This document shows positions 1 to 64,000 of a DNA stretch of 64,000 nucleotides, piece after piece. Position 1 is the first letter of the stretch, and each line of letters starts with the position of its first letter. This stretch comes from Leifsonia sp. EB41 (GTDB lineage: Bacteria; Actinomycetota; Actinomycetes; Actinomycetales; Microbacteriaceae), in contig NZ_JBGCCJ010000001.1 of NCBI RefSeq assembly GCF_041262565.1, forward strand, positions 1,302,001-1,366,000, in the 5' to 3' direction. The position numbers were made by a program, and so were the translations under genes. Below the pieces are notes generated by a model. It was given only the letters and a program-made list of their open reading frames with translations, searched no databases and was not told where the DNA came from.

Positions 1-815
1 AGTCGCTGCTCCCCGCGTCCGGCGAGCGCATCGCGGTCGTCGGCTGCGGCACCTCGTGGTTCATGGCGCAGTCGTACGCCGTGCTGCGCGAATCCGCCGG
101 CCACGGCCTCACCGACGCGTACGCGGCCTCGGAGGCGGTGATCGATCGCGACTACGACGCGATCGTCGCGATCAGCCGCTCCGGCACGACGACCGAGGTC
201 ATCGAGCTGGTCGACGGACTGCGGGGCCGATCGCGCCGGCCGCGGACGATCGCGGTCGTCGGCGCGGCGGGAACGCCGCTGCCCGACCTCGTGGACGACA
301 CCGTGCTGCTGCCCTTCGCCGACGAGACCTCCGTGGTGCAGACGCGTTTCGCGACGACGGCGCTGGCGCTGATGCGCGCCTCCCTCGGCCACGACCTGGG
401 CTCCGCCATCGAGCAGGCCGCCGCCGCGATCGACGAAGACCTCGACGACGCGCTCGTCTCGGCCGACCAGTACAGCTTCCTTGGCTCCGGCTGGACCGTC
501 GGCCTCGCGCACGAGGCCGCCCTCAAGATGCGCGAGGCGTCGCAGTCGTGGACGGAGTCCTACCCGGCGAAGGAGTACCGGCACGGCCCGATCGCGATCG
601 CGGCTCCCGGCCGGGTCACCTGGATGCTGGGCGAGGCCCCTGCCGGCCTCGCGCACGACGTCGCCGCCACTGGCGCGCGGTACGAGGACGCGCCGATCGA
701 CGGCCTCGCCGACCTGGTCCGCGCGCAGCGAGTCGCCCTGGAGCGCGCCAGGCGCGCCGGACTCGAGCCCGACCGTCCCCGTAACCTGACCCGCTCTGTC
801 ATCCTGGCCTCGTGA
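1..815 (+). CDS. SIS-domain sugar isomerase/deaminase, AgaS-like (5' end cut by window)
   Basis: The reading frame is open from base 3, before any start codon, so the N-terminus lies outside the window. What is visible is a double sugar-isomerase (SIS) fold: a glycine-rich phosphosugar loop at the very start (VVGCGTSWF), a serine-rich loop (ISRSGTTTE), and in the second half EAALKMREASQSW followed by KEYRHGPI, a family signature for the C-terminal SIS domain. GlmS has a glutaminase domain before the SIS domains; AgaS, FrlB and related deaminases do not, and the missing part cannot be judged here. The next genes are a ROK kinase, a PfkB kinase, an aldolase and a DeoR regulator, so AgaS-type galactosamine-6-phosphate deaminase/isomerase is the favoured reading. 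The stop overlaps the next start (GTGA), which implies translational coupling. Confidence 0.8.
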   Translation, partial: SLLPASGERIAVVGCGTSWFMAQSYAVLRESAGHGLTDAYAASEAVIDRDYDAIVAISRSGTTTEVIELVDGLRGRSRRPRTIAVVGAAGTPLPDLVDDTVLLPFADETSVVQTRFATTALALMRASLGHDLGSAIEQAAAAIDEDLDDALVSADQYSFLGSGWTVGLAHEAALKMREASQSWTESYPAKEYRHGPIAIAAPGRVTWMLGEAPAGLAHDVAATGARYEDAPIDGLADLVRAQRVALERARRAGLEPDRPRNLTRSVILAS

Positions 816-1786
816 ACGCGCACGCTTCCACCGACGACCGGCTCGGCTCCGGGGTCGCGGTGCTCGCCTTCGACGTCGGCGGCACCGATCTGAAGGCCGC
901 CCTGGTGGACTCCGCCGGCCGCATCGTCGAGCTGATCCGCCGCCCCACCCCGCTCGACGGCGAGCGCACAGGCGAGGCCGTCATCGCCGCGACCGCGGAG
1001 CTGGCCTCCGGCTTTCGGCGCGCACATCCCGAGGTGGTCCCCGTCGCGGCGGGACTCGTCGTTCCCGGGCACGTGGACGAGGAGACCGGGGTCGGCGTGT
1101 ACTCGGAGAACCTCGGCTGGCACGACTTCCCGTTCAGGGACCGCGCCACGGAGGCGTATGGGATGCCGGTGTCGTTCAGTCACGACGTGCGCGCCGCGGG
1201 CGAGGCGGAGTACCGGCTGGGCGCCGCCGCGGGCTTCCGCGACGTCGTCGTGATGGCGATCGGCACCGGGATCGCCGGCGCCATCTTCATCGACGGCACG
1301 CTGTTCACCGGCGGCGGCATGGCCGGCGAGATGGGCCACTCCCGGGTCGCCGAAGGCCCCGACTGCGCCTGCGGCGGCCGCGGCTGCCTGGAGGCCGTGG
1401 CCTCCGCCGCGGCGATCGCGCGCCGCTACACGGCGATCAGCGGCGTCCCGGTGGCCGGGTCGCGGGAGGTGCTGGAGCGGGCGCGCGCCGGCGATCCCGC
1501 CGCGCAACGGATCTGGGACTCCGCCCTCGACGCCCTCGCGCTCGACCTGTCGCACACCGTCGCACTGCTCGCCCCGGAGGCCATCGTGATCGGCGGCGGC
1601 CTCGCGCAGGCCGGCGACGAGCTCTTCGTGCCGCTGGCCCGGCGCCTCGACGCCATCCTCACCATCCACCGGCGGCCGCTGCTGATCCCGGCGCACATCG
1701 GCGAGGACGCCGGCGTGATCGGCGCCGCCCTGCGGGCACGGGAGTTCCTGACACCGGCGGCCGATGCCCTGAAGGCCGTTCGATGA
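812..1786 (+). CDS. ROK-family sugar kinase (candidate N-acetylgalactosamine/N-acetylhexosamine kinase)
   Basis: This 324-residue protein has the ROK/ASKHA kinase layout: an N-terminal phosphate loop (AFDVGGTDLKAAL, about residues 19-31), a middle ATP/sugar region with GTGIAGAIFIDG, and the ROK zinc motif CACGGRGCLE after a HS pair. It has no N-terminal helix-turn-helix, so it is an enzyme and not a repressor. It would phosphorylate a free hexose or N-acetylhexosamine in the cytoplasm. Its GTG start overlaps the stop of the SIS gene, and its own stop overlaps the next ATG, so the three are tightly coupled. The substrate is inferred from context only; a glucokinase role is the main alternative. 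Confidence 0.82.
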   Translation: MNAHASTDDRLGSGVAVLAFDVGGTDLKAALVDSAGRIVELIRRPTPLDGERTGEAVIAATAELASGFRRAHPEVVPVAAGLVVPGHVDEETGVGVYSENLGWHDFPFRDRATEAYGMPVSFSHDVRAAGEAEYRLGAAAGFRDVVVMAIGTGIAGAIFIDGTLFTGGGMAGEMGHSRVAEGPDCACGGRGCLEAVASAAAIARRYTAISGVPVAGSREVLERARAGDPAAQRIWDSALDALALDLSHTVALLAPEAIVIGGGLAQAGDELFVPLARRLDAILTIHRRPLLIPAHIGEDAGVIGAALRAREFLTPAADALKAVR

Positions 1787-2691
1787 TCCTCACCGTCACC
1801 CCGAATCCCGCGATCGACCTCACCTATCGCGTCGCGGCGCTGGAGCCGGGCGAGACGCACCGGGTCGCGCCTCCCGCGGCCCGCGCGGGCGGCAAGGGCC
1901 TGAACGTCGCTCGGGTGATCGCACAGACCGGCGGCGCGTCGTTCGTCCTGACCACGGCGGGCGGCGCGTCCGGGCTGCGGCTGGCCGACGACCTGGAGGC
2001 GAGCGGTCTGCCGTCCGAGCTGATCCCGGTGGCCGCGCCGACCCGCAGCAGCGTCGCGATCGTGGACGAGGGCTCCGGCGTCGCGACGATCTTCAACGAG
2101 ACCGGCGCCGGTCTGACCCCGGCCGAGTGGATCGCACTGCGGGAGGCCGTCGAGCGCCTCGCCGTGCCGGCCACCGCGATCGTCGGGTCGGGCAGCCTGC
2201 CGCCAGGCGCCCCTGAGGGCTTCTATGCCGACCTCGTGGAGGCCGCCAGGCGGCGCGGCGTCCCGAGCGTGGTCGACGCGAGCGGGACGGCCCTCCTCGC
2301 CGCAGCGGAGGCGGGAGCCGACGTGCTCAAGCCCAACCGCCGCGAGCTGGCCGACACGGTCGGCTCGGACGACCCGGTCGCGGGCGCCCGCGTGCTGCTG
2401 TCGGCCGGCGCCGGGCTGGTGCTCGTGTCGCTGGGCGCAGACGGGATGCTCGCCGTCGGCGAGAGCCGGACCTGGTCCGCCCGGCTGCCCCGGCCCCTCG
2501 CCGGCAACGCGACAGGAGCGGGAGACGCGGCCGTCGCCGCCATCGCGACGGCGCTGGCCGCAGGCACGACCGATCCCGCCATCCTCGTCCGCCGTGCCAC
2601 CGCCTGGTCGGCCGCCGCCGTCGTCGCCCCTCTCGCGGGCGAGCTCGACCCCGCCTACCCGGATTACGAGGCCCGCCTCGTGACCTCCTGA
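1783..2691 (+). CDS. PfkB-family phosphofructokinase/tagatose-6-phosphate kinase
   Basis: This 302-residue protein belongs to the 1-phosphofructokinase/tagatose-6-phosphate kinase branch of the PfkB family. It begins with the family N-terminus (ILTVTPNPAIDLTY), carries the substrate-binding GGKGLNVARV near residue 37, and has the anion hole and catalytic base in NATGAGDAAVAA near residue 245. It would phosphorylate tagatose-6-phosphate or fructose-1-phosphate to a ketohexose bisphosphate. The aldolase gene that follows would cleave that product. The start overlaps the upstream ROK kinase by four bases (ATGA). No fructose PTS gene is visible nearby, which favours the tagatose role; this is inference. 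Confidence 0.83.
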   Translation: MILTVTPNPAIDLTYRVAALEPGETHRVAPPAARAGGKGLNVARVIAQTGGASFVLTTAGGASGLRLADDLEASGLPSELIPVAAPTRSSVAIVDEGSGVATIFNETGAGLTPAEWIALREAVERLAVPATAIVGSGSLPPGAPEGFYADLVEAARRRGVPSVVDASGTALLAAAEAGADVLKPNRRELADTVGSDDPVAGARVLLSAGAGLVLVSLGADGMLAVGESRTWSARLPRPLAGNATGAGDAAVAAIATALAAGTTDPAILVRRATAWSAAAVVAPLAGELDPAYPDYEARLVTS

Positions 2692-2732
2692 ACCGACCCG
2701 ACCGAACCCGACCAACACGCCCGGAGCCCCTC

Positions 2733-3605
2733 ATGCCCCTCGTCCCCACGCTCGACCTCCTGCACGGAGCGGTCGCCGCGCACACTGGCGTCGCCGCCTT
2801 CAATGTCATCCACCTGGAGACCGCGGAAGCACTGGTGGCGGCCGCCGAGGAGACCCGCCGCCCCGTCATCCTGCAGATCTCGCAGAACTGCGCCGACTAC
2901 CACGGCGGCCTCGACCCGATCGCGCGGGGCACGCTCGCCCTCGCCGCGGACTCGTCCGCCCATGTCGCCGTCCACCTCGACCACGCGGAGGACGCCGAAC
3001 TGACGCGGCAGGCCGTCGACCTCGGTTTCGGCTCCGTCATGTTCGACGGGTCGAAGCTCCCGTACGACGACAACGTCGCCGCCACCGTGCGCGTCGTCGA
3101 GTACGCGCACGCCAACGAGGTCTCGGTGGAGGCCGAGCTCGGCGAGATCGGCGGCAAGGACGGTGCGCACGCCCCCGGCGTCCGCACCGACCCCGTGGAA
3201 GCCCGCCGGTTCGTGACCGAGACGGGCGTCGACGCGCTGGCCGTCGCGGTCGGCAGCTCGCACGCGATGACCGAACGGACCGCCCAGCTCGACCTCGACC
3301 TCATCGGCTCGCTCCGACACGCCGTGCACGTTCCGCTGGTCCTGCACGGCTCCAGCGGGGTCGCGGATGAGACGATCGAGGCGGCGATCCGCTCCGGCAT
3401 CACCAAGGTCAACGTCTCCACCCACCTGAACCGCTTCTTCACCGACGCGATCCGCGCCTACCTGCGCGCGAATCCGGAGGTCGTGGACTCCCGGCGGTAC
3501 GTGCGGGCGGGGCGTGCGGCCGTGGCGGCGGAGGCGGCGCGCCTGATGACCCTGTTCGACGTCGCCGCCGGCGCGGCGAGCGGAACGGAGACTGCACAGC
3601 GATGA
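2733..3605 (+). CDS. Class II ketose-bisphosphate aldolase (GatY/KbaY/Fba family)
   Basis: This 290-residue zinc-dependent aldolase shows the catalytic HLDHAED (Asp83 with a zinc-binding His84), the GEIGG glycine loop, the zinc/phosphate histidine in LHGSSGV, and KVNVSTHLN for phosphate binding. The length fits GatY/KbaY-type tagatose-1,6-bisphosphate aldolases and short FbaA enzymes. It would split the bisphosphate made by the preceding PfkB kinase into dihydroxyacetone phosphate and glyceraldehyde-3-phosphate. The gap from the kinase is 41 bases and its stop overlaps the DeoR start (ATGA). Tagatose and fructose bisphosphate specificities cannot be separated by eye. Confidence 0.85.
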   Translation: MPLVPTLDLLHGAVAAHTGVAAFNVIHLETAEALVAAAEETRRPVILQISQNCADYHGGLDPIARGTLALAADSSAHVAVHLDHAEDAELTRQAVDLGFGSVMFDGSKLPYDDNVAATVRVVEYAHANEVSVEAELGEIGGKDGAHAPGVRTDPVEARRFVTETGVDALAVAVGSSHAMTERTAQLDLDLIGSLRHAVHVPLVLHGSSGVADETIEAAIRSGITKVNVSTHLNRFFTDAIRAYLRANPEVVDSRRYVRAGRAAVAAEAARLMTLFDVAAGAASGTETAQR

Positions 3606-4387
3606 ACAGAGCGGAACGGCTCAACGCCGTCCTCGACCTCCTGGCCGAGTCGGGCCAGGTGGAGGTCGAGGACATCGTGGCGAAGCTCGACGTGTCGGCG
3701 GCGACCGCGCGGCGCGACCTGGACGCCCTGGCGTCGCAGCAGCTGCTGACGCGCACCCGGGGCGGCGCGGTCGGCCAGTCGGTCGCCTACGACCTCCCGA
3801 TCCGCTACAAGCGCGAGCAGCACGCGCCCGAGAAGCTGCGGATCGCGCAGGCGGCGAGCGCGCTCGTGCCGCGCGGGGCGGTCGTGGGACTGTGCGGCGG
3901 AACGACGAGCACTGCGGTGGCGACGGTGCTCGGGTCGCGGCCCGACCTCATGGAGCCGTCGCCGCATCCCAACCTCACCGTGGTCACCAACGCCATCAAC
4001 ATCGCGGCCCAGCTCGTGATGCGCCCGCAGATCAAGACCGTCGTCACGGGCGGCGTCGTGCACGCGCGCTCGTACGAGCTGGTCGGCCCGTACAGCGACG
4101 TCGTGCTGGAGAAGATCACGATGGACATCGCTTTCATCGGCGTCAACGGGATCGACCCGCTGGTCGGCGCGACGGTGCACGACGAGGGCGAGGCCAGCGT
4201 CAACTCGCTGATGGCCCGCCGGGCGACCAGGGCCGTCGTCGTCGCGGACTCCAGCAAGATCGGCCGCAAGGCCTTCGCGACCCTCGGCGGCCCGAAGCTG
4301 CTCACCACGCTCATCACCGACGACGGCATCACGGCCGAGCAGCGGGCGGCGTTCGTGGAGGCCGGCTTCGAGGTCATCGTCGCGTGA
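3602..4387 (+). CDS. DeoR/GlpR-family transcriptional regulator (AgaR-like)
   Basis: This 261-residue regulator has the DeoR N-terminal winged helix (LNAVLDLLAESGQ, then the recognition region VSAATARRDLDAL) and a C-terminal phosphosugar-sensing domain with GLCGGTTSTAV and the later VVADSSKIGRKAF. DeoR proteins bind phosphorylated sugar intermediates of the pathway they control. Being last in a coupled kinase-aldolase series, it most likely represses this operon and is released by a phosphosugar such as tagatose- or galactosamine-phosphate. The start is fixed by the ATGA overlap with the aldolase. No operator could be assigned, since the upstream end of the operon lies outside the window. Confidence 0.85.
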   Translation: MNRAERLNAVLDLLAESGQVEVEDIVAKLDVSAATARRDLDALASQQLLTRTRGGAVGQSVAYDLPIRYKREQHAPEKLRIAQAASALVPRGAVVGLCGGTTSTAVATVLGSRPDLMEPSPHPNLTVVTNAINIAAQLVMRPQIKTVVTGGVVHARSYELVGPYSDVVLEKITMDIAFIGVNGIDPLVGATVHDEGEASVNSLMARRATRAVVVADSSKIGRKAFATLGGPKLLTTLITDDGITAEQRAAFVEAGFEVIVA

Positions 4388-4404
4388 GCCGGCACGCGGT
4401 CTCG

Positions 4405-4410
4405 TAGTGT
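4405..4410 (+). promoter_or_regulatory. -10 box for a leaderless nagA transcript
   Basis: TAGTGT sits 7 bases before ATG 4418, matching the spacing of the -10 boxes seen before many other starts in this window. No convincing -35 is present. Confidence 0.5.
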
Positions 4411-4417
4411 GGTGAGG

Positions 4418-5578
4418 ATGTCCGCGCACGTAATCCACTCCGCCCGCCTCGTCAGTGAGGGCCGCACGACCCGCGACGCCTGGGTGCTGTTCGACGGCGA
4501 GCGCGTCGCTGCGACCGGCGTCGGGGACGACTGGGTCGCCGCGGTCGCGGGCGATCCCTCCGCCGTCGTCACGGACGCCCACGGCGGCTGGCTGACCCCC
4601 GGCTTCATCGACCTGCACGGCCATGGCGGCGGCGGAGCGGCGTTCGACGACGGAGTGGACGCGATCCGCACGGCGATGGCCCTGCACCAGCGCCACGGCA
4701 CGACGCGCTTCGTGGTCTCGCTGGTGACGGCGACGGTCCCCGAGCTGGCCGAGCGTGTGCGCGGCGTGGCCGCGCTGGCGGTGGACGACCCGCGCGTCCT
4801 CGGCTCGCACCTGGAGGGACCGTTTCTGGACGTCGCTCACAAGGGCGCGCACGACCCTGCGCTGCTGCGCTCGGCGACGCCCGCCGACATCGCGCTGCTG
4901 ATCGAGGCCGCAGGCGGCACCCTGCGCCAGGTCACCCTCGCGCCCGAGCTGCCCGGCGGCATGGACGCGGTGCGCGCCTTCGCCGCGGCGGGCGTCGCGG
5001 TCGCGGTCGGCCACACCGGCGCGGACTACGACCAGACCCGCGCCGCCTTCGACGCCGGCGCCACGATCCTGACGCATGCCTTCAACGGCATGGACGGCAT
5101 CCACCACCGCGCGCCCGGCCCCGTCGCCGCCGCGACGCGCACAGCGGGGGTGACCGTGGAGGTCATCAATGACGGCATCCACGTGCACCCCGAGGTGGTC
5201 CGGATGGCGTTCGCCTCCGCTCCGGGCCGCGTCGCCCTGATAACCGACGCGATGGCGGCGGCCGGCGAGGCCGACGGCGACTACCTGCTCGGCACCCTCC
5301 GCGTGGAGGTGCGCGACGGCGTCGCCCGCCTGACCGAGGGCGGCTCGATCGCCGGCTCCACGCTGACCCAGGACGACGCGCTGCGCCGCGCGGTGCGCGA
5401 GGTCGGCGTGCCCGTCGAGGAGGCCGTCCGCGCGCTCACGGAGACGCCCGCCGCCACCATCGGACGCGGCGCTGACCTGGGGCGCCTCGCGCCGGGGTAC
5501 GCGGCGGACGCCGTGCTGCTGGACGACGGCTTCCGAGTGCTGCAGGTGTGGACAGCGGGGAGCGCCGGTTCCGCGTGA
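4418..5578 (+). CDS. nagA: N-acetylglucosamine-6-phosphate deacetylase, copy 1
   Basis: This amidohydrolase of about 386 residues removes acetate from N-acetylhexosamine-6-phosphate in the cytoplasm. It shows the NagA signatures in order: LTPGFIDLHGHGGGGAAFDD (metal-binding HxH), GSHLEGPFL (metal-binding Glu), VAVGHTGADY and ILTHAFNGMDGIHHR (metal and substrate histidines), and the catalytic aspartate in LITDAMAAAG. ATG 4418 is preferred over GTG 4409 because a TAGTGT -10 box lies 7 bases upstream and no useful ribosome site precedes the GTG. It follows the DeoR gene by 30 bases. With a second NagA-like gene at 6906, this copy next to the kinase/aldolase operon may be the galactosamine-specific (AgaA) member; that is inference. 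Confidence 0.9.
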   Translation: MSAHVIHSARLVSEGRTTRDAWVLFDGERVAATGVGDDWVAAVAGDPSAVVTDAHGGWLTPGFIDLHGHGGGGAAFDDGVDAIRTAMALHQRHGTTRFVVSLVTATVPELAERVRGVAALAVDDPRVLGSHLEGPFLDVAHKGAHDPALLRSATPADIALLIEAAGGTLRQVTLAPELPGGMDAVRAFAAAGVAVAVGHTGADYDQTRAAFDAGATILTHAFNGMDGIHHRAPGPVAAATRTAGVTVEVINDGIHVHPEVVRMAFASAPGRVALITDAMAAAGEADGDYLLGTLRVEVRDGVARLTEGGSIAGSTLTQDDALRRAVREVGVPVEEAVRALTETPAATIGRGADLGRLAPGYAADAVLLDDGFRVLQVWTAGSAGSA

Positions 5579-5608
5579 GGACGGGGAACGGCTCACCCGC
5601 GGGGCCGC

Positions 5609-5614
5609 TACCCT
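5609..5614 (+). promoter_or_regulatory. -10 box for leaderless purU
   Basis: TACCCT ends 6 bases before ATG 5621, so the transcript probably starts at the start codon. Confidence 0.55.
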
Positions 5615-5620
5615 GGACGG

Positions 5621-6493
5621 ATGGACTCCGCCCCCGCGACCGTCACCTCCAACCACTGGGTGCTGACCTTCAGCTGCGCCGACCGTCCCGGCATCGTCCA
5701 CGCCGTCTCCGGCGCGATCGTGGCCGCCCGCGGCAACATCACCGAGAGCCAGCAGTTCGCGAGCACGGACACCGGGCGCTTCTTCATGCGCCTGCAGGTG
5801 GAGTCCGCGGCCGACCGCGCCGAGTTCGAGCGCGCCCTCGCGCCGGTGGTGGAGCGGTTCGGGATGACGCACCGCGTCGACAACGTCGGCCGCCCGCTGC
5901 GCACGCTCGTGCTGGTGTCCACCGCGGCGCACTGCCTCAACGACCTGCTGTTCCGCCAGCGCGCCGGCCAGCTCCCTGTCGAGATCCCGCTCGTGCTGTC
6001 CAACCACGCCGCGCTCGGCGACCTCGCCGGCTTCTACGGCGTCCCGTTCGAGTCGCAGCAGGTGAGCGACCCCGAGTCGAAGGCCGTGTTCGAGGCGCGC
6101 GTCCTGGAGGCCGTCGAGGAGCACGACATCGAGCTGGTCGTGCTCGCGCGCTACATGCAGATCCTCTCCCCCGCGCTGTGCGAGAAGCTGGCCGGCCGGG
6201 CGATCAACATCCACCACTCGTTCCTGCCCGGCTTCAAGGGCGCCAACCCCTACCGCCAGGCCCACGCCCGCGGCGTCAAGCTGATCGGCGCGACCGCGCA
6301 CTTCGTCACCAGCGACCTGGACGAGGGCCCGATCATCGAGCAGAACGTCGTGCGCGTCGACCACACCCGCAGCGTCCAGGAGCTGGTCGCGATCGGCCAG
6401 GACGAGGAGTCGCGCACCCTCACGCAGGCGGTCAAGTGGTTCGCGGAGGACCGCGTGCTGCTCGACGGGGCGCGGACCATCATCTTCCGCTGA
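5621..6493 (+). CDS. purU: Formyltetrahydrofolate deformylase
   Basis: PurU hydrolyses 10-formyltetrahydrofolate to formate and tetrahydrofolate, balancing one-carbon pools and supplying formate for PurT. The 290-residue protein has an N-terminal ACT regulatory domain (LTFSCADRPGIVHAVSG, residues about 10-90) and a C-terminal formyltransferase-fold domain with the catalytic Asn/His/Asp set (NIHHSFLPGFKG, then VTSDLDEGPII). Length and domain order match the family. It sits between the two nagA genes but reads as an independent unit: it has its own -10 box and no functional link to amino-sugar breakdown is obvious, although NagA releases acetate and not formate. Confidence 0.93.
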   Translation: MDSAPATVTSNHWVLTFSCADRPGIVHAVSGAIVAARGNITESQQFASTDTGRFFMRLQVESAADRAEFERALAPVVERFGMTHRVDNVGRPLRTLVLVSTAAHCLNDLLFRQRAGQLPVEIPLVLSNHAALGDLAGFYGVPFESQQVSDPESKAVFEARVLEAVEEHDIELVVLARYMQILSPALCEKLAGRAINIHHSFLPGFKGANPYRQAHARGVKLIGATAHFVTSDLDEGPIIEQNVVRVDHTRSVQELVAIGQDEESRTLTQAVKWFAEDRVLLDGARTIIFR

Positions 6494-6534
6494 GCGGGAT
6501 CGGCCGGCGCTCAGCCACGGTCGACCCGGATCGG

Positions 6535-6540
6535 TAGACT
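6535..6540 (+). promoter_or_regulatory. -10 box for leaderless yrdB-like gene
   Basis: TAGACT ends 6 bases before GTG 6547, which helps fix this start. Confidence 0.55.
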
Positions 6541-6546
6541 GAGCCG

Positions 6547-6909
6547 GTGACCTCCACGCACGACCAGCAGACCCCGATCAAGGTCGGGCCCAACGACATC
6601 CTCCGCTTCGTGCTGGAGCTGTTCGCCATCGTCTCGCTGGGCATCTGGGGCTTCGCCGCGTGGCCGCTGCCGTGGAACTTCGTCGTCGGCATCGGAGCTC
6701 CGGTGCTCGCGATCCTGCTGTGGGCGCTGTTCCGCTCCCCGAAGGCCGTGCTCCACGTCGACGCGTTCGTGAAGGCGCTCGTGGAGATCGTCGTGATGGG
6801 CTGCGCCGCCTTCGCCTGGTGGAGTCTGGGGCAGCCGATCGTCGCGCTGGTGTTCGCGGTCGTGGCGACCGTGAGCGGCGTGATCAACGGGCGGCGCGAG
6901 TTCGCATGA
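6547..6909 (+). CDS. YrdB-family (DUF2568) small membrane protein
   Basis: This 120-residue protein has four hydrophobic segments (about residues 20-40, 45-65, 75-95 and 98-115) and little else. Its start (IKVGPNDILRFVLELFA) and aromatic-rich helices resemble the YrdB/DUF2568 family, whose function is unknown. The GTG start is supported by a -10 box 6 bases upstream. The stop overlaps the ATG of the next deacetylase (ATGA), so the two are translationally coupled. Whether it has a transport-related role in amino-sugar use is not known. Confidence 0.72.
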   Translation: MTSTHDQQTPIKVGPNDILRFVLELFAIVSLGIWGFAAWPLPWNFVVGIGAPVLAILLWALFRSPKAVLHVDAFVKALVEIVVMGCAAFAWWSLGQPIVALVFAVVATVSGVINGRREFA

Positions 6910-8054
6910 CCGGCGTCGTCGTCCATGACGCCCGCAAAGTGGATGCGAGCGGACGGGTCGACGAGTTCTGGCTGGTCGCCGACGGCGACACGATCGTCGC
7001 GACCGGCTCCGGCACAGGCTGGCACGAGGCCGCCCGCGTCCCCGGCCGCGAAGTGATCGACGCCGGAGGTCACTGGCTGACCCCCGGATTCATCGACCTG
7101 CACTGCCACGGCGGTGGCGGGCACCCGTACGACGACGGCCCGGAGGAGATGCTCGCGGCCCTCGCGACGCACCGCGCCCACGGCACCACGCGCGCGCTCG
7201 TCTCCCACGTCGCCAATCCGCTGGCCTCCCTGCGCGAGAGCCTCGGCGTCGTGGCCGACCTGACCAGAGTCGATCCGATGGTGCTCGGCTCGCACCTGGA
7301 GGGGCCGTTCCTGGCCCGCGAGCGGCGCGGCGCGCACGACGACGCCTTCCTGCGCGATCCCGGCCCCGAGATGGTGGAGGAGCTGATCGGCGCCGCCCGT
7401 GGCACCCTCCGGACCGCGACCATCGCGCCGGAGCTGCCCAACGCCCTGGAGGCGATCGGCGTGCTCATCGAGGCCGGCGTCGTCGTCGGCATCGGCCACA
7501 CCGCGGCCGACTACGAGCAGGCGCAGCGGGCGTTCGAGGTCGGCGCGCGGCTGCTGGTGCACGCGTTCAACGCCATGAACGGCATCCACCACCGCGCTCC
7601 CGGCCCGGTCATGGCGGCGATCGAGAACCCGGAGGTGACGCTCGAGCTCATCCTCGACGGCCTCCACGTCCACCCGTCGGTGGCGGGTCTGCTGTTCCGC
7701 GAGGCGCCGGGTCGCGTCGCGCTAGTCACCGACGCGATGGCCGCGGCCGGCGCCACGGACGGCGACTACCGCCTGGGCGGCCTGAACGTCAGCGTCCGCG
7801 ACGGCCTGGCCGTGCTCTCCGGCACCACCACGATCGCGGGATCGACCCTCACCCAGGACGCCGCCCTCCGTAACGCGATCACCCGCGTCGGACTGGACCC
7901 GGTGACCGCGGTCGCCGCGCTGACGGCCACGCCGGCGAAAGCGCTCGGCGAATCCCGCCTCGGCCGCCTGCACGCCGGCTATGCCGCCGACGCGGTCCTC
8001 CTCGACCACGACTGGCACGTCCAGCGCGTCCTGGCCGCAGGCCGACTCCTCTAA
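6906..8054 (+). CDS. nagA: N-acetylglucosamine-6-phosphate deacetylase, copy 2
   Basis: This second NagA amidohydrolase (382 residues) is clearly paralogous to the one at 4418. It has LTPGFIDLHCHGGGGHPYDD, GSHLEGPFLARERRGAHDD, GIGHTAADY, LVHAFNAMNGIHHR and the catalytic Asp in VTDAMAAAGATDGDYRLGG. It would deacetylate N-acetylglucosamine-6-phosphate, giving glucosamine-6-phosphate for NagB, which is encoded convergently just downstream. The start is fixed by the ATGA overlap with the yrdB-like gene; an in-frame extension further upstream would run through that gene. Unlike copy 1 it has Cys in place of Gly between the two metal histidines (HCH versus HGH), which may reflect a different metal or substrate preference. 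Confidence 0.9.
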   Translation: MTGVVVHDARKVDASGRVDEFWLVADGDTIVATGSGTGWHEAARVPGREVIDAGGHWLTPGFIDLHCHGGGGHPYDDGPEEMLAALATHRAHGTTRALVSHVANPLASLRESLGVVADLTRVDPMVLGSHLEGPFLARERRGAHDDAFLRDPGPEMVEELIGAARGTLRTATIAPELPNALEAIGVLIEAGVVVGIGHTAADYEQAQRAFEVGARLLVHAFNAMNGIHHRAPGPVMAAIENPEVTLELILDGLHVHPSVAGLLFREAPGRVALVTDAMAAAGATDGDYRLGGLNVSVRDGLAVLSGTTTIAGSTLTQDAALRNAITRVGLDPVTAVAALTATPAKALGESRLGRLHAGYAADAVLLDHDWHVQRVLAAGRLL

Positions 8055-8086
8055 CCCACCCCCACACCCCGCCCACATTCGCGGGC

Positions 8087-8269
8087 AACGGAGGAGATAC
8101 TGCCGGGTCGGACCGGGATCTCCTCCGTTAGCACCCCTCCCGGCACCCGCCGCCACCGATCTCCTCCGTTACCGACACCGTCGCGAACGGAGGAGATCAG
8201 GGCCGCGGTACGACCGAAAAGCAGCGAACGGAGGAGATCCGGGGCCGTGTGGGCGGGATGTCCTCCGTT
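8087..8269 (+). repeat. Multi-hairpin intergenic element, copy A (six 12-bp arms)
   Basis: Six copies of AACGGAGGAGAT or its complement lie between two convergent genes: plus at 8087, minus at 8118 and 8159, plus at 8186 and 8227, and minus at 8258 (the last reads ATGTCCTCCGTT). Start-to-start steps are 31, 41, 27, 41 and 31, so the whole element is symmetrical. Two units (8087-8129, 8227-8269) are 43 bp with 12-bp arms and a 19-nt spacer; the middle pair (8159-8197) has a 15-nt spacer. A second element with the same spacing lies at 58453-58677. It may act as a bidirectional terminator, a protein-binding array, or a dispersed REP-like repeat. Confidence 0.85.
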
Positions 8270-8295
8270 CGCGACGAGGGGGCGCGGGGGGCGGG

Positions 8296-9081
8296 TTACA
8301 GCTTCTGCCAGGCGGGCTTGTGGTCGTAGGCGTAGCGGTAGTAGTCGATGTTGCGCAGCCGGGAGGCGGCGGCCTCGTCGACGAGCACGGTGACGTGCGG
8401 GTGGAGCTGGATGGCCGAGCCGGGGTTGGAGGCCGAAACCGGGCCCTCCACCGCACCGGCCAGCGCCTCCGCCTTGCCCTCGCCGAAGGCCAGCAGCAGC
8501 AGGTGCCGCGCCCGCAGGATGGTCGAGAGTCCCTGCGTGATGCAGTGCATGGGCACGTCGTCCTCGCTGGCGAAGAACCGGGCGTTGTCGCGCCGGGTCT
8601 GCTCGGTCAGCGTCTTCACGCGCGTGACCGACGCGAACGACGACCCCGGCTCGTTGAAGCCGATGTGACCGTCCGTGCCGATGCCGAGGAGCTGCACATC
8701 CACGCCGCCGGACTCCGCGATCGCCTTCTCGTAGTCGGCCCCTGCGTGCTCGATCGTCGCGAAGGCGCCGTTCGGGACGTGGATGAGTGCGGGGGTGAGG
8801 CCGAGCGGCTCCACGACCTCGCGGGTGATGACCGACCGGTACGACTCGGGGTGACCCGCGGGGAGGCCGACGTACTCGTCCAGCGCGTAGCCGCGCACGT
8901 GCGAGACGTCGGTTCCGGCCTCCGCGACCCGGCGGGCCAGCGCCCGGTACACCGGCAGCGGGGTGGACCCGGTCGCGAGCCCCAGCACCGCGTCCGGCTT
9001 GGCGGCGATCAGCGCCTGGATCGACTCTGCAGCGAGCTCGCCCGCCGCGTCCTTGTCCGCCACCACCACGACTTCAGCCAT
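8296..9081 (-). CDS. nagB: Glucosamine-6-phosphate deaminase
   Basis: NagB converts glucosamine-6-phosphate to fructose-6-phosphate and ammonia, the entry of amino sugars into glycolysis. The 261-residue protein has the phosphosugar loop LGLATGSTPLPVYRAL, the catalytic region LDEYVGLPAGHPESYR, and GIGTDGHIGFNEPG with the ring-opening histidine. ATG 9081 is chosen because GGAGGAGCAG immediately precedes it and the protein then begins at the family N-terminus. It is the last gene of the minus-strand operon: the ROK kinase upstream stops at 9074, so the two overlap by 8 bases. The hairpin element at 8087-8269 lies directly downstream. Confidence 0.94.
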   Translation of the reverse strand: MAEVVVVADKDAAGELAAESIQALIAAKPDAVLGLATGSTPLPVYRALARRVAEAGTDVSHVRGYALDEYVGLPAGHPESYRSVITREVVEPLGLTPALIHVPNGAFATIEHAGADYEKAIAESGGVDVQLLGIGTDGHIGFNEPGSSFASVTRVKTLTEQTRRDNARFFASEDDVPMHCITQGLSTILRARHLLLLAFGEGKAEALAGAVEGPVSASNPGSAIQLHPHVTVLVDEAAASRLRNIDYYRYAYDHKPAWQKL

Positions 9082-9976
9082 CTGCTCCTCCAACGAGCGC
9101 CGCACCCAGCGCGGCAACGGGTGTTCCTTCGGGAACGAGGCGCACCCGCCGGGACAGCGCGAGCGACGCGAGGAACGGGGACGTCTCCGCCCATCCGTCG
9201 AGCACCTCGTGGACGTCGCAGAGCAGCCGGTCCCCGAGATGGCTGAGGCCGCCACCGATCACCACGGTGTCGACGTCGACGGTCAGCACGAGGACCCGCA
9301 CCGCTGCGGCGATGCCCTCAGCAAGCCTAGCGGCGATCGCCCTCGCCTCGCGGTCGCCGACCGCCGCCGCCGCGAACAGAGCGCGGGCAGGGAGTGGGTC
9401 GTCCGTGCGCCACTGCCGGGCGATGCCGGAACCGCTCGCGACGGTCTCCAGGCAGCCGCGCTGACCGCAGGCGCAGAGCGCGCCGGCCGGGTCGACAGGG
9501 AGGTGCCCGATCTCGCCCGCGACGCCGGACGCGCCGCGCCAGAGCCGGCCGTCCACGACGATGCCGGCGGCCATCCCGGTGCCGAGGTTGAGGTACGCCA
9601 TCGTCCCGCCGAGACCGAGCACGTGGAAGGCCCCTAGCGCGGCCGCCTTCACGTCGTTCTCGACGCGCACGCCGACGCCCAGCCGTCCGGCCAGCTCGCC
9701 GCCGAGGGCGAGACGCTCGACACCCAGGTTGACCGCGTGCGCGACGTGCCCGGAGGCGCTGTCCACCATCCCAGGGATGCCGATGCCGATGGAGGTGAAC
9801 CCGCCGGCCGACAGCCCGGTGAGCTCGCCGATCCGGGCGACCGCGGTGACGGCGGTCTCCACCACCGCCGCGTGACCGAACCCGGTCGCCAGGCGGACTC
9901 GCTGCGTGAGCCCGCCCAGCTCGTCGACGGCGACGGCGTCGGTCTTGGTGCCTCCGATGTCGATGCCGAGCCTCAC
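9074..9976 (-). CDS. ROK-family kinase, probable N-acetylglucosamine kinase
   Basis: This 300-residue ROK sugar kinase has no DNA-binding domain. It begins VRLGIDIGGTKTDAVAVDE (ATP phosphate loop), has ENDVKAAALGAF with the catalytic Asp/sugar region, NLGTGMAAGIVVDG, EIGHLPVD (substrate Glu/His) and the zinc motif CACGQRGCLE. It lies between a GH3 N-acetylglucosaminidase and nagB, so phosphorylation of the N-acetylglucosamine released by the glycosidase is the natural role. The GTG start overlaps the stop of the GH3 gene (GTGA), and its own end overlaps nagB. Glucokinase or N-acetylmuramic acid kinase are alternatives. Confidence 0.85.
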   Translation of the reverse strand: MRLGIDIGGTKTDAVAVDELGGLTQRVRLATGFGHAAVVETAVTAVARIGELTGLSAGGFTSIGIGIPGMVDSASGHVAHAVNLGVERLALGGELAGRLGVGVRVENDVKAAALGAFHVLGLGGTMAYLNLGTGMAAGIVVDGRLWRGASGVAGEIGHLPVDPAGALCACGQRGCLETVASGSGIARQWRTDDPLPARALFAAAAVGDREARAIAARLAEGIAAAVRVLVLTVDVDTVVIGGGLSHLGDRLLCDVHEVLDGWAETSPFLASLALSRRVRLVPEGTPVAALGAALVGGADG

Positions 9977-11502
9977 GGGGTGAGCCCCTGTTCCCCGTCG
10001 AGCAGCTCGATCAGCGTGCGCCCGACGAGCCGGGAGGCGCCGAAGGTCGCGATGTCCGCATAGCGGCGGTCGTCGCTCGGCCAGCCCATGTCCACCACGA
10101 GCACATCCCGCTCGGCGCGCAGCCGGTCGATCGCCGCGCGGGCGAAGGCGTGCCGGTGGTTGTCCTTGCCGACCACGAGCACCGGGGACTGCGCCGCAAG
10201 CACGAGGTCGGGATGGTCGCCTTCGGTGAACACCACCAGCGGGTTGGCCGCGAAGGCCGACGTCTCGTCCGCCTCGGCCGCGACCTCCGCGAACGGACCC
10301 CACGGCGCCTCGCCGATCGCGATGTTCGCGACCGTGTCGACCCGGACGACCGAGTACCGGCCATGGTGCGCCCGCAGCCAGGAGGCCGCGCGCTCGGAGA
10401 TGTCGAACGCCTCCACGGCGCGACGCACATCGGCGGGATCGATGAACCCGGCCCGGGCGCGCGAAGCGCTCTCGTGCGCGGCGCCGTCCGCCCGCACCGC
10501 CTCGGCGAGCGCGAGCACGCGCCCGGCGGCCTCCTCGATCCGGGTCGCGGCGACGCGTCCCTCCACAACCGCGGCGACAACTGCGTCCTCGATCTCCGCG
10601 AGCTGCGCGTCGGTGTTCTCAGTGCCGATGCAGAGCAGGTCGCAGCCCGCCGCGAGCGCCAGCACCGCGGCCTCCGGGATGCCGCGCTCCCCGCTCGCGC
10701 CGTGCATGTCGAGCGCGTCGGTGACGACGACGCCGCCGAAGCCCAGCTCGCCGCGGAGGAGGCCCTCCACGATGGTGCGGCTGAAGGTCGCCGGCAGGTC
10801 GGGGTCGATCCGCGGCAGCAGGATGTGGGAGGTCATCACCGTGCGCGCGCCCGCGTCGATGACGGCGCGGAACGGCTCCAGCTCGCGCTCGCGCAGCTCC
10901 TCCAGGGTCAGCTCGACGACCGGCAGCTCCAGGTGCGAGTCGGCAGCCGTATCTCCGTGGCCCGGGAAGTGCTTGGCGCACACCGCGACGCCGGCGGACT
11001 GGAGGCCGCGCGTCCAGGCGGCGCCCTGCTCGGCGACCACTGCGGGCAGCGAGCCGAAGCTGCGCACCCCGATCACCGGGTTGTCCGCGTTGGAGTTGAT
11101 GTCGACGTCCGGCGCGAAGTCGAGGTTCACACCGGCGGCGTGGAGCTCCTCCCCCACCCGGCGCGCGATGCCTTCGGTGTACGCGTCGTCGCCGAGCCGG
11201 CCGAGGACGGCGTTGCCGGGGAACGGCGAGCCCGTCTCGTAGTACAGCCGGGTGACGTCGCCGCCCTCCTCGTCGATGGCGACGATGGCGTCCGGATTGG
11301 CCGCGTAGATCGCGTCCGTGAGCTCGCGCAGCTGCGCCACGGACTCCACGTTCTGGCCGAACACGCACACCCCGCCGAGGCCGTTCCGCAGGCGCTCCTC
11401 CAGCCACGCGGGCAGCGTGGTCCCCAGGAAACCGGGGAGGAGGGTCGCTGCGATGCTGCGGCGGAGGGCGGTGTCGGTCGGGGACGGCTGGGTGACCGAC
11501 AT
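9973..11502 (-). CDS. Glycoside hydrolase family 3, NagZ-like beta-N-acetylglucosaminidase
   Basis: This 509-residue protein has no signal peptide, so it acts in the cytoplasm. The GH3 barrel shows AIDEEGGDVTRLYYETG, NLDFAPDVDINSN and the NagZ motif KHFPGHGDTAADSH, which carries the His of the unusual Asp-His acid/base dyad. The nucleophile aspartate is in VVVTDALDMHG. About 150 further residues form a C-terminal GH3-associated domain that short NagZ proteins lack. Some actinobacterial members of this group use phosphate as acceptor and make sugar-1-phosphate; that possibility is open here. It follows the ABC permease and is coupled to the downstream kinase. It would split imported N-acetylglucosamine oligosaccharides or muropeptides. 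Confidence 0.88.
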   Translation of the reverse strand: MSVTQPSPTDTALRRSIAATLLPGFLGTTLPAWLEERLRNGLGGVCVFGQNVESVAQLRELTDAIYAANPDAIVAIDEEGGDVTRLYYETGSPFPGNAVLGRLGDDAYTEGIARRVGEELHAAGVNLDFAPDVDINSNADNPVIGVRSFGSLPAVVAEQGAAWTRGLQSAGVAVCAKHFPGHGDTAADSHLELPVVELTLEELRERELEPFRAVIDAGARTVMTSHILLPRIDPDLPATFSRTIVEGLLRGELGFGGVVVTDALDMHGASGERGIPEAAVLALAAGCDLLCIGTENTDAQLAEIEDAVVAAVVEGRVAATRIEEAAGRVLALAEAVRADGAAHESASRARAGFIDPADVRRAVEAFDISERAASWLRAHHGRYSVVRVDTVANIAIGEAPWGPFAEVAAEADETSAFAANPLVVFTEGDHPDLVLAAQSPVLVVGKDNHRHAFARAAIDRLRAERDVLVVDMGWPSDDRRYADIATFGASRLVGRTLIELLDGEQGLTP

Positions 11503-11507
11503 CCCGC

Positions 11508-12377
11508 TCACCCCTTGACCGCCCCGCTGACCAGCCCGCTGGTCATGCGGCCCTGGACGATGAGGAAGAAGATGATGACCGGCACCGCCACGAGGGTGGA
11601 GGCCGCCATCACCTGACCCCAGTCGGTCGCCCGCGAGGCGGACTGCTGGATGAACCCCCGCAGCCACAGCGGCAGCGTCTGGCTGCTGTTGTCCTGCAGG
11701 ATGACCAGCGCCACGGTGAACTCGTTCCAGGCCTGCAGGAAGGCGTAGACGCCCGAGGCCACGAGACCAGGAGCGAGCAGCGGGAACGTGATGCGCAGGA
11801 AGGCCTGTGTGCGGCTCAGCCCGTCCACCATCGCGGCTTCTTCGAGGTCGGCCGGGATGCCCGCGACGAAGCCGCGCAGCATCCAGATCGTGAACGGCAC
11901 GACGGCCGCGATGTAGATGATGCTGACGCCGACCACGGTGTTCAGGAGGCCGAGCGAGCCCATCAGCTTGTACTGCGCGATGAACAGGCCCTCGGCCGGC
12001 AGCATCTGGATGAGCAGCACGGCCAGCACGAACGACGTGCGCCCGCGGAACTTGAACCGGCTGATGGCGAGTGCCGCGAGGAACGCGAAGGCCAGGCAGA
12101 ACACGACGGTGACCAGCGCGATGACCACGCTCATCCCGAGCGCGGGGAAGAACGTCCCGCCGTTGACGACGGCCGTGAAGTTGTCGAACGAGCCGCCGAA
12201 GGGCAGCCAGGTCGGGGTGGAGCTCTGCAGCACGACGTTCGGCAGCAGGGACGAGTTGAGCATCCAGTAGACCGGGAAGACCCAGATCAGCCCGAGCACC
12301 ACGGCGAGGACACCGAGGAGGATGCGGCCGGGGCGGACCTTCTGCTTCAGCTTGCGGTCGCCGGCGACGGTGGTCAT
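11508..12377 (-). CDS. Carbohydrate ABC transporter permease, MalG type
   Basis: This 289-residue inner-membrane permease of the CUT1 sugar transporter class has six predicted membrane segments, beginning with ILLGVLAVVLGLIWVFPVYWML. The coupling-helix region reads DLEEAAMVDGLSRTQAFLRITFPLLAPG, the EAA motif that touches the ATPase. It forms a heterodimer with the permease encoded just upstream, whose stop overlaps this ATG (ATGA). It is followed within 10 bases by the GH3 gene. No ATPase gene occurs in this operon, so a shared MsiK/UgpC-type ATPase encoded elsewhere must energise it, as is usual in actinobacteria. Confidence 0.92.
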   Translation of the reverse strand: MTTVAGDRKLKQKVRPGRILLGVLAVVLGLIWVFPVYWMLNSSLLPNVVLQSSTPTWLPFGGSFDNFTAVVNGGTFFPALGMSVVIALVTVVFCLAFAFLAALAISRFKFRGRTSFVLAVLLIQMLPAEGLFIAQYKLMGSLGLLNTVVGVSIIYIAAVVPFTIWMLRGFVAGIPADLEEAAMVDGLSRTQAFLRITFPLLAPGLVASGVYAFLQAWNEFTVALVILQDNSSQTLPLWLRGFIQQSASRATDWGQVMAASTLVAVPVIIFFLIVQGRMTSGLVSGAVKG

Positions 12378-13330
12378 GACTGGTCCTCCTTGAGCAGGTG
12401 GCGGACGTAGAACCAGCTCAGGGCGATGGTCAGGATGAGCACGAACACCGAGACGGCGCTGGCCATCGCGAAGTCGCTCGACCCGACGCCGAGCTGGTAG
12501 ATGTAAGTGCCGAGCAGGTTGGTCTCGCTCGCGATGGAGCCCTTGTCCTGCAGCAGCTTGATCTGGGTGAACACCCGCAGGTCCCAGATGATCTGCAGCA
12601 GCAGCACGATGCCGAGCACCGGGCGGATCAGCGGCAGGATGATGTACCGCAGCCGCTGGGGGCCTTTGGCGCCGTCCATCTGGGCGGCCTCCAGCACCTC
12701 CGTGGAGACCTGGGTGAGCCCGGCGTAGACCGAGAACGCCACGAACGGGACGCTCATCCAGGTGACGATGATGCCGGCGACGAAGAAGAACGAGAGCGGG
12801 TTCTGCAGCCAGTTGTGGTTCTGGAAGTCCAGGCCCCACGAGGTCAGGACGTTGTTGATCACGCCGCGGCGCCAGTCGAACAGCCAGTTCCAGACTGTCA
12901 TGGCGGCGACGACGGGCATTGCCCAGGCGAGTAGGAGCGTGATCTGGAGGAAGATCCGCGGGAAGCGCGAGATGCCCGACATCAGGAGGGCCAGGCCGAC
13001 GCCGATCACGACGGTCACGGCAGCGGTGGTCAGGCAGAAGACGATGGAGCGGCCGACCACGGTCCACATGTACGGGTCGGAGAACAGCGTGACGTAGTTG
13101 TCGAACCAGACGAACGGCGCGGGCTGACCGAACTGCTGGGCGAGCCCGAAGTGCTGCATCGAGGTGATGAGCTGCCAGACGATCGGGTAACCGAGCGCGA
13201 GCAGCAGGATGAGGATGGCCGGCAGCAGCAGGGCGTAGGGCGTGAGCCGGCCTCGGCGCTTGCGCGGCGCGGACGGAGCGGGTGCGGTCGCGGTCGGCGC
13301 GGAGGTGACGGGTTCGCGGGTCGTTGTCAC
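12374..13330 (-). CDS. Carbohydrate ABC transporter permease, MalF type
   Basis: This 318-residue permease starts with a proline/alanine/threonine-rich, positively charged cytoplasmic tail (about 30 residues, ending RKRRGRLTPY), then has six membrane helices and the EAA loop EVLEAAQMDGAKGPQRLRYIILPLIRP. It is the MalF/UgpA-like partner of the MalG-type protein, with which it overlaps by four bases. It lies downstream of the solute-binding lipoprotein gene, separated by a stem-loop. Substrate is inferred from the operon as N-acetylglucosamine oligosaccharides such as chitobiose or muropeptide sugars. Confidence 0.92.
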   Translation of the reverse strand: MTTTREPVTSAPTATAPAPSAPRKRRGRLTPYALLLPAILILLLALGYPIVWQLITSMQHFGLAQQFGQPAPFVWFDNYVTLFSDPYMWTVVGRSIVFCLTTAAVTVVIGVGLALLMSGISRFPRIFLQITLLLAWAMPVVAAMTVWNWLFDWRRGVINNVLTSWGLDFQNHNWLQNPLSFFFVAGIIVTWMSVPFVAFSVYAGLTQVSTEVLEAAQMDGAKGPQRLRYIILPLIRPVLGIVLLLQIIWDLRVFTQIKLLQDKGSIASETNLLGTYIYQLGVGSSDFAMASAVSVFVLILTIALSWFYVRHLLKEDQS

Positions 13331-13396
13331 GGCGGTCCTCCTTCCGGGTGGTGGTGGGAAAAGCGTGTGTCTAGGAAAAGTCTGGGGGCAGGAGCA

Positions 13397-13430
13397 AGGG
13401 CGCGGAAGGGTGGTGCTTCTTCCGCGCCCT
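13397..13430 (-). terminator. Stem-loop between binding-protein and permease genes
   Basis: A perfect 12-bp stem (13397-13408 paired with 13419-13430) with a 10-nt loop lies in the 129-base gap after the lipoprotein gene. Such hairpins commonly limit read-through and protect the 5' mRNA, so that more binding protein than permease is made. It has no T-run on either side. Confidence 0.6.
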
Positions 13431-13459
13431 CGCCTGCGGGTGATGCTAGGTGGTGCCGA

Positions 13460-14809
13460 TCAGCCGTTCTTCACGTTGAGGAGAGCGTTGATCTTGGTGT
13501 CGTACTGCTGGGCGAGGCCCTTCAGGTCGGACGAGTCGCGGATCTTGGAGAAGAACTCCTCCATCACGTTGGCCGCCTCGACCGAAGCCCAGCCCGGCGC
13601 GGCCGGGGTCAGCTTCGAGTTGGAGGCCGACTCGATGAGCGCCTTCGCGAACTGGTCGTTGCCGAGCGAGGACATGTAGTCCGAGTTCGCCGGGCCGAGG
13701 CCGTTCTTGCCGAGCATCTCCTGGTACTGCTTGCTGAAGATGATCTTCAGCAGCGTCTTGGACAGGCCCGGGTTCTTGGACTTGGCCGAGATGCCGATGT
13801 TGGAGCCGCCGGCGAAGACCGGAGCCGGCTTGCCGTCGTTGCCCGGCAGCACGTAGGTGCCGAAGGTGTTGTCGTTCCAGGTGCGGACGGCCTTGCCGTT
13901 CTGGGTGGACAGGTCGCCGATCGACCAGTGCGCCCAGCCCGGAGCCATGATGGTGGCGGCGGCCAGCGAGGTGTCACCGGTCTTGTTGCCGTTGGCGTCC
14001 ACCGTCTGGTCGGTGTCGTTCAGGTAGATGTACTGGTTCGAGTCCTTGGCGTCGTTCGGCGCCTTGGACGCGTTCTTGTAGATGTCCTGCAGCTGCTGGA
14101 GGCCCTTCAGCGAGTTCGCCGAGTCGAGCGTGGCGACCCACTTGGAGCCTTCCTTCTTGGCGATGTCACCGCCGTTCGCGAAGATCCAGGAGATGCCGTC
14201 GCGCCAGTCCTGGCCGCCGAGGAAGAAGCCGGAGAAGTTGGAGATCCCCTTCGGGTTCTTCGCCGTGATGTCGGCGACCGTGCTGTTGAACTGGTCGAGC
14301 GTGGTCGGAACCGAGGCGCCGGCCGCGTTGTAGACGTCCTTGCGGTAGAACATGTAGCGCGAGCCGAAGTAGTACGGCAGCGTGTAGTTCTTGCCGTCCA
14401 CCTTGCCGGCCTCGACGAAGGACGGGAGCAGCTTGCTCCCGCCGAGCTCCTGGTACATGTCGGAGATGTCGAGGAAGGCGCCGACGTTGGTGAAGGTCGG
14501 GGACTGGGTGTTGCCCATCTCCGTCACGTCCGGCGTGTTGTTCGCGTCCGGCAGCGAGGTGGTGAGCTTGGTGACGATGTCTCCCCAGTCCTGCTGCTCG
14601 ATCTTGAGCGTCGCCCCGGTCTCCTTGTTGAACTCGGTCTTCAGGTAGTTGCGCAGCGCGTCCGGGGTGTCGGAGCCGACGAGCCACAGGGTGACCGTCT
14701 TGCCCTTCCCATCGGTGCTCGGAGCCTGGGCTCCGCCAGAGGCGCATCCGGCGAGCACGAGAGCGGAAGCCGTAGCCACAGCGGCGAGGCCGACGAGCTT
14801 TCTCTTCAT
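13460..14809 (-). CDS. Sugar ABC transporter solute-binding lipoprotein (CUT1 family)
   Basis: This 449-residue extracellular lipoprotein catches the sugar for the two permeases downstream. The N-terminus MKRKLVGLAAVATASALVLAGCASGG is a lipoprotein signal peptide whose Cys would be lipid-modified. The mature part resembles cluster-1 binding proteins (KTVTLWLVGSD near the start, many Gly/Asn/Asp residues, PVFAGGSNIGIS near residue 330). ATG 14809 is chosen over 14869 or 14824 because it gives the proper signal peptide and has AAGGGA upstream. It lies 98 bases downstream of the ROK repressor gene on the same strand, so it is probably controlled by that repressor. Confidence 0.92.
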   Translation of the reverse strand: MKRKLVGLAAVATASALVLAGCASGGAQAPSTDGKGKTVTLWLVGSDTPDALRNYLKTEFNKETGATLKIEQQDWGDIVTKLTTSLPDANNTPDVTEMGNTQSPTFTNVGAFLDISDMYQELGGSKLLPSFVEAGKVDGKNYTLPYYFGSRYMFYRKDVYNAAGASVPTTLDQFNSTVADITAKNPKGISNFSGFFLGGQDWRDGISWIFANGGDIAKKEGSKWVATLDSANSLKGLQQLQDIYKNASKAPNDAKDSNQYIYLNDTDQTVDANGNKTGDTSLAAATIMAPGWAHWSIGDLSTQNGKAVRTWNDNTFGTYVLPGNDGKPAPVFAGGSNIGISAKSKNPGLSKTLLKIIFSKQYQEMLGKNGLGPANSDYMSSLGNDQFAKALIESASNSKLTPAAPGWASVEAANVMEEFFSKIRDSSDLKGLAQQYDTKINALLNVKNG

Positions 14810-14907
14810 TGCTGTTCCCTTCATTCGTTCGGGCTTTCTTGAGTGGGTCAGTGTGTGCGGTCGCATCACACCGTCGGTGCAGGGGTCGTGGAGTGCACGG
14901 TGCTGTG

Positions 14908-16089
14908 TTACGAGACCCCGAGTTGTCCGGAGAGGACGAGTACGGCCGCGCCGCGCAGGACGATGTCCTGCCCCTGCGTGGTCATCCGGACCGCGAGGTC
15001 GGCGTGGTTCTCCGCCATCGTCCGGTTCCGGAGCGTGTGGATGGTCGCCTCGGCGAGGGGGCCATCGAGCAGATCGGTCGGGCCGCTCAGCACGAGCTCC
15101 GACAGGTTGAGGGCGCCGACGACGGGCGCCAGGGAGATGCCGAGCCGCTGGCCGGCCTCCCGGAGGACCGGGGTGGCATCGCGGCCCGCGGCCTCGGCCT
15201 CCCGGATGCCGCGCCGGAGCTGCGGCACGCTGAGCCAGTGCTCGAGCACCTGCTCGCGGGTGTAGGTCGCGTCCAGCCCGAGGTCGGTGCCGACCATGAC
15301 CTGGCCGATCTCGCCGGCGGCGAAGTGGCTGCCGTAGACGAGCGTCCCGGCGATGATGAGGCCGGCGCCGATGCCGTGGCCGACGCGGATGAGCATCATG
15401 TCGCCCGTCGCGCCCCCGTAGCTGTGCTCGGCGAGCACGGCCGCGTTGGCGTCGTTCGCGACGACGACGGGGAGGCCGGTCAGCGAGTGGAGGTCGTCCT
15501 GCAGCCGCACGTCGGTCCAGCCGAGGTTGGGTGCGGTAAGGATGGTGCCGGACAGGTCGACGACACCGGGTGAGCCGACGCCGATCCCCAGGATCGGAGC
15601 GGTGGCGGAGCCGACGAGCCGCAGCACGAGAGCGCGGACCTTGGCGACCGCGGCCTCGCCGGTGGCGGGTTCCCCGTCACCGTCTTCGAGCGGCACCTCC
15701 GCCGTGGCGAGCAGCTCGCCGTCGAGGTCCATGACCGCGCCGCGGAAGCGGTCGTGGTCGCTGAGGTCGACGCCGATGATCTGGTGAGCCGTGCGGTTGA
15801 TGTCCAGGAGGACCGCGGGCTTGCCCGGGCGGGCGGACTCCCGCTGCCCGAGCTCCACCACGAGGCCTTCGGCCAGCAGCTCGGCGACGAGGTCGGAGAC
15901 GGTGACGCGGGTCAGGCCGGTGTCCCTGGCGAGGTCCGCCCGGCTACGCTGCCCGGAGCGGTAGAGCGTCTGGAGCACGAGCGAGCGGTTGTGGCTGCGG
16001 GCGTGCTCCGGGAGGACCTTGGAGCGCGGACGGAGCGCCCTGCCGGGGCCGAGGCCTCCAGCGCTTCCGAGCACATCCGTCGTGGTCAT
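14908..16089 (-). CDS. ROK-family transcriptional repressor (NagC/XylR-like)
   Basis: This 393-residue regulator has an N-terminal winged helix-turn-helix (NRSLVLQTLYRSGQRSRADLARDTGLTRVTVSDLVAELLAEGLV, about residues 33-75) fused to a ROK sugar-kinase-like domain with GVDLSDHDRFRGAVMDLDG, ANDANAAVLAEHSYG and GAGLIIAGTLVYGSHFAAGEIGQVMVG. The usual ROK zinc motif CxCGxxGC is not visible; the corresponding region reads VGTDLGLDATYTREQVLEHW, so the zinc cluster has been lost and it should not be a kinase. It heads the transporter-glycosidase-nagB operon and probably represses it and itself until an amino sugar binds. A palindrome over its promoter is a good operator candidate. Confidence 0.87.
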   Translation of the reverse strand: MTTTDVLGSAGGLGPGRALRPRSKVLPEHARSHNRSLVLQTLYRSGQRSRADLARDTGLTRVTVSDLVAELLAEGLVVELGQRESARPGKPAVLLDINRTAHQIIGVDLSDHDRFRGAVMDLDGELLATAEVPLEDGDGEPATGEAAVAKVRALVLRLVGSATAPILGIGVGSPGVVDLSGTILTAPNLGWTDVRLQDDLHSLTGLPVVVANDANAAVLAEHSYGGATGDMMLIRVGHGIGAGLIIAGTLVYGSHFAAGEIGQVMVGTDLGLDATYTREQVLEHWLSVPQLRRGIREAEAAGRDATPVLREAGQRLGISLAPVVGALNLSELVLSGPTDLLDGPLAEATIHTLRNRTMAENHADLAVRMTTQGQDIVLRGAAVLVLSGQLGVS

Positions 16090-16090
16090 G

Positions 16091-16115
16091 TTTGTTAGTA
16101 AAGCTTACGAACAAA
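16091..16115. promoter_or_regulatory. Candidate ROK repressor operator (25-bp imperfect palindrome)
   Basis: The outer arms pair as TTTGTTaGTAA against TTACgAACAAA around a 3-nt centre, with one mismatch per arm. It overlaps the -10 box and spacer of the repressor's own promoter (-35 TTGCAT at 16125-16120, 17-bp spacer, -10 TTTACT at 16102-16097, ATG 7 bases on). AT-rich palindromes of this style are typical ROK-repressor sites. It also lies 41 bases before the divergent oxidoreductase. Confidence 0.7.
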
Positions 16116-16125
16116 AGAAATGCAA
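16097..16125 (-). promoter_or_regulatory. Promoter of the ROK repressor and transporter operon
   Basis: On the minus strand, -35 TTGCAT and -10 TTTACT are separated by 17 bp, and the -10 ends 7 bases before ATG 16089, so the transcript is predicted to be leaderless. This is one of the best-formed promoters in the window. Confidence 0.7.
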
Positions 16126-16143
16126 GCTCCGACTTCAACTCGT

Positions 16144-16149
16144 TACACT
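16144..16149 (+). promoter_or_regulatory. -10 box for leaderless SDR gene
   Basis: TACACT ends 6 bases before GTG 16156 and decides between that start and ATG 16120. Confidence 0.6.
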
Positions 16150-16155
16150 CCGAGC

Positions 16156-16944
16156 GTGAACACCCCTTCCCCCGCTCCCGCCCGCACTCCCTTCGCCCTG
16201 ACCGGCTCCCGCGCCCTGGTGACCGCCGCCAGCCGCGGCCTCGGCCGGGAGATCGCCCTCGAGCTGGCCGGCCAGGGCGCCGACGTCATCCTCGGCGTGC
16301 GCGTCCCCGACGGCTCGGCGGAGCTGGTGTCGGAGCTCGCGGACTTCGGCGTGACGGCGCGGGCGATCTGGATGGACGTGCTCGACCTAGCGGGCTGTCG
16401 CGCTGCCATCGACGAGGTGACCGCCGAGCTCGGACCGATCGACATCCTCGTGAACAATGCGGGCGGCGGGATCAACGCGCCCGCTCTCGACGTGACGGAG
16501 GACGACTTCGCGCGGGTCTGGCAGCTCAACACCCGGTCCACGTTCTTCCTCGCGCAGCACGTCGCGAAAAGCATGCGGGCGAACGGCGGCGGCGCGATCG
16601 TGAACGTGGCGTCGCAGGCCGGGCTGGTAGCCCTCCCCCTGGAGTCGTCCTACTGCACGGCGAAGGCCGCGGTGGTCCACCTCACCCGCTGCCTCGCCGT
16701 CGAGTGGGGCGGGTACGGCATCCGGGTGAACGCTGTTGCCCCGACCTTCATCGAGACGGACGGAACGGCGGACGCGCTCTCCGACGACGGGTTCCGCGCC
16801 GACACGATCGAGCGCATCGCTGCGCTGCACCGGATCGGGGTGCCGCGGGAGGTGTCGGGCGCGGTGGCGTTCCTGGCGTCGCCCGCCGCCTCCCTCATCA
16901 CCGGCCAGACCCTCGCCATCGACGGCGGCTGGACCGCCCGCTGA
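16156..16944 (+). CDS. Short-chain dehydrogenase/reductase
   Basis: This 262-residue classical SDR enzyme uses NAD(P). It has the cofactor loop TAASRGLGREIA near residue 23, the NNAGGG structural motif near 95, and the catalytic Ser in NVASQAGL with the Tyr/Lys pair in SSYCTAKAAV. The C-terminus GQTLAIDGGWTAR is typical of FabG/gluconate-dehydrogenase-like members. GTG 16156 is preferred to ATG 16120 because the -10 box TACACT lies just before it and the upstream ATG coincides with the repressor's -35. It is divergent from the ROK repressor and shares its 66-bp control region, so co-regulation by amino sugars is plausible. The substrate is unknown. Confidence 0.85.
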   Translation: MNTPSPAPARTPFALTGSRALVTAASRGLGREIALELAGQGADVILGVRVPDGSAELVSELADFGVTARAIWMDVLDLAGCRAAIDEVTAELGPIDILVNNAGGGINAPALDVTEDDFARVWQLNTRSTFFLAQHVAKSMRANGGGAIVNVASQAGLVALPLESSYCTAKAAVVHLTRCLAVEWGGYGIRVNAVAPTFIETDGTADALSDDGFRADTIERIAALHRIGVPREVSGAVAFLASPAASLITGQTLAIDGGWTAR

Positions 16945-16961
16945 GCACCATCGCCGTTAAA

Positions 16962-17016
16962 CATTCGTGCCGAATGTCGCCTCCGGCACCGCCAGAGTCG
17001 ACATTCGGCACGAATG
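16962..17016. repeat. Perfect 18-bp inverted repeat between convergent genes
   Basis: CATTCGTGCCGAATGTCG at 16962-16979 is matched exactly by its reverse complement at 16999-17016, around a 19-nt loop. Each arm is itself palindromic (CATTCG-TGC-CGAATG). It sits between the stop of the SDR gene and the stop of icd, and could terminate both; no T-run follows. It also resembles a dispersed repeat. Confidence 0.85.
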
Positions 17017-17028
17017 ACGGGCGAAGGC

Positions 17029-18243
17029 TTACGCCATGCGCGTCTTCAGGTTCTCGCTGATCGCGTCGAGGAACTCCTCGGTGGTCAGGTACTTCTGCTC
17101 CGGGCCGACCAGGAGGGCGAGGTCCTTGGTCATCTTGCCCTGCTCGACCGTCTTCACCACGACGTCCTCGAGGGTGTGGGTGAAGTCGATCAGGTCCTGG
17201 TTGCCGTCGAGCTTGCCGCGGTGCGCGAGGCCGCGCGTCCAGGCGAAGATCGAGGCGATCGGGTTGGTGGAGGTCGGCTTGCCCTGCTGGTACTGGCGGT
17301 AGTGGCGGGTCACCGTGCCGTGCGCGGCCTCCGCCTCGACGACCGAGCCGTCCGGGGTGGTGAGCACGGAGGTCATCAGGCCGAGCGAGCCGAAGCCCTG
17401 CGCGACGGTGTCGGACTGCACGTCGCCGTCGTAGTTCTTGCACGCCCAGACGTAACCGCCCTCCCACTTGAGGCTGGAGGCGACCATGTCGTCGATCAGG
17501 CGGTGCTCGTAGGTGAGGCCGGCCGCGTCGAACTTCTCCTTGTACTCGGTGTCGAAGACTTCCTGGAAGAGGTCCTTGAACCGGCCGTCGTAGGCCTTGA
17601 GGATCGTGTTCTTGGTCGACAGGTAGACCGGGTACTGGCGGTCCAGGCCGTAGTTGAACGAGGCGCGGGCGAAGTCGCGGATGGACGCGTCCTGGTTGTA
17701 CATGCCCATCGCGACGCCGGCTCCCGGAGCCTGGTAGATCTCGAACGACTTGGCCTCGCCGCCGTCGGCGGGCTGGAAGCTCATGGTCAGCGTGCCGGGA
17801 CCGTCGAAGGTGAAGTCGGTGGCGCGGTACTGGTCGCCGAAGGCGTGACGGCCGATGACGATCGGCTTGTTCCAGCCCGGGACCAGCCGCGGGATGTTGG
17901 AGATGATGATCGGCTCGCGGAAGACCACGCCGCCGAGGATGTTGCGGATGGTGCCGTTCGGGCTCCGCCACATCTTCTTGAGGCCGAACTCCTCGACGCG
18001 GGCCTCGTCCGGGGTGATGGTGGCGCACTTGACGCCGACGCCGTGCTTCTGGATGGCGTGCGCCGCGTCGATCGTGATCTGGTCGTCGGTCTCGTCGCGC
18101 TTCTGGATGCCGAGGTCGTAGTACTCGAGGTTCACATCGAGGTACGGGTGGATGAGGGAGTCCTTGATCGCCTTCCAGATGATCCGCGTCATCTCGTCGC
18201 CGTCGAGTTCGACGACCGTTCCTTCAACCTTGATCTTGTCCAC
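17029..18243 (-). CDS. icd: Isocitrate dehydrogenase, NADP-dependent (homodimeric type)
   Basis: This TCA-cycle enzyme oxidises isocitrate to 2-oxoglutarate and CO2 with NADP. The 404-residue length and the N-terminus ([29 protein letters not shown]) mark the eukaryote-like dimeric class and not the 740-residue monomeric enzyme of many actinobacteria. The isocitrate-binding [12 protein letters not shown], the catalytic Tyr region TFDGPGTL, and the metal-binding aspartates in [31 protein letters not shown] are present. The start is GTG 18243 with AGGAG 5-9 bases upstream. A palindrome at 18304-18321 in the upstream region may be a regulator site. Confidence 0.95.
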
Positions 18244-18303
18244 TGGTTCTCCTGAGGTCTGTGCCGTTTTTCAGCCGGAGACAGCTTACCCGAGTCAGGC
18301 AAC

Positions 18304-18321
18304 TATCTTGACATCGAGACA
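18304..18321. promoter_or_regulatory. 18-bp palindromic operator candidate between icd and GNAT gene
   Basis: TATCTTGACATCGAGACA fits the dyad TnTCTnGAnnTCnAGAnA. It lies 61 bases before the icd start and 72 before the GNAT start in a 149-bp divergent gap. The regulator is unknown. Confidence 0.45.
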
Positions 18322-18380
18322 GTTTTGTCAGCGTCCCGCCAGCCGCACCCCGCCGACTATGCGCGGGTCGCCTCGCACGT

Positions 18381-18386
18381 TACCCT
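18381..18386 (+). promoter_or_regulatory. -10 box for leaderless GNAT gene
   Basis: TACCCT ends 6 bases before ATG 18393. Confidence 0.55.
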
Positions 18387-18392
18387 TTCGTT

Positions 18393-18845
18393 ATGGCTGA
18401 GTTGAGACTGGAAGAGTTGAGCGCGAGGACCGTCGTCGCGGCGAACGCGCTGTCGCTGAAGCCCGGCCAGGAGCAGTTCATCGCTCCCGTGTCGTACTCG
18501 GCCGCCGCCGCGGTCGCCGACCCCTCCACCTCGTGGCAGCGGGTCGTGCTCGACGGCGAGGACGTCGTGGGCTTCATCATGGGTGACTTCAACCCCTACG
18601 CCGAGCACGACGAGTTCAAGGCCATCCTCTGGCGCATCAATGTGGACGCCGACGACCAGGGCCGCGGCATCGGCACGTTCGCAGTCAAGGCCCTCGCGGC
18701 CGAGGCGCGCGACCGTGGCGTCACACGGCTCTACGTGATCTGGGAGTCCGGCGAGCTCGGCCCGGAGCAGTTCTTCCTGCGCACCGGCTTCGCGCCGGTC
18801 GGAGAGACGCAGTACGGCGAGACCATCGGTGCCCTCGACCTCTGA
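18393..18845 (+). CDS. GNAT-family N-acetyltransferase (spermidine acetyltransferase-like)
   Basis: This 150-residue acetyl-CoA-dependent acetyltransferase has the P-loop-like cofactor motif VDADDQGRGIGTFAVKAL (QxxGxG type, about residues 89-106) preceded by a beta strand with WRINVD, and a C-terminal FFLRTGFAPVGE strand that is standard for GNATs. The middle section (GFIMGDFNPYAEHDEFKAILWRI) resembles BltD/PaiA-type diamine acetyltransferases, which suggests a polyamine substrate, though this is a weak inference. Its 3' end overlaps the next gene by 17 bases, so the two are coupled. Confidence 0.82.
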   Translation: MAELRLEELSARTVVAANALSLKPGQEQFIAPVSYSAAAAVADPSTSWQRVVLDGEDVVGFIMGDFNPYAEHDEFKAILWRINVDADDQGRGIGTFAVKALAAEARDRGVTRLYVIWESGELGPEQFFLRTGFAPVGETQYGETIGALDL

Positions 18846-19170
18846 GCCGGCGTCCGGCGACCTCGCCGGCGACGATTTCGCCTCGCGCGTGCTCGCGGTC
18901 GTGGACAGCATCCCGCCCGGCCGGGTGATGACCTACGGGGACGTCGCCGCGGCGCTCGGATCGCGCGCCGCGCGGATGGTCGGGCAAGTCATGGCGTACT
19001 CCGGCGGCGACGTTCCGTGGTGGCGGGTCGTGCGGGCGAGCGGGCATCCCCCGGCGAACCACGAGCACATCGCGCTGGAGCACTACCGCGCAGAGGGGAC
19101 GCCGCTGCTCGGCGGCGGCAGGTCGCCGTACCGGGTGGATCTGAGGGCCGCGCGGCACGACACACGCTGA
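18829..19170 (+). CDS. Alkyltransferase-like (ATL) DNA-binding protein of the MGMT family
   Basis: This 113-residue protein matches the DNA-binding C-terminal domain of O6-alkylguanine transferases: SRVLAVVDSIPPGRVMTYGDVAAALG, then ARMVGQVMA with the arginine finger region, and PWWRVVRASG. In true transferases that last motif is PCHRV; here Trp replaces the alkyl-accepting Cys, as in ATL proteins, which bind alkylated guanine and pass the lesion to nucleotide-excision repair. It should therefore be a damage sensor without transferase activity. The GTG start overlaps the GNAT gene by 17 bases. Confidence 0.85.
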   Translation: MPSTSEPASGDLAGDDFASRVLAVVDSIPPGRVMTYGDVAAALGSRAARMVGQVMAYSGGDVPWWRVVRASGHPPANHEHIALEHYRAEGTPLLGGGRSPYRVDLRAARHDTR

Positions 19171-19211
19171 GATCATCCTCCCGATCGATGCAAGCGCTCA
19201 GCTTCATGGTG

Positions 19212-19240
19212 TTGACTGGACGGGTCTGTCCATGTGAACT
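19212..19240 (+). promoter_or_regulatory. Promoter of the small lipoprotein gene
   Basis: -35 TTGACT (19212-19217), a 17-bp spacer and -10 TGAACT (19235-19240) precede the AGGAG ribosome site and GTG 19256. Confidence 0.6.
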
Positions 19241-19255
19241 CGTCCAGGAGCGTCC

Positions 19256-19696
19256 GTGCCCCGTACCCGTCGACTCGGCCTCGCCGTCGCCGCCGTCCCC
19301 CTCGTCGCCGCCCTCTCCGGGTGCTCGGTCGTGGCGGCATTCACGCCGCACGTCGATCCCTCGATCTACGACACCGCCAAGGATTTCGACGCAGCGGACA
19401 CGACGCGCATCGGTTCGCCCTCCTTCGTTCCGAGTGACGCGACCCTGATCCGGGTCGACTACGACACGCAGAGCGGCGAGTCGATCATGACCTTCACGTC
19501 CCCGACGCTGCTCAAGAAGGACGTCTGCAAGCTGACGACCGTCGCACCGCCCAAGCCGACCATCCAGGACAGCTGGTGGCCCATCTCCGGCATCCCCGCG
19601 AACGCGTCGTACTCCTGCCCGGGAGGCTGGAGCGCCTTCACCATCGCGGCGCAGGTGTACGCGGTCCGGCCCGCCTCCGCCAGCAAAGCCAAGTGA
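19256..19696 (+). CDS. Hypothetical lipoprotein
   Basis: I do not recognise this 146-residue protein. It starts with a lipoprotein signal peptide (TRRLGLAVAAVPLVAALSGC, lipobox LSGC ending at about residue 23), so it should be anchored on the outer face of the membrane. The mature part has two further Cys residues (DVCKLTT and SYSCPGG), possibly a disulfide, and aromatic-rich stretches. The GTG start is supported by AGGAG 5 bases upstream and by a good -35/-10 pair. It stands alone, convergent with the sensor kinase gene; 21 bases separate their ends. Confidence 0.8.
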   Translation: MPRTRRLGLAVAAVPLVAALSGCSVVAAFTPHVDPSIYDTAKDFDAADTTRIGSPSFVPSDATLIRVDYDTQSGESIMTFTSPTLLKKDVCKLTTVAPPKPTIQDSWWPISGIPANASYSCPGGWSAFTIAAQVYAVRPASASKAK

Positions 19697-19717
19697 CCGC
19701 CCGCTGACGGGTAACGG

Positions 19718-21508
19718 TCAGGGCCTGCTGCCCTCGGCCACCTGAGCAGGGAGCACGAGCTCCACGATCGTCCCGAGGCCGGCGACCGATCGCACCTCGA
19801 CGTGCCCGCCGACGGTCTCCACCCGGTCGCGCAGCCCCTCCAGGCCGCCGCCCGGCTCGATGCGCGCTCCCCCGCGGCCGTCGTCCTTCACGGTCACGGT
19901 CACGGCGTCCCCGTCGTCGTCACGGGCGACGAGCACCGCGCAGCTGCGGGCGCCTGCGTGCTTGGCGGCGTTCGCCAGGCATTCGGAGACACAGTAGTAG
20001 ATCGTCTCCTCGACCACCTCCGGCAGGCGTTCGGCCGGCTCGACGCGCACCTCGACCGGGATCATGCTGCGCTGGGCGAGCTCCTCCAGCGCCGAGCGCA
20101 GGTCGCCGTCGGTCAGCACGGTCGGGTGGATGCCCCGCGCGAGCTCGCGGAGCTCCCTGAGCGCGTCGGCGAGCTGCGCCGACGCCTTCTCCAGGTCGCC
20201 GACGAGCTCGGTCTCCCCGGCCGCGCCGGCTTTCGTCGCGGCGATGCGGAGGCCGATGGCCAGCGACACGAGCTGCTGCTGCGAGCCGTCGTGCAGGTCG
20301 CGCTCCAGCCGTCGCCTGGCGAGGTAGCCCTCCTCGACGATGCGCAGGCGCGACTCGCGCAGCTCCTGGATGGTCTGCTCGAGCCGGCCGCGCAGCCGGT
20401 CGTTGTCCACGGACAGCAGCAAGGCGGACGACACCGCGTCCAGCAGCCGGTCGTCCTGCCCGAGGGCGACGTCGTGCTCGATCAGGGCGATCGGGCCCTG
20501 ATCGGAGTCGATCGCCATCGTCGACCGGCCGGGCCGCTCCGGCCTGTCGCCGTCCGGCATCGCGTCCCCGGCGCTCGTGCGGTACGAGCGACGGAGCTCG
20601 TCCCACCAGAACACCCGGAGCGAATGGTCGTGCAGGGTGCGCGCGAGGCTGGACTCCCAAAGCGCCCTGTCCACCTTGTCGCGCGCGACGATGACCAGGT
20701 CGGCCACGCGCGACCGCAGCCCGCGCGCGTAGAAGACGCCGCCGACGAAGGACGGCGGGATGAGCGCGATCGCGATCGGCGGGACGAACTGCAGCCAGCC
20801 GCTGTCCCAGCCGAGAGCGAAGCTCACCGAGTCCTGCACCGTGCCGTAGCACCACAGCAGCAGCGCGAGCGGCATCACGAACGACACCCGCCTGGCCGGG
20901 AGGGAGCTCGTGACCCAGCGCACCGCCAGCCTCCCCGCGACCGTCAGCAGCAGCACGACGCCGACGATGCGCCAGGCGACCCCGAGCCAGTAATCCGCGT
21001 CCGGGCTCGGCAGGATGGCGTACGGGTTCGCCACGCAGCCGCAGTCGGCCGGCGCCGGCGACGAGAACAGCAGGATGCCGAGGAACCGCACCAGGAACGC
21101 GCCACTCAGGGTGTACGCCACGACGCGGTCGAAGCGCGACACCAGGTGGCCGCCCGGATAGGTGAGCACCAGGATGCCGACCAGCACCGCCCACAGGTCG
21201 GTCACGCCCTCTACCAGCGGCCACAGCCAGCCGAGGTCGCGCGTGAGCGGGTACCAGGCGCCCGCCGCCCAGAAGAACGCGGCGCCCACCATCAGCCAGC
21301 CGGGCGCAGGGCTGCGGATCGCGCGCCAGGCGATGACGGCGCAGACGACGTAGTCCAGCGCGACTGCGACGAACACGATGGCCCAGCCGATGCCTTGCGG
21401 CCTCGGGCCGTAGTCGCCGGTCAGCGCGCTGATCACCTGCGCCAGCACGTTGACGGCGATCGTCACCGTGACGGCGGCGGCCCGCACCCAGAGGCGCCCG
21501 GCCCCCAT
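19718..21508 (-). CDS. Sensor histidine kinase, NarL/HisKA_3 type
   Basis: This 596-residue membrane sensor kinase has roughly eight to nine hydrophobic segments in its first 265 residues, then a GAF-like/linker region, a coiled stretch, and the HisKA_3 dimerisation helix RRRLERDLHDGSQQQLVSLA with the phosphorylated His406. The ATPase domain has the N box NAAKHAGA, the G1 box VKDDGRGG and GGGLEGLRDRVETVGG. It autophosphorylates and passes phosphate to the response regulator encoded 7 bases downstream of the latter's stop in the same operon (21516-22199). The signal is not evident; a membrane-embedded stimulus is likely as no large extracellular domain is seen. Confidence 0.88.
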   Translation of the reverse strand: MGAGRLWVRAAAVTVTIAVNVLAQVISALTGDYGPRPQGIGWAIVFVAVALDYVVCAVIAWRAIRSPAPGWLMVGAAFFWAAGAWYPLTRDLGWLWPLVEGVTDLWAVLVGILVLTYPGGHLVSRFDRVVAYTLSGAFLVRFLGILLFSSPAPADCGCVANPYAILPSPDADYWLGVAWRIVGVVLLLTVAGRLAVRWVTSSLPARRVSFVMPLALLLWCYGTVQDSVSFALGWDSGWLQFVPPIAIALIPPSFVGGVFYARGLRSRVADLVIVARDKVDRALWESSLARTLHDHSLRVFWWDELRRSYRTSAGDAMPDGDRPERPGRSTMAIDSDQGPIALIEHDVALGQDDRLLDAVSSALLLSVDNDRLRGRLEQTIQELRESRLRIVEEGYLARRRLERDLHDGSQQQLVSLAIGLRIAATKAGAAGETELVGDLEKASAQLADALRELRELARGIHPTVLTDGDLRSALEELAQRSMIPVEVRVEPAERLPEVVEETIYYCVSECLANAAKHAGARSCAVLVARDDDGDAVTVTVKDDGRGGARIEPGGGLEGLRDRVETVGGHVEVRSVAGLGTIVELVLPAQVAEGSRP

Positions 21509-21515
21509 GATCGCC

Positions 21516-22199
21516 TCAGACGTCCCGGCCGAGGAAGCGCAGCACTGCGAGCACGCGCCGGTGGCCTTCGGTGGTCTCCTCGATGTCGAGCTTGGCCATG
21601 ATGTGGCCGATGTGCGACTCGACGGTGCGGAGGCTGAGGTGCAGCGCTGCGGCGATGCCCGCGTTGGAGAGGCCCTCCGCCATCAGCCGGAGCACGGCGA
21701 CCTCCCGAGAGGACAGAGACTCGATCGCGGCCTCCGTCGAGCGCGCGGACACGAGCGCCTGCACGACCTCGGGGTCGACGACCGACCCTCCTGCCGCGAC
21801 GGTGCGCACGGCGGTGACCAGCGCGTCGGCGTCCGCGACGCGGTCCTTCAGCAGGTAGCCGGTGCCGCTGCCCGCGCTCATGGCGCGGATCGCGTACCCG
21901 GCCGTCGTGTACATCGAGAGCAGGAGGACGCCGACCTGCGACCCGGACGCGCGCAGGGTCTCGAGCGCGCGCAGGCCCTCGTCGGTGTGCGTCGGCGGCA
22001 TCTTGATGTCGAGCACCACGGCGTCGATGTCGTCGTCGTCCGCGAGCACGTCGAGCGCCTGCTCGGCGGTGTCCACCGACGCCACGACCTCCACGCCGCC
22101 CGCGCGCAGGATCTGCCCGATCCCCTCGCGGAGCAGCACAGCGTCATCGGCGACTGCCACCCGGAGCGGACGGGTACCCGAGTTGTCTCCCCCGACCAC
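21516..22199 (-). CDS. LuxR/NarL-family response regulator
   Basis: This 227-residue DNA-binding response regulator has a receiver domain with VAVADDAVLL, phosphoacceptor Asp64 (VVLDIKMPP), LLSMYTTAG and LLKDRV, and a LuxR-type helix-turn-helix (SLSSREVAVLRLMAEGLSNAGIAAALHLSLRTVESHIGHIMAKL). It is the cognate partner of the sensor kinase just downstream. The start is GTG 22199, with a TAAGGT -10 box ending 6 bases upstream, inside the end of the receiver-only gene. The operon order on the minus strand is receiver-only protein, response regulator, kinase. Confidence 0.9.
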   Translation of the reverse strand: MVGGDNSGTRPLRVAVADDAVLLREGIGQILRAGGVEVVASVDTAEQALDVLADDDDIDAVVLDIKMPPTHTDEGLRALETLRASGSQVGVLLLSMYTTAGYAIRAMSAGSGTGYLLKDRVADADALVTAVRTVAAGGSVVDPEVVQALVSARSTEAAIESLSSREVAVLRLMAEGLSNAGIAAALHLSLRTVESHIGHIMAKLDIEETTEGHRRVLAVLRFLGRDV

Positions 22200-22203
22200 G
22201 CGC

Positions 22204-22551
22204 TTACCTTAGCAGGCTGCGAATCGCCTCACCGGTCAGTTCCGCCTTGGTGATGAAACCGTCCGCACCGCTGTCGGACACGCGCGTCCCGTAGTCGCGC
22301 AGCGACCGGCTCGAGGTGAGCACGACCACGGCCCCGGTCTCGTGCAGCGCGGTCACCAGGTCGAAGCCGTTGGCGTCGGGGAGGCCGACATCCATCAGCA
22401 CAACGTCGGGGGCGAGGGTACGGCTGAGCGCGACCCCGCTGGCGCCGGTCTCGGCGTCTCCGACGACGGAGAAGCGCTCCAGCGTGAGGAGCTCGGCCGC
22501 CTGGGCCCGGAACCGTGGGTGGTCGTCGACGATCACAACACGGAGGCACAT
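22204..22551 (-). CDS. Receiver-only response regulator
   Basis: This 115-residue protein is a complete CheY-like receiver and nothing else: LRVVIVDDHPRFR (acidic pocket), phosphoacceptor Asp54 in VVLMDVGLPD, VVLTSS (Thr/Ser switch) and the conserved Lys in ITKAEL. The DDHP start is typical of NarL-family receivers, so it looks like a NarL regulator that has lost its DNA-binding domain; no HTH remnant follows. ATG 22551 has a GAGAAT -10 box 6 bases upstream. Lying 5 bases before the full response regulator and its kinase, it may be a phosphate sink or an allosteric partner of that system. Confidence 0.82.
   Translation of the reverse strand: MCLRVVIVDDHPRFRAQAAELLTLERFSVVGDAETGASGVALSRTLAPDVVLMDVGLPDANGFDLVTALHETGAVVVLTSSRSLRDYGTRVSDSGADGFITKAELTGEAIRSLLR
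22206..22211 (-). promoter_or_regulatory. -10 box for leaderless response-regulator transcript
   Basis: On the minus strand TAAGGT ends 6 bases before GTG 22199. It may provide an internal start in addition to read-through from the receiver-only gene. Confidence 0.45.
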
Positions 22552-22557
22552 GCCTCG

Positions 22558-22563
22558 ATTCTC
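22558..22563 (-). promoter_or_regulatory. -10 box for leaderless receiver-only gene
   Basis: On the minus strand GAGAAT ends 6 bases before ATG 22551. Confidence 0.45.
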
Positions 22564-22719
22564 TCCGGCGCCGCTGCGGGGTCGCATCCGTGCCAGCACG
22601 CATCGGCAAACGGGTGACCCCCCGGATGCGGGCCGTGGGCCGACAGCGGGAACATTTGAGTCAAGCTCAGCAAATCCGGGAGACCGCCGGCCGAGCAGAG
22701 AGACCCGAGGAGAAACGCG

Positions 22720-23721
22720 ATGTCCGCCGCAACCCGAACCGCCTTCCCGAACGGCGCCGCCCGAACGGCAGCCGAGGCGATCGCGGCGGACCTCGACGAC
22801 CTCCCGCTCGTCGTCCTCGACCTCGACCGCGCCCGCCGACAGTACGCCGCCCTCCGGGAGGCCTTCCCCTGGGTCGACGTGCTGTACGACGTCAGCGCGC
22901 TCGCACACCCACGACTGCTCGCGGCGCTCGCGGGCGCCGACGGGGGCTTCGCCGTGACCCACGACGAGGCGCTCCCCGCGCTGCTCGCCGCCGGCGTCGG
23001 CGGCCGGCGCATCCTGCACGCGACGCCCGTCGCCCACCCGCACGAGTCGCGCGCGGCGTACGATGCCGGCGTCCGGCACTTCGTGGTCGACGGATCGCGC
23101 GCCGTGGAGGGCTTCGCCGGGGCGCCTGACGACCTGCGCGTCCTCCTCCGGCTGCGGCCGGGACTCGCGCCGCGCCCCGCGCACCGTGCACTCGGCGGGA
23201 TGACCCCGGAGGCGGCGGTGTCCGCAGCCTCGGCGGCACGCGGGCTCGGCGTCCGCATCGCCGGGCTCTCCCTCACCCTCCCGGAGGACGGCAGCCCGGC
23301 GGAGTACGTGGCCGAGATCGTCCGGTCGGTCGGCGTCGCGGCCGACATCGAGGCGGCCACCGGATTCCGGCTACGCATCCTCGACCTCGGCGACGGCTTC
23401 CCCGGCCGCGGCGGCGAGCGCCCCGCCGAGCGGGCGGAGCTCGCCCGCGCGATCCGCGGCATCGTCGCCCCTGCGACCTCCGGTGTGACGGTCACCGCCG
23501 CGGCCGGGCGCGCCGTCACGGCGGGGTGCGTAGCTGTGGTCACGGATGAGAGCCGCAGCGATGTCGACCTCGCGACCGCCGGCGAGCTGATCGACGCGGG
23601 AGCGGAGGTCGTGGTGCTCGACACCGACTCCTCCCCGCATCGCCTTCCGCTGCTCCGCCTCCCGCTCCTGCGCGGCGGCGGCTCCGAGCACCGGATCGTC
23701 CGACGAGCGCAACACGGCTGA
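22720..23721 (+). CDS. Degenerate ornithine-decarboxylase/alanine-racemase-fold protein
   Basis: This 333-residue protein follows the barrel half of group IV decarboxylases: VLYDVSAL (equivalent of FYAVKCN), GGFAVTHDEALPALLAAGV (equivalent of GFDCASKTEI), RILHATPVAHPHESRAAYDAGVRHFVVD, LRLRPG, and ILDLGDGFPG (equivalent of LDIGGGFPG). The PLP-binding lysine is replaced by Ser59, the GFHVGS histidine loop reads GLSLTLP, and the C-terminal domain with the catalytic Cys is missing (333 versus about 400-430 residues). It therefore should not be an active decarboxylase. A regulatory, antizyme-inhibitor-like or vestigial role is possible. The start has GAGGAG 9 bases upstream. The neighbours give no pathway. 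Confidence 0.7.
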   Translation: MSAATRTAFPNGAARTAAEAIAADLDDLPLVVLDLDRARRQYAALREAFPWVDVLYDVSALAHPRLLAALAGADGGFAVTHDEALPALLAAGVGGRRILHATPVAHPHESRAAYDAGVRHFVVDGSRAVEGFAGAPDDLRVLLRLRPGLAPRPAHRALGGMTPEAAVSAASAARGLGVRIAGLSLTLPEDGSPAEYVAEIVRSVGVAADIEAATGFRLRILDLGDGFPGRGGERPAERAELARAIRGIVAPATSGVTVTAAAGRAVTAGCVAVVTDESRSDVDLATAGELIDAGAEVVVLDTDSSPHRLPLLRLPLLRGGGSEHRIVRRAQHG

Positions 23722-23795
23722 TCCGCACAGACCTGGCCGGCGACGGGCCGCCAACCCAACCCGTATCCAACCCCTTGGCCCGTCCCGACCACGGC

Positions 23796-23835
23796 GACAA
23801 GCCCCGGATCCCTCACCGAGGGGCCGGGGCTTGTC
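23796..23835. terminator. Bidirectional terminator hairpin
   Basis: A perfect 12-bp stem, GACAAGCCCCGG at 23796-23807 with its complement at 23824-23835, and a 16-nt loop lie between the decarboxylase-like gene and the convergent ABC exporter operon. Confidence 0.65.
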
Positions 23836-23858
23836 CGTTGTCGTTCACCGCACGGAAC

Positions 23859-25673
23859 TCAGACCAGCGAATCCCGCCACGCCGCGTGCAGCTGGGCGAA
23901 CCGGCCGGTGCCGGAGATGAGCTCGTCCGGCGAGCCGTCCTCGACCACACGGCCGTGCTCCATGACGAGCACCCGGTCCGCGATCGCCACCGTCGACAGG
24001 CGGTGGGCGATGATCACGGCGGTGCGGTCGGAGAGCAGCGTCTGCAGCGCCTCCTGCACCAGGCGCTCGCTCGGGATGTCGAGCGAGCTGGTCGCCTCGT
24101 CCAGGATGAGCACTGCCGGGTTCGCGAGGAACGCCCGGGCGAACGAGATCAGCTGCCGCTGACCCGCGGACACCCGGCCACCGCGCTTGTTCACGTCGGT
24201 GTCGTAGCCGTTCGGCAGGCCCGCGATGAACTCGTGGGCGCCAACCGCGATGGCCGCCTCCTCGATCTCCTCGCGCGTCGCGTCCGGCTTGCCGAGCGCG
24301 ATGTTCTCGGCGACCGAGCCGCTGAACAGGTACGCCTCCTGGGTGACCATGACGATCGCGCGGCGCAGGTCCTTGGGGTGCATGTCCCGCAGGTCCACGC
24401 CGTCCAGGGTGACCTCGCCCTCGCTCGGGTCGTAGAACCGCGAGATCAGCTTGGCCAGCGTCGACTTCCCTGCTCCGGTGGAGCCGACGAGCGCGACGGT
24501 CTGCCCGGCCGGGATGTCCAGGCTGAACTCCGGCAGGATGACGCGGTCCCGCTTGTACGCGAAGGTCACGTCGTCGAAGCGCACGTGGCCCTCCGCCGTC
24601 CACAGGTCGGTCGGGCGCACCGGGTCGGGAACGCTCGGCGCCTCCTCCAGGACGCCCGAGATCTTCTCGAGCGCCGCGGCGGCCGACTGGTAGGAGTTGT
24701 AGAACATCGCCATCTCCTCCATCGGGTCGAAGAACCGGCGGGTGTAGAGCAGCGTCGCCAGCAGGACACCGATCGCGAGCTGACCGTCGGCGACCCGGAA
24801 GCCGCCGACGAGCAGCACGGCGCCGACCGTGACGTTGCCGATCATCACGAGCCCCGGATCGAAGATCCCGAACAGCTGGATGACGCGCGCGTTGACGTCG
24901 CGGTAGTCCTCGACCAGGCCGCCGAACTCCTTCTCGTTGCGCTTCTCCTTGCGGAACGCCTTGACCGCGCGGATGCCGGTCATGGTCTCCACGAAGTGCA
25001 CGATCAGCTTCGCCGACGCCACCCGCGAGATGCGGAACAGCACCTGCGAACGCTTCTGGAACCAGCGGGTCAGCAGGTACAGCGGAAGCAGTGAGCAGAT
25101 CAGCACGACCCCGCTCACCCAGTCGAGCCAGAACAGCGCGATGCCGATGAACAGCATGTAGAGGAAGCCCTGCACGAGCTGGTTGATGCCCGAGTCCAGC
25201 AGCTCGCGGATGGAGTCCAGGTCGCTGGTCTGCCGCGAGATGATGCGGCCGGACGTGTACGACTCGTGGAACTCCAGCGAGAGCCTCTGGGTGTGCAGGA
25301 ACACCCGCTTGCGCAGGTCGATCAGGATCGCCTGGCTGATCCGCGCGCTCAGCACGGTGTACCACGCGATCAGCACGGCGCCGATGACGCCGGTGATCAG
25401 GTACGCGACTCCGGCGGCGGCCACCGGGAGCCAGTTCTGGCTCTTCAGCGCCGTGATGCCGTTGTCGATGCCGAACGCGATGATCGCAGGTCCGGCGACC
25501 TGGCCGGCCGTGCTGATCACGACGACGATCGCGGTCAGCACCAGCCGCGTGCGCATCGGGTGCAGCAGCGAGCCGAGCAGGCGGAGCGAGCGCCGGCGGA
25601 TCTGCCGGCTCTCCTCCTTGTTGAGGTCGTTGCGCTCTTCGCCTTCGACGCCCAGTACGGTCGCGGTGCTCAC
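23859..25673 (-). CDS. ABC exporter half-transporter, second subunit of heterodimer
   Basis: This 604-residue exporter subunit has six membrane helices (residues about 45-330) and a C-terminal ATPase with Walker [11 protein letters not shown]-loop VTQEAYLF, signature RVSAGQRQL and Walker [14 protein letters not shown]. The Walker B Glu is intact but the signature is altered (SAGQ for SGGQ). Its partner has the opposite defect, the classic pattern of heterodimeric exporters such as TM287/288, BmrCD and LmrCD with one degenerate ATP site. GTG 25673 overlaps the stop of the partner gene (GTGA). The likely role is export of drugs or lipophilic compounds; the substrate cannot be predicted. Confidence 0.9.
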
Positions 25674-27514
25674 AGGTTCACCTCCTGAAGGATCTCCTCG
25701 TCGCGCTCCTCTTCGAGGGAGGAGAGGACGAAACGGTAGTGCTCGTTGCTCACGAGCAGGTCGTGGTGGGTGCCGACGGCCGTGATCCGGCCGTCCTCCA
25801 GCAGCGCCACCCGGTCGGCGAGCATGACCGTCGACGGACGGTGCGCGACGACCAGCGCTGTCGTGGCGGCCAGCACCCGGCGGAGGGCGGCCTCCACCAG
25901 AGCCTCGGTGTCGACGTCGAGCGCGGACAGCGGGTCGTCCAGCACCAGGATGCTGGGCGCCGCGGCGACGGCCCGCGCGAGCGCCAGACGCTGACGCTGG
26001 CCGCCGGAGAGGCTGAGACCCTCCTCGCCGACCTTCGTCTCCACGCCCTCCGGGAGCTCGTAGACGAAGCCGGCCTGCGCGATCTCCAACGCTTCGGTCA
26101 GGATGCGCTCCGCGTCGGCCGAGGCCGGGTCGAGCCCGTCCCGGCCGAGCAGCACGTTGTCGCGCACCGAGGCCGAGAACAGTGTCGCGTCCTCGAACGC
26201 CATCGCGATCGCCTTGCGCAGGTCGTACCGGGTGAGGTCGCGCACGTCCACGCCATCCACCTTCACTGCTCCGCCCGTCACGTCGTACAGGCGGGTGGTG
26301 AGCGCGGTCAGCGTCGACTTGCCGCTGCCGGTCAGGCCGACCAGGGCCATCGTCTCCCCCGGACGGACCGTGAGGTCGATGCCGTTCAGGAGGTCCGGGT
26401 AGCGCTCCGGCGAGTCCTGGTAGCGGAAGTGCACGTCGTCGAAGACGAGCTCTCCGCGGGGCTCGGCGATGTGCTTCGGCTCGGCAGGGTCGGTGATCGT
26501 GTTGACCTCGTCCATGACCTCGAAGAAGCGGTCGGCCGCGGTGCGCGTGTCGAACGTCATCGAGAGCAGGAAGCCGATCGACTCGATCGGGAACCGCAGC
26601 ACGGTCGCCGTCGCGAAGAACGCGACCAGCTCACCGACCGTGAGCTCGCCCTGCGCGGCCAGCCACACGCCGACCACCAGGCAGATGCCGAACGCGACGT
26701 CCGGGATCAGCAGCAGCCACAGCCAGATGCCCGCGATGGCCTTCGCCTTCTCGATCTCCGTGCCGCGCAGCGCCTCCGCCTGCGACTCGAACTTCTTCAG
26801 CGCGTGCTTGCCGCGGCCGAACGCCTTGAGGACGCGGATGCCGTGCACCGACTCCTCGACGGCGGTCGCCAGGTCGCCGGCCTGGTCCTGGCTGCGGCGC
26901 GCGACGACCGAGTACTTCTTCTCGAAGACGAAGCCGTAGATCCACAGCGGCACGGACAGCACCAGGAAGATCAGGCCGAGGATCCAGTTCCAGCCGATCA
27001 GGATGGCGAAGCCGACGATGATCGTGACGACGTTGACGACGAGCAGCACGATGCCGAACGACAGCCAGCGCCGGATGAGGCTGAGGTCGCTGACGGCACG
27101 CGACAGCAGCTGACCGCTCGGCCACTTGTCGTGGAACGAGACGGGCAGGTCCTGCAGCTTCTCGTAGAGGGCGTTGCGCATCCGCGCCTCGACGTGGGTG
27201 CCCGGGGTGAGCACGAACCAGCGTCGCAGCGAGATGAACACGGCCTCTGCCGCGCCCAGCCCCACGACGAGCAGGGCCGCAGGCCACACGGCCGACGGGT
27301 CGCCGGTCGAGAGCGGACCGTCGACCAGCCAGCGGAGCACCTGCGGGATGCTCAGCGCGACCAGGCTCGCCAGGAGCGCGGCGACCATGCCGAGCAGGAT
27401 GCGGGGCGCCGCGGAGGTGGCGAACGGCAGGATGCGGAGCAGTGTGCGCACGGTCCCCGAGCGCTTCTTCTCTTCTCTTTGCGGAGGGTGCTGATGGGTT
27501 TCAGCGATAGACAT
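25670..27514 (-). CDS. ABC exporter half-transporter, first subunit of heterodimer
   Basis: This 614-residue subunit has six membrane helices and an ATPase domain with Walker [10 protein letters not shown], signature [16 protein letters not shown] and Walker [14 protein letters not shown]. The catalytic Glu of Walker B is Asp here, so its own Walker A/B forms the degenerate site, together with the altered signature of the partner encoded next. ATG 27514 was chosen because the protein then begins with a short charged cytoplasmic tail ([19 protein letters not shown]) and the upstream in-frame stretch has unusual composition. A small ORF with a strong ribosome site lies 185 bases upstream on the same strand and may regulate this gene. 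Confidence 0.9.
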
Positions 27515-27699
27515 GAGTTCCGTTTTCTCTTCGTGCGTTTCTTTTCTTCTTATTTGGGTGCGGGGTCGGCTCCGACCCGGTGAGGCGTGCTGAGAGGTCG
27601 CCAAAGGGATGCGTCCACGAGAGCGTGACGTGCCAGGGCTACGGATGCCCTGTGCGGGTGCCGGCGACAGTCAGCCGGAAGCGCGTACCTGCCTGGGAC
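27515..27699 (-). other. Long untranslated leader of the ABC exporter operon
   Basis: This 185-base stretch has no gene. On the minus strand it contains a 6-bp hairpin straddling the stop codon of the small upstream ORF (GCCTGG/CCAGGC, 27693-27710), a short GGGC/GCCC hairpin near 27635-27655, and an 8-bp stem CGGGTCGG/CCGACCCG at about 27572-27589. A purine-rich tract follows up to the exporter start. Several stems between a small ORF and the transporter fit an attenuation leader, but there is no T-run for an intrinsic terminator. Confidence 0.4.
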
Positions 27700-27789
27700 C
27701 TACCAGGCGGGGGCCGGCTCCGGGGACGCGTACGCGGCGGCGACGAGCCCGAACACGGTCACGGTTCGTGTGTTCTCAGTCGTTGTCAT
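27700..27789 (-). CDS. Small upstream ORF, 29-residue candidate leader peptide
   Basis: This 29-codon ORF (begins MTTTENTRTVTVFGLVAAAY, ends PEPAPAW) starts at ATG 27789, six bases after a strong GGGAGGA ribosome site. It follows a plausible promoter: -35 TTGCGC and -10 TATTCT (minus strand, 27875-27846) with an 18-bp spacer. It lies on the same strand as the heterodimeric ABC exporter, 185 bases upstream. In Bacillus the small BmrB ORF controls bmrCD by ribosome stalling, and actinobacterial drug-resistance genes often have such leaders, so a translated attenuator is the leading idea. A small exported peptide is an alternative. Translation is unproven. Confidence 0.5.
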   Translation of the reverse strand: MTTTENTRTVTVFGLVAAAYASPEPAPAW

Positions 27790-27845
27790 GGCGTCCTCCC
27801 AGTAGCCCGATGCGTCTTCCGAATGCTGCGACAAGGCAGCCCTAC

Positions 27846-27875
27846 AGAATATTCCCAGGATCTCTCAGAGCGCAA
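27846..27875 (-). promoter_or_regulatory. Promoter upstream of the small ORF and ABC exporter
   Basis: On the minus strand, -35 TTGCGC (27875-27870), an 18-bp spacer and -10 TATTCT (27851-27846) precede a 5' leader of roughly 50 bases and the small ORF at 27789. No AT-rich WhiB7 box is visible before the -35. Confidence 0.5.
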
Positions 27876-27899
27876 GAGCGAGTTTCGGATCGGTGCCGC

Positions 27900-27905
27900 T
27901 AGGCT
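27900..27905 (+). promoter_or_regulatory. -10 box for leaderless membrane-anchored protein gene
   Basis: TAGGCT ends 6 bases before ATG 27912. Confidence 0.55.
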
Positions 27906-27911
27906 GCGGAG

Positions 27912-28379
27912 ATGGCCTGGCGCTCGCCCCTGTTCCGGACCGTCCTCGCGGCGTTCGCCGTGTTCGTGGCGGTGGTCGGCGGGATGTTCGCGGCCGTCGG
28001 GGCGGCCTGGAACGTCGCCGTCCAGGCGCACTCGACCTCGATCGAGTTGCAGGTCACCGGGTCCTCCTCGCGCACGGTGACCCTCTATCACGCGACCTGC
28101 GTCCTGCGGGCGAACGGCCGCATCGTCGTGCGCAACGACCCGACCTTCCGCATCCCGGCCCAGATCGTGGGCGACCGTCAGAACGGTCAGTTCAGCACCA
28201 GCATCTCGACGGGTGACGGCGGGGTGTTCGTCTCCACCGCACCGTTCGTGCTCGACGGCGGGACGGTGCGCTTCGTCGCGACAGGCGGCAGCTTCACCGA
28301 CCCGCGACTCTCCGGCGAACGGGTCGACGCGCAGGTGACCGGGTCCATCCCGTGCACCACGGACGCCTCCAGCGACTAG
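27912..28379 (+). CDS. Hypothetical membrane-anchored extracytoplasmic protein
   Basis: I do not recognise this 155-residue protein. One N-terminal hydrophobic helix (LFRTVLAAFAVFVAVVGGMFAAVGAAW, about residues 7-33) would anchor it, leaving a beta-rich extracytoplasmic domain of about 120 residues with two Cys residues (ATCVLRA and SIPCTTD) that could form a disulfide. It has no lipobox. Its -10 box is 6 bases upstream of the ATG. It is divergent from the ABC exporter operon with its small ORF and convergent with the dimethylargininase-like gene (12 bases between their ends). Confidence 0.75.
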   Translation: MAWRSPLFRTVLAAFAVFVAVVGGMFAAVGAAWNVAVQAHSTSIELQVTGSSSRTVTLYHATCVLRANGRIVVRNDPTFRIPAQIVGDRQNGQFSTSISTGDGGVFVSTAPFVLDGGTVRFVATGGSFTDPRLSGERVDAQVTGSIPCTTDASSD

Positions 28380-28391
28380 ACGCGGCCCGCC

Positions 28392-29594
28392 TCAGCGGAT
28401 GCGGATCGACAGGCAGGTGACGCAGCCCTCGAGCTTCTCGAACTCCGAGATGTCGACCTGGATCACCGTGTAGCCGAGGTCTTCGACCAGCGCGACCGAT
28501 CCGGGCGCCGACGACGACATCAGCACGGTCTCGTCGTCCAGGACGACGACGGCGGTGCCGTGCGCCTCCGGGACCGGCAGGAAGCGCTCGAAGATCCGCG
28601 CGTCGTCCACGAGCGGCTCGTAGCCGATCACGGTGCCGTCCGGGAGGGCGGTGACGGCGGTCTTCAGGTGAAGCGCCTTGGTGACCGGCACCGCCACGAC
28701 GGTGTAGCCGAGCGGGGCGACGAGCGCGCGGAGCTGGCGGATGCCCTCCGCGTTGGTCCGGCCGCCGCGGCCGACGTAGACGGTGTCGCCGACCTTGAGG
28801 ACGTCGCCGCCGTCGAGGGTGCCCGGCTCCTCGATGCGCAGCAGGCGGAGGCCCTGTGCGCGCAGCGCGGCCTCGGTCCCGGCGATCTCGGGCTTGCGCG
28901 AGTCCGCGCCGGGGCGCGAGATGACGGCGGTGTCGCCGAAGACCACGGCCGTGTCCTCCACGAACACGGAGTCGGCGAGCTGGTCGGCGCTGGCGACCTC
29001 CACGGTCTGCCAGCCGGCGGCGGAGAGCGCGGCGACGTAGGCGTCCCACTGCGAGTCGGCGAGCTCGCTGTCGACGGCCTCACGGTCGATGTGGGTGATC
29101 AGGCCCTCGCTGAGGTTTCCGGCGGGGATGCGCACGAGCGCGATCTTGCGGGAGGCCGGGGCGGCCTGCGCCTCGATGGCGCCGAACACGGCGAAGCCGG
29201 CGGTCGGGAAGGCGATGGCGACCGCGAGCCAGAACGGGAGGTTGATCCCGATGAACGACGACGCGATCTGGCCCCAGGCCTGGCCGGTGAGCGTGACGTT
29301 CAGCGTCGAGAACAGCACGAGCGTGCCGATCGCCGCGCTGATGAGGCCGACCAGGATGCCCGCGACCACCGCGATCCAGCGACGGTCGTACGCGCCGAGC
29401 AGGGCCGCGATCGCGGCGAGGACGAACGCCGCGAGGGCGTTCCAGGCCACGTAGGGCGTGATGCTCCCGAGCACCGCCGAGTTGAGCTGGTTCGCCACCA
29501 GCAGCACGAGCGTGGCGGCCACCAGGCCGATGGCGGCCACGGCGACGGCGGACACGAGGGAGGCGACGAGCCGGCGGGCCCAGGAGGAAGTCAT
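28392..29594 (-). CDS. Membrane-anchored dimethylargininase-like amidinohydrolase
   Basis: The 400-residue protein has two parts. Residues about 8-140 form four membrane helices; residues about 150-400 are a DDAH-type amidinotransferase-superfamily domain with VEDTAVVFGDTAVISRPG, GTLDGGDVLKVGDTVYVG, the catalytic His in LHLKTAVTALPDG and the nucleophile Cys in the C-terminal EGCVTCLSIRI. DDAH enzymes hydrolyse methylated arginines or arginine-like guanidines to citrulline and an amine. The family is normally soluble and about 255-285 residues long, so the membrane part is an extra. ATG 29594 gives this arrangement, with a TAGGCT -10 box 8 bases upstream. The catalytic set looks intact; the physiological substrate is unknown. 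Confidence 0.82.
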   Translation of the reverse strand: MTSSWARRLVASLVSAVAVAAIGLVAATLVLLVANQLNSAVLGSITPYVAWNALAAFVLAAIAALLGAYDRRWIAVVAGILVGLISAAIGTLVLFSTLNVTLTGQAWGQIASSFIGINLPFWLAVAIAFPTAGFAVFGAIEAQAAPASRKIALVRIPAGNLSEGLITHIDREAVDSELADSQWDAYVAALSAAGWQTVEVASADQLADSVFVEDTAVVFGDTAVISRPGADSRKPEIAGTEAALRAQGLRLLRIEEPGTLDGGDVLKVGDTVYVGRGGRTNAEGIRQLRALVAPLGYTVVAVPVTKALHLKTAVTALPDGTVIGYEPLVDDARIFERFLPVPEAHGTAVVVLDDETVLMSSSAPGSVALVEDLGYTVIQVDISEFEKLEGCVTCLSIRIR

Positions 29595-29654
29595 GGGACA
29601 AAAGCCTATCCGACGGGTCCCTATGGGAATGCTGGCATACGTCGCCGCACGCAG

Positions 29655-29691
29655 CGTCCCGCTACCGGCCGCAGCGGCCGATAGCGGGACG
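29655..29691. terminator. Hairpin after the amino-acid dehydrogenase gene
   Basis: CGTCCCGCTA (29655-29664) pairs with TAGCGGGACG (29682-29691), and an inner CGGCCGC/GCGGCCG continues the stem with one mismatch. It lies 10 bases beyond the stop of the minus-strand dehydrogenase gene. Confidence 0.65.
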
Positions 29692-29701
29692 CGGTGACGG
29701 C

Positions 29702-30757
29702 TCAGGCGTGCGCGGGCTCGCGCAGGCGCGCCAGGGCGATCTCGTCGGCGGCCGCCAGCGTGGTGATGCCGCGTTCGGCCGCCACGTCGAAGACGCGCGC
29801 CACGATGTCGCCGATGGCCTCGACGCGCTCGCGCGTGGCCTCGGCCGACGGCTCCTCCTCGTTCATCATCGCGAGGAAGATGACGCCGCCGGCGTTGACG
29901 ACGAAGTCGGGGGCCCACAGGATGCCGCGGGCGGCGAGGCGCTCGGCGCCTGCGCGCTCGGCGAGCTGGTTGTTCGCCGGTCCGACGACCGCCTTGACGC
30001 GCAGCTCGTCGATCACGGTGTCGGTCAGCACGCCGCCGACGCCGGCGGGGACGAAGAGGTCGCCCTCCACGCGGTGCGCCTCGTCCGGCTCCACCCAGGC
30101 CGCGCCCAGCGCCTCGGCGAGGGCACGCTTGGCCGGGTTGACGTCGGTGACGGTGAGCACCGCGCCCTCGCTCGCGAGGCGCATGGCGATGATCGAGCCG
30201 ACGTGACCCAGCCCGAGCACGGTGACGCGGCGGCCGGAGACGTCGCGGCTGCCGGTGGCTCGCTCCAGGGTTGCGAGCAGGCCCGCGTACACACCGGCTG
30301 CGGTCGCGTCGCTCGGCTCGCCGACGCCGCCCTCCGCGGGCGGGAGGCCGCACACGTTGGCGGTGCGGGTCGCGACGACGGACATGTCCTCGGCACTCGT
30401 GCCGACGTCCTCCGCGGTCATGTAGCTGCCGCCCAGGCTCTCGACGGCGTCGCCGAGGTCGAGCATGACCTCGTAGCGCTCGGTCGGGCTGAGCTGCTTG
30501 CCGCGCGGCAGGTAGACGACGGCCTTGCCGCCGCCGCGGTTGAGGCCGGCGGCGGCGTTCTTGAACGTCATCCCCTCGGCCAGGCGCAGGGAGTCGGCGA
30601 CGGCCTCCTGCCAGGAGTCGTAGTTCCACACGCGGCAGCCGCCGAGGGCGGGGCCGAGGACGGTGGAGTGCACCGCGATGCTGATGGTGAGGCCGCTCCG
30701 CCTCCCCTTCACCACATGCAGTGTTTCGTGCGGAAGGTCGGTGGGCAGGACGGACAT
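29702..30757 (-). CDS. Leucine/valine (Glu/Leu/Phe/Val family) dehydrogenase
   Basis: This 351-residue NAD-dependent amino acid dehydrogenase deaminates branched-chain amino acids to 2-oxo acids, or the reverse. The substrate domain has LGPALGGCRVW, the first catalytic Lys region RLAEGMTFKNAAAGLNRGGGKAVV and the AEDVGTSAEDM loop. The Rossmann domain has VTVLGLGHVGSIIAMRLASEGA followed by TDVN, which favours NAD. VGPANNQLAE and the APDFVVNAGGVIF region are standard for leucine and valine dehydrogenases. ATG 30757 has GAGGAG 6 bases upstream. The gene is monocistronic, with a hairpin downstream. In actinobacteria this enzyme feeds branched-chain fatty acid precursors. Confidence 0.87.
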   Translation of the reverse strand: MSVLPTDLPHETLHVVKGRRSGLTISIAVHSTVLGPALGGCRVWNYDSWQEAVADSLRLAEGMTFKNAAAGLNRGGGKAVVYLPRGKQLSPTERYEVMLDLGDAVESLGGSYMTAEDVGTSAEDMSVVATRTANVCGLPPAEGGVGEPSDATAAGVYAGLLATLERATGSRDVSGRRVTVLGLGHVGSIIAMRLASEGAVLTVTDVNPAKRALAEALGAAWVEPDEAHRVEGDLFVPAGVGGVLTDTVIDELRVKAVVGPANNQLAERAGAERLAARGILWAPDFVVNAGGVIFLAMMNEEEPSAEATRERVEAIGDIVARVFDVAAERGITTLAAADEIALARLREPAHA

Positions 30758-30854
30758 CGGTGTCTCCTCGTGGGATCGCGGTGAATGCTGAGGGTCTTGT
30801 GGACCGTCGTCTATTCTCCGCGACCCCGCGAGGGGATGCAATCCGGCGAGCCGG

Positions 30855-32435
30855 TCAGTGGAAGAAGTGGCGCTCGCCCGTGAAGTACATCGTCACCCCG
30901 GCTGCCTTCGCAGCGGCGATGACGTCCTCGTCGCGGATCGATCCGCCGGGCTGCACGATCGCGGACACGCCCGCGGCGATCAGGATCTCGGGGCCGTCGG
31001 CGAACGGGAAGAACGCGTCGGACGCCGCCACGGAGCCCGCTGCACGGTCGCCCGCGCGGCTGACCGCGAGATTGCAGGAGTCCACCCGGTTGACCTGGCC
31101 CATGCCGACGCCGACGGAGGCGCCGTCCGTGGCGAGCAGGATGGCGTTCGATTTGACCGCGCGGCACGCCTTCCAGGCGAACTCGAGGTCGGCGCGCGTC
31201 GCGGCGTCGGCCTGCTCGCCGGAGACGAGCGTCCAGCCGCTGGAGTCGAACTCATCGAAGCGGTCGGCGTCCTGAACCAGCACGCCGCCGGAGAGCTGCC
31301 GGAACTCGGTCACCGACCGACCGTAGCCCTCGGGCAGCCGCAGGATGCGGAGGTTCTTCTTGGTCTGCAGCAGCTCCAGCGCCTCCGGCTCGAAGTCCGG
31401 GGCGATGAGCACCTCGGTGAAGATGCCCTTCACGGTCTCGGCCATCGCGAGCGTCACCGTGCGGTTCGCCGCGATGACGCCGCCGTACGCGGAGACCGGA
31501 TCGCACTCGTGCGCCTTGCGGTGGGCGTCCGCGATGTCGTCGGAGACCGCGATGCCGCACGGGTTGGCGTGCTTGATGATCGCGACCGCCGGCTCGGCGA
31601 AGTCGTACGCGCTGCGCAGCGCCGCGTCGGCGTCCACGTAGTTGTTGTACGACATCTCCTTGCCGCCGAGCTGCGTCGCCTGGGCGATGCCGCGGCCGGC
31701 CGGGTCGGCGTAGAGCGCCGCGGCCTGATGCGAGTTCTCGCCGTAGCGGAGGGTCTGCTTGAGCTCGGCGCGGACCTCGAAGCGCTCCGCGAAGTCGGCG
31801 GTGGAGGGTGCCTCCCCCGCGAACCACGCCGCGACGGCGCCGTCGTACGAGGCGGTGTGGGCGAACGCCTTCGCGGCGAGCGCGCGGCGCTGGTCGAAGC
31901 TCGTACCGCCCGCGGCGACGGCGGCGCTTACCTCCGCGTAGTCGTCCGGCGAGACGACGATCGCGACGTTCGCGTGGTTCTTGGCCGACGCGCGCACCAT
32001 CGCCGGGCCGCCGATGTCGATCTGCTCGACCACGTCGTTGCCGACCGCGCCCGAGGCGACGGTCTCCACGAACGGGTAGAGGTTGACGACGACGAGCTCG
32101 AACGGCTCGATGCCGAGGTCCTTGAGCTGCTCCTCGTGGGAGGCGAGCCGCAGGTCGGCGAGCAGGCCGGAGTGGATGGCGGGGTGCAGGGTCTTGACCC
32201 GGCCGTCCAGCGACTCCGGGAAGCCCGTGACGCTCGCGACGTCGGTCACGGCGTGGCCCGCGTCGCGGATGGTCTGCGCAGTGGAGCCGGTCGACACGAT
32301 CTCGACCCCGGCCTCCGCCAGCGTCGTGGCGAGGTCGAGCAGGCCTGTCTTGTCGCTGACCGAGATCAGTGCGCGGCGGATCGGGACGACGTCCCGTTCG
32401 CGGTAGAGGCTGGCGTCGTGGCGGGGTCCGCTCAT
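30855..32435 (-). CDS. purH: Bifunctional AICAR formyltransferase/IMP cyclohydrolase
   Basis: PurH performs the last two steps of IMP synthesis. The 526-residue protein has an N-terminal cyclohydrolase (MGS-like) domain with [18 protein letters not shown] and [13 protein letters not shown], and a C-terminal transformylase with [14 protein letters not shown], the catalytic Lys/His region [15 protein letters not shown], and the C-terminal [13 protein letters not shown] typical of the family. Its start overlaps the stop of purN (ATGA), so the purine pair is translationally coupled. The purN-purH order behind DUF6350 and sucCD is conserved in actinobacteria. Confidence 0.96.
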
Positions 32436-33025
32436 ACTCGGGAGAGCTCCTTGAGGTCGATGTGTCCGTTGGCGATGTCGAGGACGGCGTCGATCAGCAG
32501 CCGTCGCTCCACGGGTTTGATGCGTTCGTGCAGGCTGGCCTCGGTGTCGCCCGGCACGATCGGGACGCGCTCCTGGCTGATCACCGGTCCGGCGTCGACG
32601 CCGTTGTCGACCACGATGAGGCTGGCGCCGGTCTGCGTGGCTCCGGCCGCGAGCGCGTCACGGACGCCGTGCGCGCCGGGGAACTCGGGCAGGAAGGCCG
32701 GGTGCGTGTTGATCAGGTGCGGCGAGAGCGCGCCGACCACGCGCGGCGGCAGCAGGCGCATGAAGCCGGACAGGATGACGAGGTCGGGCTCCCAGAGCCG
32801 GATCTGCTCCAGCACTGCATCGCCCCACTCCTCCCGGCTGTCGTAGGAGGTGAAGGGCACCGTGAACGACGGGATGCCGAACTCCTCGGCGTGGTCCAGG
32901 CCGTCGGCGTCGCGGTCGGCTCCCACCGCCACGACGCGGGCAGGGAACTCGGCGTCGGAGGCGGCCTCCAGCAGCGCACGCAGATTGGAGCCACCACCGG
33001 AGATCAGCACGACGATCGAGAGCAC
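32432..33025 (-). CDS. purN: Phosphoribosylglycinamide formyltransferase
   Basis: PurN transfers formyl from 10-formyltetrahydrofolate to GAR in purine synthesis. The 197-residue protein has the phosphate loop [17 protein letters not shown] at its N-terminus, the catalytic Asn/His pair in [16 protein letters not shown] and the Asp in [13 protein letters not shown]. It begins at GTG 33025, with a TAGGCT -10 box 6 bases upstream, so its mRNA should be leaderless. purH follows with a four-base overlap. Confidence 0.95.
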
Positions 33026-33031
33026 GCGACA

Positions 33032-33037
33032 AGCCTA
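33032..33037 (-). promoter_or_regulatory. -10 box for leaderless purNH operon
   Basis: On the minus strand TAGGCT ends 6 bases before GTG 33025. Confidence 0.6.
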
Positions 33038-33084
33038 CCCACCCGCCGAGGCAGGCTCCGACCGGCGAGGGAGCGCTCTCCGGC

Positions 33085-34359
33085 TCAGCGCCGGGCGCGG
33101 CCTCCAGCCAGCAGCCCGATGACGGCGGCGACCGCCACCTCCCCCGCCGCGAGCGCGCCGACGAGCCACGGATTCGGACCGACGTCGTGCAGCCGGCCGG
33201 GCCCGAGCGCGCCGGAGGACCACCAGGCCAGGAGGCCGAGCTCGATGCCCGCGACGACGCCGATGCCGAGCGCGGTGAGGACGAGGGTCAGCGCCCCGTC
33301 CGTCTGCGCCCTCCTCGTGCCGCGCAGCAGGGCGGCGGCCAGGAAGCCCGCGAGCAGGGGCACGATCACACCGGCCAGCCCGAAGGTGTAGCCGTGCGCC
33401 GGGATGACACCGAAGAGCGGCACGCCGGGGAGCGGCCCGAGCGCGGTCCCGATCGGGCTGACCGTGGACCCCGTGCCGATGGCGAACCCCGGCCCGACCA
33501 GCCACGACATCAGCCAGATCACGAGGTTCGGCAGGAAGGCGAGCTGGGCGACGGTCAGCGCGATGCCGCCGGCGACCCCGGTCTGGAGCTGCTCGTAGAG
33601 GCCGATGATCGTGCCGTAGTTGCCGAAGATGAGCAGCGTCAGGAGCAGCGCGGACAGGCCGATGACGATGGCGGTCGCGGCGCTGCCGGCGCGCAGGGCA
33701 CCGAGGAGGGCCGTGCGGACCGGGGCGGGGACGGCCGCGACCCGCGAGCGGACCGCGACGCCGACCGGCGCGGCCCCCCGGCCCGGCGCGGACGTCGCAC
33801 GGTCGTCCCGCGCCCGGTCGCCTGTCTGTTCGGAGACCGGCTCACGCACCCCGCGGAGCGCCGCGAACACGAAGCCGATCCCGATACCGAGCGCGTAGAC
33901 GAAGGTCGGGAGCACGAAGCCCCGCCAGAGCGACGGCTGCACGAGGTCGCTGCCCGCGGTCGCCGTGACCAGGACCGAGATCAGGAAGAACACCGCGAGC
34001 GCGGAGACGGCCCCGGTCGAGCGGTACCGCGTCTCGGCCGCGCGCAGCCCGGTGCGCACGCCGAGCCCGGCGGTGAGCGCGGCGAAGCCCAGGAGCGCGA
34101 TCGTCACCTGGAACGGCACAGCGGCGGCCGGGAGGCCGAGGGATCCGACGAGCTGCGGGTCCAGCGTCACCGTGAGGTTCACGCCGTGCCCGAGCAGCCA
34201 GATGTCCGCCGTCGCACGCCAGACGATCGCGAAGTCCCCGGCGAGATGGTACTGGGCCGCCCACAGCACGGTGAGCGGGACGAGGCAGATCGCGAGCCCG
34301 ATCGCCGCGACGATGACCGCCTCGAGCGCGGCGAGCAGGGCGACGGTTGTGCGATTCAT
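33085..34359 (-). CDS. DUF6350 multi-pass membrane protein
   Basis: This 424-residue integral membrane protein has about nine hydrophobic helices and a charged cytoplasmic loop near residues 175-215. It matches the actinobacterial DUF6350 family by N-terminus (MNRTTVALLAALEAVIVAAIGL), overall length and its invariable place between sucCD and purNH. Members have been linked to cell division in mycobacteria (PerM), but no enzymatic role is known. A TAGGCT -10 box lies 10 bases upstream of ATG 34359. It ends 59 bases before the start of purN on the same strand, so it may partly feed that operon. Confidence 0.78.
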   Translation of the reverse strand: MNRTTVALLAALEAVIVAAIGLAICLVPLTVLWAAQYHLAGDFAIVWRATADIWLLGHGVNLTVTLDPQLVGSLGLPAAAVPFQVTIALLGFAALTAGLGVRTGLRAAETRYRSTGAVSALAVFFLISVLVTATAGSDLVQPSLWRGFVLPTFVYALGIGIGFVFAALRGVREPVSEQTGDRARDDRATSAPGRGAAPVGVAVRSRVAAVPAPVRTALLGALRAGSAATAIVIGLSALLLTLLIFGNYGTIIGLYEQLQTGVAGGIALTVAQLAFLPNLVIWLMSWLVGPGFAIGTGSTVSPIGTALGPLPGVPLFGVIPAHGYTFGLAGVIVPLLAGFLAAALLRGTRRAQTDGALTLVLTALGIGVVAGIELGLLAWWSSGALGPGRLHDVGPNPWLVGALAAGEVAVAAVIGLLAGGRARR

Positions 34360-34414
34360 GACCGGATGGAGCCTACCGGGCGCGGGGTCGCCCGCACCGC
34401 AGACACTTCGGGCC

Positions 34415-35800
34415 TCAGGAGACGGTCATCACCGGGGTGTCGTCGTCGGCGTCCTCCGGCACCGTGATGACCGGTCGCTGGACGAGCTCCAGGATGGCGA
34501 TGACGACGGCCGCGATCACCAGCGTCCAGATGATGAGCGACGGGGTGAGCGGCCGTACGAACAGGACCACCGCTGCCGCGATGACCGCGACTGCGGCCCG
34601 GAGCAGCACCCGTTGGGCGTAGAGCCACTCCCCCACCCGGCCGGTGGTGATCCCGTGCCGCTCGGCGGACTCCCGCACCCAGGTCACCCCGGAGCCGAAG
34701 AACCCTCGCAGCTTGCGCGGCGCGGCGAACGGCCCCGAGTACCAGCCGACCAGCGCGACGACGATCGCGAGCACGAGCACTGCGACACCGGTGTCCTTCA
34801 TCGCCGTCGAGACCGTCGTGTAGAGCGTCGTCGCGACACCCGCCGGCACCAGTCCAGGCGATGCCGAGGCGATGAACACGATCTGGCCGATCGCGATGCC
34901 GGACACGACGACGATCATCGCGATCGCCAGCGCCGACGCCGCCCCGATCAGGGCGAGGGCGCGGCGGCGCGCAACGATCACGCCGAGCGCGAGCAGGCCG
35001 ATCGACACCCACGGAAGCCACGCGCCCGCCACGACGGCGAGGTTGTAGAAGACCTGGAGGGTCGGGATCGACGAGTTCTGCGCGACCGTGATCGTCTTGT
35101 CGATGGTCGGTATGCGCGACGCGAAGGTGATCCCCTGGTCCACGAGGACCTGCTTCACCCTGTCGATGATCGGCCCGAGCTGGACGCCCACCGATCCGTC
35201 CTTCCCGATCGCGACCGCCGCCTGCGGATTGCCCTGCATCGTCGCGACGAGCTGGTTGTGACTGACCCGCAAGGCGTCCTGCCACACCTGGGCGAACGCG
35301 TCGGAGGCCACGAACCGGCCGACGGCGGTCTGGATCAGGGACACGATGCCCTGCGAGAGCGGCGCCTTGAGGGCGTCGAGCGCTTTCGTCGCAACGGGTC
35401 CGGTGCCGAGGCCGGTGATGCCGTCGATGACCTGCGAGGTGAGCTGCGGGATGTCGACGTGCTGCTGGATGACCTTGACCGTCTCGTCCGTGACGTACGC
35501 CTGGACCCCCGGGTCGTTCGCGAGCGGTGCGTAGGTGGCCACGAACGCGTCGGTGTCGGTGAGCTGCACCTTCGCCCAGGAGGCCACCACCGCGACGGGC
35601 GCCAGGATCGCGCCGATCACGATGAGCACGACGGCGAGCAGGGTCCAGCCCCAGCCGCGCTTGTGCTTCAGTTCCGGTGCGGCCGCGAAGTCCGGCAGCG
35701 GCTCCGTCGCGTTCTCGTCGAGCTGGTTCCTGAGCGCCGCGTTCTCGGCTTCGAGCGCTGCGACGCGCCTCGCGAGGTCGGCGTTGGTCAGACGTGGCAT
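34415..35800 (-). CDS. Hypothetical integral membrane protein with N-terminal coiled coil
   Basis: I do not recognise the function of this 461-residue protein. It starts with a short coiled coil (LARRVAALEAENAALRNQL, about residues 7-27), then a membrane helix (GWTLLAVVLIVIGAILAPVAVV), an extracytoplasmic region of roughly 180-200 residues, and several more helices from about residue 250 to 430. ATG 35800 is preferred over 35836 or 35809 because a TACAGT -10 box overlaps the first candidate and GGGAGGGGG is correctly spaced only for 35800. It lies between DUF6350 and sucD on the same strand. Similar membrane proteins are common in actinobacteria but uncharacterised. Confidence 0.72.
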   Translation of the reverse strand: MPRLTNADLARRVAALEAENAALRNQLDENATEPLPDFAAAPELKHKRGWGWTLLAVVLIVIGAILAPVAVVASWAKVQLTDTDAFVATYAPLANDPGVQAYVTDETVKVIQQHVDIPQLTSQVIDGITGLGTGPVATKALDALKAPLSQGIVSLIQTAVGRFVASDAFAQVWQDALRVSHNQLVATMQGNPQAAVAIGKDGSVGVQLGPIIDRVKQVLVDQGITFASRIPTIDKTITVAQNSSIPTLQVFYNLAVVAGAWLPWVSIGLLALGVIVARRRALALIGAASALAIAMIVVVSGIAIGQIVFIASASPGLVPAGVATTLYTTVSTAMKDTGVAVLVLAIVVALVGWYSGPFAAPRKLRGFFGSGVTWVRESAERHGITTGRVGEWLYAQRVLLRAAVAVIAAAVVLFVRPLTPSLIIWTLVIAAVVIAILELVQRPVITVPEDADDDTPVMTVS

Positions 35801-35891
35801 CGGCAGCATCCCCCTCCCGGACGGTGGTGCGCTCACTGTAGCGCCGCCGAACGGGCCGCGGGCAGGCCCGGATCCAGGCTGTGGAGAGACG

Positions 35892-35930
35892 GATCGGGGC
35901 CGGACTCCGTGGAGGAGTCCGGCCCCGATC
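35892..35930. terminator. Terminator hairpin after sucD
   Basis: A perfect 17-bp stem, 35892-35908 paired with 35914-35930, closes a 5-nt loop (GTGGA). It starts 21 bases beyond the sucD stop. No T-run follows on the minus strand. Confidence 0.75.
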
Positions 35931-35950
35931 GGCGGTTTCGAGCGGTGCCG

Positions 35951-36838
35951 TTACAGCGCCGCGTAGACCTCGCGGAGCAGCGCGGCGGTCTCGGACGGGG
36001 TCTTGCCGACCTTCACGCCCGCGGCCTCCAACGCCTCCTTTTTCGCCTGCGCCGTGCCGGCCGAGCCCGAGACGATCGCGCCGGCGTGGCCCATCGTCTT
36101 GCCCTCGGGCGCGGTGAAGCCGGCCACGTAGCCCACGACCGGTTTGGTCACGTTCGCCTTGATGAAGTCGGCCGCGCGCTCCTCGGCGTCGCCGCCGATC
36201 TCGCCGATCATGACGATCGCCTTGGTCTCCGGGTCCGCCTCGAACGCGGCGAGCGCGTCGATGTGGGTGGTCCCGATGATCGGGTCGCCGCCGATGCCGA
36301 TGGCGGTCGAGAAGCCCAGGTCGCGCAGCTCGTACATCATCTGGTAGGTCAGCGTGCCGGACTTGGAGACCAGGCCGATCGGGCCCTTGCCGGTGATAGT
36401 CGCCGGGGTGATGCCGACGAGCGCCTCACCCGGCGTGATGATGCCGGGGCAGTTCGGGCCGATGATGCGGGTCTTGTTGCCCTTCGCCTTGGCATAGGCC
36501 CAGGCCTCGGCGGAGTCCTGCACCGGGATGCCCTCGGTGATGACGACGAGCAGCGGGATCTCGGCGTCGATGGCCTCCACCATCGCGTCCTTGGCGAACG
36601 CCGGCGGCACGAAGATGATCGACACGTCGGCGCCGGTCTTCTCGATCGCCTCCACGACGGTGCCGAAGACGGGGAGCTCGACATCGCCGTGCGTCACGGT
36701 GGTGCCGGCCTTGCGGGCGTTGACGCCGCCGACGACCTGGGTGCCGGCCTTCAGCATCAGCGCGGTGTGCTTGGTGCCCTCGCCGCCGGTGATGCCCTGG
36801 ACGATGACCTTGGAGTCCTTGTTGAGGAAGATAGACAT
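35951..36838 (-). CDS. sucD: Succinyl-CoA synthetase alpha subunit
   Basis: SucD, with SucC, converts succinyl-CoA to succinate with nucleotide triphosphate formation in the TCA cycle. The 295-residue subunit has the CoA-binding domain ([18 protein letters not shown]), the [12 protein letters not shown] region and the phosphohistidine loop [20 protein letters not shown]. It follows sucC by 18 bases, and the two form one operon ended by a strong hairpin. Confidence 0.97.
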
Positions 36839-36856
36839 TCTCTGATTCGTCCTTGC

Positions 36857-38020
36857 TTACTTCGCGGCCAACTCGGCAGCCTTGTCGGCGCCTTCGTCCA
36901 TGGTGAGTGCGAGGGTGACCAGCGGGTGGTTCGCCTCGGTGAGGATGCGGCGACCCTCGTCGACCTTGTTCCCGTCGAGACGGACGACGAGCGGCTTGTT
37001 CGCCTCGTCGCCGAGGATCTCCAGCGCCTTGACGATGCCGTTCGCGACCGCGTCGCAGGCGGTGATGCCGCCGAAGACGTTGACGAAGACGCTCTCGACC
37101 TGCGGGTCGTTGAGGATGACGTCCAGCCCGGCCGCCATGACCTCGGCGGACGCGCCGCCGCCGATGTCGAGGAAGTTCGCCGGCTTGACGCCCTTGTGCT
37201 TCTCGCCCGCGTAGGAGACGACGTCGAGCGTGGACATGACCAGGCCTGCGCCGTTGCCGATGATGCCGACCTGACCGTCGAGCTTGACGTAGTTGAGGTC
37301 GGCCTTCTTGGCCTTGGCCTCGAGCGGGTCCGCGGCGTCCGCGTCCTCGAGCGCCTCGTGCTCGGGGTGACGGAACCCGGCGTTCTCGTCGAGGGTGACC
37401 TTGCCGTCGAGGGCGATGATGTCGCCCTCCTCGGTGAGGACGAGCGGGTTGACCTCGACGAGCGTCGCGTCCTCACCCGTGTAGACGGCGTACAGCTTCA
37501 CGAAGACGTCGGCGACCTTCTCGATCAGCTCGTCCGGGAAGCCGGCCGCCTTGGCGATCTCGACGGCCTTGGCGGAGTCGAGGCCGCCGCGCGGGTCGAC
37601 CTCGATGCGGGCGAGCGCCTCGGGCTTCTCGACCGCGAGCTGCTCGATCTCCATGCCGCCCTCGACGCTGGTCAGCGACAGGTAGGAGCGGTTGGCCCGG
37701 TCGAGGAGCACCGAGAAGTAGAACTCGCGGGCGATGCGAGCGCCGCCGGCGACCATCACCCGGCGGACCACGTGGCCCTTGATGTCCAGGCCCAGGATGG
37801 CCTTGGCGGCCTCTTCGGCCTCGTCCGGCGTCTTGGCGACCTTCACGCCGCCCGCCTTGCCACGGCCTCCGACCTTGACCTGCGCCTTGACGACGGTCAC
37901 GCCGCCCAGCTTCTCCGCGGCCGCACGGACCTCCTCCGGAGTGTCTGCGACGATTCCCGGAAGGACCGGGACGCCGTACTTCTCAAACAGGTCTCTGGCC
38001 TGGTACTCGAATAGATCCAC
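36857..38020 (-). CDS. sucC: Succinyl-CoA synthetase beta subunit
   Basis: SucC supplies the nucleotide-binding ATP-grasp domain and the succinate site of succinyl-CoA synthetase. The 387-residue protein begins [18 protein letters not shown], has [18 protein letters not shown] in the ATP-grasp domain, [26 protein letters not shown] for metal/nucleotide contacts, and the C-terminal [13 protein letters not shown] and [17 protein letters not shown]. It is the first gene of the sucCD operon. The 234-base gap upstream, shared with the divergent surface protein, must hold its promoter, though no clear -35/-10 pair was found. Confidence 0.97.
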
Positions 38021-38254
38021 GGTTATCCAATCCGCTGATGTCCGGCGCGCTCGTGGCGCTCCGGCGGTTATCTCCTGGGCGGTCCGGCGGGAGAATAGCT
38101 CGACGCCGAGATAAATTCGCCAGTGAGAACTTTAGCGTGTCCGACTGAACAGCCCGAATCGGTTTCTCCTCCACAGGGCGATGCGCAGGACGATCTCTCC
38201 ACGGATTCGCTCCGAGACGCCCGCCGGCGGTCCGTCGCCGGGACCGTTGAGGGC

Positions 38255-39754
38255 ATGACACATCGCATATCGAACCTCGTGACCGTCTTCGTCCTCGCCG
38301 GCCTCGCCGTCTTCCTCGGCATGCTGCACGCGCTCGCCGCGTCCCCCGACGCCCGTGCGCTGACCGGAGCCGGCCACGGCCCCGGTTACCTCTCCCACGA
38401 CGGCTGGTGGCTCGGAACCTACCGCCTCGACGACGGTGCCCAGGGCTTCTGCCTGAACGCCGGCAAGCCGAGCCCCACCGGCAACGGCTACGACTACGCG
38501 GACGCGGCGGCGCTCGGCTGGTACACGCCCGAGCAGTCGGCCTCCCTCGCATACATCTCCCGCACCTGGGCGGGCACTGACGACCGGCTGACTGCCGCCG
38601 CCGGGCAGATCGCGACCTGGCTGGTCGCTGGCCTCGGCGGTCACACACCCGAGGAGCTCGCCGCCCGCGCCGGGTCGGACGCCGGCCGCGTCCTCGCCCG
38701 GGCGAACGAGATGGTGGACGAGGCCGCGCGCCTCGGCTCGTCCTCCGTGCGGGCGGACACCGTGCTCGAGCTCGCGGAGACCGGGCCGGGCCGGGTCCGC
38801 GTCGAGCTCTCCGTCGTGCGGCCCTCCGGGGCGGAGCTCCTGGCTCCTGGCGCACACCGGGCACGGGTGTCGCTCGACGGCGCGGCCTTCGCGGACGGCG
38901 CCTCCGACGCCGACGTTCCGACCGGGACGGACCTGGCGATCATGCCGTCCGGCGACGGGGCGAGCGTGACCGTGAGCGCTGCGGCCTCCCTCGACCGGCT
39001 GCCGTACGGCGACCGGCTGCTGGTCGCCGCCCCGCACGGAGACGCGCAGGCCGTGCTCGTCGCGGTGCCCGCGACGGCGGAGGCGCGCGCTGCGGCATCC
39101 ACGACGGGTCCGTCCCCGCTGCCGTTCCAGCCGATCGTCTCGACGGTGACGAGCGCTCCGGAGGCGCTGCCCGGCGCGTTCGTCCACGACCGGCTCACCG
39201 TGTCGGTCGACACCGCCGACGGGCTCCTGCCGTCCTGGGGCGTGCGCGCGGTGGACGACGGCTTCGAGCCGGTGGAGGCTGTCGTCGAGAGCACGCTGTA
39301 CGGCCCGTTCCCGGCCCCGCTGACGGAATCGCCCGACGTTCCCGACGGCGCGCCCGTGGTCTGCACGGTGGAGACGAGGGTGGACGGCACGGGCGAGTAC
39401 GACACCCCCGAGTGCGCCATTCCCGCCGCGGGGCACTATGTCTGGGTCGAGCGGATCGATCCAGCGCGGCTGTCCGCGGGAGACGGCGGGGAGCGGATGC
39501 GTCCCTGGCGGGCGGCGTTCGGCGTCGCCACGGAGATCACCGTGGCGTCGACTCCCGTGGTCCCGGCGCCCGACGAGCCCGCGCCTGCCCCGATGGCGCC
39601 GGCCACGCTGGCGGACACCGGCGGCTCCTGGGCGGCGGAGGGATGGCCGGCGGCGGTCGGCCTCGGGGTGGCCGGCGGCGCGGCGCTGACCGCCGCACTC
39701 GGCCGGCGGCTTCGTCGCAGGAGCACAGCCTCCCGTTGCAGGATGGACGCATGA
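38255..39754 (+). CDS. Cell-wall-anchored surface protein with thioester-domain-like region and LAXTG sorting signal
   Basis: This 499-residue protein begins with a signal peptide (NLVTVFVLAGLAVFLGMLHALAA). Residues about 45-130 resemble bacterial thioester/TQXA domains: a Cys in GFCLNAG (Cys66) and a Gln in GQIATW (Gln118) at the places that form the internal Cys-Gln thioester. Long beta-rich repeats follow. The C-terminus has LADTG (near residue 452), a hydrophobic helix and an Arg-rich tail, which fits the LAXTG signal of class E sortases in high-GC actinobacteria. ATG 38255 is used because the signal peptide starts there. Its stop overlaps the next ATG (ATGA). It would be displayed on the wall and may bind surfaces covalently. 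Confidence 0.72.
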   Translation: MTHRISNLVTVFVLAGLAVFLGMLHALAASPDARALTGAGHGPGYLSHDGWWLGTYRLDDGAQGFCLNAGKPSPTGNGYDYADAAALGWYTPEQSASLAYISRTWAGTDDRLTAAAGQIATWLVAGLGGHTPEELAARAGSDAGRVLARANEMVDEAARLGSSSVRADTVLELAETGPGRVRVELSVVRPSGAELLAPGAHRARVSLDGAAFADGASDADVPTGTDLAIMPSGDGASVTVSAAASLDRLPYGDRLLVAAPHGDAQAVLVAVPATAEARAAASTTGPSPLPFQPIVSTVTSAPEALPGAFVHDRLTVSVDTADGLLPSWGVRAVDDGFEPVEAVVESTLYGPFPAPLTESPDVPDGAPVVCTVETRVDGTGEYDTPECAIPAAGHYVWVERIDPARLSAGDGGERMRPWRAAFGVATEITVASTPVVPAPDEPAPAPMAPATLADTGGSWAAEGWPAAVGLGVAGGAALTAALGRRLRRRSTASRCRMDA

Positions 39755-40590
39755 CCAGCACAGGCGCCGTCCGTGGCTCGTCGCGATCCGGGGCGACCGA
39801 GCAGCTCACGTACCTGCAGCTCACCGGCGAGGCGCTCTGCCTCGCCGGTGGCGGCAGGGCCCTGCTGCTGCAGATCGCGCACCCGGCTGTGGGGCGCGGT
39901 GTGGTGGAGCACAGCGACTTCGCCAACCGGATGCTGGATCGGTTCCACGCCACGATGACCTTCGTCTACGCCGCGACCTTCGCGACGCCGGCAGAGTTCG
40001 ACGTGGTCCGCCGGCGGGTCAACCGGGCGCACGCGCCGGTGCGCGGCGCGGCGACCGGCGCGGAGCCGGCGTACAGCGCCTTCGACCCGGAGCTGCAGCT
40101 CTGGGTGGCGGCGACCCTCTACGCCACAATGGTCGACCTCGGCGAGCGTGTCTTCGGTCCGCTGAGCCCCGCCGCGCGGGAGAAGCTGTACCGCGAGGCG
40201 GTCGGCTCCGGAGCCGGTCTCCAGGTCCGCCCCGAGGACTGGCCCGCCACCGAGTCCGACTTCCAGGACTACTGGCACGACATGGTCGGCCGGCTCCGCG
40301 TGACGGAGGGCACCCGCGCGGTCGCCGGGCAGATCCTCCATCCGCGGCGGGTGCCCCTCTGGCTCCGCGCGACCCTGCCGGACGCCCGGATCGTCACCGC
40401 CGGGCTGCTGCCGCCGAGCGTGCGGGACCAGTTCAGGCTGCCGTGGACACCCGCGATCGAGCGCGGCTTCGAGCGCAGGATGCGGGTGGCGGAGGCGGTC
40501 TACCCGCGGCTCCCGCTGCGACTGCGGCAGCGGCCGCGCGACCTGTACCTGGCCCGGCTGCGGCGGTCGCTGAGGGAGGAGCGCGGCTAG
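39751..40590 (+). CDS. MpaB/LcpA-like oxygenase (DUF2236)
   Basis: This 279-residue protein belongs to the DUF2236 haem oxygenase-like family that includes latex-clearing protein and mycophenolic acid MpaB. It has QIAHPAVGRGVVEHSDF near residue 45, where histidines and acidic residues of the family cluster, then a long helical body and DYWHDMVGRLRVTEG near residue 170. Most actinobacterial members have no known substrate. Its ATG overlaps the stop of the surface-protein gene. A CAGGAT box 6 bases before the ATG might also allow leaderless transcription. It ends on a CTAG that is shared with the stop of the convergent FUSC gene. Confidence 0.8.
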   Translation: MTSTGAVRGSSRSGATEQLTYLQLTGEALCLAGGGRALLLQIAHPAVGRGVVEHSDFANRMLDRFHATMTFVYAATFATPAEFDVVRRRVNRAHAPVRGAATGAEPAYSAFDPELQLWVAATLYATMVDLGERVFGPLSPAAREKLYREAVGSGAGLQVRPEDWPATESDFQDYWHDMVGRLRVTEGTRAVAGQILHPRRVPLWLRATLPDARIVTAGLLPPSVRDQFRLPWTPAIERGFERRMRVAEAVYPRLPLRLRQRPRDLYLARLRRSLREERG

Positions 40591-41639
40591 CGGGCGAGCC
40601 CCCGGGACCGCTCGATCCAGCGGGCCAGCAGCACCAGGCCGATCCCGATCGACGCACCCAGGACGGTCTCGAGCACGCGGTCGAGGACCAGCATGCCGAG
40701 CGGCGCCGGAGAGGCGAGGTGCGACACCGCGAGCGCCATCGGGGTGATGAAGAGCAGGGCGTAGCCGTAGTGGCGGCCGACCAGCATCTCCGCGAAGAAC
40801 TGGCAGACCACGATCACCGCGATCACCACGAGGGCCGGGGGCGACCACACCAGGACCAGCGCCGCCACGACGACGCCACCGATGGTGCCGAGGATCCGGT
40901 GAAGCGAACGGGAGATCGAGTGCGCGGCGCGCGCGGGAGGGATGACGGCGACCAGGCTCACCACCGCCCAATACGCGTGGCCCAGCCCGAAAGCGATGGC
41001 GAGGCCTCCCGCGATGAGGACGCCGACGCCGTTCTGCGCCGCAGTCAGCCAGACGCGGCGGTCACGCAGGACGCTCGTGTCGATGCCGGGGCGGCGGTGC
41101 AGCTTCTTCAAGAGCACGGCACCCGTCCGCGCCGCCCGGTCGCCGGCCGCCCGGCGCAGCAGCCAGCCCGACATCGTGAGCAGCCACGCAAACGCCGCGA
41201 CGGCGGCTGCGAGGCCGATCCGTCCCCAGGCCTCTGCTGCTGGCGTCGGGATCGCCGCGCACACCAGCAGCGCGAACACGAAGAACAGCGGCTGCGCGGG
41301 CAGGAGCTGGAAGGCGGTCGCGAAGAACGTCCCGATCACCACCACGGCCACCAGCAGCACCGCCGCGAGCCACAGCGGTTCGCCCAGCACCGCGACCAGG
41401 ACGCCGAGCGCGATGCTCGTCAGGAGCGCGACCGCCGCCACCGAGACGCTGCGGAGGCGGAGCCGGTAGGGCTCGTTGCGTCCGTACAGCGCGGTGAACG
41501 CTCCGAATGTGGCGTAGGCGGCGAGGTCGAGGCGTCCGACAGCGAGCAGGACCAGCAGCGGCACCGCGACCGCGGCGGCCGCGCGGAAGCCGACCTCGAC
41601 GCTCAGGGAGGCGAGTTGCTGCCTCGGCCGCAGCCTCAC
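40587..41639 (-). CDS. FUSC-family inner-membrane transporter
   Basis: This 350-residue protein has two sets of membrane helices and a central cytoplasmic stretch (RRAAGDRAARTGAVLLKKLHRRPG), the layout of FUSC/aromatic acid exporter proteins. YWAVVSLVAVIPPARAAHSISRSLHRILGTIGGVVV in the second half matches the FUSC core. It probably exports aromatic or fusaric-acid-like compounds. The start is GTG 41639, which overlaps the stop of pcrA (GTGA); reading further upstream in this frame gives only low-complexity Arg-rich sequence. It is thus coupled to pcrA, and its stop shares CTAG with the convergent oxygenase gene. Confidence 0.82.
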   Translation of the reverse strand: MRLRPRQQLASLSVEVGFRAAAAVAVPLLVLLAVGRLDLAAYATFGAFTALYGRNEPYRLRLRSVSVAAVALLTSIALGVLVAVLGEPLWLAAVLLVAVVVIGTFFATAFQLLPAQPLFFVFALLVCAAIPTPAAEAWGRIGLAAAVAAFAWLLTMSGWLLRRAAGDRAARTGAVLLKKLHRRPGIDTSVLRDRRVWLTAAQNGVGVLIAGGLAIAFGLGHAYWAVVSLVAVIPPARAAHSISRSLHRILGTIGGVVVAALVLVWSPPALVVIAVIVVCQFFAEMLVGRHYGYALLFITPMALAVSHLASPAPLGMLVLDRVLETVLGASIGIGLVLLARWIERSRGLAR

Positions 41640-44155
41640 AGCTTGTCGATCGGTGCGATCTTGATGAGGAGCTTCTTCGCGCCCACCTTCTCGAACTGGA
41701 CGTGCGCGACGCGCTTGGCGCCCTCGCCGGTGACGTTGGTCACCCGGCCGTCGCCGAAGTCCGCGTGCCGGATGCGGTCGCCCGGCGCGAGCTCCAGGTC
41801 GCCGTTGTCGCGGACCTTGCCGGTCACCCGGTTCGGCCACTCCGCCTTCGGGCGCTCGGCCGGCGAGCTGCCGCCGACCGGGTAGCTCTCGTTCCAGCGT
41901 CCCGCCGTGCCGCCGATCCCGGGCCGGCGGGCGTTCAGCGCGCGCGACTGCGATCCGCCGCGGCCGTTGGCGGCGCCCGGCGACTGCCGCCAGTCGATCA
42001 GGTCCGCCGGGATCTCCTGCAGGTAGCGGCTCGGCATCGCGACGGCGGTCTCGCCGAACTGCGCACGGGTCATGGCGAGCGAGAGGAACAGCCGCTTCTT
42101 GGCGCGCGTGATCCCCACGTAGAACAGCCGCCGCTCCTCGGCAGGGCCGCCCGGCTCGTTGGCCGACATCCGGTGCGGGAGGAGGTCCTCCTCGATGCCC
42201 GTCAAGAACACCGCGTCGTACTCCAGCCCCTTGGCCGTGTGGAGCGTCATCAGCGACACGGAGCCGCTGGAGTCGTCGATCTCGTCCGCCGCCGCGACCA
42301 GCGACACCTCCGTGAGGAAGTCGACCAGCGTGCCGTCCGGGTTGTTGCGCGCGAACTCGCGGGTCACCGCGACGAGCTCGTCCACGTTCTCGGCGCGCGC
42401 CTCGTCCTGCGGGTCGCGGCTCTTGCGGAGCACCTCGAGGTAGCCGCTGCCGTCGAGCAGGAAAGTGAGCACGTCCGCGACCGACGCGGCGCCGGCCGGA
42501 TTGGCCGGGTCGATCTTCGCCGCGGCCTCGTCCAGCAGCCCCGAGAGCTGCAGGATGGCGCCGGTCACCTTCGGCCCGAGGCCCAGCGACCCGGCGTCGC
42601 GCATGGCGTCGCGGAACGTGAAGCCGTTGTCCTCTGCATAGCTCGCGAGCTGCGTCTCGGTCGCGGGACCGATGCCGCGCTTGGGCGTGTTCAGGATGCG
42701 GCGGAGCGCCAGGGTGTCGTCCGGATTGGCGACCGTGATCAGGTACGCCATCGAGTCCTTGATCTCGGCGCGCTCGTAGAACTTGGTGCCGCCCATCACT
42801 TTGTAGGGCAGCGCCGACCGGATGAAGATCTCCTCCAGCGCACGCGTCTGGGCGTTCGTGCGGTAGAAGACCGCCATGTCCTTGTAGTCCATGCCCGCGG
42901 CGTGCAGCTTCTCGATCTCATCGGCGACGAACTGCGCCTCGTCGTGACCCGAGTAGCCGGTGTAGCCGACGATCTTGTCGCCGTCCCCGACCGCCGTCCA
43001 CAGCTTCTTGTCCTTGCGGTCGAAGTTGTTGGCGATCACGGCATTGGCCGCGCTCAGGATGTTCTGCGTCGACCGGTAGTTCTGCTCCAGCAGCACCACC
43101 TTGGCGCCGGTGAAGTCGCGCTCGAACTCCACGATGTTGCGGATGTCCGCGCCGCGGAACGCGTAGATCGACTGGTCCGAGTCGCCGACCACGGTCAGCG
43201 AGGCCCCCGGGATGGCGCCGACCACGTCGCGCAGCTTGCTGACGTTACGGCCGTGCTGCTCCATCTCCTCCGCGATGTCGGGAGAGACCGGCATGGTCAG
43301 CTCGCGGATGAGCGAGTACTGCGCGTGGTTGGTGTCCTGGTACTCATCGACGAGGATGTGCCGGAACCGGGTCTGGTACAGCGCCGCAACCTTCGGGAAG
43401 GCGCGGAAGAGGAACACCGTCTCGGCGATGAGGTCGTCGAAGTCGAAAGCGTTGGCCCGGCGGAGCGCCCGGGTGTACTGCCGGAAGATCTCGAGGAACA
43501 TCACCTCCTGCGGGTCGCTCAGGTTGGCTGAACGCGCGTAGGTCTCGATGTCGGTCAGCTCGTTCTTGAGCTTGGAGATGCGCCCGGAGGTCCCCGCCAC
43601 GGTGAAGCCGAGCGTGTCGGCGTCCAGCTCCTTGATGATTCGCTTGAGCAGCGCGCGGGTGTCGCCCGAGTCGTAGATCGTGAAGCTCTGCGTCTTGCCG
43701 ATGGTCTCGGCCTCGCGGCGCAGGATGCGGACGCACGCCGAGTGGAACGTCGAGATCCACATGCCTTGCGCCCGGCCGCCGAGGAGCTGCTCGACGCGCT
43801 CGCGCATCTCGTTCGCCGCCTTGTTGGTGAACGTGATGGCGAGGATCTCGCTGGGCCAGGCCTCGCGGCTCTCGATGAGTCCGGCGATGCGGCGGGTCAG
43901 CACGCTGGTCTTGCCCGAGCCGGCGCCCGCGACGATGAGCAGCGCGGGCCCGCGGTACTCGGCCGCCTCGCGCTGCTGCGGGTTGAGCCCCGCGAACAGG
44001 CGCTCGTTCGGCCCGCGACGACCGCCGCCGGCCCCGTCGCGCCCCTGACCCGCGCCGTCGCCGGGGCGCACGTCGCCCTCCCAGCCGTCGAGGATGATCG
44101 GCACGGAGGAGGGCACCGCGGAAGTGGAGGAGGGGGCGTCGGGAAGGCTCGTCAT
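41636..44155 (-). CDS. pcrA: ATP-dependent DNA helicase PcrA/UvrD
   Basis: PcrA is a 3'-5' superfamily 1 helicase used in repair and replication restart. The 839-residue protein shows motif I LLIVAGAGSGKTSVL, motif Ia ITFTNKAANEMRERV, motif II VDEYQDTN, motif III VVGDSDQSIYAFRGAD, motif IV EQNYRSTQNIL, motif V VSLMTLHTAKGLEYDAVF and motif VI ERRLFYVGITRAKKRL. The C-terminal tail ends in a Tudor-like RNA polymerase-binding segment (ELAPGDRIRHADFGDGRVTNVTGEG). The N-terminus has a Gly/Arg-rich extra of about 50 residues before LNPQQREAAEY. ATG 44155 is chosen for the GGAG and the TAAAAT box just upstream. Confidence 0.95.
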   Translation of the reverse strand: MTSLPDAPSSTSAVPSSVPIILDGWEGDVRPGDGAGQGRDGAGGGRRGPNERLFAGLNPQQREAAEYRGPALLIVAGAGSGKTSVLTRRIAGLIESREAWPSEILAITFTNKAANEMRERVEQLLGGRAQGMWISTFHSACVRILRREAETIGKTQSFTIYDSGDTRALLKRIIKELDADTLGFTVAGTSGRISKLKNELTDIETYARSANLSDPQEVMFLEIFRQYTRALRRANAFDFDDLIAETVFLFRAFPKVAALYQTRFRHILVDEYQDTNHAQYSLIRELTMPVSPDIAEEMEQHGRNVSKLRDVVGAIPGASLTVVGDSDQSIYAFRGADIRNIVEFERDFTGAKVVLLEQNYRSTQNILSAANAVIANNFDRKDKKLWTAVGDGDKIVGYTGYSGHDEAQFVADEIEKLHAAGMDYKDMAVFYRTNAQTRALEEIFIRSALPYKVMGGTKFYERAEIKDSMAYLITVANPDDTLALRRILNTPKRGIGPATETQLASYAEDNGFTFRDAMRDAGSLGLGPKVTGAILQLSGLLDEAAAKIDPANPAGAASVADVLTFLLDGSGYLEVLRKSRDPQDEARAENVDELVAVTREFARNNPDGTLVDFLTEVSLVAAADEIDDSSGSVSLMTLHTAKGLEYDAVFLTGIEEDLLPHRMSANEPGGPAEERRLFYVGITRAKKRLFLSLAMTRAQFGETAVAMPSRYLQEIPADLIDWRQSPGAANGRGGSQSRALNARRPGIGGTAGRWNESYPVGGSSPAERPKAEWPNRVTGKVRDNGDLELAPGDRIRHADFGDGRVTNVTGEGAKRVAHVQFEKVGAKKLLIKIAPIDKL

Positions 44156-44224
44156 GTCTCCAGACATTTTAGCCGCCGCCACCGTCATCGCGGCCGGGCA
44201 GCGCAGTCGGGCGACAGGACGCGG

Positions 44225-45292
44225 TCAGCGCCCGTCGCGCACCGCCACGGCAAGATCGGGATGGTCGGCGAACACCCCGTCCACACCCGAGTGCAGCAGG
44301 ATCGCGAAGAGCCGCCGCCAGTCCCCCCACTCGTCGTCGCGGCCGGACCTGCGGAAGTCCGCCGGCAGCATCCCGTTCTCCGGCCGGAGGGTCCAGCAGT
44401 AGACGAACAGCCCCGCCGAGTGCGCGAGGTCGACCAGGTCGGACGTGACTGCGCCGATGTCGACGCCGCCCTCGTCCTCGCCGAACAGGCCCACCGCCAC
44501 CGAGCCCGAGTGCAGGATCTGCGAGACGTCCACGCTGATCCCGTCCACCCGCTCCGCAGGGGACGCCGCCGAGCCGAGGGCGTAGAGCCCACGCAGGGTG
44601 AGGTCGGAGGCGTAGCCGGGAGCTGCGGCCCCGAGCGACGCGACGCGGTCGGCCGGCGCGCCCTCCGCTTCGAGCAGATAGACGCGCTTCCCGCGGAAGC
44701 CGCCGTCGTGGAGGCGCCCCAGCACCGTCTTCTCGAAGCTCTCGGCGACGAGCCCGGGATGGTCGGACCAGCCCGCTGCGGCGAGCTCGGACAGGAACAA
44801 CTCGTGCAGCGGCAGACCGGCCGCCTCGAAGTAGGTGGCGTGCTTCAGCTCCGCCACCAGTCCGAGCGCCCGACCCGCGGCGTCGGAGGCCGCGTCCACG
44901 ACCTCCAGAACGTCCGCCAGCCGCAGGATCGGGTAACGGTCGTCGAAGGTCGAGCTCGCCTGGCGAAGCTGCGGGACGCGCTCCCGCGCGCGCAGGGTGG
45001 CGAGCTCGGCCCAGGTGAAGTCCTCGGTGAACCAGCCCGTCAACGGCATCCCGTCGACCTCCTTGGTCGTGCGGCGGGAGGCGAACTCGGGATGCTCGGC
45101 CACGTTCGTCGTGCCGGAGATCTCGTTCTCGTGCCGGACGACCAGCACGCCGTCCTTGGTGGCGACCAGGTCGGGCTCGACCGAGTCCGCCCCGAGCGCG
45201 AACGCCAGCTCGTACGACGCCCTCGTGTGCTCCGGCCGGTATCCGGGCGCGCCGCGGTGACCGATGACGGACGGTCTCGAGCGGGCGCGCAT
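44225..45292 (-). CDS. Glycerophosphodiester phosphodiesterase
   Basis: This 355-residue GDPD enzyme hydrolyses glycerophosphodiesters to glycerol-3-phosphate and an alcohol. It has the catalytic HRG motif VIGHRGAPGYRPEHTRASY with the second His in the EHT motif, and the metal-binding ADSVEPDLVATKDGVLVVRHENEISGTTN. The C-terminal part includes FVYCWTLRPENGMLP and GVDGVFADHPDLA. It lacks a signal peptide, so it should work in the cytoplasm. A TAGTAT -10 box ends 6 bases before ATG 45292. It is not adjacent to glpD (52346), although both handle glycerol-3-phosphate. Confidence 0.9.
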   Translation of the reverse strand: MRARSRPSVIGHRGAPGYRPEHTRASYELAFALGADSVEPDLVATKDGVLVVRHENEISGTTNVAEHPEFASRRTTKEVDGMPLTGWFTEDFTWAELATLRARERVPQLRQASSTFDDRYPILRLADVLEVVDAASDAAGRALGLVAELKHATYFEAAGLPLHELFLSELAAAGWSDHPGLVAESFEKTVLGRLHDGGFRGKRVYLLEAEGAPADRVASLGAAAPGYASDLTLRGLYALGSAASPAERVDGISVDVSQILHSGSVAVGLFGEDEGGVDIGAVTSDLVDLAHSAGLFVYCWTLRPENGMLPADFRRSGRDDEWGDWRRLFAILLHSGVDGVFADHPDLAVAVRDGR

Positions 45293-45298
45293 GTGGCG

Positions 45299-45304
45299 AT
45301 ACTA
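45299..45304 (-). promoter_or_regulatory. -10 box for leaderless GDPD gene
   Basis: On the minus strand TAGTAT ends 6 bases before ATG 45292. Confidence 0.6.
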
Positions 45305-45344
45305 GCCGGGCGTCGAAGCCGTTCCGGTGCGCACCTGCGGGTGA

Positions 45345-45350
45345 CACAAT
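45345..45350 (+). promoter_or_regulatory. -10 box for leaderless membrane protein gene
   Basis: CACAAT ends 6 bases before GTG 45357. Confidence 0.4.
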
Positions 45351-45356
45351 CGGAGT

Positions 45357-45968
45357 GTGCCCGACCCCGACGGCCTCCCCACCCCGACCCCGACCGCGCC
45401 GGCGCCCCTCCGCGAGACCTCGGGAGCGTCCGGCGCCTGGCGCGAGCCGACGCGCTCGCTCGATCTGCACTGGGGCGGCTACCGCGGCCGGTTGATCGCC
45501 GGGCTCGCGATGATCGTCGTCGGTACGGCCTGCGTCCTGGTGACGACCGCCTACAGCCTGCCGTTCCTGCTGGCCGGCTCGATCCTGCAGCCGGCGGGCT
45601 GGGCGGTGATGCCCTCGACGATCGGCCGGAGGGTGGCCGTGGTCGTCCCCGTGCTCGGCTTCAGCTGGCTCATGCTCGGCGGCTCCGGCTTCGCCTGGTG
45701 CTACGCCATCGTGCTGGCGGCGTGGCTGCTCGTGCGGCTGCGGCCGCTCCCGACCTTCGCCGTGCTGCTGCTGCCGATCGCCGCCAGCCTGGTGCTCCCG
45801 CTGTTCGTGACGACGTACGGCCAGGGCTGGATCACCATTCTGGTCATGAGCGTCATCGTCGTGGGCTCGGCGTGGCTGGCCCGCGCCGGAGCGGTCGCAC
45901 TCGATTCATGGCAATCTGTCAGAACTCTCAGAAACCAACCAGGTAGGTTGGACGCACCGAGACCGTAA
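45357..45968 (+). CDS. Hypothetical membrane protein
   Basis: I do not recognise this 203-residue protein. After a proline/threonine-rich N-terminal tail of about 35 residues it has several hydrophobic helices (starting LIAGLAMIVVGTACVLVTTAY, then a hairpin around residues 95-120 and LVLPLFVTTYGQGWITILVMSVIVV), and ends in a short basic cytoplasmic tail. GTG 45357 is supported by a -10-like box just upstream. The next gene, of the Bax1-I family, starts 27 bases after its stop and has its own AGGA ribosome site, so the two may be cotranscribed. Confidence 0.72.
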   Translation: MPDPDGLPTPTPTAPAPLRETSGASGAWREPTRSLDLHWGGYRGRLIAGLAMIVVGTACVLVTTAYSLPFLLAGSILQPAGWAVMPSTIGRRVAVVVPVLGFSWLMLGGSGFAWCYAIVLAAWLLVRLRPLPTFAVLLLPIAASLVLPLFVTTYGQGWITILVMSVIVVGSAWLARAGAVALDSWQSVRTLRNQPGRLDAPRP

Positions 45969-45995
45969 GCGGTCCCCGACAGTAGCGAGGAACCC

Positions 45996-46790
45996 ATGGC
46001 AACCTCCAATCCGGCCTTCTCCCAGAGCCCGGCCTTCCAGAACGGCGCGACGGACGCGGCGAGCGCGCAGAAACTGGAAGAGCTTTTCAACGCTCCGTCC
46101 GCCGGGTCGGCCGAGACCGACCGCATGACGGTGGACGACACCATCCGCAAGACCGCGGTCGGCTTCGGCGTCCTCCTGGTGGGGGCAGTGGTCGGCTGGT
46201 GGGTCCCCGGACTGTGGGTCGTCGGCTTGATCGCCGGTCTGGTCCTCGGGTTCGTCAACGTCTTCCGAATCAGCAAGAACCGGCCGTCCGCCGGCCTCAC
46301 GCTGGCCTATGCCGCGGCTGAAGGACTCTTCGTCGGCGGCCTCTCGAAGATGTACGAGGCGTTGGCCGGTGGGGTGGTCATCCAAGCCGTCCTCGCGACC
46401 ATCGTCGTGGTCGGTGTGACTCTCGCGCTCTTCGCGACGGGCAAGATCCGGGCCTCACGTCGCGCGACCAAGGTCTTCTTCGCCGCGCTGATCGGCTACC
46501 TGGTCTTCTCTGCGGTGAACTTCGTCCTGATCCTGACCGGCGCGGTGAGCGATCCGTGGGGTCTTCGTGGCTCGGTCCACATCTTCGGCATCCCACTCGG
46601 ACTCGTCATCGGCGTGCTCGTCGTCATCATGTGCGCGTACTCGCTCGTGCTCGACTTCGACATGATCCAGCAGGGCGTCAAGAACCGTGCGCCGCGCGCG
46701 TTCGGCTGGGTCGGAGCATTCGGCATCATGGTCACCGTCGTCTGGCTGTACCTGGAGCTTCTCCGCATCTTCGCGATCGCGCGCAACTAG
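45996..46790 (+). CDS. Bax inhibitor-1/YccA-family membrane protein
   Basis: This 264-residue protein of the TMBIM/YccA family has a polar N-terminal tail of about 45 residues and seven hydrophobic helices. The family-typical GLFVGGLSKMYE sits near residue 110, and the C-terminal part carries DFDMIQQGVKNRAPRAFGW, with the aspartates thought to control calcium/proton leak in related proteins. Bacterial members interact with membrane proteases or conduct ions. AGGA lies 8 bases upstream of the ATG. A strong bidirectional terminator follows. Confidence 0.87.
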   Translation: MATSNPAFSQSPAFQNGATDAASAQKLEELFNAPSAGSAETDRMTVDDTIRKTAVGFGVLLVGAVVGWWVPGLWVVGLIAGLVLGFVNVFRISKNRPSAGLTLAYAAAEGLFVGGLSKMYEALAGGVVIQAVLATIVVVGVTLALFATGKIRASRRATKVFFAALIGYLVFSAVNFVLILTGAVSDPWGLRGSVHIFGIPLGLVIGVLVVIMCAYSLVLDFDMIQQGVKNRAPRAFGWVGAFGIMVTVVWLYLELLRIFAIARN

Positions 46791-46801
46791 CCACCGCACG
46801 C

Positions 46802-46840
46802 AGAAGGGCCGGGACGCTGTCGCAGCATCCCGGCCCTTCT
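46802..46840. terminator. Bidirectional terminator between YccA-family gene and guaA
   Basis: A 13-bp perfect stem (46802-46814 with 46828-46840) is extended inside by GCTG/CAGC after one mismatch. It lies 11 bases after the plus-strand stop and 17 bases after the minus-strand guaA stop. Confidence 0.8.
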
Positions 46841-46856
46841 CACGTCTACGGGAGCG

Positions 46857-48470
<1,614 letters not shown>

Positions 48471-48480
48471 TGCGTCGGTG

Positions 48481-48930
48481 CTAATTTGCGGCCTCCACGT
48501 ACGTCGCTGCCTCGGCCTCGCGGCCGGCCAGATAGCTCTTGACCTGCTTGGTGATCCTGGCTTCCACGAAGAAGGACAGGAAGGGGATGACGCCGCCGAG
48601 GGCGATGGTGATGAACTTCGAGAACGGCCAGCGCATGAAGCTCCAGAGCCGGAAGTCGGAGAACAGGTACACGACGTACAGCCAGCCGTGGGCGATCAGG
48701 ATGCCGGTGCTGAGGTCGACGCCGGTCGGGGCGACCGCGGTCTTGACGGGGACGAACGTGAGCGTGCCGTAGTTGCTGAACGCGAAGAGCTGGAAGCCGA
48801 AGCCGTACTTCACGAGCATCTCCACGCAGAGCAGCAGGAGCATGATGCCGGTGACGTAGGCGAACACCTGGTAGAACTTCAGCGCCCCGCGGATCTTCGG
48901 GAAGTCTTCGAGTTTGGGAGCGAGGGGCAT
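48481..48930 (-). CDS. DUF3817 membrane protein
   Basis: This 149-residue protein has three to four hydrophobic helices: [43 protein letters not shown] and [21 protein letters not shown]. The [14 protein letters not shown] and FSFFVEARxT-like segments are the hallmarks of DUF3817, a family of unknown function that in actinobacteria lies beside guaA and cytochrome-oxidase assembly genes. A TAGAAT -10 box lies 7 bases upstream of the ATG. It comes directly after the SURF1 gene (5 bases). Confidence 0.85.
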
Positions 48931-48935
48931 GGGAT

Positions 48936-49751
48936 TTATTCTACGTTCCCGGCGTGGGCCCTCGCGCCGTCGGCGGCTGCCGCCTCGGCCGCGAGTTCGC
49001 GCTCCTCGTCCTCCCGCTCCTTGGCGTCGCGGACGAGCCGGTACCAGAGGAAGATCGCGAACCCGGCGAAGATGATCCACTCGGCCGCGTAGAAGATGTT
49101 GAGCCAGTTCAGCTCGGTCTGCTGGATGGGCGGCGGCGAGTCGATCTTGTCCAGTCCGGCGGGCGGCGTGCGGTCCACCACGTAGGCGTTGTAGACGTCC
49201 ATGCCGTCCACGCCGGTCCACAGGTTGTAGAGCTGGCCGACGCCGAGGGTCGTCATCGCGGTCGGGTTCTTCTTGTCGCCCGGTACCTGCGGCTGCTCGT
49301 CGGGGAGGATGCGGCCGACGATCTTCTGCGGCTCCTCCGGCTGCTCGGCAAGCCGTGCCATGACCGACTTCGCGGTCGCCTCGTCCGGCGCCCAGCCGCG
49401 GGCCACGGCGAGCGCGATCCGGTGGCCGTCGCCGGCGTCCACGTCCACATGGGAGACGACCCACCAGCCGGACCTGCCGAAGTTGATCCGGTCGTACAGG
49501 AGCTGGTCGTCGCCGGCCACGAACGTGCCGGTGAACTCCACGAGCTGCCCGACCGACTTGTCCGTCATCGGCCCGTTCGGCTTCGCGACCTGCGCGAGCG
49601 GGAGCACCGTCTCGGTCGGAGCCACGACCGCCTTGCCGGACTCGATGGCGCGTTCGAGCTGCCACTGGCCGAGCGCGGCGAACCCGGCGGCGAGCGCGAG
49701 CGCGAACAGCAGGGCGCCGATCCAGCGGGGACGCAGCATCATCTGCAGCAT
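48936..49751 (-). CDS. SURF1-family cytochrome oxidase assembly protein
   Basis: This 271-residue protein has the SURF1 layout: an N-terminal membrane helix (PRWIGALLFALALAAGFAALGQWQLERA, whose GxWQxxR-like end is typical), a periplasmic domain with VEFTGTF, GWWVVSHV and LAVARGW, and a C-terminal helix (LNIFYAAEWIIFAGFAIFLWYRLV). SURF1 aids haem a insertion and maturation of cytochrome aa3 oxidase. The tail is Glu/Ala-rich and cytoplasmic. The start is uncertain: three Met codons lie at the beginning and no ribosome site is convincing. It lies 60 bases after the antiporter gene. Confidence 0.88.
   Translation of the reverse strand: MLQMMLRPRWIGALLFALALAAGFAALGQWQLERAIESGKAVVAPTETVLPLAQVAKPNGPMTDKSVGQLVEFTGTFVAGDDQLLYDRINFGRSGWWVVSHVDVDAGDGHRIALAVARGWAPDEATAKSVMARLAEQPEEPQKIVGRILPDEQPQVPGDKKNPTAMTTLGVGQLYNLWTGVDGMDVYNAYVVDRTPPAGLDKIDSPPPIQQTELNWLNIFYAAEWIIFAGFAIFLWYRLVRDAKEREDEERELAAEAAAADGARAHAGNVE
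48938..48943 (-). promoter_or_regulatory. -10 box for leaderless DUF3817 gene
   Basis: On the minus strand TAGAAT ends 7 bases before ATG 48930, inside the end of the SURF1 gene. Confidence 0.5.
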
Positions 49752-49811
49752 GGTGGTGCCGCCCTGCGGCGCCTGCGCGCCGGCGGGGCTGCCGGGGGTG
49801 GTGTCGATGGG

Positions 49812-51176
49812 TCAGTCCCGCTTTCGTTCGACGGTCGTGTCCTGCTGCTGCATGGCCTGCTCGACGATCCGGTCCACAGCCTGGCGCGTGTCGCCGCGCC
49901 CGTCGTCGCGGCGCGTGTCGGAGTCGAGGTCGGCGGTGGCCGCCTCGACGAGTGCGATCTCCTCGTCGAGCATGGGATCGCGCTTCTTCCGCCGGTCGCG
50001 CCGCTTGGACGATCCGGACCGGAGAATCATCCCACCGATCTTCTCGGAGTTCGCTGCGAGGATCGGCCCCAGGACGGCCATGATCAGCACGTAGAGGCCG
50101 GCGAACGGCACGATGCGCGCGTCCAGCCCCGCGCTGAGCGACAGCGTCGCCAGGATGAGCGCGAACTCCCCGCGGTTCTGCAGGATGACCGCGGTGTTGA
50201 TGCCCGCCTGCGGTCCGAAGCCGTTCAGCCACGCGACGAACTGCCCCGCGAGGATGTTGAGCACGAGCGTCATGGCCACCGCGATGAGCACAGGGCCGAG
50301 CACGGCGGGGAACTTCGCCGGATCGAGCTCGAGCCCGAAGTTGAGGAAGAAGAACGCCGCGAACACGTCGCGCAGCGGTATCGCGATGTGCTCGATCTTG
50401 TTGCGGTACTTCGTCGCGCCGAGCACGAGCCCGATCAGGAACGCGCCGATCGCGTCGGTGACACCGAGGATCTCGCCGATCCCGGCGAACAGCACCGCGA
50501 GCCCGAAGAACAGGATGGTGAAGAGCTCGTCGTCCTTCGTGCGGAACAGCCGCGAGACGTACCTCCCGCCGAACCTGGCCAGCGTGAACATCACGACCAG
50601 GAACAGGAACGCGACGGTGAGCTTGCCGACCACCGGCCAGAGCTGGGTCTCCCCGCTCAGCACCACGGACACGATCGCGAGGTAGATCGCGATGAAGATG
50701 TCCTCCACCACCGTCACGCCGAGGATCATCGGCGTCTCGGTGTTGGGGAGGCGGCGCAGCTCGATGAGCAGCTTGGTCACGATCGCCGACGACGACGTGG
50801 CCGTCATCCCGGCGATGATGAGGGCCTCCCTGGTTCCCCAGCCGACCCAGAAGCCGAACGCCAGGCCGACGCCCATATTGATCAGGATGTAGGAGCCGCC
50901 GGAGACGACCAGCTTGCCGAAGTTGCCGAAGAACTCGTCCTGGTCGAACTCCAGCCCCAGGTTGAACAGCAGCAGGATGAGCCCGAAGACCGCGATGAGC
51001 TCGATGTAGTTGCTCTCGAAGTCGAGCGGGAACCAGCCGGTGTGCGGGCTCGCGAGCAGGCCGACGAGCATGTAGATGGGGATCGCGGGGAGCCCCACCA
51101 GTTTGCCGAGGCGGCCGAGCACGTACGCGACGAGCAGCAGGATGCCGAGGATGATGAGGTCTTCTCCGAGATGCAT
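49812..51176 (-). CDS. Cation:proton antiporter, CPA2/KhtU type
   Basis: This 454-residue membrane antiporter has about 12-13 helices with the CPA2 fold (LEFDQDEFFGNFGKLVVSGGSYILINMGVG, then MTATSSSAIVTKLLIELRRLP and FLNFGLELDPAKFP). It ends with an Arg/Lys- and Asp-rich cytoplasmic tail of about 75 residues and has no RCK domain of its own. The regulatory subunit is a separate gene immediately upstream (3 bases), the arrangement of KhtT-KhtU potassium/proton antiporters. It probably expels K+ or Na+ in exchange for protons under alkaline or osmotic stress. Confidence 0.9.
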   Translation of the reverse strand: MHLGEDLIILGILLLVAYVLGRLGKLVGLPAIPIYMLVGLLASPHTGWFPLDFESNYIELIAVFGLILLLFNLGLEFDQDEFFGNFGKLVVSGGSYILINMGVGLAFGFWVGWGTREALIIAGMTATSSSAIVTKLLIELRRLPNTETPMILGVTVVEDIFIAIYLAIVSVVLSGETQLWPVVGKLTVAFLFLVVMFTLARFGGRYVSRLFRTKDDELFTILFFGLAVLFAGIGEILGVTDAIGAFLIGLVLGATKYRNKIEHIAIPLRDVFAAFFFLNFGLELDPAKFPAVLGPVLIAVAMTLVLNILAGQFVAWLNGFGPQAGINTAVILQNRGEFALILATLSLSAGLDARIVPFAGLYVLIMAVLGPILAANSEKIGGMILRSGSSKRRDRRKKRDPMLDEEIALVEAATADLDSDTRRDDGRGDTRQAVDRIVEQAMQQQDTTVERKRD

Positions 51177-51179
51177 GGA

Positions 51180-51707
51180 TCAGCCTCCCGGCGGAGCGTC
51201 GGACGTGGCCCGTGCGGTCTGACCGGTGCGGAAGAACGCGAACGCCTTGGCGACCTTCTCCGGGGTCCCGGCGACGACGAGCGTGTCGCCAGGGAAGACC
51301 TTGAAGTCGGGCGCCGGCGCCGGATTCGCGGAGTCCCCGCGCACGACGGCGACGACGGTGAGCCCGACGAAGCCGCGGTCGGCGGGCGCTCCGAGCTGCT
51401 GGCCGGCGATGTAGTCCTCGTAGTCGACGGAGAACCAGTCGATGCTGAGCCCGGGGATCTGGTCGAGCGCGGTCAGCGACTCGGTGATCTGCGTGCCGCC
51501 GAGGAGCTCGGCGAGCGTGTGCGCCTCGTCATCGTTGAGGCGCAGCGAGACCTTGGTCACGTCGGCGCCGTCCTCGTGATCGGAGAACGTGATCAGGTCG
51601 CTGTGCCCGGAGCGGTGGGCGATGACGCCGACCTTGCCCCCGTCGTCCGTGACGAAGGTGTGCAACACTCCCACGCCGGGCAGTTTGACCCGTCGAACGT
51701 CAACCAT
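51180..51707 (-). CDS. Regulatory subunit of cation:proton antiporter, KhtT-like (TrkA-C domain)
   Basis: This 175-residue soluble protein has an N-terminal KhtT-type region (MVDVRRVKLPGVGVLHTFVTDDGGKVGVIAHRSG) and a C-terminal TrkA-C/RCK_C domain (IDWFSVDYEDYIAGQQL to FKVFPGDTLVVAGTPEKV). In Bacillus KhtT gates the KhtU antiporter in response to nucleotides such as c-di-AMP and to pH. It starts the two-gene operon. A TAGGCT-like -10 box lies about 40 bases upstream and GGAG precedes the ATG. The divergent toxin-antitoxin operon begins 116 bases away. Confidence 0.87.
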   Translation of the reverse strand: MVDVRRVKLPGVGVLHTFVTDDGGKVGVIAHRSGHSDLITFSDHEDGADVTKVSLRLNDDEAHTLAELLGGTQITESLTALDQIPGLSIDWFSVDYEDYIAGQQLGAPADRGFVGLTVVAVVRGDSANPAPAPDFKVFPGDTLVVAGTPEKVAKAFAFFRTGQTARATSDAPPGG

Positions 51708-51766
51708 TTTCCGTCTCCATCCGTCGCGGGCACTGGGTTACAGCCTACCGGAGCGAGGTGGACAGT

Positions 51767-51816
51767 CGTACAAAATGCACGTATTGCACCAGAATGTACA
51801 AACTGAGTGATATCGT
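51767..51816 (+). promoter_or_regulatory. Promoter and TGTACA operators of the toxin-antitoxin operon
   Basis: TGTACA at 51795-51800 and CGTACA at 51767-51772 are hexamers of the kind bound by YefM/Phd antitoxins. A TTGCAC -35 (51784-51789) and -10 candidates TGATAT (51808-51813) or TATCGT (51811-51816, 7 bases before the ATG) overlap them, so binding would repress the operon. Confidence 0.55.
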
Positions 51817-51823
51817 CAGCCTC

Positions 51824-52084
51824 ATGAACCAGATCGCCATCTCCGAGGCCCGCGCCCGGCTGTCGTCGCTCATCGATGAATCGCACGCCGAACCGGTCTA
51901 TCTCACGCGCCGTGAGCGCGCGGTGGCCGCGATCGTCGACGCCGACCAGCTCAAGCACCTCCTGGAGGACGCCGAGGAGCTCGCCGACATCCGGGCCGTC
52001 GACGCAGCCTGGGAGGAGACGGAACGGCTACGTGAGACGCCCGTCCCGTGGGAGGACGTCAAGCGCGAACTCGGACTCGCGTGA
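51824..52084 (+). CDS. Antitoxin, Phd/YefM family
   Basis: This 86-residue antitoxin has the Phd/YefM N-terminal DNA-binding and dimerisation fold (QIAISEARARLSSLIDESHAEPVYLTRRERAVAAIVDADQ) and an acidic C-terminal helix (EDAEELADIRAVDAAWEETE) that would wrap the toxin. ATG 51824 is used because it is the family N-terminus and lies 7 bases after a -10 box; the longer reading frame upstream runs through the promoter. The stop overlaps the toxin GTG (GTGA), so antitoxin and toxin are translationally coupled. Confidence 0.9.
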   Translation: MNQIAISEARARLSSLIDESHAEPVYLTRRERAVAAIVDADQLKHLLEDAEELADIRAVDAAWEETERLRETPVPWEDVKRELGLA

Positions 52085-52335
52085 CCTACGCAGTACAGCT
52101 CCTCCCCGCCGCGATCCGATCCATCAAGAAACTCCCGCCCGAAGGCAAACGCCGGGTTCAGGCGGTCATCGAGCTTCTGGGCGACGATCCCCGTCCACCC
52201 GCATCGAAGAAACTCGTCGGTCGCGTTGAGTGGCGCGTGCGTTCGGGCGATTATCGCGTGCTCTACCGCATCGAGGACGGCATCCTCACAGTCGTCGTGG
52301 TGGATGCCGGCCACCGGCGCGAGATCTACCGCTGA
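52081..52335 (+). CDS. Toxin, RelE/ParE family mRNA interferase
   Basis: This 84-residue RelE-type toxin has the pattern YAVQLLPAAIRSIKKLPPEGKRRVQAVIELL, then PRPPASKKLVGRVEWRVRSGDYRVLYRIEDGILTVVVVDAGHRREIYR. The conserved RVxxGDYRVLYRI strand and the C-terminal HRREIYR carry the basic and aromatic residues used for ribosome-dependent mRNA cutting. It starts at GTG 52081 within the antitoxin stop. It ends 10 bases before the convergent glpD stop. It appears intact and functional. Confidence 0.9.
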   Translation: MTYAVQLLPAAIRSIKKLPPEGKRRVQAVIELLGDDPRPPASKKLVGRVEWRVRSGDYRVLYRIEDGILTVVVVDAGHRREIYR

Positions 52336-52345
52336 CCCGAGTGAC

Positions 52346-54229
52346 TCACTCCTCCTTCGGAGGTGCGTCGGCAGCCTCCCCCGCGGCCGCTCTCGCCGCG
52401 GCCTTCGCCGCCGGCGTCTTCCCCGACGCCGCCCTCGCCGTGCGCGTGACCGCGCCGGCCTTCGCCGCCGCGGCGTCCACGTCCACGATGTCCGGCGCCT
52501 CCAGACGCACCCGGTCGGCCGACTCGTCGTCCGGCTGCTGCTGGCTGGCGCGCTCGGCCGCGACCCGCTTCAGGTAGGTCTGCACCTCGCGCTCCTCGCG
52601 GCCGGAGTCCCAGCCGAGCACCCCGGCCATCAGCGACGCAGCGACGGGAGCCGCGGAGACGCCGCGGTCCCAGGCCTCGATCGAGATGCGGGTGCGGCGC
52701 GCGAGCACGTCCTCCAGGTGGAGGGCGCCCTCGTGGCTGGCCGCGTAGACGACCTCCGCGCCGATGTAGTCGTCGGCGCCGGGCAGCGGCTGGGCCAGCG
52801 ACGGGTCGTCGCGGACGAGGGCCAGGATGTCCTCCGTCATCGTCCCGTAGCGGTTGAGCAGGTGCTCGACGCGCGCCGGGTGGAGGCCGGACTCGCTCGC
52901 GATGCGGCCGCGCCGGTTCCACGCGGCCTGGTAGCCCTCCGCGCCGACCAGCGGGATCTCCATCGTCGTGCTGGCCGGGATCTTGCCGTCGAGCGCCGAC
53001 ACCGCGGCGTCGATCGCATCCTTCGCCATCACCCGGTACGTCGTCCACTTGCCGCCGGCGATCACGACCAGACCGGGCACCGAGTGGGCGACGAGGTGCT
53101 CGCGGGACAGCTTGGAGGTCTCCTCCGACTCGCCCGCGAGCAGCGGACGCAGGCCGGCGTAGACGCCCTCCACGTCCTCCCGGGTCAGCGGGACGTTGAG
53201 CACCTGGTTGACGTGGGCGAGCAGATAGTCGATGTCGGCCGCCGTCGCCGCCGGGTGCGCCTTGTCGAGGTGCCAGTCGGTGTCGGTCGTGCCGATCAGC
53301 CAGTGCCGTCCCCACGGGATGACGAAGAGCACGCTCTTCTCGGTGCGCAGGATGAGGCCCATCTTCGACTGGAAGCGGTCGCGCGGCACCACGAGGTGGA
53401 TGCCCTTCGACGCGCGCACCTTGAACTGGCCGCGCTCCCCCACCATCGACTGGGTGTCGTCCGTCCACACGCCGGTCGCGTTGACGACCTGCTTGGCGCG
53501 GATCTCGAACCGCTCACCGGTCTCCTGGTCGACCGCCTGCACGCCGACGACGCGCTCGCCGACCTTGAGGAAGCCCTCCACGCGGACGCGCGGGGCGACA
53601 TGGGCGCCGTAGTGCGCGGCGGTCCGCGCGAGCGTCGCCGTATACCGGGCGTCGTCGACCTGCGCGTCGTAGTAGGTGATCCCGCCGACCAGCGCGTTCG
53701 GCGCCATGCTCGGGATGGCCTTGAGCACCTGCCGCTTGCTGAGGTGACGGTGGTGCGGCACCCCCGGCGGGCGCAGGCCGCTGTAGGAGAAGATGTCGTA
53801 CAACATCATGCCGGCGCCGATGTAGAACCGCTCGTACACGCGCTTGTGCAGCGGGTAGAGGAAGCGTACGGGCTTGACCAGGTGCGGGGCGATGCGCTGC
53901 AGCAGGAGGCCGCGCTCGATGAGCGCCTCCCGCACGAGCCCGAAGTCGAGCTGCTCCAGGTAGCGGATGCCGCCGTGGACCAGCTTGGACGACCGGCTGG
54001 AGGTGCCGGACGCGAAGTCGCGGGCCTCCACCAGGCCGACGCTCAGCCCGCGGGTGACCGCGTCGACCGCGCTGCCCACGCCGACGATGCCGCCGCCGAC
54101 CACGAGGATGTCGAGCTCGCTGTTCTTCAGCGCCTCGATCGCGGCGGCGCGCTCGGCGGGGCCGAGGCGTGAGGGGTAGCCCACCGCTGTCGACTGCGCG
54201 GTAGTGCCGGACGGGGATGACGTCGCCAT
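52346..54229 (-). CDS. glpD: Glycerol-3-phosphate dehydrogenase, FAD-dependent
   Basis: GlpD oxidises glycerol-3-phosphate to dihydroxyacetone phosphate at the membrane and passes electrons to quinone. The 627-residue protein has the FAD loop LDILVVGGGIVGVGSAVDAVTRG near residue 38, FASGTSSRSSKLVHGGIRYLEQ, the substrate region GGITYYDAQVDDARYT and VVIAGGKWTTYRVMAKDAID. It also has a C-terminal extension rich in Ala and Lys (about 40 residues after the usual GlpD end) that looks disordered. It follows the guaB3 frame by 34 bases on the same strand. Confidence 0.95.
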   Translation of the reverse strand: MATSSPSGTTAQSTAVGYPSRLGPAERAAAIEALKNSELDILVVGGGIVGVGSAVDAVTRGLSVGLVEARDFASGTSSRSSKLVHGGIRYLEQLDFGLVREALIERGLLLQRIAPHLVKPVRFLYPLHKRVYERFYIGAGMMLYDIFSYSGLRPPGVPHHRHLSKRQVLKAIPSMAPNALVGGITYYDAQVDDARYTATLARTAAHYGAHVAPRVRVEGFLKVGERVVGVQAVDQETGERFEIRAKQVVNATGVWTDDTQSMVGERGQFKVRASKGIHLVVPRDRFQSKMGLILRTEKSVLFVIPWGRHWLIGTTDTDWHLDKAHPAATAADIDYLLAHVNQVLNVPLTREDVEGVYAGLRPLLAGESEETSKLSREHLVAHSVPGLVVIAGGKWTTYRVMAKDAIDAAVSALDGKIPASTTMEIPLVGAEGYQAAWNRRGRIASESGLHPARVEHLLNRYGTMTEDILALVRDDPSLAQPLPGADDYIGAEVVYAASHEGALHLEDVLARRTRISIEAWDRGVSAAPVAASLMAGVLGWDSGREEREVQTYLKRVAAERASQQQPDDESADRVRLEAPDIVDVDAAAAKAGAVTRTARAASGKTPAAKAAARAAAGEAADAPPKEE

Positions 54230-54263
54230 CGTTTCCTCCTCCCCGGCCGCCTTCGGCCAGGAC

Positions 54264-55389
54264 CTAGTGCGTCTGATACGGCGCGACGACCACCTCGACG
54301 CGCTGGAACTCCTTCAAGTCCGAGTATCCCGTCGTTGCCATGCTCCTGCGCAAGGCCCCCACGAGATTCGCAGTTCCCTCGGCGACCGGCGCCGGGCCGT
54401 ACAGGATCTCCTCGAGCGGCGCGACCTGGCCGACTGCGACCCGGTTGCCGCGGGGAAGCTGCGGGTGGTGCGCCTCCGCACCCCAGTGCCAGCCGCCGCC
54501 GGGCGCATCCGTCGCGCGGGCGAGCGTGGTGCCGAGCATGACCGCGTCGGCGCCGCACGCGATGGCCTTCACGATGTCGCCGGAGCTGCCGAGGCCGCCG
54601 TCGGCGATGACGTGCACGTACCGGCCGCCCGACTCGTCCATGTAGTCGCGTCGCGCGCCGGCGACGTCCGCGACCGCCGTGGCCATCGGGGCGTGGATGC
54701 CGAGGGTGGAGCGGGTGGTGGAGGCCGCGCCCCCGCCGAAGCCGACGAGCACGCCGGCCGCACCCGTGCGCATCAGGTGCAGGGCCGCCGTGTAGGTCGC
54801 GGCGCCGCCGACGATGACCGGGACGTCCAGCTCGTAGATGAACTTCTTCAGGTTGAGGGGCTCGACGTTCTTCGAGACGTGCTCGGCCGAGACCGTGGTG
54901 CCGCGGATGACGAACAGGTCGACCCCGGCCTCCACGACGGTCTGGTAGAGCTCCTGGGTGCGCTGCGGCGAGAGCGCGCCGGCGACGGTGACGCCGCCCC
55001 TCCCGGATCTCGGCGAGCCGGCGGGTCACCAGCTCGGGCTTGATCGGCTCCGAGTAGATCTCCTGCATCCGGCGGGTCGCCTTGTCGGCGGGCAGCTCGC
55101 GGATCTCGGCGAGCAGCGGCTCCGGGTCCTCGTACCGGGTCCAGACGCCCTCCAGGTCGAGGACGCCGAGACCGCCGAGCTGGCCGATCATGATCGCAGT
55201 GGTCGGCGAGACCACCGAGTCCATCGGAGCGGCGATGAACGGAGTGGAGAACTGGTACGCGTCGATGGTCCAGGCGACCGAGACGTCCTCGGGGTCGCGC
55301 GTGCGCCGGCTGGGCACCACCGCGACGTCGTCGAAGGCGTACACGCGGCGGGCACGCTTGGCCCGCCCGATCTCAATCTCCATACTCAC
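54264..55389 (-). pseudogene. guaB3: GuaB3-family IMP dehydrogenase-related protein, frameshifted
   Basis: The family has about 370-375 residues. Here the N-terminal part (EIEIGRAKRARRVYAFDDVAVVPSRRTRDPED to RRLAEIREG) and the C-terminal part (VTVAGALSPQRTQELYQ to VVAPYQTH) are in different frames. The break lies at a four-C run at 54997-55000 on the plus strand, where one extra base would restore the frame if removed; otherwise the ORF runs out in Arg-rich nonsense. The substrate loop reads GGGAASTTRSTLG, with Ser where IMPDH/GMPR enzymes have the catalytic Cys. GTG 55389 has a TAGACT -10 box 6 bases upstream. A sequencing error in the homopolymer is as likely as a true mutation. Confidence 0.8.
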
Positions 55390-55395
55390 GGGTTC

Positions 55396-55421
55396 AGTCT
55401 ATGGCGCGGCACTGGCAGAGT
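55396..55421. promoter_or_regulatory. Face-to-face -10 boxes for guaB3 and malY-like genes
   Basis: The 39-bp divergent gap holds TAGACT on the minus strand (55401-55396, 6 bases before GTG 55389) and CAGAGT on the plus strand (55416-55421, 7 bases before GTG 55429). Both transcripts would be leaderless, and their promoters overlap. Confidence 0.5.
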
Positions 55422-55428
55422 AGGCAGG

Positions 55429-56571
55429 GTGACCGTCGACGCCGAGCCCCTCGCCCGCCTCCGCCAGCGCACGAGCGAGAAGTGGAGTCTGTATCCGGAC
55501 GACGTGCTCCCCCTGTTCGTGGCCGAGACGGACTACCCGCTGGCCCCGCCGATCGCCGCCGCCCTGCATGCCGCGATCGACCGCGGCGACACCGGCTACA
55601 TCGGCGAGGACGACCACGCCAAGAGCGCCTTCGCCCGGTACGCGCGGGACACCTGGGGCTGGGAGGTAGACCCGGGCTCCGTGCTGACGACGACGGATGT
55701 CAGCGTGGTCATCGTGGAGGCGCTGCGCATGCTGATCGCACCGGGCGACCGGGTGGTCATCACCCCGCCGGTCTACCCGCCGTTCTACGAGTTCATCCCC
55801 GAGGCGGGCGGTGTCGTCGAGGAGGTGCCGCTCCTGGACGACGGCACGACCTGGTCCCTCGACCTGGACGGCCTGGAGCGCGCCTTCGCCGGCGGCGCCC
55901 GCGCGTTCCTGCTCTGCCACCCGCACAACCCGCTCGGCCTCGTCCACCCGCGGCCTGTCCTGGAGGCCGTGGCCGCGCTGGCGGCGCGGTACGACGTGGC
56001 CGTGGTGAGCGACGAGATCCACGCGCCGCTGACCCACTCCGACGAGAGCTTCACCCCGTTCCTGTCGGTGTCGGACGACGCCCGCCGCGTCGGTGTCGCA
56101 GCGCACTCGGCGAGCAAAGCCTGGAACCTCGCCGGGGTGAAGTGCGCGCTGATGGTCGCGGCGTCGCCGGCCCGAGCGTCGCAGCTCCACGCCCTCCCGG
56201 TGGAGGTGGAGGTCCGCACGAGCCTGCTCGGCCGGATCGCGACGGAGGCGGCGTTCGACGACAGCAGGGAGTGGCTCGCGGGCACGCTGGAGTCGATCGA
56301 GGCGAACCGCGCGCTTCTGGGGCGGCTGCTGGCTACGCACCTCCCGGAGGCTGTGTACCGTGAACCGCACGCGAGCTACCTCGCCTGGGTCGACTTCCGA
56401 GGGCTCGGCTGGGGCGACGAGCCCGCCGCGCGCATCCTGGAGGAGGCGCGGGTAGCCGTGGTGCGTGGGCTGGACTTCGGGCGCGAGGGGGCCGGGTTCG
56501 CGCGCGTGAACATCGCGTGCTCGCCGGAAGTGCTCACCGAGGCGGTGCACCGCATCGCCCGCCTCCGCTAG
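55429..56571 (+). CDS. MalY/PatB-type aminotransferase (cystathionine beta-lyase family)
   Basis: This 380-residue PLP enzyme of the class I/II aminotransferase fold matches the MalY/PatB branch: RTSEKWSLYPDDVLPLFVAETDYPLAPPIAAAL at the N-terminus, VFITPPVYPPFYEF-like (VVITPPVYPPFYEFI), LLCHPHNPLGLVHP, VVSDEIHAPLTHSDESFTPF and the PLP lysine in HSASKAWNLAGVKCALM. Members cleave cystathionine or other C-S bonds, and MalY also binds a regulator. GTG 55429 is favoured by a -10 box 7 bases upstream. No methionine gene is adjacent. Confidence 0.9.
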   Translation: MTVDAEPLARLRQRTSEKWSLYPDDVLPLFVAETDYPLAPPIAAALHAAIDRGDTGYIGEDDHAKSAFARYARDTWGWEVDPGSVLTTTDVSVVIVEALRMLIAPGDRVVITPPVYPPFYEFIPEAGGVVEEVPLLDDGTTWSLDLDGLERAFAGGARAFLLCHPHNPLGLVHPRPVLEAVAALAARYDVAVVSDEIHAPLTHSDESFTPFLSVSDDARRVGVAAHSASKAWNLAGVKCALMVAASPARASQLHALPVEVEVRTSLLGRIATEAAFDDSREWLAGTLESIEANRALLGRLLATHLPEAVYREPHASYLAWVDFRGLGWGDEPAARILEEARVAVVRGLDFGREGAGFARVNIACSPEVLTEAVHRIARLR

Positions 56572-56599
56572 CCCCCGCCCCCCTCCACCTCCCGCCGAA

Positions 56600-56648
56600 G
56601 GGCACGTTGTTGTCACTTACGGACGCGAAAAGTGACAACAACGTGCCC
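56600..56648. terminator. Perfect 19-bp inverted repeat between convergent genes
   Basis: GGGCACGTTGTTGTCACTT (56600-56618) is exactly repeated in reverse at 56630-56648 around an 11-nt loop. It lies 28 bases after the aminotransferase stop and 20 bases after the ABC-F stop, so it could terminate both. Its AT-rich core (GTTGTTGTCACTT) is unusual for the surroundings and hints at a dispersed repeat or protein site. Confidence 0.75.
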
Positions 56649-56668
56649 CTCGCCGGAGGGAGTCCCCC

Positions 56669-58357
56669 TCACCGCACCCGTTCGACCCGCTTCTCGTCCC
56701 AGACCGGCTCATCCGCTTCGTACACGTTCCCGTCCGCCCCGAAGACGAGGTACCGGTCGAAGCCGCGCGCGAACCAGCGGTCGTGCGTGACCGCCACGAC
56801 CGTTCCCTCGTAGTCGGCGAGGCCGTCCTCCAGGGCCTCGGCCGAGACCAGGTCCAGGTTGTCCGTCGGCTCGTCGAGCAGCAGGAGGGTATCGCCCGAC
56901 AGCTCCAGCAGCAGGATCTGGAGGCGCGCCTGCTGGCCGCCGGACAGCGACTCGAAGGTCTGCTCGGCCGAGGCCGCCAGGCCGTACCGATCCAGGACGC
57001 GGCTGGCGGCCTCCCGGGGCATGCCCGTGCGGCGGTCGTCGCCGCGGTGCAGGATGTCGAGGAGGGTCCTCCCGACCAGTTCGGGGTGCTCGTGCGCCTG
57101 AGCGAACAGGCCGGGGGCGACGCGCGCGCCGAGTTTCGCGACGCCCGAATGCGGGACCGCGGCTCCCGCGACCTCAGCGGACGCGAGGTGCCCCGCCGAC
57201 GGGTCCGGGTCGGTACCGCCTGCGGCGAGGAGGCGCAGGAAGTGCGACTTGCCCGACCCGTTCGAGCCGAGGACCGCGATGCGCTCACCGAACCAGACCT
57301 CCAGGTCGAACGGGCGCATCAGGCCGGTCAGCTCCAGCCCGTGGCACTCGATCACCCGGCGGCCGGTCCGCGCGCCCGTGAGACGCATTCGCACGTTCTG
57401 CTCGCGCGGACGCTCCTGCGGCGGCCCGGCCTGCTCGAATTTGGCCAGCCGGGTCTGCGCAGCCTGGTACGCGGAGGCGAGGTCGCTGTTGTACTTCGCC
57501 TTCTCCTTGAACCGCAGCACGAGGGCCTTCAGCTTGGCGTGCTCCTCGTCCCAGCGCCGGCGGAGCTCCTCCAGCCGTGCCATCCGCTCCTCGCGGGCGG
57601 CGTGGTAGCCGCCGAAGCCTCCGCCGTGCGTCCAGGTGGTGTTGCCGGCGCCGCCGAGCTCGAGGGTGACGATCCGGTCGGCGGCGCGGGCCAGCAGCTC
57701 GCGGTCGTGGGAGACCAGGAGCACGGTCTTCGGCGTCGAGCGGAGCTGCTCCTCCAGCCAGCGCTTGGCGGGGACGTCGAGGTAGTTGTCCGGCTCGTCC
57801 AGCAGCAGCACCTGCTCCGGGCCGCGCAGCAGCGCCTCCAGCACGAGCCGCTTCTGCTCGCCGCCGGAGAGGCTTCGCACGCTGCGGTTCTGGGCGCGCT
57901 CGAACGGGACGCCGAGGGCAGTGACCGTGCAGTGGTCCCAGACGACCTCCTGGTCGTAGCCGCCCGCATCGGCGTAGTCGGTCAATGCCGTCGCGTAGCG
58001 GAGCTGGGTGTCCGTCTCGTCGCGCTCGATGATCGCCTCCTCGGCCGCGGCGAGCGCCTCCGACGCCCGGCGGACGGCCCGGGGCGCGACGAGCACGAGG
58101 AGGTCGCGGACCGTCCGGTCGTCGCGGACGTGACCGACGAACTGGTCCATCACGCCGAGACCGCCGTCGATCACGACGCCGCCGCTGTCCGGCCGCAGCT
58201 CGCCGCGGATGATCCGCAGCAGCGTCGACTTGCCGGCGCCGTTCGCGCCGATCAGAGCCGAAACACTGCCGTCCCCGACCCGGAACGACACGTCGTCCAG
58301 GAGCGGCCTCCCGTCGGCGAGAGCGTACGAGACGCCCGAGACGTCGATGTGACCCAT
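56669..58357 (-). CDS. ABC-F family ATP-binding protein
   Basis: This 562-residue cytoplasmic protein has two ABC ATPase domains and no membrane segment. Domain 1 has LIGANGAGKSTLL, SLSGGEQKRLVLE and VLLLDEPDNYLD; the linker is a charged helical segment (EERMARLEELRRRWDEEHAKLKALVLRFKEK); domain 2 has VLGSNGSGKSHFLR, SLSGGQQARLQI and LLLLDEPTDNLD. ABC-F proteins bind the ribosomal E site and either assist translation or protect against antibiotics. ATG 58357 is used because the homology starts there and a CAGGAT -10 box lies 7 bases upstream; the long in-frame stretch before it is repeat DNA. Confidence 0.9.
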   Translation of the reverse strand: MGHIDVSGVSYALADGRPLLDDVSFRVGDGSVSALIGANGAGKSTLLRIIRGELRPDSGGVVIDGGLGVMDQFVGHVRDDRTVRDLLVLVAPRAVRRASEALAAAEEAIIERDETDTQLRYATALTDYADAGGYDQEVVWDHCTVTALGVPFERAQNRSVRSLSGGEQKRLVLEALLRGPEQVLLLDEPDNYLDVPAKRWLEEQLRSTPKTVLLVSHDRELLARAADRIVTLELGGAGNTTWTHGGGFGGYHAAREERMARLEELRRRWDEEHAKLKALVLRFKEKAKYNSDLASAYQAAQTRLAKFEQAGPPQERPREQNVRMRLTGARTGRRVIECHGLELTGLMRPFDLEVWFGERIAVLGSNGSGKSHFLRLLAAGGTDPDPSAGHLASAEVAGAAVPHSGVAKLGARVAPGLFAQAHEHPELVGRTLLDILHRGDDRRTGMPREAASRVLDRYGLAASAEQTFESLSGGQQARLQILLLELSGDTLLLLDEPTDNLDLVSAEALEDGLADYEGTVVAVTHDRWFARGFDRYLVFGADGNVYEADEPVWDEKRVERVR

Positions 58358-58364
58358 GACCGGA

Positions 58365-58370
58365 ATCCTG
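58365..58370 (-). promoter_or_regulatory. -10 box for leaderless ABC-F gene
   Basis: On the minus strand CAGGAT ends 7 bases before ATG 58357. A TAGGCT lies about 30 bases further upstream. Confidence 0.45.
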
Positions 58371-58452
58371 TCTTCCCCGTGGACAAAGCCTTCCAGCCTA
58401 GACGATCCCATCGCCCAGGCCCAGCCCCGACCTGGCCCCAGGCCCCGACAAC

Positions 58453-58677
58453 AACGGAGGACATCCCCATCCCCCACCCCCCGAAACGCAGCCAACGGAG
58501 GAGAACCAAGCCCACCACGGCCGGAGCTCCTCCGTTACCCGACATTCACGCCCTCCCACGACCGGATGTCCTCCGTTCGCGACCGGCGTCGGCAACGGAG
58601 GAGAGTTCGGTCCGGGCACCCCCGGAAAGCAGACAACGGAGGAGATCCGGGCCCGGGTGGGCAGGATCTCCTCCGTT
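58453..58677 (+). repeat. Multi-hairpin intergenic element, copy B (seven 12-bp arms)
   Basis: This element fills most of the 341-base gap between the ABC-F start and the guaB stop. Arms like AACGGAGGAGAT occur in plus orientation at 58453, 58494, 58594 and 58635, and in minus orientation at 58525, 58566 and 58666. The start-to-start steps are 41, 31, 41, 28, 41 and 31, which from the second arm on repeat the 31, 41, 27, 41, 31 of copy A at 8087. Several arms carry single changes at the last bases (GACAT, GAGAA, GAGAG). GAAANGCAGNN precedes the plus arms at 58494 and 58635, as it does the plus arm at 8227 in copy A. Confidence 0.85.
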
Positions 58678-58698
58678 GGCGGTAGCGGGCGGAGGGGG

Positions 58699-60237
<1,539 letters not shown>

Positions 60238-60287
60238 TCATCGTAACGGCACAAGCTGGGCGGTTATTCCGCAGCAGAGCGCCGAAC

Positions 60288-61223
60288 TCACTCCACCGTC
60301 GCGAGATCCAGCTCGGCCTGCTTCTTCCCCTGGCGGGCCGCCACGATCATGTCCACGCTGAGGATCGCGAGGGCCAGCCAGACGATCGCGAAGCCGATCC
60401 AGCGCTCGGGCGGCATCGCCTCGTTCAGCACTGCGACGCCGACGATGAACTGGATGAACGGCGCGAAGTACTGGATGAATCCCATGTACACCAGCGGCAG
60501 GCGTCGGGAGGCCGCGGCGAAGAACAGCAGCGGCACGGCCGTGATCACGCCCGCGCCGACGAGCAGCACCGTGTGCCACGGACCGTCGCTCCCGATCGTC
60601 AGGCCGACCGTGAGGCTCACGACCACGAGCTGCACGATCGCGACGGGCGTCAGCCACATCGTCTCCAGTGTCAGCCCGGAGACCGCGTCGACCCGGCCGC
60701 CGACGCGCTTCTTGATGAGGCCGTAGAAGCCGAACGAGAACGCCAGGATGAGCGCGATCCACGGGACCTGCCCGTAGCCGATCGCGAGCACGACGACGGC
60801 GATCACGCTGACGCCGACCGCCACCCACTGGGCGACGCGGAGCCGCTCGCGCTGGACGATCACGCCGAGGAACACGGTCACGATCGGGTTGATGAAGTAG
60901 CCGAGCGCGGCCTCTACGACGTGACCGCTGACCGTGGCCAGCACGTACGTCTGCCAGTTGACGTAGATGAGTGCTCCGGCGAGGCCCATCGTGAACAGGA
61001 CCCTGCGGTCCTTCAGGAGGGCGCCGAACGTGCGCCACGTCCGCGTGACGGTGAGCGCGATCGCGCAGAACACCAGCGAGAAGAGCACCCGCCAGGCGAC
61101 GATCTCCCAGGCGCTGGCCGGCGCGAGAGCCAGGAAGTAGATGGGGAGGATGCCCCACAGGACGTAGGCGGAGATCGCGTAGGTCAGGCCGGACCTGCGG
61201 TGTTCGGAGAGGGGCTGCGGCAC
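60288..61223 (-). CDS. rarD: RarD-type EamA transporter
   Basis: This 311-residue permease of the drug/metabolite transporter superfamily has ten predicted helices. The RarD signatures GLTYAISAYVLWGILPIYFLAL at the N-terminus, VNWQTYVLA and FGFYGLIKKRV, and FIQYFAPFIQFIVGVAVLNE in the second EamA half are visible. RarD relatives are linked to chloramphenicol sensitivity, but the physiological substrate is unknown. GTG 61223 is chosen because a TAGTGT -10 box ends 7 bases before it; the in-frame codons further upstream lie before the promoter. Confidence 0.87.
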   Translation of the reverse strand: MPQPLSEHRRSGLTYAISAYVLWGILPIYFLALAPASAWEIVAWRVLFSLVFCAIALTVTRTWRTFGALLKDRRVLFTMGLAGALIYVNWQTYVLATVSGHVVEAALGYFINPIVTVFLGVIVQRERLRVAQWVAVGVSVIAVVVLAIGYGQVPWIALILAFSFGFYGLIKKRVGGRVDAVSGLTLETMWLTPVAIVQLVVVSLTVGLTIGSDGPWHTVLLVGAGVITAVPLLFFAAASRRLPLVYMGFIQYFAPFIQFIVGVAVLNEAMPPERWIGFAIVWLALAILSVDMIVAARQGKKQAELDLATVE

Positions 61224-61230
61224 TCCCACG

Positions 61231-61236
61231 ACACTA
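61231..61236 (-). promoter_or_regulatory. -10 box for leaderless rarD
   Basis: On the minus strand TAGTGT ends 7 bases before GTG 61223. Confidence 0.5.
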
Positions 61237-61288
61237 CTCCGAACCGGGGACACGGATCAGCGCCGTAGCACCCGCGGAGGGACGACGA

Positions 61289-61316
61289 AGGCCCGGGCGC
61301 AGCAGCGCCCGGGCCT
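61289..61316. terminator. groES terminator hairpin
   Basis: A 12-bp stem built on GGCCCGGGCGC (61290-61300) and its complement (61305-61315), plus one A-T pair, closes a 4-nt AGCA loop, 18 bases after the groES stop. It separates groES from rarD. Confidence 0.75.
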
Positions 61317-61334
61317 CGGCCGAAAGGAGGTGCG

Positions 61335-61631
61335 TCAGCGGACGACGACCGCGAGGACGTCGCGAGCCGAGAGGACCAGGTAGTCCTCGCCGCCGAACTT
61401 GACCTCGGTGCCCCCGTACTTGGAGTAGATCACCTTGTCGCCGACGGCGACGTCGAGCGGGACGCGGTTGCCGTTGTCGTCGATGCGGCCCGGTCCGACG
61501 GCCACGACCTCGCCCTCCTGGGGCTTCTCCTTGGCGGTGTCGGGGATGACCAGACCGGAGGCAGTGGTCTGCTCAGCCTCGACCTGCTTGATGACGATGC
61601 GATCTTCGAGCGGCTTGATGGAGACCGACAC
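61335..61631 (-). CDS. groES: Co-chaperonin GroES
   Basis: GroES caps the GroEL folding chamber. The 98-residue protein has [46 protein letters not shown], with the mobile loop region near residue 20, and [26 protein letters not shown] at the end, fully matching the family. The start is GTG 61631 with AGAGGT 5 bases upstream. No groEL follows: a terminator and rarD lie downstream, so groES is transcribed alone. A CIRCE element upstream indicates control by HrcA. Confidence 0.97.
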
Positions 61632-61692
61632 GGTTGACCTCTTTCTTTGGTGAACTCAGTCTTTGCGAACTCAATACGTTGCGCGGCTTGCG

Positions 61693-61719
61693 TTAGCAAA
61701 CTCGCACGGAGAGTGCTAA
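61693..61719. promoter_or_regulatory. CIRCE element (HrcA operator) of groES
   Basis: TTAGCAAAC and GAGTGCTAA are separated by 9 bases. The right half is a perfect CIRCE half and the left matches 7 of 9 positions of TTAGCACTC. It lies 62-88 bases upstream of the groES start. Confidence 0.85.
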
Positions 61720-61738
61720 CACGAGTCTAGGGGGTGCG

Positions 61739-61765
61739 TTAGCAGTCCCGCAACGTGAGTGCCAG
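61739..61765. promoter_or_regulatory. Second, degenerate CIRCE-like element
   Basis: TTAGCAGTC, 9 bases, GAGTGCCAG: 8 of 9 and 7 of 9 positions match the CIRCE halves with the exact 9-bp spacing. It begins 46 bases after the first site and ends 4 bases before the -10 box (TACCGT, 61770-61775) of the divergent methyltransferase. Confidence 0.6.
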
Positions 61766-61769
61766 AAGG

Positions 61770-61775
61770 TACCGT
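61770..61775 (+). promoter_or_regulatory. -10 box for leaderless methyltransferase gene
   Basis: TACCGT ends 7 bases before ATG 61783 and supports that start over 61759, which lies inside the CIRCE-like element. Confidence 0.5.
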
Positions 61776-61782
61776 GGTGCAC

Positions 61783-62970
61783 ATGGACCGGTCCGAACTC
61801 GTCGAGCTGCTGAGCCCCGAAGGCCTCCGACTGCTCGACTCGCTGCCCCCGTACCGGTCCGAGAAGGACGTTCTCGCGATGGTCACCGACCTGCGCAAGC
61901 AGGGCCACTCCCCCGGGCTCGTCGCGGCGGTGCTGACGCAGGCGAAGCTGCGCAAGAAGGCTGTGGGCAAGTTCGGCGAGTTCGCCTCCCGGATGCTGTT
62001 CACCGAGGCGGGGCTGGAGCAGGCGACGCGCCTGTCGGTCGCTGCGCGCCACGCCGGCCGGTTCCGGGCGGCCGGGCTGACCCGCGTCGCGGACCTCGGC
62101 TGCGGCATCGGAGGCGACGCGCTCGCCCTCGCGGCGCTGGAGCTGGAGGTCACGGCCGTGGAGGCCGACGAGGTGACCGCCGCGATCGCCGCCTTCAACC
62201 TCGCCCCCTTCCCCTCGGCGACGGTCGAGCACCGCCGGGCGGAGGACGTGAGCCTCCGCGCGATCGACGGCGTCTTCCTCGATCCTGCCCGCCGCACGCC
62301 CGGCCACACCGACACCGACCGGCTGACCGATCCCGACGACTACACGCCGTCGCTCGGCTTCGCCTACGAGCTCGCGACCGGCCGTTCGGTCGGGCTCAAG
62401 CTCGGCCCCGGCTTCGACCGCGACCTCATCCCGTCGACCGCGGAGGCCCAGTGGGTGTCCGCCGACGGGCAGGTCGTGGAGCTCGGGCTGTGGTTCGGCG
62501 CGCTCGCCCGCACGGGCATCCGCCGCGCCGCCCTGGTGCTGCGCGGCGACGAGGCGAACGAGCTGACGGCGGAGGCCGACAGCGAGGACGCCGAGACCGG
62601 CGAGCTGGGCGAGTACCTCTACGAGCCGGACGGCGCGGTCATCCGCGCACGCCTGATCGGGGACCTGGCCCGGCGGCTCGACGGCCGGATGCTCGGCGAC
62701 GGCATCGCCTACATCACGGCCGACGAGCCCGTGCCGACGCCGTTCGCGGCGGGCTTCCGCATCCTGGAGACCCTGCCGTTCGCCGAGAAGGACCTCAAGA
62801 AGGCGCTGCGGGCGCGCGGGATCGGCACGCTGGAGATCAAGAAGCGCGGCGTGGACGTCGACCCGGCCGCGCTCCGGACGCGTCTCAAGCTGTCCGGCGA
62901 CCGTCCCGCGACCCTGATCCTGACCAGGGTCGCGGGACGTCACACGGCGTTGCTCGCCGAGCGCCTCTGA
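61783..62970 (+). CDS. Class I SAM-dependent methyltransferase with THUMP-like domain
   Basis: This 395-residue protein has an N-terminal helical part, then a Rossmann methyltransferase core with motif I VADLGCGIGGDALALAAL (about residue 105), the acidic loop VEADEV, and the catalytic-site-like FLDPARRTPGH. The C-terminal region (ARGIGTLEIKKRGVDVDPAALRTRLKLSG) resembles the THUMP-like domain annotated in such actinobacterial proteins, which suggests an RNA substrate. The specific target is unknown. ATG 61783 is preferred because of the -10 box 7 bases upstream. It is divergent from groES, with two CIRCE-like sites between. Confidence 0.82.
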   Translation: MDRSELVELLSPEGLRLLDSLPPYRSEKDVLAMVTDLRKQGHSPGLVAAVLTQAKLRKKAVGKFGEFASRMLFTEAGLEQATRLSVAARHAGRFRAAGLTRVADLGCGIGGDALALAALELEVTAVEADEVTAAIAAFNLAPFPSATVEHRRAEDVSLRAIDGVFLDPARRTPGHTDTDRLTDPDDYTPSLGFAYELATGRSVGLKLGPGFDRDLIPSTAEAQWVSADGQVVELGLWFGALARTGIRRAALVLRGDEANELTAEADSEDAETGELGEYLYEPDGAVIRARLIGDLARRLDGRMLGDGIAYITADEPVPTPFAAGFRILETLPFAEKDLKKALRARGIGTLEIKKRGVDVDPAALRTRLKLSGDRPATLILTRVAGRHTALLAERL

Positions 62971-62982
62971 CCGCGCGACCGG

Positions 62983-63663
62983 TCAGTACCGGTACGTGTT
63001 CGACAGGTTCGCCACGAGGATCCCCCAGAAGATCCAGAAGATGATCGCGATGGCGACCGAGACGAATCCGAGGATGATCCCGGTGAGCCAGAAGCCCTTG
63101 GCCTGCGGCTCCTTGGTGCGGCCGATGAAACCGAGGACGATGGCAGCGACGCCGAAAAGGGCGCCGATCCCGAACGCGAGGTTCAGGACGATGCCCAGGA
63201 TGCCGCCGACGAGCGACAGGATGCTGAGGATCGGCGACTTGGTCGCGGGCGCCGTCGCGTAGGGCTGCGTGTAGCCGGGCGCGGGCTGGCCGTAGGCAGG
63301 CTGACCGTAACCGGGCTGGCCGGGCTGGCCGGGCTGCTGGCCGTACGGCTGCTGTTGACCGTAGGGCTGCTGGCCGTACGGCTGCTGCGGCTGCTGCCCG
63401 TATGGCTGCTGGCCGTACGGCTGCTGCGGCTGCTGCCCGTACGGCTGCTGCGGCTGCTGCCCGTACGGCTGCTGCGGCGCGCCGTACCCGGGCGCGACCG
63501 GCGGAGCGGGCGGCGCAGGAGGCGCCACCGGGGGCGTCGGCGGGACGCCGTCGGGCGCCGCCGCAGGCGGGATGTCGGAGGACGGCGAAACCGGCTGGGC
63601 CGGCGTGCTGCCGTCCGTCCCTTCGGGCTCCGGGGCGCCGGACGGGGTGTTCGGATCGGACAT
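62983..63663 (-). CDS. DUF4190-type membrane protein with Pro/Gln/Tyr/Gly repeat tail
   Basis: This 226-residue protein has a long disordered N-terminal half: a Pro/Ala/Ser-rich segment, then tandem [10 protein letters not shown] repeats (about residues 62-130). Two or three hydrophobic helices follow ([36 protein letters not shown], then [28 protein letters not shown]), the DUF4190 pattern. Such proteins are common in actinobacteria, with unknown function; the repeat tail may interact with partners or phase-separate. ATG 63663 is used because AGGAG lies 9 bases upstream. Confidence 0.82.
63339..63477. repeat. In-frame tandem repeats encoding [10 protein letters not shown]
   Basis: Units of 12-24 bases built on CCGTACGGCTGCTG and CGGCTGCTGC repeat inside the DUF4190 gene. 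They are coding low-complexity repeats, prone to slippage, so copy number may vary among strains. Confidence 0.85.
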
Positions 63664-63715
63664 GCTGCCCATCTCCTTCTCTGGTGAGTTCCTGAGAAAT
63701 TTCTGTACTGAATCC

Positions 63716-63745
63716 ATCGTCTCAGTGGGGGGCGCAGCGTGTCAA
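63716..63745 (-). promoter_or_regulatory. Promoter of the DUF4190 gene
   Basis: On the minus strand a perfect -35 TTGACA (63745-63740), an 18-bp spacer and -10 GACGAT (63721-63716) lie about 52 bases before ATG 63663. This is the best -35 in the window. Confidence 0.65.
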
Positions 63746-63767
63746 CGCATGCAAATCTCCGGGCGGC

Positions 63768-64000
63768 TCAGACCTCCGCGACCTGAATCTCCGTGACCGG
63801 AAGGGTGGAGTCCGCGCCGAAGTCCAGCCGGCTCGGCGCGCGCCCGGCCATGATGAGCTGCGCGCCGAGCGCCGCGATCATCGCGCCGTTGTCGGTGCAC
63901 AGCGAGAGGGCCGGGATCCGCAGGGCCACGCCCGCCTCGGCCGCCCGCTGCACCGCGAGCTGGCGCACGCGCGCGTTCGCGACGACGCCGCCGCCGAGCA
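63768..64000 (-). CDS. tsaD: tRNA N6-threonylcarbamoyladenosine synthase TsaD (5' part outside the window)
   Basis: Only the last 77 residues or so are present; the frame stays open to the window end. The visible part has [23 protein letters not shown] (TsaD motif GGGVAAN near the sugar/ATP site), [18 protein letters not shown] with the metal-binding Asp of the CTDNGAMIA motif, and a short C-terminal tail. TsaD transfers threonylcarbamoyl to A37 of ANN-decoding tRNAs and is essential in most bacteria. It reads towards the DUF4190 gene, from which it is separated by 104 bases holding that gene's promoter. Confidence 0.93.

Follow-up and report, generated by a model that had tools for sequence, protein, structure and literature searches.

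The closest described counterparts of the element studied here are the REPIN, REP and BIME repeats. REPINs are reported to combine conserved arms with spacers of defined length and to belong with RAYTs (PMC3116915), and REP families are located behind the stop codons of convergent or tandem genes, with spacers that are conserved in one dimer orientation and variable in the other (PMC3733652). The latter source ties GTAG-type REPs to a RAYT and reports CGTC-type REPs without a dedicated enzyme. Gyrase is reported to bind some E. coli BIME-2 elements (PMC6379681).

The window, i.e., the whole stretch of 64,000 nucleotides of the Leifsonia sp. EB41 genome (G000) that was analysed, contains at positions 8087–8269 an element named copy A. 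Its six 12-bp arms start at 8087 (+), 8118 (−), 8159 (−), 8186 (+), 8227 (+) and 8258 (−), and the steps of 31, 41, 27, 41 and 31 bp given in a first-pass annotation of this DNA were borne out, with five of the six arms being exact and the sixth, AACGGAGGACAT, carrying one mismatch. The location at the meeting point of amino-sugar genes was likewise as annotated, with a gene for an amidohydrolase (PF01979; NagA-like by context; 6906–8054, + strand) and one for a NagB-like protein of the glucosamine-6-phosphate isomerase family (PF01182; 8296–9093, − strand) converging on copy A. Allowing up to two mismatches, 17 arm matches were found in the window, compared to a mean of 3.31 and a maximum of 8 in 100 shuffles; the exact 21-base skeleton of one unit occurred five times in the window and in none of 100 shuffles. 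Matches to Rfam at gathering score were absent from the window.

Considering all arms in 35 additional stretches of G000, the elementary unit was defined as an 84-bp sequence with three 12-bp arms, namely arm1, arm2 at +41 bp and an inverted arm3 a further 31 bp downstream. Copy A consists of two such units in opposite orientation, with their arm1s facing each other at a 27-bp step. The reverse unit (8087–8170, − strand) comprises arm3' (8087–8098), arm2' (8118–8129) and arm1' (8159–8170); it is followed by a 15-bp junction (8171–8185) and the forward unit (8186–8269, + strand) with arm1 (8186–8197), arm2 (8227–8238) and the mismatched arm3 (8258–8269). Both units were part of the training set of the unit model, which recovered the reverse one (G000:C1:1310082-1310176) and gave the forward one as the best-scoring match listed. 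Copy B (58453–58677) adjoins the 3' end of the IMP dehydrogenase gene guaB (58699–60201, − strand). As had been annotated, it follows the same lattice; its geometry is not identical, since it has seven arms, with steps of 41, 31, 41, 28, 41 and 31 bp, in three overlapping or adjacent units (58453+, 58494−, 58594+), and a step of 28 bp replaces that of 27 bp. At the guaB 3' ends of G006, G017 and G008 (L183, L185, L186), ordinary hairpins with arm-like GGAGGGGA...TCCCCTCC stems take the place that copy B has in G000. Two nagB genes (C1:2613937 and C1:4124859), 96% and 95% identical to the window protein, occur in G007, and the 3' element is present at the second (C1:4124859) only.

With the REPIN/REP repeats that accompany a RAYT in Pseudomonas, E. 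coli and others (PMC3116915, PMC2817692), the Leifsonia units share the short, dispersed, intergenic format, inverted arms that are better conserved than the spacers, a defined spacer length, multiple sequence groups per genome and an enzyme gene beside repeats. They differ from the doublet described there in having three arms (+,+,−), in their actinobacterial host and in having a winged-helix/nuclease-like candidate partner instead of a RAYT. The Y1 transposase domain of RAYTs (PF01797) was found in none of the 28 genus genomes at E ≤ 0.001, while the same search was positive in 5 of 14 control genomes; the family was therefore not filed as REPIN. At the foot of the palindrome, the consensus is GTCG before arm1 and GCAG before arm2, not GTAG. 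Like the CGTC- and GTAG-tagged REPs, the units are found behind stops, mostly of convergent or tandem genes, and show the same contrast between one dimer orientation with conserved spacers and another with variable ones; a cGTCG-like motif as in the CGTC REPs precedes arm1; the CGTC families, in contrast, have loops of 4–5 nt compared to the 19-nt spacer between arm2 and arm3 and the third arm in Leifsonia (PMC3733652). The words Actinobacteria and Leifsonia do not occur in the main text of that source. With BIMEs, the units have in common the alternating orientation with two linker types and the formation of arrays; sequence, unit and host phylum are different. A literature search, in whose coverage subscription papers were mostly not included, yielded no report on the three-arm family, and the string AACGGAGGAGAT matched five papers, which concern pigs and plants as judged by title and abstract start.

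The search of the genome and its relatives that the annotation had called for revealed further copies. In G000, 131 arms with at most one mismatch were found, compared to none for the reversed control, and the unit model, which uses sequence only and was built from 46 units, gave 109 matches when both strands of the palindromic units were counted. The exact arm is present in 24 of the 28 Leifsonia genomes and unit-model matches in 27 of 28, the model being built on G000 and hence favouring its relatives; class-1 matches, i.e., those to the arm type of the window, were as few as 0–4 in G004, G005, G009, G012 and G014. Among 84,980 species genomes, a set from which near relatives of the window may be absent, the exact skeleton was found in 85 stretches, all of them in Leifsonia. 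A family-level search matched 24 of 299 genomes, six of them in the genus; the other 18 matched at 6e-6 or weaker, some of them perhaps by chance. In viral contigs, no exact skeleton was found; a phage or plasmid origin of the units was rejected, as neither these contigs (exact skeleton) nor plasmids or phages gave a match. One array in G006 (G006:C1:3278232-3278523) has three arms at exact periods of 140 bp, corresponding to the full lattice period, which suggests tandem growth. A separate-looking palindromic repeat with the core CGTGCCGAATGT, or close to it, was observed at L248, L291, L119 and the leuA 3' end of G009 (L379). We regard the repeat family and its geometry as firm.

The spacing of the arms is rigid, compatible with the constraint proposed in the annotation. 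Neighbouring arms in the same direction are separated by a 41-bp step in 312 of 367 cases and +/− neighbours by a 31-bp step in 285 of 324. Facing arm1 junctions have a step of 27 or 28 bp in 22 of 30 cases; facing arm3 steps vary between 23 and 90 bp, in addition to 20 overlapping four-arm cases. The distances between facing units follow a rhythm of roughly 10.5 bp (jitter test, p = 0.0034 after a rough orthologue grouping in which one group merged 30 loci), which was stronger in a second, ungrouped test. In 61 orthologous unit pairs, arms differ at 10.2, 8.8 and 11.0% and spacers at 40, 39 and 47% of the positions (G006, G007 and named loci, respectively), the arm values being lower bounds since the loci of the relatives were mostly picked for having arms. 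Across these pairs, arm positions 3–8 show six changes in total; changes concentrate at positions 1–2 and 10–12, and this concentration is not accounted for by the selection of arm-bearing loci.

Base pairing between arms was evaluated in 265 units. It did not exceed expectation at arm positions 10 (0.58 vs. 0.61 expected) and 11 (0.60 vs. 0.58), while the loop-proximal pairs 54–57 covary weakly (z 4.7; covariation score equalled in 7 of 500 shuffles). The annotated three hairpins of copy A are thus only partly borne out, with weak pairing support close to the loop and none at positions 10 and 11. Because the spacing is rigid and the arms are far less diverged than the spacers, without covariation at positions 10 and 11, the arms would be read chiefly as double-stranded DNA, with a minor role of a hairpin being possible. 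The idea of a ribosome-binding RNA was not supported. The arm corresponds to the complement of the 16S 3' end except at positions 3 and 9, where the mismatching base is nearly fixed (252 of 265 units have C3 together with its arm3 partner, and 248 of 265 have A9), the opposite of what anti-SD binding would select for; moreover, arms are present on both strands. The annotated options of a REP/BIME-like repeat, a non-autonomous mobile element and a protein-binding array would each be compatible with the data.

Gene context was analysed with a simple codon-score gene caller in sets that overlap, with several named records coming from the same genomes as other sets. Convergent junctions accounted for 113 of 170 element-bearing gene pairs, compared to 10 of 57 in the window baseline; by set, the share was 19/34 in G000, 25/35 in G006, 19/27 in G007 and 50/74 in the named loci. 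Divergent pairs with an element numbered four in G000, one each in G006 and G007 and four in the named loci. No cluster was located wholly within a called gene in any placement set (0 of 34 in G000). The median distance from element to flanking stop codon was 15–20 bp; the element itself contained the stop codon in 31 of 291 cases. Single units in tandem gene contexts favoured one orientation (25 vs. 8, p = 0.005; 17 vs. 7, p = 0.064, with orthologues grouped). No replication polarity was evident in G000, where, with the origin taken as dnaA, 22 units run with the fork and 29 against it (p = 0.40).

In 102 orthologous unit comparisons, the unit was present in 64, unaligned or deleted in 8, and alignable but with one or more arms poor or unmapped in 30; several of the latter are register shifts on the lattice, so that clean deletions are not claimed. 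Orthologous places differ in the number and orientation of units. The 3' ends of leuA and the acc gene were sampled in all 28 genomes irrespective of arms. The leuA slot contains a class-1 unit with all 36 arm bases intact in G000, G006, G007, G011 and G017. In G008, G023 and G025, it is occupied by a unit that keeps this geometry but carries arms of a second class, AACTCCGGAGAT; persistence in the same slot with intact arms suits a host function as well as mobility. The exact class-2 arm, a 13-mer, is present in 11 of 28 genomes and absent from G000. Under a strict cut-off, 232 units were purely class 1, 10 purely class 2 and none mixed, where the absence of mixed units could also be explained by common descent of the units. 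When a degenerate pattern that left out class 1 was applied to 398 genomes, it matched only G008 and, likely by chance, G369.

A gene of about 280 codons at the acc locus (280 in G006; ends vary) encodes a protein that combines a winged helix of the AbiEi type with a putative restriction-endonuclease-like domain, a domain type associated with the PD-(D/E)XK fold. In the five acc-locus proteins scanned, AbiEi_4 scored above the cut-off in all (30–45 vs. 25), PF18741 (REase_MTES_1575) below it in all (25–35 vs. 38.2) and PF04480 (DUF559) above it in one (22.8 vs. 20.6). A PDB sequence search gave no credible match (best E 0.4), and no homologue was found in plasmids at 1e-10. Of the 28 genomes, 23 carry this gene, termed nuclease gene here, at the acc locus, and those without it there may have it elsewhere. 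Its flanking arms are of class 1 in 15 genomes, of class 2 in 5 and of neither class in 3. In 12 genomes, the gene has complete units to either side (class 1 in G000, G001, G002, G006, G007, G010, G011, G017, G020, G021 and G023; class 2 in G025), and another five (G008, G013, G018, G022, G026) have two or more arms per side, giving 17 of 28. Of the 20 class-1 or class-2 cassettes, 8 lack complete flanks; one side has a single arm in G003 and no recognised arm in G019 and G004. The cassette layout of reverse unit, gene and forward unit is the outward layout of copy A. No cassette is present in G015 and G024, where the genes on either side overlap, compared to 1,110 bp between them in G000; precise loss of the cassette would give the same picture as such empty sites.

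Some features of individual loci were recorded. The G000 copy of the nuclease gene (L062:1690-2490; G000:C1:3389389-3390189) has a frameshift near the C-terminus, and that of G026 is also frameshifted, as judged by two tblastn pieces in different frames. In G000, a GNAT-like gene (by eye; L038:2517-3245) has inverted units on both sides, too, and flanking alone is therefore not diagnostic. An autonomous element between close unit pairs was rejected, as the intervening genes at L038, L060, L062 and L063 are, by eye, mutually unlike; the one at L062 is the nuclease gene. At the acc locus of G005 and G012 (L415, L395), the nuclease gene is flanked by other short, recurring motifs, which may represent further arm classes.

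In the nuclease tree, all eight proteins outside class 1 fall into a single clade (97% support). The species tree based on guaB and nagB contradicts this, since G008 groups there with G017 and G013 with G001. In AU tests on the nuclease, G008+G017 (3.9e-5), G013+G001 and the species tree were rejected, and on the species genes, class-1 monophyly was rejected. The concordance of nuclease and arm class would also be explained if gene and flanks had been transferred together as a single cassette, and such transfer is part of the reading favoured below. Class-1 matches numbered 43–148 in the 15 genomes with a class-1 cassette and 0–56 in the other 13 (Mann–Whitney p = 7e-6, uncorrected for ancestry). 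Of two sister genomes, G003 has 133 class-1 matches and the nuclease gene, and G027 has 17 and no gene at the acc locus. With the gene, G010, G019, G020, G021, G022 and G026 have 43–83 matches; G009, G016 and G024, without it at the acc locus, have 3–11. G008 and G013 have class-2 cassettes, yet 56 and 50 class-1 matches, and G007 and G017 have class-1 cassettes, yet 12 and 9 exact class-2 arms; class-2 number is weakly associated with cassette class (p = 0.015).

A third arm was found in G014, a genome with no class-1 model match. Its nuclease gene is flanked by a different repeat, TCCGTTCGAGCGGA, once upstream and three times downstream at 39-bp steps, with three of the four copies being exact. 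In 20 evenly spaced 20-kb pieces, corresponding to 400 kb of 4.09 Mb (~10%), this repeat gave 2, 7 and 22 matches at 0, 1 and 2 mismatches, compared to 0, 0 and 4 for the reversed sequence, and the matches formed three arrays with neighbours mostly at 39–41 and 69–70 bp and once at 80 bp. Class-1 arms gave 1, 4 and 28 matches (reverse 0, 1 and 8) and class-2 arms 0, 0 and 20 (reverse 0, 0 and 2), neither forming a cluster. As all arms exceeded the reverse control at two mismatches, only the counts at 0–1 mismatch and the clustering favour the G014 arm. Of 199 shuffled near-palindromes, one reached seven clustered pairs and thus clustered as much as the G014 arm (mean 3.1 matches, one with 52). 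No exact TCCGTTCGAGCGGA copy was found elsewhere among the 452 loci compared.

Taken from sequence comparison, copy A is, in our moderately confident judgement, a non-autonomous member of a genus-specific REPIN/BIME-like family that would be served by the nuclease-like protein of the acc locus. The 12-bp arms would be DNA recognition sites, and their fixed spacing (41 bp direct, 31 bp inverted and usually 27 or 28 bp between facing arm1s) would allow several sites to be read together. The trans-acting partner would most likely be the two-domain winged-helix and restriction-endonuclease-like protein, encoded elsewhere in the chromosome than copy A; it would recognise the arms and nick or cut the DNA, by which units may be copied into, or kept at, gene ends, presumably the sites where insertion harms least. 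There, the palindrome may act as a two-way transcript boundary.

A host-owned array, in which the three arms at gene ends serve as binding sites for a nucleoid or supercoiling factor with no relation to the nuclease, would account for arms conserved in place, rigid spacing, the ~10.5-bp periodicity of facing-unit distances and the convergent placement, and has a parallel in gyrase as reported on BIME-2 (PMC6379681). We consider it unlikely, as the units are nearly absent from the five genus species with 0–4 matches and arm class goes with nuclease lineage. Less probable still is a bidirectional terminator acting as an RNA hairpin with arm2 and arm3 as its stem. The short distance behind stops, the strong predicted fold of the copy A interval (z −6.3), the weak loop-proximal covariation, the orientation bias of single units in tandem contexts and the ordinary hairpins at the same nagB, guaB or leuA end in relatives read without the element all fit such a role; it is disfavoured by the lack of excess pairing at arm positions 10 and 11, by the exact arm sequence and third arm that are kept beyond the needs of a stem, by the fixed 29-nt and 19-nt spacers and by the absence of a T-run adjoining copy A. 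A MITE of a hypothetical transposase, with the arms as terminal repeats and the nuclease as a bystander, is the most doubtful reading, since, despite the inverted terminal layout and the varying unit number and orientation at orthologous places, arms are conserved while spacers diverge, unlike in decaying insertions, no target duplication was recognised by eye in the too diverged flanks, and arm class tracks the nuclease.

Returning to the nuclease-served family, we give a nearly even chance to its being a new repeat–enzyme partnership, in which REP-like units would be spread and kept by a winged-helix/PD-(D/E)XK-type nuclease, not a RAYT, and in which three or more arm specificities (AACGGAGGAGAT, AACTCCGGAGAT and TCCGTTCGAGCGGA) would change with the enzyme. 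Literature linking AbiEi_4, REase_MTES_1575 or DUF559 proteins to dispersed repeats was not found in a search whose coverage took in few subscription papers. Position, phylogeny and copy number here connect a different protein class with a repeat family; the flanks of its gene pointed to the arms of another genome. AbiEi/DUF559-type genes could then be repeat partners elsewhere, and the natural class switches make specificity directly testable.
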